IMG/VR virus record: IMGVR_UViG_3300043395_000190 | Span: 1 to 26,231 of that record | Direction: 5' to 3' (one strand) | DNA length: 26,231 bases | Source: a virus | Part shown: piece by piece, positions 1 through 26,231 of the stretch | How the letters are laid out: the number at the start of each line of letters is the position of its first letter | How positions within the stretch are numbered: the stretch's first letter is position 1 | Notes under the pieces: generated by a model | Told to the model about the DNA's origin: nothing | The model's database searches: none | The model's input: the letters and a program-made list of their open reading frames with translations, nothing else | Translations under genes and position numbers: made by a program

Positions 1-42
1 TTTAGTAAGGATCAAAAGGAAATCTTAGACGGACTTATATGA
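1..42 (+). CDS. 3' end of an upstream gene (partial)
   Basis: The first 42 bases stay open in frame 1 and end in TGA, giving the tail FSKDQKEILDGLI. The stop overlaps the next start codon as ATGA, the junction used repeatedly in this cluster, which supports a real gene entering from the left edge. Too little is present to name a product. Confidence 0.5.
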   Translation, partial: FSKDQKEILDGLI

Positions 43-521
43 ACTTATACGAAATAACTAGGGAGGCTATGGAATTAGCTTCCCTACTTGAAACAGAAGA
101 ATTAACGCCAGAGCTTGAGCAAGCCTTGGTAATTAATCAAGATCAACTCCAGGCAAAGGCTAATAATTACGCTAAAGTAATTGTAAACATTCAAAGCGAT
201 GCCGATGCTATAGACGTAGAAATAAAGCGTTTAAAGGCAATGAAGGAAAGCAAAGAACGAGCGATTACAAGGCTAAAGGAAGCGGTAAAAAACGCAATGC
301 TAGTAAGCTCAATCGAAAAGATAGAATCGCCTTTATTTAAACTAAGCATTCGTAAAAGCGAAGCGGTTGAAGTAGATATGCTAGAAGGATTACCTAGCGA
401 ATTTATAAATATTAAAAACGTGGTAACGCCTGATAAGATAGCCATAAAAGAAGCGATTAAACGCGGCGAATTTGTTTTAGGCGCAAGATTAGTTGACAAT
501 TTTAACCTACAAATAAAATGA
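39..521 (+). CDS. Siphovirus Gp157-family protein
   Basis: A 160-residue protein whose layout matches the Siphovirus Gp157 family: an N-terminal helical segment (about 1-50), a long Lys/Glu-rich coiled coil (about 50-100), then a small beta-rich end with 'FKLSIRKSE', 'DKIAIKEAIKRGEFVLGARL' and a terminal 'LQIK'. In other phages the family sits in early gene clusters, often near recombination or single-strand annealing genes. It was first noted in streptococcal phages in connection with phage resistance; its molecular role is not well established. The ATG overlaps the upstream stop (ATGA) and the stop overlaps the next small gene in the same way, so it lies inside a translationally coupled operon. 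Family assignment is from remembered pattern, not a search. Confidence 0.75.
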   Translation: MNLYEITREAMELASLLETEELTPELEQALVINQDQLQAKANNYAKVIVNIQSDADAIDVEIKRLKAMKESKERAITRLKEAVKNAMLVSSIEKIESPLFKLSIRKSEAVEVDMLEGLPSEFINIKNVVTPDKIAIKEAIKRGEFVLGARLVDNFNLQIK

Positions 522-664
522 AGGTATATACCTATTTAAACAAGAAAATAGAACGTCCTGGAGACTTAGCACCTAAAGGCATACGATCTACCTACCAGAC
601 TGGAAAGTTAACTTTTAATGAAACATTTGAACGTTTATGGCAGCTCATAAATATATTGAACTAG
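518..664 (+). CDS. small hypothetical protein (48 aa)
   Basis: A 48-residue frame starting at the ATGA overlap with the Gp157 gene and ending in TAG inside the start of the next gene (28-nt overlap). The product is basic and mixed, beginning MKVYTYLNKKIERPGDLAP, with an aromatic/hydrophobic C-terminus 'FERLWQLINILN'. No family recognised. Support comes from the coupled start and from filling an otherwise empty 115-nt gap. Codon use resembles its neighbours. It could still be a chance frame. Confidence 0.45.
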   Translation: MKVYTYLNKKIERPGDLAPKGIRSTYQTGKLTFNETFERLWQLINILN

Positions 665-978
665 CAGACGCGGTAAAAGAATTGTATCTAAGTGGATACA
701 CAAAAACAGGCATTGCGCAAAAGCTTGGAGTTGAAGTAAATAAAATTGGATATATTCTTTATGTCCAGCTTAAAATGCACCTCCACGCGCCTAAAAAAAT
801 GAAAGGCGAAAACTTAATTGAATCAATGCCAAGAGATCAAGTTGTAAGGGTAATAACGCTTACAAACTGGGGTTATTCACCTAGAGAAATTTCCGAAGAT
901 TTAAACCTACCATATTGCAGAATTAGCCGGTTAGTTTCTGAGGCTACTAAAAAGCAAATGATTAAAAAAATGGTTTAA
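637..978 (+). CDS. double helix-turn-helix protein
   Basis: A 113-residue protein with two HTH-like segments. The first (about 8-40) reads 'AVKELYLSGYTKTGIAQKLG', the usual helix-turn-helix of recombinase/sigma-type DNA-binding domains. The second (about 70-105) reads 'LTNWGYSPREISEDLNLPYCRI'. Between them lies a basic linker containing 'APKKMKGE'. It is probably a small DNA-binding regulator or accessory protein acting on phage DNA. It lies in the early cluster with two further small HTH genes nearby. Start at the ATG of MAAHKYIEL; no Shine-Dalgarno, as elsewhere here. The exact target is unknown. Confidence 0.7.
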   Translation: MAAHKYIELADAVKELYLSGYTKTGIAQKLGVEVNKIGYILYVQLKMHLHAPKKMKGENLIESMPRDQVVRVITLTNWGYSPREISEDLNLPYCRISRLVSEATKKQMIKKMV

Positions 979-979
979 A

Positions 980-1126
980 ATGTTTGCATTTATAATTTAT
1001 TTCTTAGATTTACATAACAAAACAAAAACACTTATGAAAACACTTGCAAAAATTCTTTACGCGATTCTAGCCTTTGCGCCAATCTTTGCGCTTGGTTATT
1101 TACTTGGACTTAAATTATTAAACTAA
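980..1126 (+). CDS. small membrane protein
   Basis: A 48-residue frame starting one base after the preceding TAA stop. The C-terminal half ('ILYAILAFAPIFALGYLLGL') is one strongly hydrophobic segment long enough to cross the membrane. Its N-terminal part is also partly hydrophobic ('MFAFIIYFLDL'). A second in-frame ATG at 1034 would give a 30-residue version starting MKTLAKILY, which looks like a classic positively charged N-terminus plus one TM helix; either start is possible. Small TM proteins of unknown role are common in phage early regions. Function not predicted. Confidence 0.5.
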   Translation: MFAFIIYFLDLHNKTKTLMKTLAKILYAILAFAPIFALGYLLGLKLLN

Positions 1127-1138
1127 AAAAATGCACCT

Positions 1139-1444
1139 ATGGAAAATGTTAAAGTTTTAGCAAAGCATTCGATTGAGGTAGAATCTGAAATTGAATTGCC
1201 TAAATTCTTTGTAGTAGACAAATACTACTACTACAAACTAATTAATGATACCACAGTATTAAAAGTGATTAACTTCTATAGTGACTATGATTCAGTCTTA
1301 GCTTTGGAGTTATTCCCATCAATTAGAGTTGAGCATATTCGGTACGTTTCCTGGCATTTAAAGCCAGACAATATTGAGCAAATAACAGAACAAGAATTTG
1401 ATAAAATTTATAAGGACACCATAAAATTTATTTCTAAGCTATGA
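1139..1444 (+). CDS. hypothetical protein (101 aa)
   Basis: A 101-residue acidic/aromatic protein with a run of tyrosines ('DKYYYYKL', about 27-34) and a predicted alpha/beta mix; the end 'EQEFDKIYKDTIKFISKL' looks helical. No family recognised. The stop overlaps the next ATG as ATGA (1441-1444), so it belongs to the same transcript as the downstream HTH gene. Another ATG at 1131 is in a different frame and gives no useful product, so 1139 is preferred. No signal peptide or TM segment. Confidence 0.65.
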   Translation: MENVKVLAKHSIEVESEIELPKFFVVDKYYYYKLINDTTVLKVINFYSDYDSVLALELFPSIRVEHIRYVSWHLKPDNIEQITEQEFDKIYKDTIKFISKL

Positions 1445-1647
1445 AAACGGAATCTCAAAACGCATTGATAAAAGGCTGGCTTTTAAATGGCAAATCAATT
1501 ACTCCGCTGGATGCTCTTAATATGTTTGGTTGCTTTAGATTATCCGCTAGGATAGCTAATTTAAGAGACGAAGGATTGCCGATTGTTACCGATATGGTAA
1601 CTATTAACGACAAAAGAATTGCTAAATATTATTTAGCCAATGGGTAA
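1441..1647 (+). CDS. small HTH domain protein (HTH_39-like)
   Basis: A 68-residue winged-helix-like protein. The order 'SQNALIKGWLLNGKSITPLDALNMFGCFRLSARIANLRDEG' followed by 'IVTDMVTINDKRIAKYYLA' matches the small phage helix-turn-helix family usually called HTH_39: a helix, the 'T..DAL..FGC.RL.ARI..LR..G' recognition unit, then a two-strand wing. It is probably a DNA-binding accessory factor in the early region. ATGA coupling to the gene before, and 8-nt overlap with the next HTH gene. Confidence 0.75.
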   Translation: MKTESQNALIKGWLLNGKSITPLDALNMFGCFRLSARIANLRDEGLPIVTDMVTINDKRIAKYYLANG

Positions 1648-1786
1648 GAAAGTTACTGAAGAGCAAATTGAAAAAATGATTGATCTTTGGAAAGATCGCT
1701 GGAGTACAAAGGCAATCGCTCTAGAATTAAATTTGTCTTATATGACAGTTTATTCGCACTTACGCAAGCGCTATTTAGTTGGATAA
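1640..1786 (+). CDS. mini helix-turn-helix protein (48 aa)
   Basis: A 48-residue frame beginning at an ATG inside the end of the previous gene. The sequence contains a clean HTH: 'MIDLWKDRWSTKAIALELNL' followed by 'SYMTVYSHLRKRY'. It is essentially one DNA-binding domain and nothing else, suggesting a small regulator or a partner of another protein. It ends 11 bases before a TATCTTTG promoter motif (1798-1805), so it is the last gene before the structured RNA element. Confidence 0.6.
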   Translation: MGKKVTEEQIEKMIDLWKDRWSTKAIALELNLSYMTVYSHLRKRYLVG

Positions 1787-1805
1787 TTATTTTTAATTAT
1801 CTTTG
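1779..1805 (+). promoter_or_regulatory. Bacteroidota-type promoter (TTG ... TATCTTTG)
   Basis: TATCTTTG at 1798-1805 fits the TAnnTTTG -7 element of Bacteroidota promoters; a TTG lies at 1779-1781, 16 nt upstream, slightly shorter than the usual spacing. It would start RNA near 1810-1812, exactly at the beginning of the three-hairpin element that follows. Confidence 0.55.
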
Positions 1806-1810
1806 TATTG

Positions 1811-1897
1811 TAAATGAATTATTCCTGTGTGGTAGCGAGAATAATTCCATAGGTTACTAAACCTAGCCCGACTGACTACCACCAGTTGGGCTTTTTT
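1811..1897 (+). ncRNA. candidate structured small RNA or attenuator leader
   Basis: Three adjacent hairpins fill this non-coding stretch. H1 has a perfect 9-bp stem (1816-1824 with 1839-1847) and a 14-nt loop. H2 has a 6-bp stem TAGGTT/AACCTA (1850-1855 with 1860-1865) and a 4-nt loop. H3 is a 10-bp stem with one G-U pair (1865-1874 with 1883-1892), an 8-nt loop and a T-run, i.e. an intrinsic terminator; H2 and H3 meet at base 1865. The H1 loop contains GTGGTAG (1829-1835), exactly complementary to CTACCAC (1876-1882), which is seven of the eight bases of the H3 loop, so a kissing-loop pseudoknot is possible. A promoter motif lies just upstream and the next gene starts 8 nt after the T-run. 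It could be a free sRNA of about 87 nt or an attenuating leader of the replication gene. No known RNA family recognised. Confidence 0.6.
1865..1897 (+). terminator. intrinsic terminator before the replication gene
   Basis: Stem AGCCCGACTG (1865-1874) pairs with CAGTTGGGCT (1883-1892), 10 bp including one G-U, followed by a six-T run at 1892-1897. It lies between the small HTH genes and the DUF4373 gene and forms the third hairpin of the structured RNA. Confidence 0.8.
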
Positions 1898-1904
1898 ATT
1901 TAAA

Positions 1905-2663
1905 ATGAAAAAGGAAGCTTATTACTTTTCGCACGATGCAAACGCGAAAGATGACCCTAAAATTCTAAGGCTTAGAATGGAATTAGGCTGGGAGGGTTAC
2001 GGTCTTTTTTGGGCATTAATTGAATTACTTAGAAATGAAAGCGATCACCGTATGCGAACGCATTACAAAAGCATTGCATTCGCATTGCAAACGCAAGAGG
2101 AAAGCATTAAAAAGATAATCAACGATTTTGATTTGTTTGCGATTGAAAACGATTATTTCTGGAGTGAAAGTCTTTTAAAACGTATGGAATTAAAAGAGGA
2201 ACGTTCTGAGAAGGCTAGAGAATCGGCCAAAAAACGTTGGAATAAGGATTTAGATGCGAACGCAATGCGAACGCATAGCGAACGCAATGCGGATGCAATG
2301 CAATTAAAGGAAAGTAAAGAAAAGGAAATAAAAAAAAATGAAATAAAAGAAAATGAAAATATATTAAACGAGGATACACACAATGCAATTTTTAGAGAAT
2401 TATGGAATAATAGAATTTGGCTTGAAGGTTTAGCAATGACCTGGAAAGCTGATATAAAAGAAGTACAAAATCACTTAAATACATTTAGAAAAGAATGCAT
2501 TTTAAAAGATGAATTCAAAGAAAATTCTAAATTGGCAAAAGAGCATTTTTTTAATTGGGTTAAACGAGGAAACCCAGTACCAAAAAAAGAAACTAAAGAG
2601 GAAAATATTTTCGCTAAACTTTACAGACAAGAATTGGAAAAAGAAAAACAACAAGAACAATGA
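1905..2663 (+). CDS. Lin1244/Lin1753 (DUF4373)-domain replication-type protein
   Basis: A 252-residue protein. Residues about 1-85 carry the signature of the Lin1244/Lin1753-like N-terminal domain (DUF4373): 'YYFSHDANAKDDPKILRLR', 'GWEGYGLFWALIELLRNE', then 'SLLKRMELKEERSEKARESAKKRW'. In other phages this winged-helix-like domain occurs in replication-initiation or DnaD-like proteins next to helicase-loader genes. The middle (about 115-150) is a low-complexity Lys/Glu/Asn linker; the C-terminus (about 155-250) is helical and charged, as expected for a protein-interaction module. The ATG follows TAAA, a typical Bacteroidota leader, 8 nt after the terminator at 1865-1897. Its expression therefore probably depends on readthrough or on that RNA element. 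Confidence 0.7.
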   Translation: MKKEAYYFSHDANAKDDPKILRLRMELGWEGYGLFWALIELLRNESDHRMRTHYKSIAFALQTQEESIKKIINDFDLFAIENDYFWSESLLKRMELKEERSEKARESAKKRWNKDLDANAMRTHSERNADAMQLKESKEKEIKKNEIKENENILNEDTHNAIFRELWNNRIWLEGLAMTWKADIKEVQNHLNTFRKECILKDEFKENSKLAKEHFFNWVKRGNPVPKKETKEENIFAKLYRQELEKEKQQEQ

Positions 2664-3289
2664 AAAAGACAATTTTAAAACACTTGCAAAAAATGGAATT
2701 TGTTTGCGGACTTAAACAATTTAAGGAGTATAAAGAAGAAGAAGCAAATCAATTAATTGATTGCCTACACGATTTATTTAAAAAATACGGCTGGATGACT
2801 GAGGAAAGAGTTGACTACATACTCCAGGCAGGAATGCGTGGCCAATACGGCGATTTTTACCACGTTAACGAAAAAACGGTAAATACTTGGATTATGCAAT
2901 ATTACCAGCATCACCAAAGCCAAATTGTCCAAGAAGTGCAGGCAAAAAATAATCAAGAAAAGGAAGCAACGGACGAAGAAATAAAGCACTGGATTGAGGT
3001 TGGCAAAAATATATTTAAAGAAAATTATAAATTGGCCAAAGAAACAGGAACTTGCGCTGATCTTAGCGAATGGGGAATAAATTGGTTTAACAAATTTCAG
3101 GAAAGAGGAATTTTAAAACCTTGGGAGTTTGACGTTGAGGAAATAGAAAGCCAAGAGCGAAAAAATATGCGGTTAATTAACACTTATGTAAATGAGGCAA
3201 CGGTTGGCTCTAGATCACGGAATAAAATCTGGAAGCTTTTTATTTTAAAGTCAATTAATGAAAATGCTAAACTTGACGAAATAATATGA
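2660..3289 (+). CDS. hypothetical protein, probably replication-associated
   Basis: A 209-residue, mostly helical protein coupled to the DUF4373 gene through ATGA (2660-2663). Its N-terminal 90 residues include 'CGLKQFKEYKEEEANQLIDC', 'GWMTEERVDYILQAGMRGQY' and 'NEKTVNTWIMQYYQHHQ'; the rest is a charged helical segment. I do not recognise the family. The position directly after an initiator-type gene suggests a helper such as a helicase loader or an initiator partner, but there is no Walker A motif, so it is not an ATPase of the DnaC type. Stop overlaps the next start (ATGA at 3286-3289). Confidence 0.65.
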   Translation: MKKTILKHLQKMEFVCGLKQFKEYKEEEANQLIDCLHDLFKKYGWMTEERVDYILQAGMRGQYGDFYHVNEKTVNTWIMQYYQHHQSQIVQEVQAKNNQEKEATDEEIKHWIEVGKNIFKENYKLAKETGTCADLSEWGINWFNKFQERGILKPWEFDVEEIESQERKNMRLINTYVNEATVGSRSRNKIWKLFILKSINENAKLDEII

Positions 3290-3477
3290 CTATCTTTTTA
3301 GGTGATCAAGCTAAACGGTTGTACTATATGCGCGACATTCCGTTAGGCTCTATAGGAGTATTTATGAGCCATAAGCAAGAATTTATTTATTGGTATTGCA
3401 ATGGTTATACTTTTGATACTGGCTTTGCCTATACAGAGGCGGAAGCTTTACAAATAGCAAAAAGAAATTTTAAATGA
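3286..3477 (+). CDS. small hypothetical protein (63 aa)
   Basis: A 63-residue protein rich in aromatic residues ('EFIYWYCNGYTFDTGFAYTEAEAL') ending 'QIAKRNFK'. It may form a small beta sheet followed by a helix. No family recognised. ATGA overlaps on both sides (3286-3289 and 3474-3477) tie it to the replication-type gene upstream and the DNA methyltransferase downstream. Confidence 0.6.
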   Translation: MTIFLGDQAKRLYYMRDIPLGSIGVFMSHKQEFIYWYCNGYTFDTGFAYTEAEALQIAKRNFK

Positions 3478-4400
3478 GGCACGGCTCATTATTTTCTGGA
3501 ATAGGAGGATTTGACCTAGCCTCTGAATGGATGGGTTGGGAAAACGTATTTCATTGTGAATGGAATAAATTTGGACAGAAGGTTTTAAAATATTATTGGC
3601 CTAAAGCAATAACTTACAATGACATTACCAAAACAGATTTCTCTATTCACAGAGGAACAATCGACATCATTACCGGAGGATTCCCTTGCCAACCGTACTC
3701 AATGGCTGGAAAACGACTCGGAAAAGAAGACGAGCGCCATTTATGGCCCCAGATGCTTAGAGCAATTCGAGAGATTCAACCGACCTGGGTTGTGGGCGAA
3801 AACGTTCGCGGGCTTACTAATTGGAATGGAGGGCTGGTATTCGACGAAGTGCAGGCTGACTTGGAAACTCAAGGCTACGAAGTCACACCGTTTCTACTTC
3901 CTGCTTGTGCCGTTAACGCTCCCCATAGAAGGGACAGAATTTGGTTTGTTGCATACAATGCTACCTACTCCGACTGCAAACGATATAATGAGTTCTCAGG
4001 AAGAAAGAATAATTATAAAGAACAATCGATTTATAAAGAAAAACAAAGTATCAGGGACGGAATTTGGGCCGAAATTGGTGGATATAGCGAGACTCCTTCC
4101 AACTCCAAATTCTTACGACTGGAACACGGCGAGAAGCGAAGAGGCTTTACAGAAAGCAAAGGAAAGACACAAACAAAAGGGAGTAGTTTTACAAAACAGC
4201 CTAAGACAAATTGCTGGACAAGGTTCCCAACTGTCTCCCCAATTTGTGATGGAGATGATGGGCTTTCCGACAGACTGGACATTATTACCTTTCCTAAATG
4301 GAGAAACGAATCAATTAAAGCAGGAGGAAACGCAGTAGTTCCGCAAGTAGTTTATCAAATTTTTAAAGCAATTCAACAATACAATAACTTAAACAATTAA
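3474..4400 (+). CDS. DNA C5-cytosine methyltransferase
   Basis: A 308-residue enzyme that would transfer a methyl group from SAM to C5 of cytosine in DNA. The standard motifs are present in order: motif I 'LFSGIGGFDLA' (6-16), motif IV 'GGFPCQPYS' with the catalytic Cys at about 72, motif VI 'ENVRG' (109-113), motif VIII 'HRRDRIWFVA' (151-160, HRR in place of QRR), and a C-terminal 'GNAVVPQVVYQIFKAI' (285-300). The target-recognition region between about 165 and 270 is short, polar and low in complexity. This is exactly where a second conserved-looking protein is encoded in the +1 frame. Phages use such enzymes to escape host restriction; specificity cannot be read here. No partner endonuclease is visible, so it is probably an orphan methyltransferase. 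Confidence 0.9.
   Translation: MRHGSLFSGIGGFDLASEWMGWENVFHCEWNKFGQKVLKYYWPKAITYNDITKTDFSIHRGTIDIITGGFPCQPYSMAGKRLGKEDERHLWPQMLRAIREIQPTWVVGENVRGLTNWNGGLVFDEVQADLETQGYEVTPFLLPACAVNAPHRRDRIWFVAYNATYSDCKRYNEFSGRKNNYKEQSIYKEKQSIRDGIWAEIGGYSETPSNSKFLRLEHGEKRRGFTESKGKTQTKGSSFTKQPKTNCWTRFPTVSPICDGDDGLSDRLDIITFPKWRNESIKAGGNAVVPQVVYQIFKAIQQYNNLNN
3619..4338 (+). CDS. overprinted protein within the methyltransferase gene (+1 frame)
   Basis: A 239-residue frame lying entirely inside the cytosine methyltransferase gene, shifted +1. It does not look like a random shadow: it has 'PGLWAKTFAGLLIGMEGWYS', 'CRLTWKLKATKSHRFYFLLVP', two PTP blocks ('LPTPTANDIMSS' at 115-126 and 'LPTPNSYDWNTARSEE' at 160-175) and 'SQLSPQFVMEMMGFPTDWT' (203-221). 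From memory, the same series (TWK...LVP, LPTPT, LNPQFVEWMMGFP.DWT) recurs in phage proteins overlapping cytosine methyltransferase genes, often annotated as hypothetical or as methyltransferase fragments. Start is the ATG of MTLPKQISLF between motifs I and IV of the host frame. Its function is unknown; a role tied to methylation or DNA binding is only a guess. Confidence 0.6.
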   Translation: MTLPKQISLFTEEQSTSLPEDSLANRTQWLENDSEKKTSAIYGPRCLEQFERFNRPGLWAKTFAGLLIGMEGWYSTKCRLTWKLKATKSHRFYFLLVPLTLPIEGTEFGLLHTMLPTPTANDIMSSQEERIIIKNNRFIKKNKVSGTEFGPKLVDIARLLPTPNSYDWNTARSEEALQKAKERHKQKGVVLQNSLRQIAGQGSQLSPQFVMEMMGFPTDWTLLPFLNGETNQLKQEETQ

Positions 4401-4404
4401 AACA

Positions 4405-4704
4405 ATGGACAAAATTTATGTTGGCTCTGGCCGTATTTTACAAACGCAATTTGGAATATTACCAAAGGTTTCATTTAGCAGAAAAGATTTAAACAAGCTA
4501 ATTGCGTATTTAGATGCAAATGATTCTGAATGGGTCAATTTAGATATGAAAGAAAAGAAGGAAAAAACAGAAGGAAAGGCAACGCATTATTTTGAGGTTA
4601 GCACTTATCTAAGTGATAAGCCTAAAGAGAAAAACGAATGGAAACCAGTTGTAGCTAAAAAAGAAATCATTGATAATTATGAGAAAGATATTCTCCCATT
4701 TTAA
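4405..4704 (+). CDS. hypothetical protein with SSB-like C-terminal tip
   Basis: A 99-residue protein starting MDKIYVGSGRILQTQFGIL, with beta-type segments and a central charged stretch ('KEKKEKTEGKATHYFEVSTYL'). The C-terminus ends in '...YEKDILPF', close to the acidic D-D-I-P-F tip that single-stranded DNA-binding proteins use to recruit repair and replication partners. No OB-fold can be proven by eye, but the gene sits between a replication/modification cluster and the RusA resolvase, so a ssDNA-binding or SSB-mimicking role is reasonable. Stop lies inside the next gene, which starts at 4679. Confidence 0.6.
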   Translation: MDKIYVGSGRILQTQFGILPKVSFSRKDLNKLIAYLDANDSEWVNLDMKEKKEKTEGKATHYFEVSTYLSDKPKEKNEWKPVVAKKEIIDNYEKDILPF

Positions 4705-4855
4705 GCCGAAAAAAAGGGATATGTTTAGCATTGTAAGTACTTGCCTAGCAATATTCCTTTTTATATATTTTCAAATGCCTTTTGGCCTTTTGTTTATGTG
4801 CTCTGTTTTTATGTTTACAATCGTTTTAGATTTTATCTATAGCCTTTGCGAATGA
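4679..4855 (+). CDS. small membrane protein (58 aa)
   Basis: A 58-residue protein from the ATG at 4679; a TTG at 4670 would add three residues but is less likely. A basic N-terminus ('MRKIFSHFKPKKRDM') precedes two hydrophobic stretches ('FSIVSTCLAIFLFIYF' and 'FGLLFMCSVFMFTIVLDFIY'), suggesting two TM helices with the basic end inside. It overlaps the preceding gene by 26 nt and its TGA overlaps the RusA start (ATGA at 4852-4855). No family recognised. Confidence 0.5.
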   Translation: MRKIFSHFKPKKRDMFSIVSTCLAIFLFIYFQMPFGLLFMCSVFMFTIVLDFIYSLCE

Positions 4856-5193
4856 TTGAATTTAAAATAAAGCAAAAGCCTTTGAGTCAAAATATTGCTT
4901 TTCAAGGTAAGCGTTTTAAGACGCAAGCTTACAAGCAATACGAAAAGGATATGCTTTTACAGATGCCAACAAAAAAGATTGATCCTGCACAAATGTTAAG
5001 AGTTGAGTTTTTCTTTGGCTTTAGCAATTCCGCCAGCGACTTAGATAATCCAGTAAAACTCCTTTTGGATTTGGCGCAGAAAAAATACGGCTTTAACGAC
5101 AAAAACGTTTTTGAGTTGAATGTACGGAAATGCTTAGTAAAGAAAGGAGAAGAATTTATACAAATGGGAATTTATTCCTTACTTCCTTTTTAA
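4852..5193 (+). CDS. rusA: RusA-family Holliday junction resolvase
   Basis: A 113-residue protein with the RusA fold pattern: N-terminal 'MIEFKIKQKPLSQNIAFQGK' strand region, a central 'VEFFFGFSNSASDLDNPVKLLLDLAQKKYGFNDKNV' holding the conserved acidic residues (D-L-D-N and the later N-D) that bind the metal, then a beta end. RusA nucleases resolve Holliday junctions and other branched DNA; in phages they remove branches before packaging. The length is normal for the family. The ATG at 4852 (ATGA coupling) is preferred over the TTG six bases upstream. The gene ends 64 nt before the next promoter-driven unit. Confidence 0.85.
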   Translation: MIEFKIKQKPLSQNIAFQGKRFKTQAYKQYEKDMLLQMPTKKIDPAQMLRVEFFFGFSNSASDLDNPVKLLLDLAQKKYGFNDKNVFELNVRKCLVKKGEEFIQMGIYSLLPF

Positions 5194-5212
5194 CCTAAAT
5201 CTATGTTTTTGC

Positions 5213-5240
5213 TTTGATAATTATTTAAAGTTTATATTTG
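5213..5240 (+). promoter_or_regulatory. Bacteroidota-type promoter for the HTH regulator
   Basis: TATATTTG at 5233-5240 is a perfect TAnnTTTG -7 element. TTTG occurs at 5208-5211 (21 nt upstream) and at 5213-5216 (16 nt). RNA would start about 10 nt before the ATG at 5257. It lacks the close CAAATA half-site seen in the three late promoters, where the spacer is 6 nt; here CAAATG lies 13 nt away. Confidence 0.65.
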
Positions 5241-5256
5241 CGTAAATGACAAGCAA

Positions 5257-5460
5257 ATGAGTTTAGAGGAAGGTTTATTAATACGGAAAGCTAGAAAAGC
5301 CAAAGGATTTACGCAGCTAGAATTGTGCGACAAATTAGATATGAGCCACGCGCCAATAAATCAAGTGGAAAATGGATGGGAATCTATTTCCTTACACAAC
5401 TTGCGTAAAATATGCGATGCTATAGGATTGGAGGTTGTAATTAGGCAAAAGAATGGCTAA
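5257..5460 (+). CDS. Cro/CI-type (XRE) helix-turn-helix regulator
   Basis: A 67-residue single-domain protein: 'LIRKARKAKGFTQLELCDKL' (helices 1-2), 'DMSHAPINQVENGWESISLH' (recognition helix and following loop), then 'NLRKICDAIGLEVVIRQ'. This is a complete XRE/Cro domain with no partner domain, as in phage Cro or antitoxin-type repressors. It has its own promoter at 5213-5240 and is followed at once by another gene (8-nt overlap at 5453-5460). It is the best candidate in the window for controlling the early-to-late switch. An orphan antitoxin is possible, but no toxin-like partner is evident. Confidence 0.85.
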   Translation: MSLEEGLLIRKARKAKGFTQLELCDKLDMSHAPINQVENGWESISLHNLRKICDAIGLEVVIRQKNG

Positions 5461-5704
5461 GAAGTTACCTAAAACTAACACGGATTATTCACTTGAAATT
5501 AGATACAGACTAAGGGACGGACAATGGTCCGATTGGTCAATGAAAGGCAGAGGCGCATTTGAAAGCATAGAAATAGTCCAGAGGCAAATACGAATATTGG
5601 CAAGCGCCTATCAAGGCAGAGAAAAGGAAGTTAAATTTGAATGGAATGGATGGCTTTGCGATTTTCAAGGTAAGCCAACAGGCGAAGTAATTACGTTACG
5701 TTAA
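5453..5704 (+). CDS. hypothetical protein (83 aa)
   Basis: An 83-residue, probably beta-rich protein ('DYSLEIRYRLRDGQWSDWSM', 'EVKFEWNGWLCDFQGKPTGEVITLR') with several tryptophans. No family recognised. It overlaps the HTH regulator by 8 nt, so the two are co-translated. The end lies 2 nt before the GTG start of the next gene. Confidence 0.65.
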   Translation: MAKKLPKTNTDYSLEIRYRLRDGQWSDWSMKGRGAFESIEIVQRQIRILASAYQGREKEVKFEWNGWLCDFQGKPTGEVITLR

Positions 5705-5706
5705 TT

Positions 5707-6120
5707 GTGAAATTTGACAGGACTGAATATTTAACCAATTTAAAAGAAAGCAATTTATTCGAGCTGCTAAAAAAAATAATACCAGATTTGCAAATTACTG
5801 ATCAATTTAATTCAGTTGATGCATTTAGTATTAAAAGGCAAAAATTTTACGAGCTAAAATGCAGACGAACTGATTACGTTGATTTATTGATTGAAAAAAT
5901 AAAGTTTGACAGTCTAAAAATAAAAGGCAAAGTTTATTACATTAATTCAACACCTAGAGGAATTTATTCTTTTAACATCGCAAAAATAAAGGAGCCAATT
6001 TGGTCAGTTAGATTGATGCCAAAAACTACAGAATTTGAACACAATACTAAAGTTGAAAAAATAGTTGGTTATTTAAATATTTATCTGGATGGTAAAGACA
6101 TTACAGATTTATTAATTTAA
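5707..6120 (+). CDS. PD-(D/E)XK-like nuclease-family protein
   Basis: A 137-residue protein starting at GTG; no ATG is available in this frame upstream. The pattern 'FNSVDAFSIKRQKFYELKCRRTDYVDLLIEKIKFDSL' places an Asp (about 38) ahead of an E-x-K on the next strand (about 49-51), the active-site arrangement of PD-(D/E)XK nucleases, followed by a helix with Glu and Lys and the strand 'GKVYYINSTPRGIYSFNI'. It is shorter than a full restriction enzyme, so a compact phage nuclease or resolvase-like protein is more likely. It is the last gene before the terminator at 6152, immediately upstream of the terminase genes, where phages often place packaging-related nucleases. Confidence 0.6.
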   Translation: MKFDRTEYLTNLKESNLFELLKKIIPDLQITDQFNSVDAFSIKRQKFYELKCRRTDYVDLLIEKIKFDSLKIKGKVYYINSTPRGIYSFNIAKIKEPIWSVRLMPKTTEFEHNTKVEKIVGYLNIYLDGKDITDLLI

Positions 6121-6151
6121 TATAGTTTTTTTGGGTTTATGTTAATTAAAG

Positions 6152-6178
6152 CCTTGTCCAATCGGGCAAGGTTTTTTT
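6152..6178 (+). terminator. intrinsic terminator between early and late regions
   Basis: CCTTGTCC (6152-6159) pairs with GGGCAAGG (6164-6171) with one G-U, loop AATC, then seven T. It would end the early/middle transcript after the PD-(D/E)XK-like gene. An imperfect -7 element (GATATTTG at 6181-6188) follows 2 nt after the T-run and could restart transcription for the terminase genes. Confidence 0.85.
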
Positions 6179-6180
6179 GT

Positions 6181-6188
6181 GATATTTG
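6181..6188 (+). promoter_or_regulatory. possible -7 promoter element before the terminase genes
   Basis: GATATTTG differs from TAnnTTTG in the first base. It directly follows the terminator and lies 20 nt before the small-terminase ATG at 6209. No well-spaced TTG is obvious (nearest at 6155-6157), so this is weak. Confidence 0.3.
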
Positions 6189-6208
6189 TAAAAAAAATAA
6201 TTTGTAAA

Positions 6209-6589
6209 ATGAGCGGAAGACCTAAAGCAGTATTTGATCTACCAGAAAATTGGTACGATGCAATCCTAAAATTGTACAAAGAAGGAGCTTCAGACGTTGA
6301 AATTAAAGCTTTGATTTATGAATGGAGAGGATCATTTTCAAATGATTTGTGGGACCGTTGGATAAAAGAGGAAGAGCAATTTTCGGAAACCATAAAAATG
6401 GGAAAACTTTTATCTGAGGCTTGGTGGAACAAATCTGGACGTAAAAACCTAGAAAACAGAGACTTTAATTATACTGGCTGGTATATGAATATGAAAAATC
6501 GTTTTGGTTGGTCTGACAAGCAAGCGATTGACGTAACAAGCGAAGGAGAAAAAATAGCACCTCCAATTACTTGGATTAAAACAGAATAA
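6209..6589 (+). CDS. terS: terminase small subunit
   Basis: A 126-residue protein starting [24 protein letters not shown] at 6179 in frame would add ten residues but overlaps the end of the terminator, so the ATG is preferred. An HTH-like N-terminal part ('[22 protein letters not shown]') is followed by '[44 protein letters not shown]', typical of phage small terminases of the DNA-packaging family. The small subunit recognises the phage packaging site and feeds DNA to the large subunit. The stop overlaps the large-terminase start by one base (A at 6589), fitting co-translation. Confidence 0.8.
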
Positions 6590-7806
6590 TGAACTCAATC
6601 CAACTTCTAGATAAATACAAGCCTTTATTTTATGAGCAACCGCAAACCAGGTATTATTTAATAACTGGAGGTCGTGGCTCCGGTAAGTCGTGGACGCTTT
6701 CCCTATTCCTTTTAAACCTAACTTACGAGGAAGGACACGTCATTTTGTTTACCCGTTGGACTTTAACTTCAGCCTTTATTTCAATCATTCCAGAATTTAT
6801 TGACAAAATTGAGTTAATGAATAAGGAAGCAGACTTTGAAATTACCCAAAGCGAAATAATTAATAAAATAACAGGCTCAAAGATTTTATTTCGTGGAATC
6901 AAGACCAGCCAAGGGACGGCAACTGCTAATCTTAAATCCATTGCTGGCGTTACAACCTTTATTCTAGACGAATCTGAGGAATTAAACGACGAAGACGTAT
7001 TTGACCGCATAGACCTTTCTATTAGAGCGGCAAATAAGCCTAACCGCGTGATTCTTGTAATGAATCCAAGCTACAAGTCGCATTGGATTTATAATCGATT
7101 TGTAAAGCAGAAAATTAGCAACTGCACTTACATACATACAACCTACCTAGACAACGAGCGCAACCTTTCGCAATCATTTATAGATCAAGCACAGAGAGTT
7201 AAGCAAGAAAACCTCCACAGATACGAGCATTTGTTTTTAGGCAAATGGCTAGACGATGCCGAGGGTTTACTTTGGTCAAAGCCTTTAATTGACAAAATAA
7301 AAATAGCATCCAAACCAAATTTAGAGCGCATAGTTATTGCAATCGATCCAGCTGCGTCCGCAAATTTAGATTCAGACGAAACAGGGATTGTTGTACTTGG
7401 AAAGGATACGCACGGCAAAGGTTACGTCTTGGAGGATTTATCTGGTAAATATTCACCAAATGAATGGGCAAAGATAGCAAGCCAAGCGTTTAAGAATTGG
7501 GATGCCGATTGCATAGTGGCAGAGAAAAACCAAGGCGGTGATATGGTAGAAAGCGTTTTAAGGTCGCAAAATACAACCGCAAGAATAAAGCTTGTAACTG
7601 CAACGAAAGGAAAGTACGTCCGTGCAGAGCCTATTTATAGCCTTTATGAGCAAAATAAAATATACCACGTTGGCAGTTTCCCAATCTTAGAAAAACAAAT
7701 GGTTACATTTGATCCAGACAAAGGCAAATCGCCTGACCGCGTGGACGCATTAGTTTGGGGATTTACTGAATTAATGCTTGGGACAAAATTTGAATTTTCG
7801 ATATGA
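6589..7806 (+). CDS. terL: terminase large subunit
   Basis: A 405-residue packaging motor and nuclease. ATPase domain: Walker A 'GGRGSGKS' (27-34), Walker B with catalytic carboxylates 'TFILDESEEL' (123-132) and the coupling segment 'VILVMNP' (154-160). Nuclease domain: 'IAIDPAASA' (Asp at about 253), 'IVAEKNQGGDMV' (Glu at about 312) and 'SPDRVDALVWGF' (Asp near 383-386), the three acidic positions of the RNase H-like headful/cos cleavage site. It cuts concatemeric DNA and pumps it into the prohead through the portal. The size and order of motifs fit the PBSX/Terminase_3 or _6 type. The stop overlaps the following small gene by ATGA. Confidence 0.95.
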   Translation: MNSIQLLDKYKPLFYEQPQTRYYLITGGRGSGKSWTLSLFLLNLTYEEGHVILFTRWTLTSAFISIIPEFIDKIELMNKEADFEITQSEIINKITGSKILFRGIKTSQGTATANLKSIAGVTTFILDESEELNDEDVFDRIDLSIRAANKPNRVILVMNPSYKSHWIYNRFVKQKISNCTYIHTTYLDNERNLSQSFIDQAQRVKQENLHRYEHLFLGKWLDDAEGLLWSKPLIDKIKIASKPNLERIVIAIDPAASANLDSDETGIVVLGKDTHGKGYVLEDLSGKYSPNEWAKIASQAFKNWDADCIVAEKNQGGDMVESVLRSQNTTARIKLVTATKGKYVRAEPIYSLYEQNKIYHVGSFPILEKQMVTFDPDKGKSPDRVDALVWGFTELMLGTKFEFSI

Positions 7807-7967
7807 ACAAAGAAGTTTACGCTCTTTTAATATGGATGCTAGTTTGCTACCTACTTATTTCTTTTATATTTCTTGATTTTAATCCCATAGCTTGGAGCTG
7901 GGTTGGTCGTTTGTTATTGATATCTAGCTGGTTTTGGGGAGTATCATATTTTGAAAAAAATATTTAG
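7803..7967 (+). CDS. small two-TM membrane protein (54 aa)
   Basis: A 54-residue frame that starts in the TGA of the large terminase (ATGA, 7803-7806) and ends 1 nt before the late promoter at 7969. Two hydrophobic segments ('VYALLIWMLVCYLLISFIFL' and 'WVGRLLLISSWFWGVSYF') predict two TM helices, rich in Trp. Position between terminase and portal is unusual for a membrane protein. A holin-like or superinfection-exclusion role is possible but nothing in the sequence proves it. Confidence 0.5.
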   Translation: MNKEVYALLIWMLVCYLLISFIFLDFNPIAWSWVGRLLLISSWFWGVSYFEKNI

Positions 7968-7992
7968 GTATATTTGTTAAAACAAATATGCT
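7951..7992 (+). promoter_or_regulatory. late promoter/operator A, before portal
   Basis: -7 element TATATTTG at 7969-7976, TTG at 7951-7953 upstream. The dyad TATTTG (7971-7976), spacer TTAAAA, CAAATA (7983-7988) is a perfect 6-bp inverted repeat, followed by TGCT and the portal ATG at 7993. It is nearly identical to elements at 11208 and 17366. Confidence 0.7.
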
Positions 7993-9375
7993 ATGCTATT
8001 AAAGGCTTTAAGGGATTACATTAAGCCGCAGGTAATTTATACGGCTCCTAAAACGGATGTAAACCTACTAAATCAAATCCTATACGGCCAATTCACGGCC
8101 TCCACGTTGGTAGTTTGGTACGACGCAAACCAGCAAACGTTTATAGACAAAGGATACAAAGGCAACGCCTTGGTCTATTCAATTATCCGTAAAATAGCAG
8201 AAAAGGGTAAGCAATGCCCTACTTACGTTTACAAGGAAACCGAAGCAAGCAAAAGATTTAGAAGCGGAAAGTATAGCACAAAAGAATTAAACCGCTTACA
8301 ATCAATCGCAATGCGCAAAAAGGAATTAGTTGACGTGGTATATACCGATCCTGTAAATCAATTAATTAAGCATCCAAACCCAATGCAGACTTGGGCCGAA
8401 TTCTTGGATTCTATGTTGACTTGGTACAATACAAGCGGAGAAGTATTTGTTTACGGATTCCAGCCTAATGAAGGCTTAAATAAGGGCAAAATTCAGGAAA
8501 TGTACGTTATGCCTTCAAACTATGTGGAAATAGTAGCTGGCAACTTATTTGAGCCTGTACGCGGTTACAAATTGATAATTGGTGACCAAAATATTGAAAT
8601 TCCAGCCGATCAAGTATTGCACATAAAAAATACAAATCTTACTTGGGATTTGAACGGCGCGCAGCTTCGTGGTATGCCTCCGCTTTTAGCAGGATTAAAA
8701 ACTTTGCAAGCGAATAACGAAGCTACAGAGGCAAAGCAAAAGACTTTCCAGAACGGAGGCGCAAAAGGTATTATTTCACCAAATATTACTAATCCTGAGT
8801 TTTGGCCTTCTCCAGAGCAAAGAGCCAAAATGGATGAGCGAATAGATGAGCGTATTAATGGAAATAAAAACATTAATAAAATTGTCGCTTCCTCTATTCC
8901 TTTGAAATACGATGCCATTGGATTATCTCCGGTAGCAATGGATATTATTAATTCCCAAAATATGGACTTGCAAACGCTTTGCGGACTTTGGGGAGTTAAT
9001 CCAGTACTATTTAGCTCAAACGCTACCTATGCGAATTTAGAATATGCTCAGAAATCTTTAGTTACTGACGTACTTATGCCTCAATTACAAATGATTGAGG
9101 AAAAGATGACGGAATTTATTGCCAAGTCTTACGGAATGCAGTACGTTATTGATTTTGATATTTCTAGCTATTCAGAACTCCAGCCAGATGTAAAGGTGAT
9201 TCTTGAAACGTACGGTAAATCACCGTACTTTACCGGTAACGAAGTCAGAAGCTTATTAAACTGGCACGCTAGCGAAGACCCAGCAATGGACGTTCATTGG
9301 ATTCCAAGCAACGTTATTCCTAGCGAGGAAGCTTTAGGAGGTGCCGCAACTGACTTTGTGGATTTCCAAGCATAA
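7993..9375 (+). CDS. phage portal protein (HK97 family)
   Basis: A 460-residue portal, the ring through which DNA enters and leaves the capsid and on which the connector and tail assemble. Recognisable parts: 'VVWYDANQQTFIDKGYKGNALVYSIIRKIAEK' near the N-terminus, 'LIKHPNPMQTWAEFLDSMLTWYNTSGEVFVYG' (the classic portal wing segment), 'DQVLHIKNTNLTWD..GAQLRGMPPLLAGLKTL' and 'FQNGGAKGIISP', then 'CGLWGVNPVLFSSNATYANLE' and the C-terminal 'GNEVRSLLNW'. Length is typical. Located right after terminase and its membrane-protein spacer, and transcribed from late promoter A. An alternative ATG at 7988 is in another frame. Confidence 0.93.
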   Translation: MLLKALRDYIKPQVIYTAPKTDVNLLNQILYGQFTASTLVVWYDANQQTFIDKGYKGNALVYSIIRKIAEKGKQCPTYVYKETEASKRFRSGKYSTKELNRLQSIAMRKKELVDVVYTDPVNQLIKHPNPMQTWAEFLDSMLTWYNTSGEVFVYGFQPNEGLNKGKIQEMYVMPSNYVEIVAGNLFEPVRGYKLIIGDQNIEIPADQVLHIKNTNLTWDLNGAQLRGMPPLLAGLKTLQANNEATEAKQKTFQNGGAKGIISPNITNPEFWPSPEQRAKMDERIDERINGNKNINKIVASSIPLKYDAIGLSPVAMDIINSQNMDLQTLCGLWGVNPVLFSSNATYANLEYAQKSLVTDVLMPQLQMIEEKMTEFIAKSYGMQYVIDFDISSYSELQPDVKVILETYGKSPYFTGNEVRSLLNWHASEDPAMDVHWIPSNVIPSEEALGGAATDFVDFQA

Positions 9376-9378
9376 GAA

Positions 9379-10971
9379 ATGAAAAAAATAAATTATTCCA
9401 AGGTTAGACGGTCGGCGCAAGAAGACCTAAAGAAATACGAGCGCTTTGGAATAAAGGTATTTAGAGAGGCTTTAAAGCTACAAGCTAGGCCTAATCCGTC
9501 GCCTTTACCAATGCAAGCGGCTTACATCAAGTTTTATCAAAAGGTCTTTGTTGATTCAGCTAAAAAGGAATTTGACCGCATAAGACAAGACAACCGAGAA
9601 AAGGCATACGTTCCTGACGATTTCTTTTTAAATACTTGGCGCGAGTGGATTAAGGACTGGGTTTTGCAAAATCTTGGAACGCTAATAAGTGGCGTAAACG
9701 ATACCACATTAAAACAAATTCAAGAAATTCTAGCCGATGGAATCGAGCAAGGTTTAAACCCATTCCAATTAGAACGTCTTTTGTTGCGAGAAATTCCAAA
9801 CGTTGCGCGAGCTAGGGCAATCGCTAGAACCGAATCGACACGAGCTTACAATGAGGGAAAAAAGAAATCCGCTGACGATTGGGCCAAACAGACTGGGACA
9901 AGCCTTTGGAAACTATGGATACACGGAGGAGCAAAAGAGCCAAGGTTTCAACACATACAAGCACAAGACAAACCAATAAGAGCCGACCAACCTTTTGTTT
10001 TTACGACCAAAGGCGTTGAGGTTTTTATGGATAAACCAGGCGACATAAACGGCGGAGCGGCTCAGACTGTTAATTGTTCTTGCGTTGTGGTTTATATTTC
10101 CGAGGCTTATGCAAGAAGGAATTTTCCTGACACGTTTAACAATACTTTGCCTGTTCCATCTCAAAACATTATCCCAATTATTGAATCTCAAGAGGCATTT
10201 ATACCAACTCAAGCTAAATATTCAAATCTTAATCAGTTTAGTGATAAAATTTATCAAACTGTAAAAGGAAATAAATTCACTTGGAATGAAGAAATAGTAA
10301 ACGGAGAATTTGAAACGATGCAAAACGCAATGGCAGAATTGCAAGGTTTTAGAGGTTTACCAAAAGTTTTATCAAATGAAGAATTTAAAAGATTGTCAAA
10401 AGACCCAAATTACACTTTGCTTTACAGAGGAGTTGAAGGAGATTTTGAAAAAAATATAAGTGCAGATAAATTTATTAATGATTATTCTAAAGGCTCTCTT
10501 TATGGGTCTAGAAAAAATATTTATGGAAACGGAACGTATTGGGCATCAGAGGAACAATATCCAGTTGCTTTAAACTATGGAGGAGATAAAGATGAAAACG
10601 TTTTTCCAGCATTAATAAATAAATCAGAAATGAAATTGGGTGATTTTACAACCCTTTATTCAAAATGGGAAGAAGAAAAGCTAAATAGGGAAAATGAACT
10701 TATAAAGTTTTATCAAAATAAAAATAAAGTTGAAGAGCTTTATACAGATGAATACCGAAAAAATCATCAAGAAGATTTTGAAAAAATGATGATTGAAATG
10801 AAAATGTTTGCTGAGTTTGGCTCTTGGGCCACATCTCAAGGATATGATGGTTATACTGTAAAATCAAGGTCAATGACATTTAGACAATTAGGTATTGAAA
10901 CAACAGATTTTGTGGTTACCCTAAATAGAACAAAAACAATTGTTTCACAAAGTTTAAGAGGTAGGCTATGA
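9379..10971 (+). CDS. MuF-type head morphogenesis protein with C-terminal ADP-ribosyltransferase-like domain
   Basis: A 530-residue two-part protein. Residues about 80-240 are a MuF (phage Mu gpF/SPP1 gp7) domain: 'RAIARTESTRAYNEGKKKSADDWAK', 'LWIHGGAKEPRFQHIQAQDKPI' and a final 'NCSCVVVYI' with two cysteines. After a linker (about 245-340), the C-terminus reads 'YTLLYRGVEG' (Arg350), 'IYGNGTYWASEEQYPVALNYG' split as 381-390 and 391-401, 'QGYDGYTVKS' (487-496) and 'VVTLNRTKTIV' (512-522). This series resembles the ADP-ribosyltransferase fold of phage and polymorphic toxins: R-G on strand 1, G-x-G-x-Y-[WF] on the next, and a final VVLNR strand. The C-terminal coding DNA is more AT-rich than the MuF half. 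MuF proteins go into the capsid, so an attached effector could be injected with DNA. A small gene follows by ATGA overlap. Confidence 0.8.
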   Translation: MKKINYSKVRRSAQEDLKKYERFGIKVFREALKLQARPNPSPLPMQAAYIKFYQKVFVDSAKKEFDRIRQDNREKAYVPDDFFLNTWREWIKDWVLQNLGTLISGVNDTTLKQIQEILADGIEQGLNPFQLERLLLREIPNVARARAIARTESTRAYNEGKKKSADDWAKQTGTSLWKLWIHGGAKEPRFQHIQAQDKPIRADQPFVFTTKGVEVFMDKPGDINGGAAQTVNCSCVVVYISEAYARRNFPDTFNNTLPVPSQNIIPIIESQEAFIPTQAKYSNLNQFSDKIYQTVKGNKFTWNEEIVNGEFETMQNAMAELQGFRGLPKVLSNEEFKRLSKDPNYTLLYRGVEGDFEKNISADKFINDYSKGSLYGSRKNIYGNGTYWASEEQYPVALNYGGDKDENVFPALINKSEMKLGDFTTLYSKWEEEKLNRENELIKFYQNKNKVEELYTDEYRKNHQEDFEKMMIEMKMFAEFGSWATSQGYDGYTVKSRSMTFRQLGIETTDFVVTLNRTKTIVSQSLRGRL

Positions 10972-11162
10972 AAAGAGAATTTGAAAAATTTCTAGGAGAA
11001 AAAATACTAGAATATCAATCTAACTTAAAAAGAAAAAATAACGGAATAATACCTAAATCAAAGTCAGATTTAATTTTAGGATTTTATGCTTATTCATTAA
11101 GCCATTTTATTGAAACTATGGAAGACATCCCAAATAAATATCAAGAAATCTTTGCAGACTGA
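10968..11162 (+). CDS. small protein coupled to the MuF-ART gene (candidate immunity)
   Basis: A 64-residue, helical, highly charged protein starting MKREFEKFLGEKILEYQSN, with a central 'KSDLILGFYAYSLSHFIETM'. No family recognised. Its ATG overlaps the end of the MuF-ART gene as ATGA, and its base composition (A/T-rich, few C/G third positions) matches the ART half rather than the MuF half. Polymorphic toxins are commonly followed by a short immunity gene. This is the natural candidate, but it could equally be a chaperone or an unrelated small structural protein. Confidence 0.6.
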   Translation: MKREFEKFLGEKILEYQSNLKRKNNGIIPKSKSDLILGFYAYSLSHFIETMEDIPNKYQEIFAD

Positions 11163-11182
11163 TTTTGCGCATTTTATCGCCT

Positions 11183-11233
11183 TTTGTTTCCTAATTTTTT
11201 TTATTTGTATATTTGCTTAAACAAATAAGCTAA
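11183..11233 (+). promoter_or_regulatory. late promoter/operator B, before prohead protease
   Basis: -33 TTTG at 11183-11186, 21 nt before a perfect TATATTTG (11208-11215). Dyad TATTTG (11210-11215), spacer CTTAAA, CAAATA (11222-11227), then AGCTAA and the ATG at 11234. Same unit as at 7969 and 17366. Confidence 0.75.
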
Positions 11234-12262
11234 ATGGCTGAAGAAAACGCAAAGAGCTATTCAGATTATCCAGAGGCGGTAAAGAATAACGCAAGACGCG
11301 TTTTAAAATATGTTGAGGAAAATGGATGGGGACCTTGCGGAACGTCAGTAGGTAAGCAAAGAGCTAATCAACTTGCAAATGGTGAGCCGATTAGCTTGGA
11401 TACTATTAAAAGAATGTATTCCTACCTTACAAGGCACGAAGTAGATTTGCAAAGCTCTACTTCATACGCAGATGGCTGCGGCCTTTTAATGTACGATGCT
11501 TGGGGAGGAAAGGCTGGCTTAGTATGGAGTAAAAGAAAGCTTAAGGAATTAGGCGAAATAAAAGAAAATAATGCGACAATGATATTAAAAGGACTTAATC
11601 AGGGATTTGCCGATAGCGATATGAAGCAAGGGATTGTTTCTGGCTATTTTGCCGTTTTTGGTAACAAAGATTTAGACGGTGATGTAATTGAGCCAGGAGC
11701 ATTTACTAAGACAATCCAGGAGCGCGGTCCAGCTGGAAAGCAGTTGATTAAATACCTTTTGGATCACGACAAAAACAAAGTTGTTGCAAAGATTACTAAC
11801 CTACACGAAGACCAGAAAGGTCTAAGATACGAGGCTAAGATTGGCAGTCACGCGGCTGGTCAGGATTTCCAAAAAATGATTGAATCGGAATTGATAAACC
11901 AGCATTCATTTGGATTCCGTACAATTAAGGAAATGTATGACGATCAAGCTAAAGCCAACTTGATTAAAGAGGTAATGATGTACGAAGGATCAGCGGTGCA
12001 ATTCTTAGGAGCTAATCCAGAAACTACCTTTATTGACCTTAAAAGCGAGGCGGATGCGTTTGAGTACCTTACAAGACTAGAAAAGTTTGTAAAGACTTCA
12101 GATGCAACCGACGAAACACTTGAGAAATTAGAAAATCAACTAAAATCACTTTTGGAAATGCTAAAGCCAGCCGAAGCTACTTTGGAAAATACGAAAGCCG
12201 TGGAAGTTGAAACGCTAACTATAAACGAACTAAAAAAAGAACTTGAAAAATGGAAAATCTAA
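11234..12262 (+). CDS. HK97-type prohead protease with extra N-terminal domain
   Basis: A 342-residue protein in three parts. Residues about 8-105 form an added domain: 'YPEAVKNNARRVLKYVEENGW', 'CGTSVGKQRANQLANGEPIS', 'DTIKRMYSYLTRHE'; this block occurs, to my recollection, in other phage head proteins and has no proven role. Residues about 115-275 are the U35 prohead protease: 'GYFAVFGNKDLDGDVIEPGAF', the catalytic His at about 178 in 'LLDHDKNK', and Ser at about 225 in 'INQHSFGF'. The C-terminal 70 residues are a charged coiled coil that may act as an internal scaffold. It matures the prohead by cutting capsid-subunit N-termini. Its last 13 nt overlap the capsid gene start (12250). Confidence 0.88.
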   Translation: MAEENAKSYSDYPEAVKNNARRVLKYVEENGWGPCGTSVGKQRANQLANGEPISLDTIKRMYSYLTRHEVDLQSSTSYADGCGLLMYDAWGGKAGLVWSKRKLKELGEIKENNATMILKGLNQGFADSDMKQGIVSGYFAVFGNKDLDGDVIEPGAFTKTIQERGPAGKQLIKYLLDHDKNKVVAKITNLHEDQKGLRYEAKIGSHAAGQDFQKMIESELINQHSFGFRTIKEMYDDQAKANLIKEVMMYEGSAVQFLGANPETTFIDLKSEADAFEYLTRLEKFVKTSDATDETLEKLENQLKSLLEMLKPAEATLENTKAVEVETLTINELKKELEKWKI

Positions 12263-13521
12263 CGATCGATGCCGTTAAGGCGGTAATCGCAGAGGCTGGC
12301 GAAGCTTTAAAGGCAAAGGCTAGCAATGCAGAAGTAAAAGCCAATGAGGCTTTTGAAAAAGCTGAAGCTTTGTTGAAATCTTTTGACAATGTAGTAAGCA
12401 AAGAAGAGGCTGCAGAAATGCAAAAGCAACTAGACAAATTGGATATTGCTTTGCAAAAGAGTGCAGTTGAAAAAGAGGTAAGCGCTGAAGATTTTAAGAG
12501 CGCTTTTATTAAGGCTTATGCGCCTGTAAAATCTGAAATCGAGAGACTTAAAAATGAGCCTAACGCTCGTTTGAAAGCTCCTTTGGTTTTTGAAATTAAT
12601 GAGAAAGCAGTAGGAACTATCACTTTGGCTTCTACCATTGCTAACGCTAACTCTAGCGGACAAGTAACTATTTCTGAGTTTACTGGGGTTGTTTCTCCAA
12701 TTAGACAAAGAATCCTTACTTACCTTTCTAATGTTTCTGTAGGTGCTATCGGAACTCAATACGCAGTATGGGTTGAAGAATATGACCAAGAAGGAACTCC
12801 AGTAATGATCGGCGAAGGTGTTGAGAAAACTCAAATCGACGTTCAATACAAAGAGCAGAGAGCTAAAGTTGAAAAGATTGGTGTTCATATGAAGGTTTCT
12901 ATGGAAATGCTTGAGGATGCCGCTTACTTGGCTTCTTATATCCAATCTAATGGCGTTAAGCGTGTTGAGACTGTAATTGAAAACCAGTTGTTTACTGGAA
13001 ACGGTACTTCTCCACAACTTGCTGGATTGCTTTCTAAGTCAACTACATTCACCGGAGCTTCTATGGCTGGCGGTGTTGAGTCTGCTACCAACTGGGATGT
13101 TATTCACGGAATTATCGCACAAGTTAACGCTGCTAATGGTGTTGCTAGCGCAGTATTCGTTGAGACTGGAGCTTATCACTTGATGCTTTCTGAGAAGGAT
13201 TCTGATAAGCAATATATACTTCCTGCAGGCGTTACTTTCGACGCGCAAGGTGGAGTAAATGCTTGGGGTGTAAGAATTATCCCAACTAACGCTTTGACTG
13301 GAACTGCTGCCGATTTTGTAGGTGGTGACCTTTCAGTAATCAATGTACGTTTGAGAAGCGGATTGCAAGTAGCTATCGGAGAGTCTGGCGATGACTTCAT
13401 TGACAACTTGAAGACTGTAAGAATCGAGCAGCGCTTGGTACAATTCGTATCCGCTAACGATACTCCAGTATTGGTTAAAGGAACTTTCGCAGCTGCGAAG
13501 GCTCTTCTTGAGACTACCTAA
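12250..13521 (+). CDS. major capsid protein (HK97 fold)
   Basis: A 423-residue capsid subunit. Residues about 1-105 are an alanine/lysine/glutamate-rich coiled coil that matches the scaffolding delta domain removed by the protease. The mature part contains 'ANSSGQVTISEFTGVVSPIRQR', 'VGAIGTQYAVWVEEYDQEGTP', 'AKVEKIGVHMKVSMEMLEDA' and the late block 'WGVRIIPTNALTGTAADFVGGDLS..NVRLRSGLQVAIG', usual for the HK97-like capsid family. Codon use is skewed to gct, tct, act, ggt and cgt compared with the neighbours, a sign of high expression. The gene is followed by a strong terminator. Confidence 0.92.
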   Translation: MENLTIDAVKAVIAEAGEALKAKASNAEVKANEAFEKAEALLKSFDNVVSKEEAAEMQKQLDKLDIALQKSAVEKEVSAEDFKSAFIKAYAPVKSEIERLKNEPNARLKAPLVFEINEKAVGTITLASTIANANSSGQVTISEFTGVVSPIRQRILTYLSNVSVGAIGTQYAVWVEEYDQEGTPVMIGEGVEKTQIDVQYKEQRAKVEKIGVHMKVSMEMLEDAAYLASYIQSNGVKRVETVIENQLFTGNGTSPQLAGLLSKSTTFTGASMAGGVESATNWDVIHGIIAQVNAANGVASAVFVETGAYHLMLSEKDSDKQYILPAGVTFDAQGGVNAWGVRIIPTNALTGTAADFVGGDLSVINVRLRSGLQVAIGESGDDFIDNLKTVRIEQRLVQFVSANDTPVLVKGTFAAAKALLETT

Positions 13522-13546
13522 TATTTTATAGGTGTTTAATTTGGTT

Positions 13547-13576
13547 AAAAGGGGAAGCATTTTGCTTCCCTTTTTT
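13547..13576 (+). terminator. strong intrinsic terminator after the capsid gene
   Basis: GGGAAGCA (13552-13559) pairs perfectly with TGCTTCCC (13563-13570), loop TTT, flanked by AAAA (13547-13550) and TTTTTT (13571-13576), so it may work in both directions. It isolates the capsid transcript from the modification genes downstream. Confidence 0.9.
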
Positions 13577-13637
13577 ATTACAAATACTTGGGAATCACTA
13601 TAGAAAAAAATATTTATTACTTTTAAAGAAAAAAACG

Positions 13638-13814
13638 ATGGCTGAATTTACAATGTGTAAACCTCAAAGGTGTAAGCTAAAAATTTCTTGCGAAAGGTAT
13701 TTGGCTAAACCAAGCGAAATGCAAGTTTATTTTGACAAAGAGCCTAGTAATGAAAATGGGACTTTTTGCCAAATGTATTTTAAAAAGAATTGTAAAACCT
13801 GTGGTGAAATATGA
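13638..13814 (+). CDS. small cysteine-rich protein (58 aa)
   Basis: A 58-residue frame from ATG 13638, stop at 13812-13814 overlapping the next start (ATGA). Six cysteines: 'MCKPQRCKLKISCERYL' holds three, then 'FCQMYF' and 'NCKTCGE'. The spacing suggests a small zinc-binding or disulphide-stapled fold, and the 'C....C....C.RY....SE.Q.YF' pattern resembles short unnamed proteins in other Bacteroidota phages. Coupled to the SAM methyltransferase, so it may be a partner in the same modification step. Function unknown. Confidence 0.6.
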   Translation: MAEFTMCKPQRCKLKISCERYLAKPSEMQVYFDKEPSNENGTFCQMYFKKNCKTCGEI

Positions 13815-14344
13815 CATTTACTGAAGAAGAATTTTTGCAAGCTGAATTAAATGATTTTAAGCTTACTATAGATAATCAAGATTTTGTAGCTTTAGCCAAA
13901 GAGGTTGCAGAATATTGCAAGAAATTTAAACCAGAAAGCGTTTTGGATTATGGTTGTGGAACTGGCGTTTATTCTGAAATATTTAGACGCGAAGGATTTA
14001 ATATTATTGGCCAGGATAAATTCAAAAGTCACAGGGATTATTGCAAAGAAAATTATCCAGATTTAAAAGTTTATCAAAAGCCAAGACAAGCAGAATTAAT
14101 GCTTTGGATCGAAGTTGCCGAGCATATGACTGACAACGAAATAAACAAAGCATTGGAAGCCGTTTTTCCTAAAGTTATTTTATTTTCCTCCACGCCTAAT
14201 AAAACGCCTTGGGATGCCGATTGGGGCCACATAAACATTAAAACAGAAAAGGATTGGATTGCTATGTTTAAAGGTTTAGGCTATAAGCTAATTGAGAAAC
14301 CTAAAACTCCTACTTTATGGGCGTTGACGTTCCAAAAAATCTAA
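13811..14344 (+). CDS. class I SAM-dependent methyltransferase
   Basis: A 177-residue enzyme of the Methyltransf_23/11 type. Motif I 'VLDYGCGTG' (44-52) binds SAM; 'IIGQDKF' (65-71) is motif II; 'LWIEVAEHM' (98-106) is the motif IV position; 'DWGHINIKTEKDW' (137-149) and 'GLGYKL' are typical of the family's C-terminal half. There is no DNA-methylase signature (no N/D-P-P-Y/F or PC), so the substrate is more likely a sugar, lipid or protein. It is grouped with two glycosyltransferase-like genes, which suggests methyl capping of a glycan. ATGA overlap with the cysteine-rich gene upstream and 28-nt overlap with the next gene. Confidence 0.8.
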   Translation: MTFTEEEFLQAELNDFKLTIDNQDFVALAKEVAEYCKKFKPESVLDYGCGTGVYSEIFRREGFNIIGQDKFKSHRDYCKENYPDLKVYQKPRQAELMLWIEVAEHMTDNEINKALEAVFPKVILFSSTPNKTPWDADWGHINIKTEKDWIAMFKGLGYKLIEKPKTPTLWALTFQKI

Positions 14345-14958
14345 TTTACTTTATTTACTATGGCGGTAAAATAACGCATTACCATAGGCTTAATTTAAAG
14401 CTATTATCAAAGTATTGGAGCGTTTTTAATGGCAAAAAGGTGGTAAAGGTTGCAATTGATGGAAGAGCCGCTATAGAGCCTTTAAAATCGCTTCTACCAA
14501 AGGATTGCCAAATTGAATTAGTAGAAAATAACCGCACTTTTGGTGAAGCTGCCCATTTTTTAGATTCATTAAATAGGATCAAAGATGGAATAACTTTTTA
14601 CGCACATTGTAAAGGCGTTTCTAGACCTATTTGGAGAGGCTTAGACCTTTGGATTGAGCATAGCTATAAAGGTAATTTGGAAACGATTCCAGACCTTTCT
14701 TATAAGCTATTTTCAGGAGTTTGCGGAAAGCTTTTGCCTTGCCCTCCATACGTTCCTCAAGACTTTCATTATTCAGGCTCTTTTTATTGGTTTAATACAG
14801 ATAAAGTAAAAGCGAGATTGGGTAAATATGAAATGAATAGATATTTAACGGAACGCTTTCCAGGTATGATTGCAAATAAAAGCGAATGCCTTTTTAATTA
14901 TCCTTATTCAGAAAAAAATTTAAACTTTTACGACGAAAAAACGTGGGCCAGACTTTAA
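14317..14958 (+). CDS. glycosyltransferase-like protein (GT-A type, tentative)
   Basis: A 213-residue protein without signal peptide. 'KNLIYFIYYGGKITHYHRLNL' at the start, 'KVVKVAIDGRAAIEPLKSLL' as a Rossmann-like segment, and 'GITFYAHCKGVSRPIWRGLDLWIEHSYKGNLETIPDL' further on resemble the Y-x-H-[NS]-K-G region of certain bacterial and phage glycosyltransferases of the LPS type. 'HYSGSFYWFNTDKVKARLGKY' fits the acceptor side. I cannot assign a GT family by eye. It lies between a methyltransferase and a second GT-like gene; the three overlap and must be co-translated. Target could be capsid, tail or host surface glycan. Confidence 0.6.
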   Translation: MGVDVPKNLIYFIYYGGKITHYHRLNLKLLSKYWSVFNGKKVVKVAIDGRAAIEPLKSLLPKDCQIELVENNRTFGEAAHFLDSLNRIKDGITFYAHCKGVSRPIWRGLDLWIEHSYKGNLETIPDLSYKLFSGVCGKLLPCPPYVPQDFHYSGSFYWFNTDKVKARLGKYEMNRYLTERFPGMIANKSECLFNYPYSEKNLNFYDEKTWARL

Positions 14959-15497
14959 AGATATTTTATTCAAACCCTTTCGACTTAAATAAAAATATAG
15001 GGAAAGCCTATAACGAATATTTGAGTACATTAAATGCTCAAGACGATGACTGGATAGTAATGCAGGATGGTGACATTTTGTATTTGACGGCTGATTGGGG
15101 AAAAAGAATTTATGATGCTTTGGCTTTAGATGGAGATAAATTTGGTTTAGTAAGTTGTTACACTAACAGATTGAGAGCAAAGCACCAATTACATAAAAAT
15201 GAGTTTAGCTATGATCTAAACGTGCGAAATCATTACGAAATATCTTTAAATTACCAAGGCGAAGGAATACAAGAAATAAAGCAGTACGTTGCTGGCTTTT
15301 TTATGGCCTTTCAGTACAAGACTTGGAAACGAATTAAGTTTGTTGAAAATAGCGTTGCCTTTGATTCTTTGTTTTCTATGCGAGTTAAGGAGATAGGTCT
15401 AAAGATTGGATTAATTCGCTCTTTGTATGTATTTCACGGATACAGGCTTTGGTCAGATGTGGAGCCGTGGAATGATAAAAAACATTTACTAAAATAA
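14943..15497 (+). CDS. GT2-like glycosyltransferase
   Basis: A 184-residue protein starting at GTG; the next in-frame ATG is about 40 residues in and would delete the N-terminal strand. 'NIGKAYNEYLSTLNAQDDDWIVMQDGDILYL' contains the D-x-D motif (Asp-Gly-Asp) that binds the metal and nucleotide-sugar in GT-A enzymes, followed by 'YDALALDGDKFGLVSCYTNR' and 'QYVAGFFMAFQYKTWKRIKF', the usual acceptor-site loop of GT2 proteins. The C-terminal 'HGYRLWSD' is common in phage GT2-like enzymes. It overlaps the previous gene by 16 nt. Reaction and substrate unknown; the neighbourhood points to virion decoration. Confidence 0.7.
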   Translation: MGQTLKIFYSNPFDLNKNIGKAYNEYLSTLNAQDDDWIVMQDGDILYLTADWGKRIYDALALDGDKFGLVSCYTNRLRAKHQLHKNEFSYDLNVRNHYEISLNYQGEGIQEIKQYVAGFFMAFQYKTWKRIKFVENSVAFDSLFSMRVKEIGLKIGLIRSLYVFHGYRLWSDVEPWNDKKHLLK

Positions 15498-15508
15498 ATA
15501 GTATCTTT

Positions 15509-15649
15509 ATGATAAAATTATTGGTAGACCTAGTTCCCTTTGAAAAAGGCGAAATAATATGCGTAGGCAAGACCTACAACACTTATTTGGTTAACAAGGG
15601 ACTGGCCGTATGGATCAAAGTTGAAAAACAAGACTTTAAAACAAAATGA
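15509..15649 (+). CDS. small hypothetical protein (46 aa)
   Basis: A 46-residue frame: 'MIKLLVDLVPFEKGEIICV' followed by 'TYNTYLVNKGLAVWIKVEKQ', probably a tiny beta barrel of SH3 type. Small proteins of this pattern are frequent between capsid and connector genes in Bacteroidota phages. Its TGA overlaps the connector ATG (15646-15649). Function not known. Confidence 0.55.
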   Translation: MIKLLVDLVPFEKGEIICVGKTYNTYLVNKGLAVWIKVEKQDFKTK

Positions 15650-16113
15650 GCGTAAAAAGACCTTTGGCGATTATTTACGATTCCCAAGTAAATACAGAGC
15701 CTATAACTTTAGCAGAGGCTAAGGCTTGGCTGCAAATTGATTATTCCGATTGGGATAGTTTAATACAAAACACTTTAATTCCAGCGGCTAGAATTGAATC
15801 TGAGAAAGCCTCTGGAATGCTATACGTTGAGCGTGACGTAGAAATTCAAAACAATAAAAAGGATGAGCGGATTTATCCGATTGGACCCTGGATTGAGGAT
15901 GTAACGACAAACGATTACGAATTTGAAAATTACATTTATACCGCTGGATTTAATAATGACAATCCTTTGCCTCAAGATTTAAAAATAGCAATGCTTAAAA
16001 GAATTGCGACTGATTTTGCTTATCGGCAAAATTTAATCGATGCACAAGAATATTACGCTCAAAAATCAAGTATTACAACTGAAACTAAATACAGAGCTGA
16101 TTATTTCGTATAA
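15646..16113 (+). CDS. head-tail connector protein (gp6-like)
   Basis: A 155-residue helical adaptor. 'EPITLAEAKAWLQIDYSDWDSLIQNTLIPAARIESEKASGMLYVERDVEI' is the standard start of phage gp6-like connectors (Lambda FII/HK97 gp6 group), and 'LPQDLKIAMLKRIATDFAYRQNLI' is the second helix pair. It docks under the portal and starts the neck. ATGA overlap with the gene before and one-base overlap with the head-closure gene after. Confidence 0.85.
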   Translation: MSVKRPLAIIYDSQVNTEPITLAEAKAWLQIDYSDWDSLIQNTLIPAARIESEKASGMLYVERDVEIQNNKKDERIYPIGPWIEDVTTNDYEFENYIYTAGFNNDNPLPQDLKIAMLKRIATDFAYRQNLIDAQEYYAQKSSITTETKYRADYFV

Positions 16114-16442
16114 TGATAAACTTCGGGAAATATAATGAGAAAGTAATATTCCAAGGCTTTTCAAATACAAGCGATGGAGCTGGAGGTATTTTGTCCAGTA
16201 GTTATAATGTATTAACAACCTTTGCAAGAGTTAGTCAAATTAGAGGCAACAATGCGATTGAATCTCAAGAACTTGTTTTGCCTAATACCTACGAAATTGG
16301 CATTCAGTTTAGAAATAGTTTTACCCCTAGCGAGGATCATAGAATTTTATATAGGTCAAAATATTACAAGATTATTTCTATTAGACTTGATGACCAGAGG
16401 CAACACAAAGAGTACGTTATTCAAATGATAGGCATCCAATGA
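16113..16442 (+). CDS. head-closure / head-tail adaptor (SPP1 gp16-like)
   Basis: A 109-residue protein: 'GKYNEKVIFQGFSNTSDGAGG', 'YNVLTTFARVSQIRGN', 'YEIGIQFRNSFTPSEDHRILYRSKYYKIISIR', ending 'QRQHKEYVIQMIGIQ'. This is the common phage head-tail adaptor family that closes the head after packaging. The beta-barrel signature and the position after gp6 agree. Overlaps the next gene by 4 nt. Confidence 0.85.
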   Translation: MINFGKYNEKVIFQGFSNTSDGAGGILSSSYNVLTTFARVSQIRGNNAIESQELVLPNTYEIGIQFRNSFTPSEDHRILYRSKYYKIISIRLDDQRQHKEYVIQMIGIQ

Positions 16443-16903
16443 GCGTTACCGTAAAAGGATTAGATAAGGCTTTAGCTGACTTAGATAAAAAAGGAGATAA
16501 AGTTATTGAGGCCGTAAAGGAAAAGCTTGCCGATGTAGCTACAGAAATAGAAATTAAAGCCATACAAAGAGCGCCAAGCCAATGGAAAGGATTACCTTTA
16601 TCAATAAAACAAAGAATAGATAAAGTAGCTGAAAATAATGGTTTAAATTGGAGAGTAGGCGTTCAAAGTGGAGATTCTGATTTTGAAATTGAAGCCTGGC
16701 TTGAATTTGGAACCGGACTAAGTGCAAGAGAAATATTAGGTAGACCTCAATATACTCCAGAGATTAGGGCAGTCGCTCAAAGATTTTATAGAAATGGTAA
16801 AGGCCGTATAATTGGGCAACCTTACTTATTCCCTTCTTACTTTGAAGCAACAAGTAATTTGGTGGAGGAAATGGAAAAAGAAATAAACGATAATATCAAA
16901 TGA
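16439..16903 (+). CDS. HK97 gp10-like tail-completion protein
   Basis: A 154-residue protein starting 'VTVKGLDKALADLDKKGDKV', with helix 'IEAVKEKLADVATEIEIKAI', 'RIDKVAENNGLNWRVGVQSGD', 'AWLEFGTG' and a C-terminal 'GQPYLFPSYFEATSNLV'. This is the phage HK97 gp10/minor tail family; 'EFGTG' and 'PYLFPA.E' are its usual markers. It joins head to tail. Overlaps its neighbours by 4 nt on both sides. Confidence 0.85.
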   Translation: MSVTVKGLDKALADLDKKGDKVIEAVKEKLADVATEIEIKAIQRAPSQWKGLPLSIKQRIDKVAENNGLNWRVGVQSGDSDFEIEAWLEFGTGLSAREILGRPQYTPEIRAVAQRFYRNGKGRIIGQPYLFPSYFEATSNLVEEMEKEINDNIK

Positions 16904-17349
16904 GAGAAATAGCAACCGACATAAGAGTAGCGGTTTTAAATGCAATTACGCCTTTGGTAGTTAGCACAACTACTATTCCAGTTAGAGACACGTTTATGCC
17001 TCCAAGCGTTACTATTCCCGATTTTCAAACTGGTAAAGCTTATGTTTTATTGACAGATCAAAACGAAGCAGAGACAACAAATAACGATTGCTCAATTAGG
17101 CAAAGCGTAAATTTTAATATTAATATCGTTACCAAATTTCCTGTAGGTAGTGGAGGTAAAAAAGCAAGTGAATTAATTTCCAATGCTATTCAGTTAAAAA
17201 TGACAGAACAATATTTGAATTTACCAGCTGATTTGCAGCTAATAAATATTAGAAAGTCGTTTTCTAGAGTTCAAATTGAGCAAGGTTCTACAGAAATAGC
17301 TTATCAAAAAATTCTTGGTTATACCTTGGATATTTTTCAAGTATCTTGA
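16900..17349 (+). CDS. tail terminator / tail-completion protein
   Basis: A 149-residue alpha/beta protein. 'IRVAVLNAITPLVV' helix, 'PDFQTGKAYVLLTDQNEAETTNN' and 'VNFNINIVTKFPVGSGGKKASELISNAIQLKM' fit the Lambda U/gp17-type tail-terminator fold, which caps the tail tube at the correct length. Order (gp6, gp16, gp10, this gene, major tail protein) is the canonical neck-tail order. Followed by promoter C. Confidence 0.72.
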   Translation: MREIATDIRVAVLNAITPLVVSTTTIPVRDTFMPPSVTIPDFQTGKAYVLLTDQNEAETTNNDCSIRQSVNFNINIVTKFPVGSGGKKASELISNAIQLKMTEQYLNLPADLQLINIRKSFSRVQIEQGSTEIAYQKILGYTLDIFQVS

Positions 17350-17389
17350 TAAATAAAAATTTATGTATATTTGTCTAAACAAATAAGCT
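17346..17389 (+). promoter_or_regulatory. late promoter/operator C, before major tail protein
   Basis: TTG at 17346-17348, 17 nt before TATATTTG (17366-17373). Dyad TATTTG (17368-17373), spacer TCTAAA, CAAATA (17380-17385), then AGCT and the ATG at 17390. Same unit as at 7969 and 11208. Confidence 0.75.
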
Positions 17390-17806
17390 ATGGCAACTTA
17401 TCAACTTGGTAACTTCTTTACTTTCGAGTGGAACTCTCTTCCAGTCGTTTGTAAAACTTCCGCTTCCGTTTCTATTTCCAATGAATCCGTAGTTGTAAGA
17501 AACGACTGCACTGGCGATTATGGAGTAAGACTTGAAGGAGGCGACAAATCTGGTTCATTCTCTTTTTCAGGTGATCTAGATTTTGACTCTACAGGAGCTT
17601 CTAACCTTTCAGCATTTGATTTGATGGAAGACATTGGTAAAGTATTTGAATTGATTTTTGGTGGCGTTGATCCAGGTGATAAAATTATTACCGTTGATGC
17701 GCAACTTAATTCAATCGAAATTACCGCTGAGAGAAATTCTCAAATTTCTTTTACTGGTACTTTTGACTTTGCTGGCGCTCCTGCAATTACAGTAATACCA
17801 ACCTAA
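17390..17806 (+). CDS. major tail protein (tail tube)
   Basis: A 138-residue beta-rich protein: 'VVCKTSASVSISNESVVVRN', 'GDKSGSFSFSGDLDFDSTGASNLSAFDLME' and 'QISFTGTFDFAGAP'. These are hallmarks of the tail-tube/TP901-1 family, in which the subunit stacks in hexameric rings. It has its own late promoter and codons that favour abundant tRNAs, as expected for a protein made in many copies. Position between the terminator protein and the chaperone pair is canonical. Confidence 0.85.
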   Translation: MATYQLGNFFTFEWNSLPVVCKTSASVSISNESVVVRNDCTGDYGVRLEGGDKSGSFSFSGDLDFDSTGASNLSAFDLMEDIGKVFELIFGGVDPGDKIITVDAQLNSIEITAERNSQISFTGTFDFAGAPAITVIPT

Positions 17807-17815
17807 TTATAATTT

Positions 17816-18142
17816 ATGGCTAAATACCATTCTGCGCCTTATAAGGAGGCGGAAATTTTCTTTTACCCTAATCTTGGGGCATTAGCAAATTTTGAAGATT
17901 TTACAGGCAAAGGAATTGCAGAGGCTTTTAGTGGTCAAACAATCCCAAGACTAGATTTAATCTATGCTTTATTAATGGAATGCCACAAAGTGGCTTGTAT
18001 AAGAAAAAGTACAAATCCAATTTCTTTAGAAGAACTAAAGATTTGGGTTGAAGGTAAGGATGTAATGAAGTTATTTAACGACGTACTTGCCGATTTATTA
18101 GATGAACTTGGAATGGGCGAAAACCAAGAAAAAAAAATTTAA
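17816..18142 (+). CDS. tail assembly chaperone, gpG-like
   Basis: A 108-residue mostly helical protein just after the major tail protein and before the tape measure, the fixed place of lambda gpG-type chaperones. 'LIYALLMECHKVACIRKSTNPISLEELKIWVEGKD' is followed by 'LFNDVLADLLDELGMGENQEKKI', and the gene ends in a run of nine A (18129-18137) then TTTAA. The chaperone binds the tape measure during assembly. A -1 slip in the A-run would fuse it to the downstream frame (see the recoding site). Confidence 0.8.
   Translation: MAKYHSAPYKEAEIFFYPNLGALANFEDFTGKGIAEAFSGQTIPRLDLIYALLMECHKVACIRKSTNPISLEELKIWVEGKDVMKLFNDVLADLLDELGMGENQEKKI
18128..18142 (+). promoter_or_regulatory. programmed -1 frameshift site for the G/GT chaperone
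   Basis: Nine A (18129-18137) in the reading GAA-AAA-AAA-ATT-TAA offer a slippery A-AAA-AAA. A -1 slip bypasses the stop and continues AAT-TTA-AGT in a frame that stays open through 18507. This is the conserved recoding design of siphovirus tail chaperones. No strong stimulatory hairpin was found just downstream. Confidence 0.75.
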
Positions 18143-18189
18143 GTCAAGACCAAGAAGAGGAAGAAGCTTATTCAGCTAGAGAAAATTTA

Positions 18190-18507
18190 ATGCTGATCGT
18201 AGGTAGAACGAAAATACCATACGATCAGCTTTTTGCTTTATCTAGAAAAGAGTTAAAGGCTTTAATTAAAGGACACGAAATAGATCAAAAAGACTTAGTC
18301 GAATCTTTAAGAGTTCACGCGATTTTAGGTTTACAACCTCACTTAAAGAAAGGAGCAAATATTAATCCAATGCAAATTTGGCCTTTGCCTTGGGATATAA
18401 AGCCTAAACCATTCCAATCAAGCGAAGGTGATTTTGCTAAAGCCAAGAAATTGTTGGAAATTGCATCTAAACTAGAAAAAAATGGCAAATCCAAGAATAG
18501 AAGTTGA
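18190..18507 (+). CDS. tail assembly chaperone, T-domain (gpGT extension)
   Basis: The 105-residue frame beginning at the ATG 18190 is open upstream to the slippery run, adding 'NLSQDQEEEEAYSARENL' in front, so it is best read as the T part of a gpGT fusion made by -1 frameshifting rather than as a separate gene. Features: 'IVGRTKIPYDQLFALSRKEL', 'GHEIDQKDLVESLRVHAILG', 'PWDIKPKPFQSSEGDFAKAKKLLEI'. 'F.LS..EL.A.I.G' and a final charged tail are usual for the T domain that contacts tape measure and tail tube. Overlaps the tape-measure start at 18482 by 26 nt. Confidence 0.78.
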   Translation: MLIVGRTKIPYDQLFALSRKELKALIKGHEIDQKDLVESLRVHAILGLQPHLKKGANINPMQIWPLPWDIKPKPFQSSEGDFAKAKKLLEIASKLEKNGKSKNRS

Positions 18508-20314
18508 GATAGGTGCTAAAGTAGAAGGCTTATCGGCTGGAGTTAATCAAGCAACAAGTCAACTTGATAAACTAGGAAAATCGGCCCAAGCTACTGCTCC
18601 GCAAATTCAAAAATTAACTCAAGCGACCGCTGGATATAATTCTATAGGAACTGACTTTGCTAGAATTATTCAAGATGCACCTTTTGGAATTATTGGTGTT
18701 GGTAACAACATTACCCAATTAGCTGGATCTTTTCAAGTATTAAAAAATCAAACAGGATCAACTGGAGCGGCCTTTAAAGCTGCTTTAGGTTCTATTTTAA
18801 GTTCTGGTAATGCTTTAGTTTTAGGTATTTCAATTTTGACATCTGCATTTACTTTTTTGCAGATGAAAGGATTTTTTAAGACAGAGGAATCTGTTAAATC
18901 TTTAGATGATAGATTAAAAGAATATCAAGATACTTTATCTGGAGTTGCGGCTTCAACTTTAAAAGGAGCACAAGATGCTCAAAAAGAATTAGCAGTTTTA
19001 AAAAGTTTAGAAATTCAGGCTACAAATACTTCGGTAAGTACTGAAAAACGATTAAATGCAGTAGAAAAATTACAAAAACTTTACCCTGATTATTTTGGTA
19101 ATTTAACTAAAGAGCAAATTTTAAATGGAAATGTTGGAGATGCCTATTTAAAAGTAGCTGAAAGTTTATTGGTTAAAGCTAAAGCTCAGGCAGCAACTAA
19201 TCAACTTGCAGAAAATGGTATTGAATTATTAAGAATTGAATCAAAATTAGAGGATGCTAGAGCTAAAAGATTGCTTGAAACCGCTGATGCACAAGCTCAA
19301 ATCGATGCTTTAATAGAAAAGAGACAGAAAGAAGGTTTTTTAACTCAAGGTGATTTACAACGTTATGATACTTTGATTAAAAGTTTAAATAAATCTAATG
19401 AATCATTAAAGGAGGAAGAGGAGTTAAAAAATGAAATAGCTAAAATAAATAAAGAAAATGATTTTCTAACTTCAGAAATTACAAAGCAAATTCAAGCTGG
19501 CGCAACTTTTACAAATGACGCTGCGGATGCAAAGGAAAGAGAGAAAAACGCTTTAGACGCATATTCTAAAAAATTTGACGAATATCTGGCTAATAAAGAA
19601 ATTGAGGAAAATTTAGAAAACAGGTTATTAACTACTAGAGAGAATTTAGCAAAGATTTCAGAAAGAAATTTTAAAGCTACAAAAGATACAGTTACTTCTT
19701 TAGAAAATATTGGGAAAGTAAAAATTGATTTACCAGAATTTGCTCCTGTTATTGAAATCCCAGAAATAGATGATTCAAAATTAACTGCATTTGTATTAAG
19801 ATTACAAGAATTTAATGCTCAAGTAAGTCAAGTTTTAGAAGGTGGAGCACAACAAACGATTGGTGATTTTGCTTTTGCCATTGGAGACGCTTTAGCAAGT
19901 GGTGGCAATGTTTTAAAAGCAGCTGGTGCCGCTTTACTTGGAGGATTAGCTGGAATATTAAACCAATTAGGACAATTAGCAATCGCCACAGGTTTAACAA
20001 TAACAGGAATTAAAAAGGCTTTACAAACTTTAAATCCAGCCGTAGCGATTGGAGCTGGAGTTGCTTTAATAGCATTGGCTGGTTTTGTTAGTTCTAAGGC
20101 AAAAAGTTTAGGTAGTGCAGCTCCTGGCGGAGGCGGTGGAGGAGGTGCTGCATCCGTTGGAGGCGCTGGAGTTGGTGGCGGCTCTTCATTTGTTGGTGGC
20201 GCACAAGGTGGATTATTCCAGCAAAATAGAGACGTAAGTGGTGAATTTGTAGTTCGAGGCCAAGACCTTGTTTACGTTTTAGGTCAAGCAAATAACAGGA
20301 TAAATAAAGGATAA
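18482..20314 (+). CDS. tape measure protein
   Basis: A 610-residue protein that sets tail length and helps DNA cross the host membrane. N-terminal 'IEVEIGAKVEGLSAGVNQATSQLDKLGKSAQ' is the standard tape-measure start. A hydrophobic block lies at about 95-135, long coiled coil at about 145-400, a second hydrophobic region at about 465-545 ('AAGAALLGGLAGILNQLGQL', 'AVAIGAGVALIALAGFV') suited to membrane insertion, then a glycine-rich tail (545-580) with 'GGGGGGG'. If the usual 1.5 angstrom per residue holds, the tail would be near 90 nm; this is inference. It overlaps both neighbours and ends in the ATG region of the tail-tip gene. Confidence 0.88.
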   Translation: MANPRIEVEIGAKVEGLSAGVNQATSQLDKLGKSAQATAPQIQKLTQATAGYNSIGTDFARIIQDAPFGIIGVGNNITQLAGSFQVLKNQTGSTGAAFKAALGSILSSGNALVLGISILTSAFTFLQMKGFFKTEESVKSLDDRLKEYQDTLSGVAASTLKGAQDAQKELAVLKSLEIQATNTSVSTEKRLNAVEKLQKLYPDYFGNLTKEQILNGNVGDAYLKVAESLLVKAKAQAATNQLAENGIELLRIESKLEDARAKRLLETADAQAQIDALIEKRQKEGFLTQGDLQRYDTLIKSLNKSNESLKEEEELKNEIAKINKENDFLTSEITKQIQAGATFTNDAADAKEREKNALDAYSKKFDEYLANKEIEENLENRLLTTRENLAKISERNFKATKDTVTSLENIGKVKIDLPEFAPVIEIPEIDDSKLTAFVLRLQEFNAQVSQVLEGGAQQTIGDFAFAIGDALASGGNVLKAAGAALLGGLAGILNQLGQLAIATGLTITGIKKALQTLNPAVAIGAGVALIALAGFVSSKAKSLGSAAPGGGGGGGAASVGGAGVGGGSSFVGGAQGGLFQQNRDVSGEFVVRGQDLVYVLGQANNRINKG

Positions 20315-23300
20315 TGAATGACTATAGGCTTTTACTTGCCGTAAGGACTGGATTGGGTACAATTACAGTCAATGGAGTTGCACCTGTGGAATTTTATACC
20401 GAAGGCGACGTTTTAACGATTGCAATTACTCCAGAAGCTGGCTTTCATACAGCTAAATGGTACGCAACTCCAGGCAATACTTTAATATCCTCTGCCTTAT
20501 CTTTTAACTATACAATGCCAGCTCAAGACGTAAAAATGTACGTCGAATTGACTGGTCAAAATACTCCTGTAAATGATTACGGCTTAAAATACCAAGGCGG
20601 ATACGCTACAAATTACGGAGGCTTAGTTTGGGATTTGCAAATACAAAAGCAAGGCTATTCAGGAGCCGTTACGGCCTTGCAGATAAACGATATTACATAC
20701 AACTGGGGAAATACTGGCGACGATCCTTTAACCACGCTAATAGGCTCTTCCGTTGATTTTACGATAGCTGGAGAAACAGGAGATTTTAACGAATTTCTAG
20801 TAGGTGGAAACAGAACTTGGAAAGTTGTTTTAAGCCAGATTGGAGCAAATAACGACATTACCGCTTGGCAGGCGGCAACTGTTACGCCAAGTTTTAGAGA
20901 CATAGCTTACGGCAATGGTTTATTTGTAGGTATGGCTACAGTTAATTCCTACTCAAATGATGGAATAACTTGGACTAATGGAGGCGTATTAAATACCGAA
21001 TATGTAACTTTTGGAAATGGCTTATTTGTGGCAGTAGGTTACGCTAGCGTTTCAGGCGTTCCAACTTCATTTATTTATACTTCTACAAATGGAATAAATT
21101 GGACTAGCAGAACGCCTAGCGAAGCGATGTGGTTTCAAGATATTGCTTATGGAAATGGCTTATTTGTTGCCGTTGCACGATCTGGTACTAATAGAATAAT
21201 GACTTCGCCAGATGGTATTACTTGGACTTCTAGAGCTACAGCAATTAGCCCAACATTTAGCGGAGTTGCTTATGGTGCTGGATTATGGGTTGCCGTTTGT
21301 GATACTTCACCAGGAGGTACGACTTTTACTTCATACGATGGTATTACTTGGGAGGAGCAACCAACTGCTTGGAGTGCTTTTACTATAACTTATGCCCAAG
21401 GTAAATTTACAACTGGTACTTATTATTCTACAGATGGATTTACTTGGAATAGCGTTACAATTCCTTTTACTCCTGTAAGAATAGCTTATGGAAATGGATA
21501 TTTTATTGGAGTAAGAAGTACCGGAGTAAATAGAATAGAATATTCAACAAATGCTATTAACTGGGTTTCAATTCCAGCGGCCTCTACTGCTACATTTGAG
21601 GCCGTAGCATTTGGAGAAAATACTTTTGTAATTGGTGCAACAAGTGGAACGACTCGATTAAACTACGTTTTATTTGAAGGCATTTTACCTTATTTCTCTG
21701 GTTACATTGCTCCAGACTTTATTACTTCGCAATTTAAGAGCGGACAAAAGCTATTTGAATTTACCGCGATTGATGGATTAAAAGGTTTTGATTCTATTCG
21801 CTCAAATTTCTCTAGCTGGCCTGATCCAAGAACTGAAGCTTTAGCTGGAATTATTGGGCCTTTAAATCAATCTTTTGTAGATAAAAGACAAGTTATTGTT
21901 GGATGCGAAGTTCACGAAACTAGAATGGACGATACAATAACTCCATTTAGGCAATTTAACGTTCCTTTAAATGCAATTTATACAGATGGAGAAACGGCTA
22001 AGTTTACAAATGGAGTTAGAATAGAAAATGAGCAATTATACTTGAGCGAAACCATTGAAAGGATGGTAAATCCTTTCCTTTGCCGTGTATTCTTATGGAA
22101 GGATAAATTTTATGTTATTAGACTAACAGAGTTTGGAAAGATAAGCTTTACGGCTTATACTTTTAATCCAGATCAAAGTTTGGATGCTACAACAACGATT
22201 CTAAACGGCGATGATATTAACGCAGACATAAATAGACCAGAGGAAACGGCAAGGCGCGTATTTACTGAATTTAACGCATTTCTAAATCTTGGTGTATTGG
22301 ATAAAGATAGCCAAGGCGGAATATTTGACGCTAAATTTGCGGCTGCGGAATGGGGTTTAAATTCGCCTAGTTCACCTTATCCAAATACTTACCAGCTTTT
22401 GCTTTGGGATTACGTTAGAGCAATTCCAAGTAATCAACCTTCTAGCGTTCCAAGTGGCTCAACTGCTTTAGTTCAATACGTTTCTTCTGGAGCTGGCGAA
22501 TTTGCTCAAATCTGGACAACCACAACAACCGCTGGAGTTGGTGATCCAAATATTAGCTGGATTTCAGCAAATAGTACAAGCACCGGAGGAGCTATTACCA
22601 TAGCACAAGAGGCAGCTAATACTATTAGCTTAACCTTTGAATATATGGTAGAAAGGGTTGGTTCTGCTTATTCTATAACTCCTGCGGCTGGTACGCATTC
22701 GGTTGGAGTAATGGTAAAAATTGGTAATTATTTTATGTACCGTGATACGGCAACGACTTTCGATTGGACATTCACTACAACGGTAATGCAATTTGCGGTA
22801 ACGGCTGGCTCTGTATTTAATTCAATCGCAATTAATAATATTCCAGTCCCTGCGGATGGCGAAGTTGAGATAAGACTTTACCAATTAATTTGCAATTCAG
22901 GTACCGCTAATAGATATGTAATTAGATATAGAAATTTGAATTTTAAGATTGAGAAAACTGAAGGATTATCTTTATCTAAATTAGGAGTTAAAGCGGTAAC
23001 TGGTTCGCCTTATTCAAACGTGCATCCTGATTACAATACCTACATTGGCGATGCGATTACAAATAATAGCGCGAGTGCAATAAGATTGCTTTTGGCTGGC
23101 GATCCTGTTTCAGAGGAATGGAGCCGAGATGGTGTAGAATCTTTACCTTTGCTCGATATTATTGTGCAAGAATTGGCTAACTTAAAAGGACGAACTAATT
23201 ACAGAATATTGGCAACGTTGGAAAGGCGCGAGATAGTACCTTACAGATCATTCCTTTTCAATGGTAGATATTGGGCATTGATTAGCTATCAATTAAATTG

Positions 23301-23358
23301 CCGTACCGGAACGGCTCAGATTGAATTATACGATTTAGGAATAGAACCAACTTCATAA
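20314..23358 (+). CDS. tail-tip/baseplate protein with inserted seven-repeat beta-propeller-like domain
   Basis: A 1014-residue virion protein. Residues 1-80 resemble a divergent InlB-type B-repeat ('GLGTITVNGV', 'YTEGDVLTIAITPEAGFHTAKW', 'SFNYTMPAQDVKMYVEL'). Residues about 90-175 and about 455-700 look like one tail-hub/distal-tail unit ('YGLKYQGGYATNYGGLVWDL', 'GNRTWKVVLSQ', 'FSGYIAPDFITSQF', 'FEFTAIDGLKGF'). Between them (about 183-455) sit seven repeats of about 31-45 residues built on 'iAYGNGlFVaV...SpDGItWTs', a pattern of BNR/YCF48-like propeller blades. The C-terminal part (about 770-1014) is beta-rich. It probably forms the tail tip and its host-contact surface. The start overlaps the tape-measure stop and the stop is directly followed by the tail-fibre ATG. 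Confidence 0.75.
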   Translation: MNDYRLLLAVRTGLGTITVNGVAPVEFYTEGDVLTIAITPEAGFHTAKWYATPGNTLISSALSFNYTMPAQDVKMYVELTGQNTPVNDYGLKYQGGYATNYGGLVWDLQIQKQGYSGAVTALQINDITYNWGNTGDDPLTTLIGSSVDFTIAGETGDFNEFLVGGNRTWKVVLSQIGANNDITAWQAATVTPSFRDIAYGNGLFVGMATVNSYSNDGITWTNGGVLNTEYVTFGNGLFVAVGYASVSGVPTSFIYTSTNGINWTSRTPSEAMWFQDIAYGNGLFVAVARSGTNRIMTSPDGITWTSRATAISPTFSGVAYGAGLWVAVCDTSPGGTTFTSYDGITWEEQPTAWSAFTITYAQGKFTTGTYYSTDGFTWNSVTIPFTPVRIAYGNGYFIGVRSTGVNRIEYSTNAINWVSIPAASTATFEAVAFGENTFVIGATSGTTRLNYVLFEGILPYFSGYIAPDFITSQFKSGQKLFEFTAIDGLKGFDSIRSNFSSWPDPRTEALAGIIGPLNQSFVDKRQVIVGCEVHETRMDDTITPFRQFNVPLNAIYTDGETAKFTNGVRIENEQLYLSETIERMVNPFLCRVFLWKDKFYVIRLTEFGKISFTAYTFNPDQSLDATTTILNGDDINADINRPEETARRVFTEFNAFLNLGVLDKDSQGGIFDAKFAAAEWGLNSPSSPYPNTYQLLLWDYVRAIPSNQPSSVPSGSTALVQYVSSGAGEFAQIWTTTTTAGVGDPNISWISANSTSTGGAITIAQEAANTISLTFEYMVERVGSAYSITPAAGTHSVGVMVKIGNYFMYRDTATTFDWTFTTTVMQFAVTAGSVFNSIAINNIPVPADGEVEIRLYQLICNSGTANRYVIRYRNLNFKIEKTEGLSLSKLGVKAVTGSPYSNVHPDYNTYIGDAITNNSASAIRLLLAGDPVSEEWSRDGVESLPLLDIIVQELANLKGRTNYRILATLERREIVPYRSFLFNGRYWALISYQLNCRTGTAQIELYDLGIEPTS

Positions 23359-26231
23359 ATGGCAGACGTTAATATTAATAAATATAGAGCGAGCGTAATT
23401 AGGTCAGGCTCAACGCCTGCAACTCCTGGATATGTAGCTAGCGAGGGACAAAATCCTGTCGATCCTTCAGGTAGCGCTCAAAATCATTTGCCTGTAACAA
23501 TTAATCCAACGGCAACGGGTTTAAGTATTACAGATAGTCAAATATTATCTGGAGCTGGAACGGTTGGCCAATATATTCGAGGCGATGGCTCTTTGGCGGA
23601 TTTCCCGTCAATTACTGGCGGTGGCTCTTCAGTTAGTTACTATTTGAATGGTTCGGTAAGCCAAGGAACAATTGGCGGAGTTGCTTATAAAGAGTTAAAC
23701 AGAACGCCAGTTTTTGGCACGGGAACGGACATAAGCATAAGCGCAGACGGATATATTGCCTCGTTTATTACCGATGCTGGCGACCCAAATAAGCTAGAAA
23801 TTCCAGCTGGAAACTGGAACTTTGAAACCTATTTCTCAGCGTCAAGTAGTGGTGGCTCGCCGTCCTTTTATGTCGAGCTTTACAAGTACAATGGCACAAC
23901 CTTTACATTAATTGCATCTAGCAGTTCCTCGCCTGAGTTGATTGCGTTTGGAACTAACCTAAACCCATATTTCAGCACGTTAGCGGTGCCACAAACGGCA
24001 TTGGCTTTAACAGATAGATTGGCGGTTAGATTTTACGTTACTCATTCGGGACGTACAATTACGCTGCATACTGAAAACAATCATTTATGCCAAATTATTA
24101 CAAGCTTTACCACGGGTTTAACGGCTTTAAATAATTTAACAAGCCAAGTTCAATTCTTTGCGGTTGGAACAAGTGGAAGCGACTTTAATATTGCGAGTTC
24201 TGTCGATACCCATACGTTTAATTTACCGACTGCTTCAGCTTCTAATCGTGGTGCTTTGAGTTCGGCTGATTGGTCAACATTTAACAACAAGGAAAACGCC
24301 ATAACGGCTGGAACGACTGCGCAATACTTTAGAGGCGATAAGACATTTCAAACGCTTAATACTAGCGTTGTGCCTGAGGGGACAAATCTTTATTATACCG
24401 AGGCTAGGGTAAATGCTAACACCAATGTGGCTGCAAATACTGCCGCAAGGCATAACGCGGTAACGCTTGGAACTGCTAACGGATTGAGTTTATCAACTCA
24501 AGTTTTATCCCTTGGATTGGCATCGGCTGGCGTAACTGGCGCTTTGAGCGGAACGGATTGGAGTACATTTAATAGCAAACAAAACGCTTTAACGCTTACC
24601 ACAACTGGAACAAGCGGCGCGGCTACTTTGGTAGGTAGTACCTTAAATATTCCGCAATATCAGGCGGCTGGAACATATGTAACCGCGGTAACTGCGTCAA
24701 GTCCTTTAGCGTCTAGCGGAGGAACTACGCCAAATATTACAATCCAACAAGCAAGCGGCTCACAAAATGGATTCCTTTCTAGTACCGATTGGACTACTTT
24801 TAACTCTAAACAAAACGCGCTAACTAACCCAGTAACGGGAACAGGAACGACTAACTACTTGCCTAAGTTTACGGGAACAAGTACGATTGGGAATAGCCAA
24901 GTTTTTGACAATGGTACAAACGTTGGGATTGGGACGACTTCGCCTTTAAATAAACTTTCTGTAGTTGCAAGTAATTCATCAGGGTACTATAATAGAACAG
25001 AGGCAATTGGAGTATTTCACGGTTCATTGCCAACTGTTTTAATTGCTAACGATGGAAATGCACCTGACCAATATGCAGAATTAAAATTAGGTAATAATCA
25101 AACTACATATTACCCTTATTCGGCTTATATAAGAGGTGTCCAAGGTTCAGGTATTGACCAATACAGATTAGAATTTGGAACCTCTTCAGGTGTTGCTACA
25201 ACCACGAAAATGACATTAACAACAGGCGGCAACCTCCTTGTCGGCACAACCACTGACGCTGGCTATAAGCTAGATGTTAACGGAACTGGGCGGTTTAGTA
25301 ATAGGCTTTTTGTTGATGGAAATTTATCAGGTAATAATATAGCTTTTTTAAAAAATGCTTCATCAAATGGATATGGATTATTGATTCAAGGAGGTAATTC
25401 ATCAAATTATGCTTTATTTATTACTGATTATCTTGGAACTCAAATATTTCAAATGTTAGGTAATGGCGCAGCTACCTTTTCAAGTAGAGTTGGTGTTGCA
25501 GGTGCAGCGGCTACTTATCCAATAACTGTTTACAATGCAAGCAATGGTACTACTGCTGCTTTTGGTGGAACTGCTAGAGGAATAAGAATTGATAACGATG
25601 GAACATTTAGTTCAGGTAGGTCTACTATTTTTGGAGTAGACAGTTCATTTTATGGTAGTTACCAACCAATGAGTATTGAAGCTTCTTCACTTTCTTTACA
25701 GGCGGTAACAGGCGGCAACGTGCTGATTGGCACGACAACGGATAATGGGAATAGACTGCAAGTAAATGGCGCTGGCGGAATCAGAGTAAATGAGGACGGA
25801 AGTAGTACGAAAGTAATATCTATCCGCTCAGATTTTGCTGGAGTTGACCCAGCGGTAAATGTTGTTACTAATAACTCTTTGTTGTTAATGACAAACAACA
25901 CCGAACGAATGCGCATTACCTCAGGCGGCAACGTTGGTATTGGAACAAGTAGTATACCAAATGCCATAAGTGGAACAGAAACTGTTTTAAAAATATCAAA
26001 TTCAAATATTGCATCTTTATACTTTGAATCCACAGGCGCTGGAGGAATTGCTAATTATATTAATACATCAAGAGCATTGGTATGGTATGACCTAACCGCT
26101 GGAGCCGAACGAATGCGAATCAACTCAAGCGGAAATGTTGGAATTGGTACAAGTTCGCCGAGTGATATTTTAAACCTTGCAGGTGGAGCAAGCGGTTCTT
26201 ATGGCTTAGTCATTGATAACAGCAAAGTTGG
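23359..26231 (+). CDS. modular tail fibre protein (partial, continues past the window)
   Basis: The frame from ATG 23359, directly after the previous TAA, stays open for 957 codons to the window end; I read it codon by codon without a stop. N-terminal about 1-280 is unique and beta-rich ('GNWNFETYFSASSSGGSPSF'). Then three copies of a 'SSADWSTFNNKENA' unit (about 297, 394 and 470), known from Bacteroidota phage fibres. From about 515 on, 'NGTNVGIGTTSPLNKLSV', 'GGNLLVGTTTDAGYKLDVNG', 'GGNVLIGTTTDNGNRLQVNG' and two 'ERMRI..(S)GGNVGIGTS' units form shaft modules typical of fibres that end in an S74-type intramolecular chaperone. That end is not in the window, so the chaperone is a prediction. 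Probable receptor-binding fibre. Confidence 0.85.
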   Translation, partial: MADVNINKYRASVIRSGSTPATPGYVASEGQNPVDPSGSAQNHLPVTINPTATGLSITDSQILSGAGTVGQYIRGDGSLADFPSITGGGSSVSYYLNGSVSQGTIGGVAYKELNRTPVFGTGTDISISADGYIASFITDAGDPNKLEIPAGNWNFETYFSASSSGGSPSFYVELYKYNGTTFTLIASSSSSPELIAFGTNLNPYFSTLAVPQTALALTDRLAVRFYVTHSGRTITLHTENNHLCQIITSFTTGLTALNNLTSQVQFFAVGTSGSDFNIASSVDTHTFNLPTASASNRGALSSADWSTFNNKENAITAGTTAQYFRGDKTFQTLNTSVVPEGTNLYYTEARVNANTNVAANTAARHNAVTLGTANGLSLSTQVLSLGLASAGVTGALSGTDWSTFNSKQNALTLTTTGTSGAATLVGSTLNIPQYQAAGTYVTAVTASSPLASSGGTTPNITIQQASGSQNGFLSSTDWTTFNSKQNALTNPVTGTGTTNYLPKFTGTSTIGNSQVFDNGTNVGIGTTSPLNKLSVVASNSSGYYNRTEAIGVFHGSLPTVLIANDGNAPDQYAELKLGNNQTTYYPYSAYIRGVQGSGIDQYRLEFGTSSGVATTTKMTLTTGGNLLVGTTTDAGYKLDVNGTGRFSNRLFVDGNLSGNNIAFLKNASSNGYGLLIQGGNSSNYALFITDYLGTQIFQMLGNGAATFSSRVGVAGAAATYPITVYNASNGTTAAFGGTARGIRIDNDGTFSSGRSTIFGVDSSFYGSYQPMSIEASSLSLQAVTGGNVLIGTTTDNGNRLQVNGAGGIRVNEDGSSTKVISIRSDFAGVDPAVNVVTNNSLLLMTNNTERMRITSGGNVGIGTSSIPNAISGTETVLKISNSNIASLYFESTGAGGIANYINTSRALVWYDLTAGAERMRINSSGNVGIGTSSPSDILNLAGGASGSYGLVIDNSKV
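25222..26117 (+). repeat. short direct repeats at tail-fibre module boundaries
   Basis: CAGGCGGCAAC occurs at 25223-25233, 25709-25719 and 25922-25932; CCGAACGAATGCG occurs at 25901-25913 and 26105-26117. They encode the shaft motifs TGGN and ERMR and keep GC-rich codons unlike the surrounding gga/ggt/aat usage. They could serve as crossover points for domain exchange. Confidence 0.6.

Follow-up and report, generated by a model that had tools for sequence, protein, structure and literature searches.

We describe here a predicted leader of about 87 nt, directly upstream of the replication initiation gene of a Bacteroidota-type phage. Judged by its homologues, it appears to be a switch of RNA for replication genes that has not been described before. 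The loop of its 5' hairpin is complementary to the loop of its own intrinsic terminator, and comparative data make this predicted pairing certain, because the homologues retain the complementarity through compensatory change despite changed bases. In the reading that we favor, to which we give a probability of about 0.5, the leader is an attenuator in which loop pairing would set the level of readthrough into the gene, most likely as a self-antisense, allele-specific feedback.

Layout of the leader

The window, that is the whole stretch of DNA analysed (26,231 nt), is a 26-kb IMG/VR virus record, and the TerL, portal, capsid and tail genes downstream in it indicate a tailed phage. The element lies between a small HTH gene, which ends at about position 1786, and the PF14297/DUF4373 gene, and its promoter overlaps the last codons of the HTH gene (Table 1).

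Table 1. Features of the leader and the gene that follows it, in window coordinates.
Feature	Position	Strand	Description or basis
Promoter	1779-1805	+	-33 TTG 1779-1781, 16-nt spacer, -7 box TATCTTTG 1798-1805
Predicted leader/small RNA, ~87 nt	1811-1897	+	putative 5' start; covariance model match 1811-1904
Hairpin H1	1816-1847	+	predicted fold; stem pairs changed yet kept in homologues
H1 loop core GTGGTAG	1829-1835	+	pairs with 1876-1882; complementary in 38/38 homologues
Hairpin H2 (spacer hairpin)	1851-1864	+	predicted fold; AGGTT[ACTA]AACCT
Hairpin H3, intrinsic terminator stem-loop	1866-1891	+	stem GCCCGACTG/CAGTTGGGC; 8-nt loop ACTACCAC
Terminator loop core CTACCAC	1876-1882	+	exact complement of H1 loop core
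Terminator T-run	1892-1897	+	sequence reading
PF14297 gene (Lin1244_N, formerly DUF4373)	1905-2663	+	PHROG annotation: replication initiation protein

The -7 box agrees with the consensus published for Bacteroidota (-7 TAnnTTTG, -33 TTTG; PMC7366714) and is kept in the homologues, in which TATATTTG occurs 27 times, TATATTCG seven times, TATCTTTG twice and TATATTTA once, and the promoter spacer is mostly 17 nt. The stem of H1, GAATTATTC/GAATAATTC, is followed by a T.G and a G-C pair above a C.A mismatch and closes on the loop TGTGGTAG. Since only 7 nt separate the end of the T-run from the ATG, there is no alternative promoter for the PF14297 gene, and its protein would be made only via readthrough.

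Most of this layout had been proposed from the sequence alone. The promoter motif, the three hairpins, the terminator with its T-run and the exact 7-nt complement of the two loops were all confirmed, and the gene described as a DUF4373 replication-type gene is a PF14297 member annotated in PHROG as above; the distance to the gene had been given as 8 nt and is corrected here to 7 nt. The arrangement had also been called hard to explain by chance. For the fold this holds: the predicted minimum free energy structure consists of exactly H1, H2 and H3 (-31.3 kcal/mol, z = -4.86), and none of 200 shuffles was as stable. The loop match, taken alone in the one sequence, is only suggestive, as a complement of at least 7 to the 8-nt terminator loop arose in the leader in 0.5% of shuffles, and one as good arose between two wide 45-nt zones in 8%; it is the homologues that make it certain.

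Several neighboring genes were noted in passing. A Mu Gam-like end-protection protein (phrog_253) is encoded at 39-521, and the sampled contigs of the phage group show no transposase; a related contig (G004) encodes an Erf-like annealing protein. A conserved gene of 209 aa, of unassigned family, lies at 2660-3289 and is also found 3' of the swapped-in initiators in L544 and L623. It is followed in the window by a C-5 cytosine DNA methylase gene at 3474-4400.

Covariation and exchange of the loops

With the downstream protein as the query we obtained 76 related loci, from which 38 distinct homologous RNAs were compared. Close relatives with an intact gene start showed the identical order of promoter, hairpins, terminator and ATG. 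The loop complement was intact in all 38 distinct RNAs (IMG/VR homologues), with 7 to 9 bp in each, although five loop alleles were present (GTGGTAG, GTGAGAG, GTAGGAG, GTGGAAG and GTCGGAG). Loop positions 3 (GC/AU/CG), 4 (GC/AU) and 5 (UA/GC/AU) varied with no broken pair at any of them, and pairing extended to 9 bp in the GTGAGAG and GTAGGAG alleles. MAFFT misaligned the H1 loop between allele groups, so the pairs between loops were tallied in Python after the alignment had been anchored. When partner loops were reassigned among the sequences, pairing fell from 100% to a mean of 86%, and the best of 2000 swaps reached 91%. Stem pairs covaried as well, with T-A/A-T at position 2 and C-G/T-A at position 6 of H3. 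These data indicate, with little room for doubt, that the loop-loop pairing is under selection. One check named by the sequence-only reading was whether stems and paired loops covary, and both do; loss of complementarity with the stems kept, which it gave as the contrary outcome, was never seen in the homologues.

The loop core, GT-NNN-AG, did not vary in the 38 RNAs at positions 1, 2, 6 and 7 (G, T, A and G). This framework is unexplained by pairing alone, which would permit change.

The loop pair is also an inverted repeat upstream of a replication gene and could in principle act at the DNA level, as operator or origin sites. The repeats, however, lie exactly in hairpin loops, between the promoter and the T-run, and their sequence changes while the symmetry is kept across phages with different initiators, so that we give this reading a negligible probability. 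An SD/anti-SD reading of GAGGTGA, which matches the 16S 3' end, was rejected, as the allele of the window and others do not fit.

A separate RNA carrying GTGGTAG or CTACCAC had been suggested as a possible target. The search of one strand for these 7-mers covers both strands because they are reverse complements of each other, and no second occurrence of either was found in the window, nor in 7 of the 15 related contigs (8 of 16 contigs). A trans target elsewhere in the phage was rejected, as none was found. In each close-family contig the covariance model recognized a single site for the RNA, in front of the replication gene, and its weak extra matches were reverse-strand echoes of the same site. 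With no other copy of either loop sequence in half of the contigs and a single RNA per contig, the partner would be the RNA itself, in the same molecule or in another copy.

The alleles turn over rapidly. At least 17 allele changes are needed on the tree of the 38 downstream genes, which approaches what random assignment gives (shuffled mean 21.4), and alleles differed in 77 of 111 pairs whose downstream genes are at least 88% identical, including L035/L039, in which the identity is 97.1%. The flanking sequence is mosaic as well, suggesting that whole RNA cassettes are carried by recombination, and matched loop pairs always move or change together. Every contig holding two such RNAs carries two different alleles (7/7), a count that is suggestive of a preference for differing alleles inside one genome and is not significant given the ascertainment.

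Occurrence before other genes and in cultured phages

The architecture is more widespread than the sequence-only reading had judged. The same design, in unrelated sequence, precedes distant PF14297 genes (L070/L071, L306, L311, L322, L461, L506, L277 and L327). The loops of L070 and L071, GGTCTCAC/GTGAGACC and CGTCTCAC/GTGAGACG, show compensatory change between the two, and loop pairing reaches 10 bp in both L322 and L461. In L461, L277 and L327 the 5' strand and the terminator form a predicted classical H-type pseudoknot around a weak, large-looped terminator.

A separate feature was seen in the roughly 100 nt that lead up to the PF14297 start codon in L277/L273, where the terminator loop complements the 5' leader and, in addition, a repeat of that leader sequence located at the start codon (GGACACCA / TGGTGTCC / GGACACCATG; GACTGCC / GGCGGTC / GACTGCC). 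This suggests that the start site may be sequestered directly in this branch.

The pseudoknots bear on whether the device could act in cis only, with the 5' loop pairing with the terminator loop of the same transcript to tune termination, or to time or stabilise the RNA, the released RNA being idle. Complementarity lies inside one short transcript in every family, the pseudoknot would help a weak terminator close in cis, and H2, as a conserved spacer, suits a single folded molecule. But rapid exchange of a few matched alleles is not demanded by a cis device, and in the close family the full 7-bp kiss appears strained, with 28 stacked bp set by rough estimate against a linker of about 45-57 angstrom. 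We consider this reading less probable than not, yet it competes strongly with the favored one, above all where L461, L277 and L327 are concerned.

Scanning IMG/VR with three loop alleles located the RNA in the same genomic slot before non-homologous genes, namely DUF6291 (PF19808), DnaD-like helicase loaders (phrog_2514, phrog_1701), primases (DUF3987, BT4734-like), and NUMOD4-HNH and GIY-YIG endonucleases. That the RNA precedes non-homologous replication genes suggests that its constant target is the expression of the gene in the slot and not the binding of one protein. Free-standing homing-endonuclease genes with their own promoter and a minimal leader (short H1, no H2) were observed in L676, L705, L677, L710 and L749. 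Another contig, L609, has a kissing leader before an HNH gene and, at 389-425, a match to the Rfam DUF805b RNA (40.1 bits).

A loop-agnostic scan of 5.4 Mb of collected sequence, which is redundant, was partly fetched by loop pattern and contributes such loci to the matches, gave 104 distinct promoter-bearing matches against 5 in the reversed control. When only eight larger phage contigs were scanned, with a preceding version of the method, there were nine matches and none in reversed sequence. New alleles were GTCGTAG, GTGGACG, GTAGCAG and GTCGCAA.

A very stable, compact fold with its own promoter and terminator would also be expected of a stable phage sRNA, in which the loop pairing is a structural lock, the function lies elsewhere (with a host RNA or protein) and the downstream gene is incidental. 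We regard this as improbable, as in many families that are unrelated to one another the RNA immediately precedes the start codon of a replication or homing-endonuclease gene, its loops vary freely while matching each other, and no target was found in the phage.

The leader was seen in 0 of 11 loci of chromosomal Bacteroidota PF14297 genes that were placed and read, and in EF62phi, LBR48 and one Porphyromonas phage only short gaps precede the PF14297 gene. There was no promoter-bearing match in the first 50 kb each of Cellulophaga phi38:1 and phi10:1 or in 37 kb of Bacteroides BS-TP2. The covariance model gave no match in 296 Bacteroidota genomes, a search whose empty answer shows nothing. The records in which the leader was sought are mostly fragments.

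Cultured examples were reached only via protein homology and architecture, as blastn of the leader against cultured phages gave no homologous match. Among cultured viruses, the element was found in phages of Flavobacterium, Polaribacter, Olleya and Cellulophaga. Five isolate types chosen only by DUF6291 homology all showed 7 to 9 bp (Fisher combined P = 4e-5), with the loops GTGAGACG (lillamy group), TGAGAGC (elemoC), CGGGCAGG (11b), GTGGTGG (Harreka_1) and CTCTCACAA (phi13:2). Polaribacter P12002L has GTCGTAG before an annotated replication protein, and Flavobacterium FCL-2 has CATCCAC before gp54. Over 19 leaders, all paired with at least 7 bp, compared with 25 of 342 cross-pairings (combined P 2e-14); because complementarity had served to find some of the 19, the less biased test is that on the five isolates.

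The RNA of lillamy9-1 differs little from that of mumin9-1/snusmum9-1, and the loop changes A to G and G to A (GTGAGACG in lillamy, GTGGAACG in mumin) are matched by T to C and C to T in the partner, which at the sequence level is direct compensatory evidence in cultured viruses. One further matched loop change is found in morran9-1.

Proposed mechanism and comparison with known systems

Position and terminator together make it probable that the leader controls termination. This agrees with what the sequence-only reading had proposed, a new phage sRNA or a leader whose loop-loop pairing governs termination and, through it, replication; the former claim and the latter are alike supported as to the predicted RNA and its pairing, the effect on termination being presumed. 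In the attenuator model, a strong Bacteroidota-type promoter would drive a short RNA that normally ends at the intrinsic terminator before the start codon, and the replication initiation protein would be made only from readthrough transcripts. The 5' hairpin loop pairs with the terminator hairpin loop, as the covariation shows, and this pairing would set the level of readthrough. The terminated RNA would be released, and either of its loops may engage the complementary loop of nascent leaders from other genome copies, so that output would fall as copy number and RNA rise and only phages of the same allele would affect each other. We favor self-antisense feedback because no other target was found, because the alleles turn over, and because of what the leader would control, namely initiators and endonucleases, which fit as genes wanted early and briefly.

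Several points count against parts of this model. The close-family terminator looks strong unaided, the loops could pair while the terminator stem stays formed, which leaves no obvious mutually exclusive antiterminator, and the invariant core positions go beyond what base pairing requires. Action in trans, which is suggested by the rapid allele exchange, the absence of another partner and the rough geometry, has by our estimate slightly less than an even chance; many members keep H2, for which action in trans has no need. A search of 25 records, most of them fragments, gave no match to a tyrosine integrase or a ParA-type gene, and hence nothing that points directly to lysogeny or to plasmid maintenance, for which copy control is classically needed.

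A bolder extension, which we hold to be rather unlikely, is a phage-phage recognition code, in which the fixed loop framework (GT-NNN-AG in the main family) and the variable core would make specificity alleles. A phage that is resident or co-infects would, through its terminated RNA, shut off initiators and homing endonucleases whose allele matches its own. Incompatibility or superinfection exclusion would then be allele-specific and mediated by a self-complementary RNA, and such a code would explain the swapping of alleles among close relatives.

If the attenuator model is right, a large set of Bacteroidota phages would run the first step of replication by a very small RNA logic, with a terminator and its own regulator in one transcript. 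To our knowledge, how such phages time and limit replication and exclude one another is largely unknown. Carriers with defined hosts (lillamy, mumin, morran, elemo, 11b, P12002L, FCL-2, Harreka_1 and phi13:2) make the model directly testable, the natural compensatory allele pairs are ready-made mutants, and the leaders could provide orthogonal RNA attenuators for Bacteroidota genetics.

No match to Rfam 15 was found in the window at the gathering score (the best relaxed match was azaaromatic, on the minus strand, with 21.5 of 45 bits), nor over the RNA in 20 related loci and 8 cultured-phage loci. The searched literature, of which coverage is incomplete, gave no description of this element. 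A leader with a terminator and pseudoknot-like pairing might suggest a ligand-binding riboswitch, but only complementarity is conserved, with no sequence core common to the families, and this, together with the Rfam result, makes that reading exceedingly improbable. The leader shares promoter, structured leader, terminator before the start codon and covariation with intrinsic-terminator attenuators in general; its regulated readthrough is presumed.

RNA I and RNA II of ColE1 recognize each other by 7-nt kissing loops, and their matched loops diversify as specificity groups. The leader resembles them in its 7-nt loop-loop match and its diversified matched loops, whereas the ColE1 loops reside in a sense and an antisense RNA, and what they control is the formation of a primer and not termination ahead of a protein-coding gene. 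The pRNA of phi29 has interlocking loops, two mutually complementary in one phage RNA; it is a packaging motor RNA with a 4-nt match, at another location, and no terminator loop is involved. Two complementary loops in one molecule, possibly beyond each other's reach, could likewise let the RNA dimerise or form rings, as phi29 pRNA and the GOLLD and ROOL RNAs do, and PMC12286853 describes homo-oligomers of some phage-associated RNAs. We think this very unlikely here, as the RNA is short, leads replication and not packaging genes, and has no other conserved architecture.

The closest analogues are the P4 CI RNA and the plasmid antisense attenuators. P4 immunity involves an untranslated leader (seqA/seqB/seqC) before replication genes and premature termination, in which an RNA derived from the leader acts on the leader through RNA-RNA complementarity inside it (PMC4825925). 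The untranslated leader and the predicted premature termination upstream of a replication gene are alike in the two. The CI RNA, however, is released from the leader by processing and has two flanking sites to pair with, seqA and seqC, whereas the element has one complementary pair only, which joins the loop of the 5' hairpin to that of the terminator at which the RNA ends; a third copy, at the start codon, is present in L273/L277 and absent from the window, and no lysogenic state is evident for the phage in records that are mostly fragmentary. The pT181 countertranscript and pIP501 RNAIII (references in PMC5703833) cause termination before a replication-initiator gene, and the leader is like them in the place of termination and in the proposed copy-dependent RNA control. 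The element belongs to neither group, because the separate regulator that defines them is absent: pT181 and pIP501 use a separate opposite-strand RNA, whereas here the leader is its own complement and an antisense transcript is unneeded.
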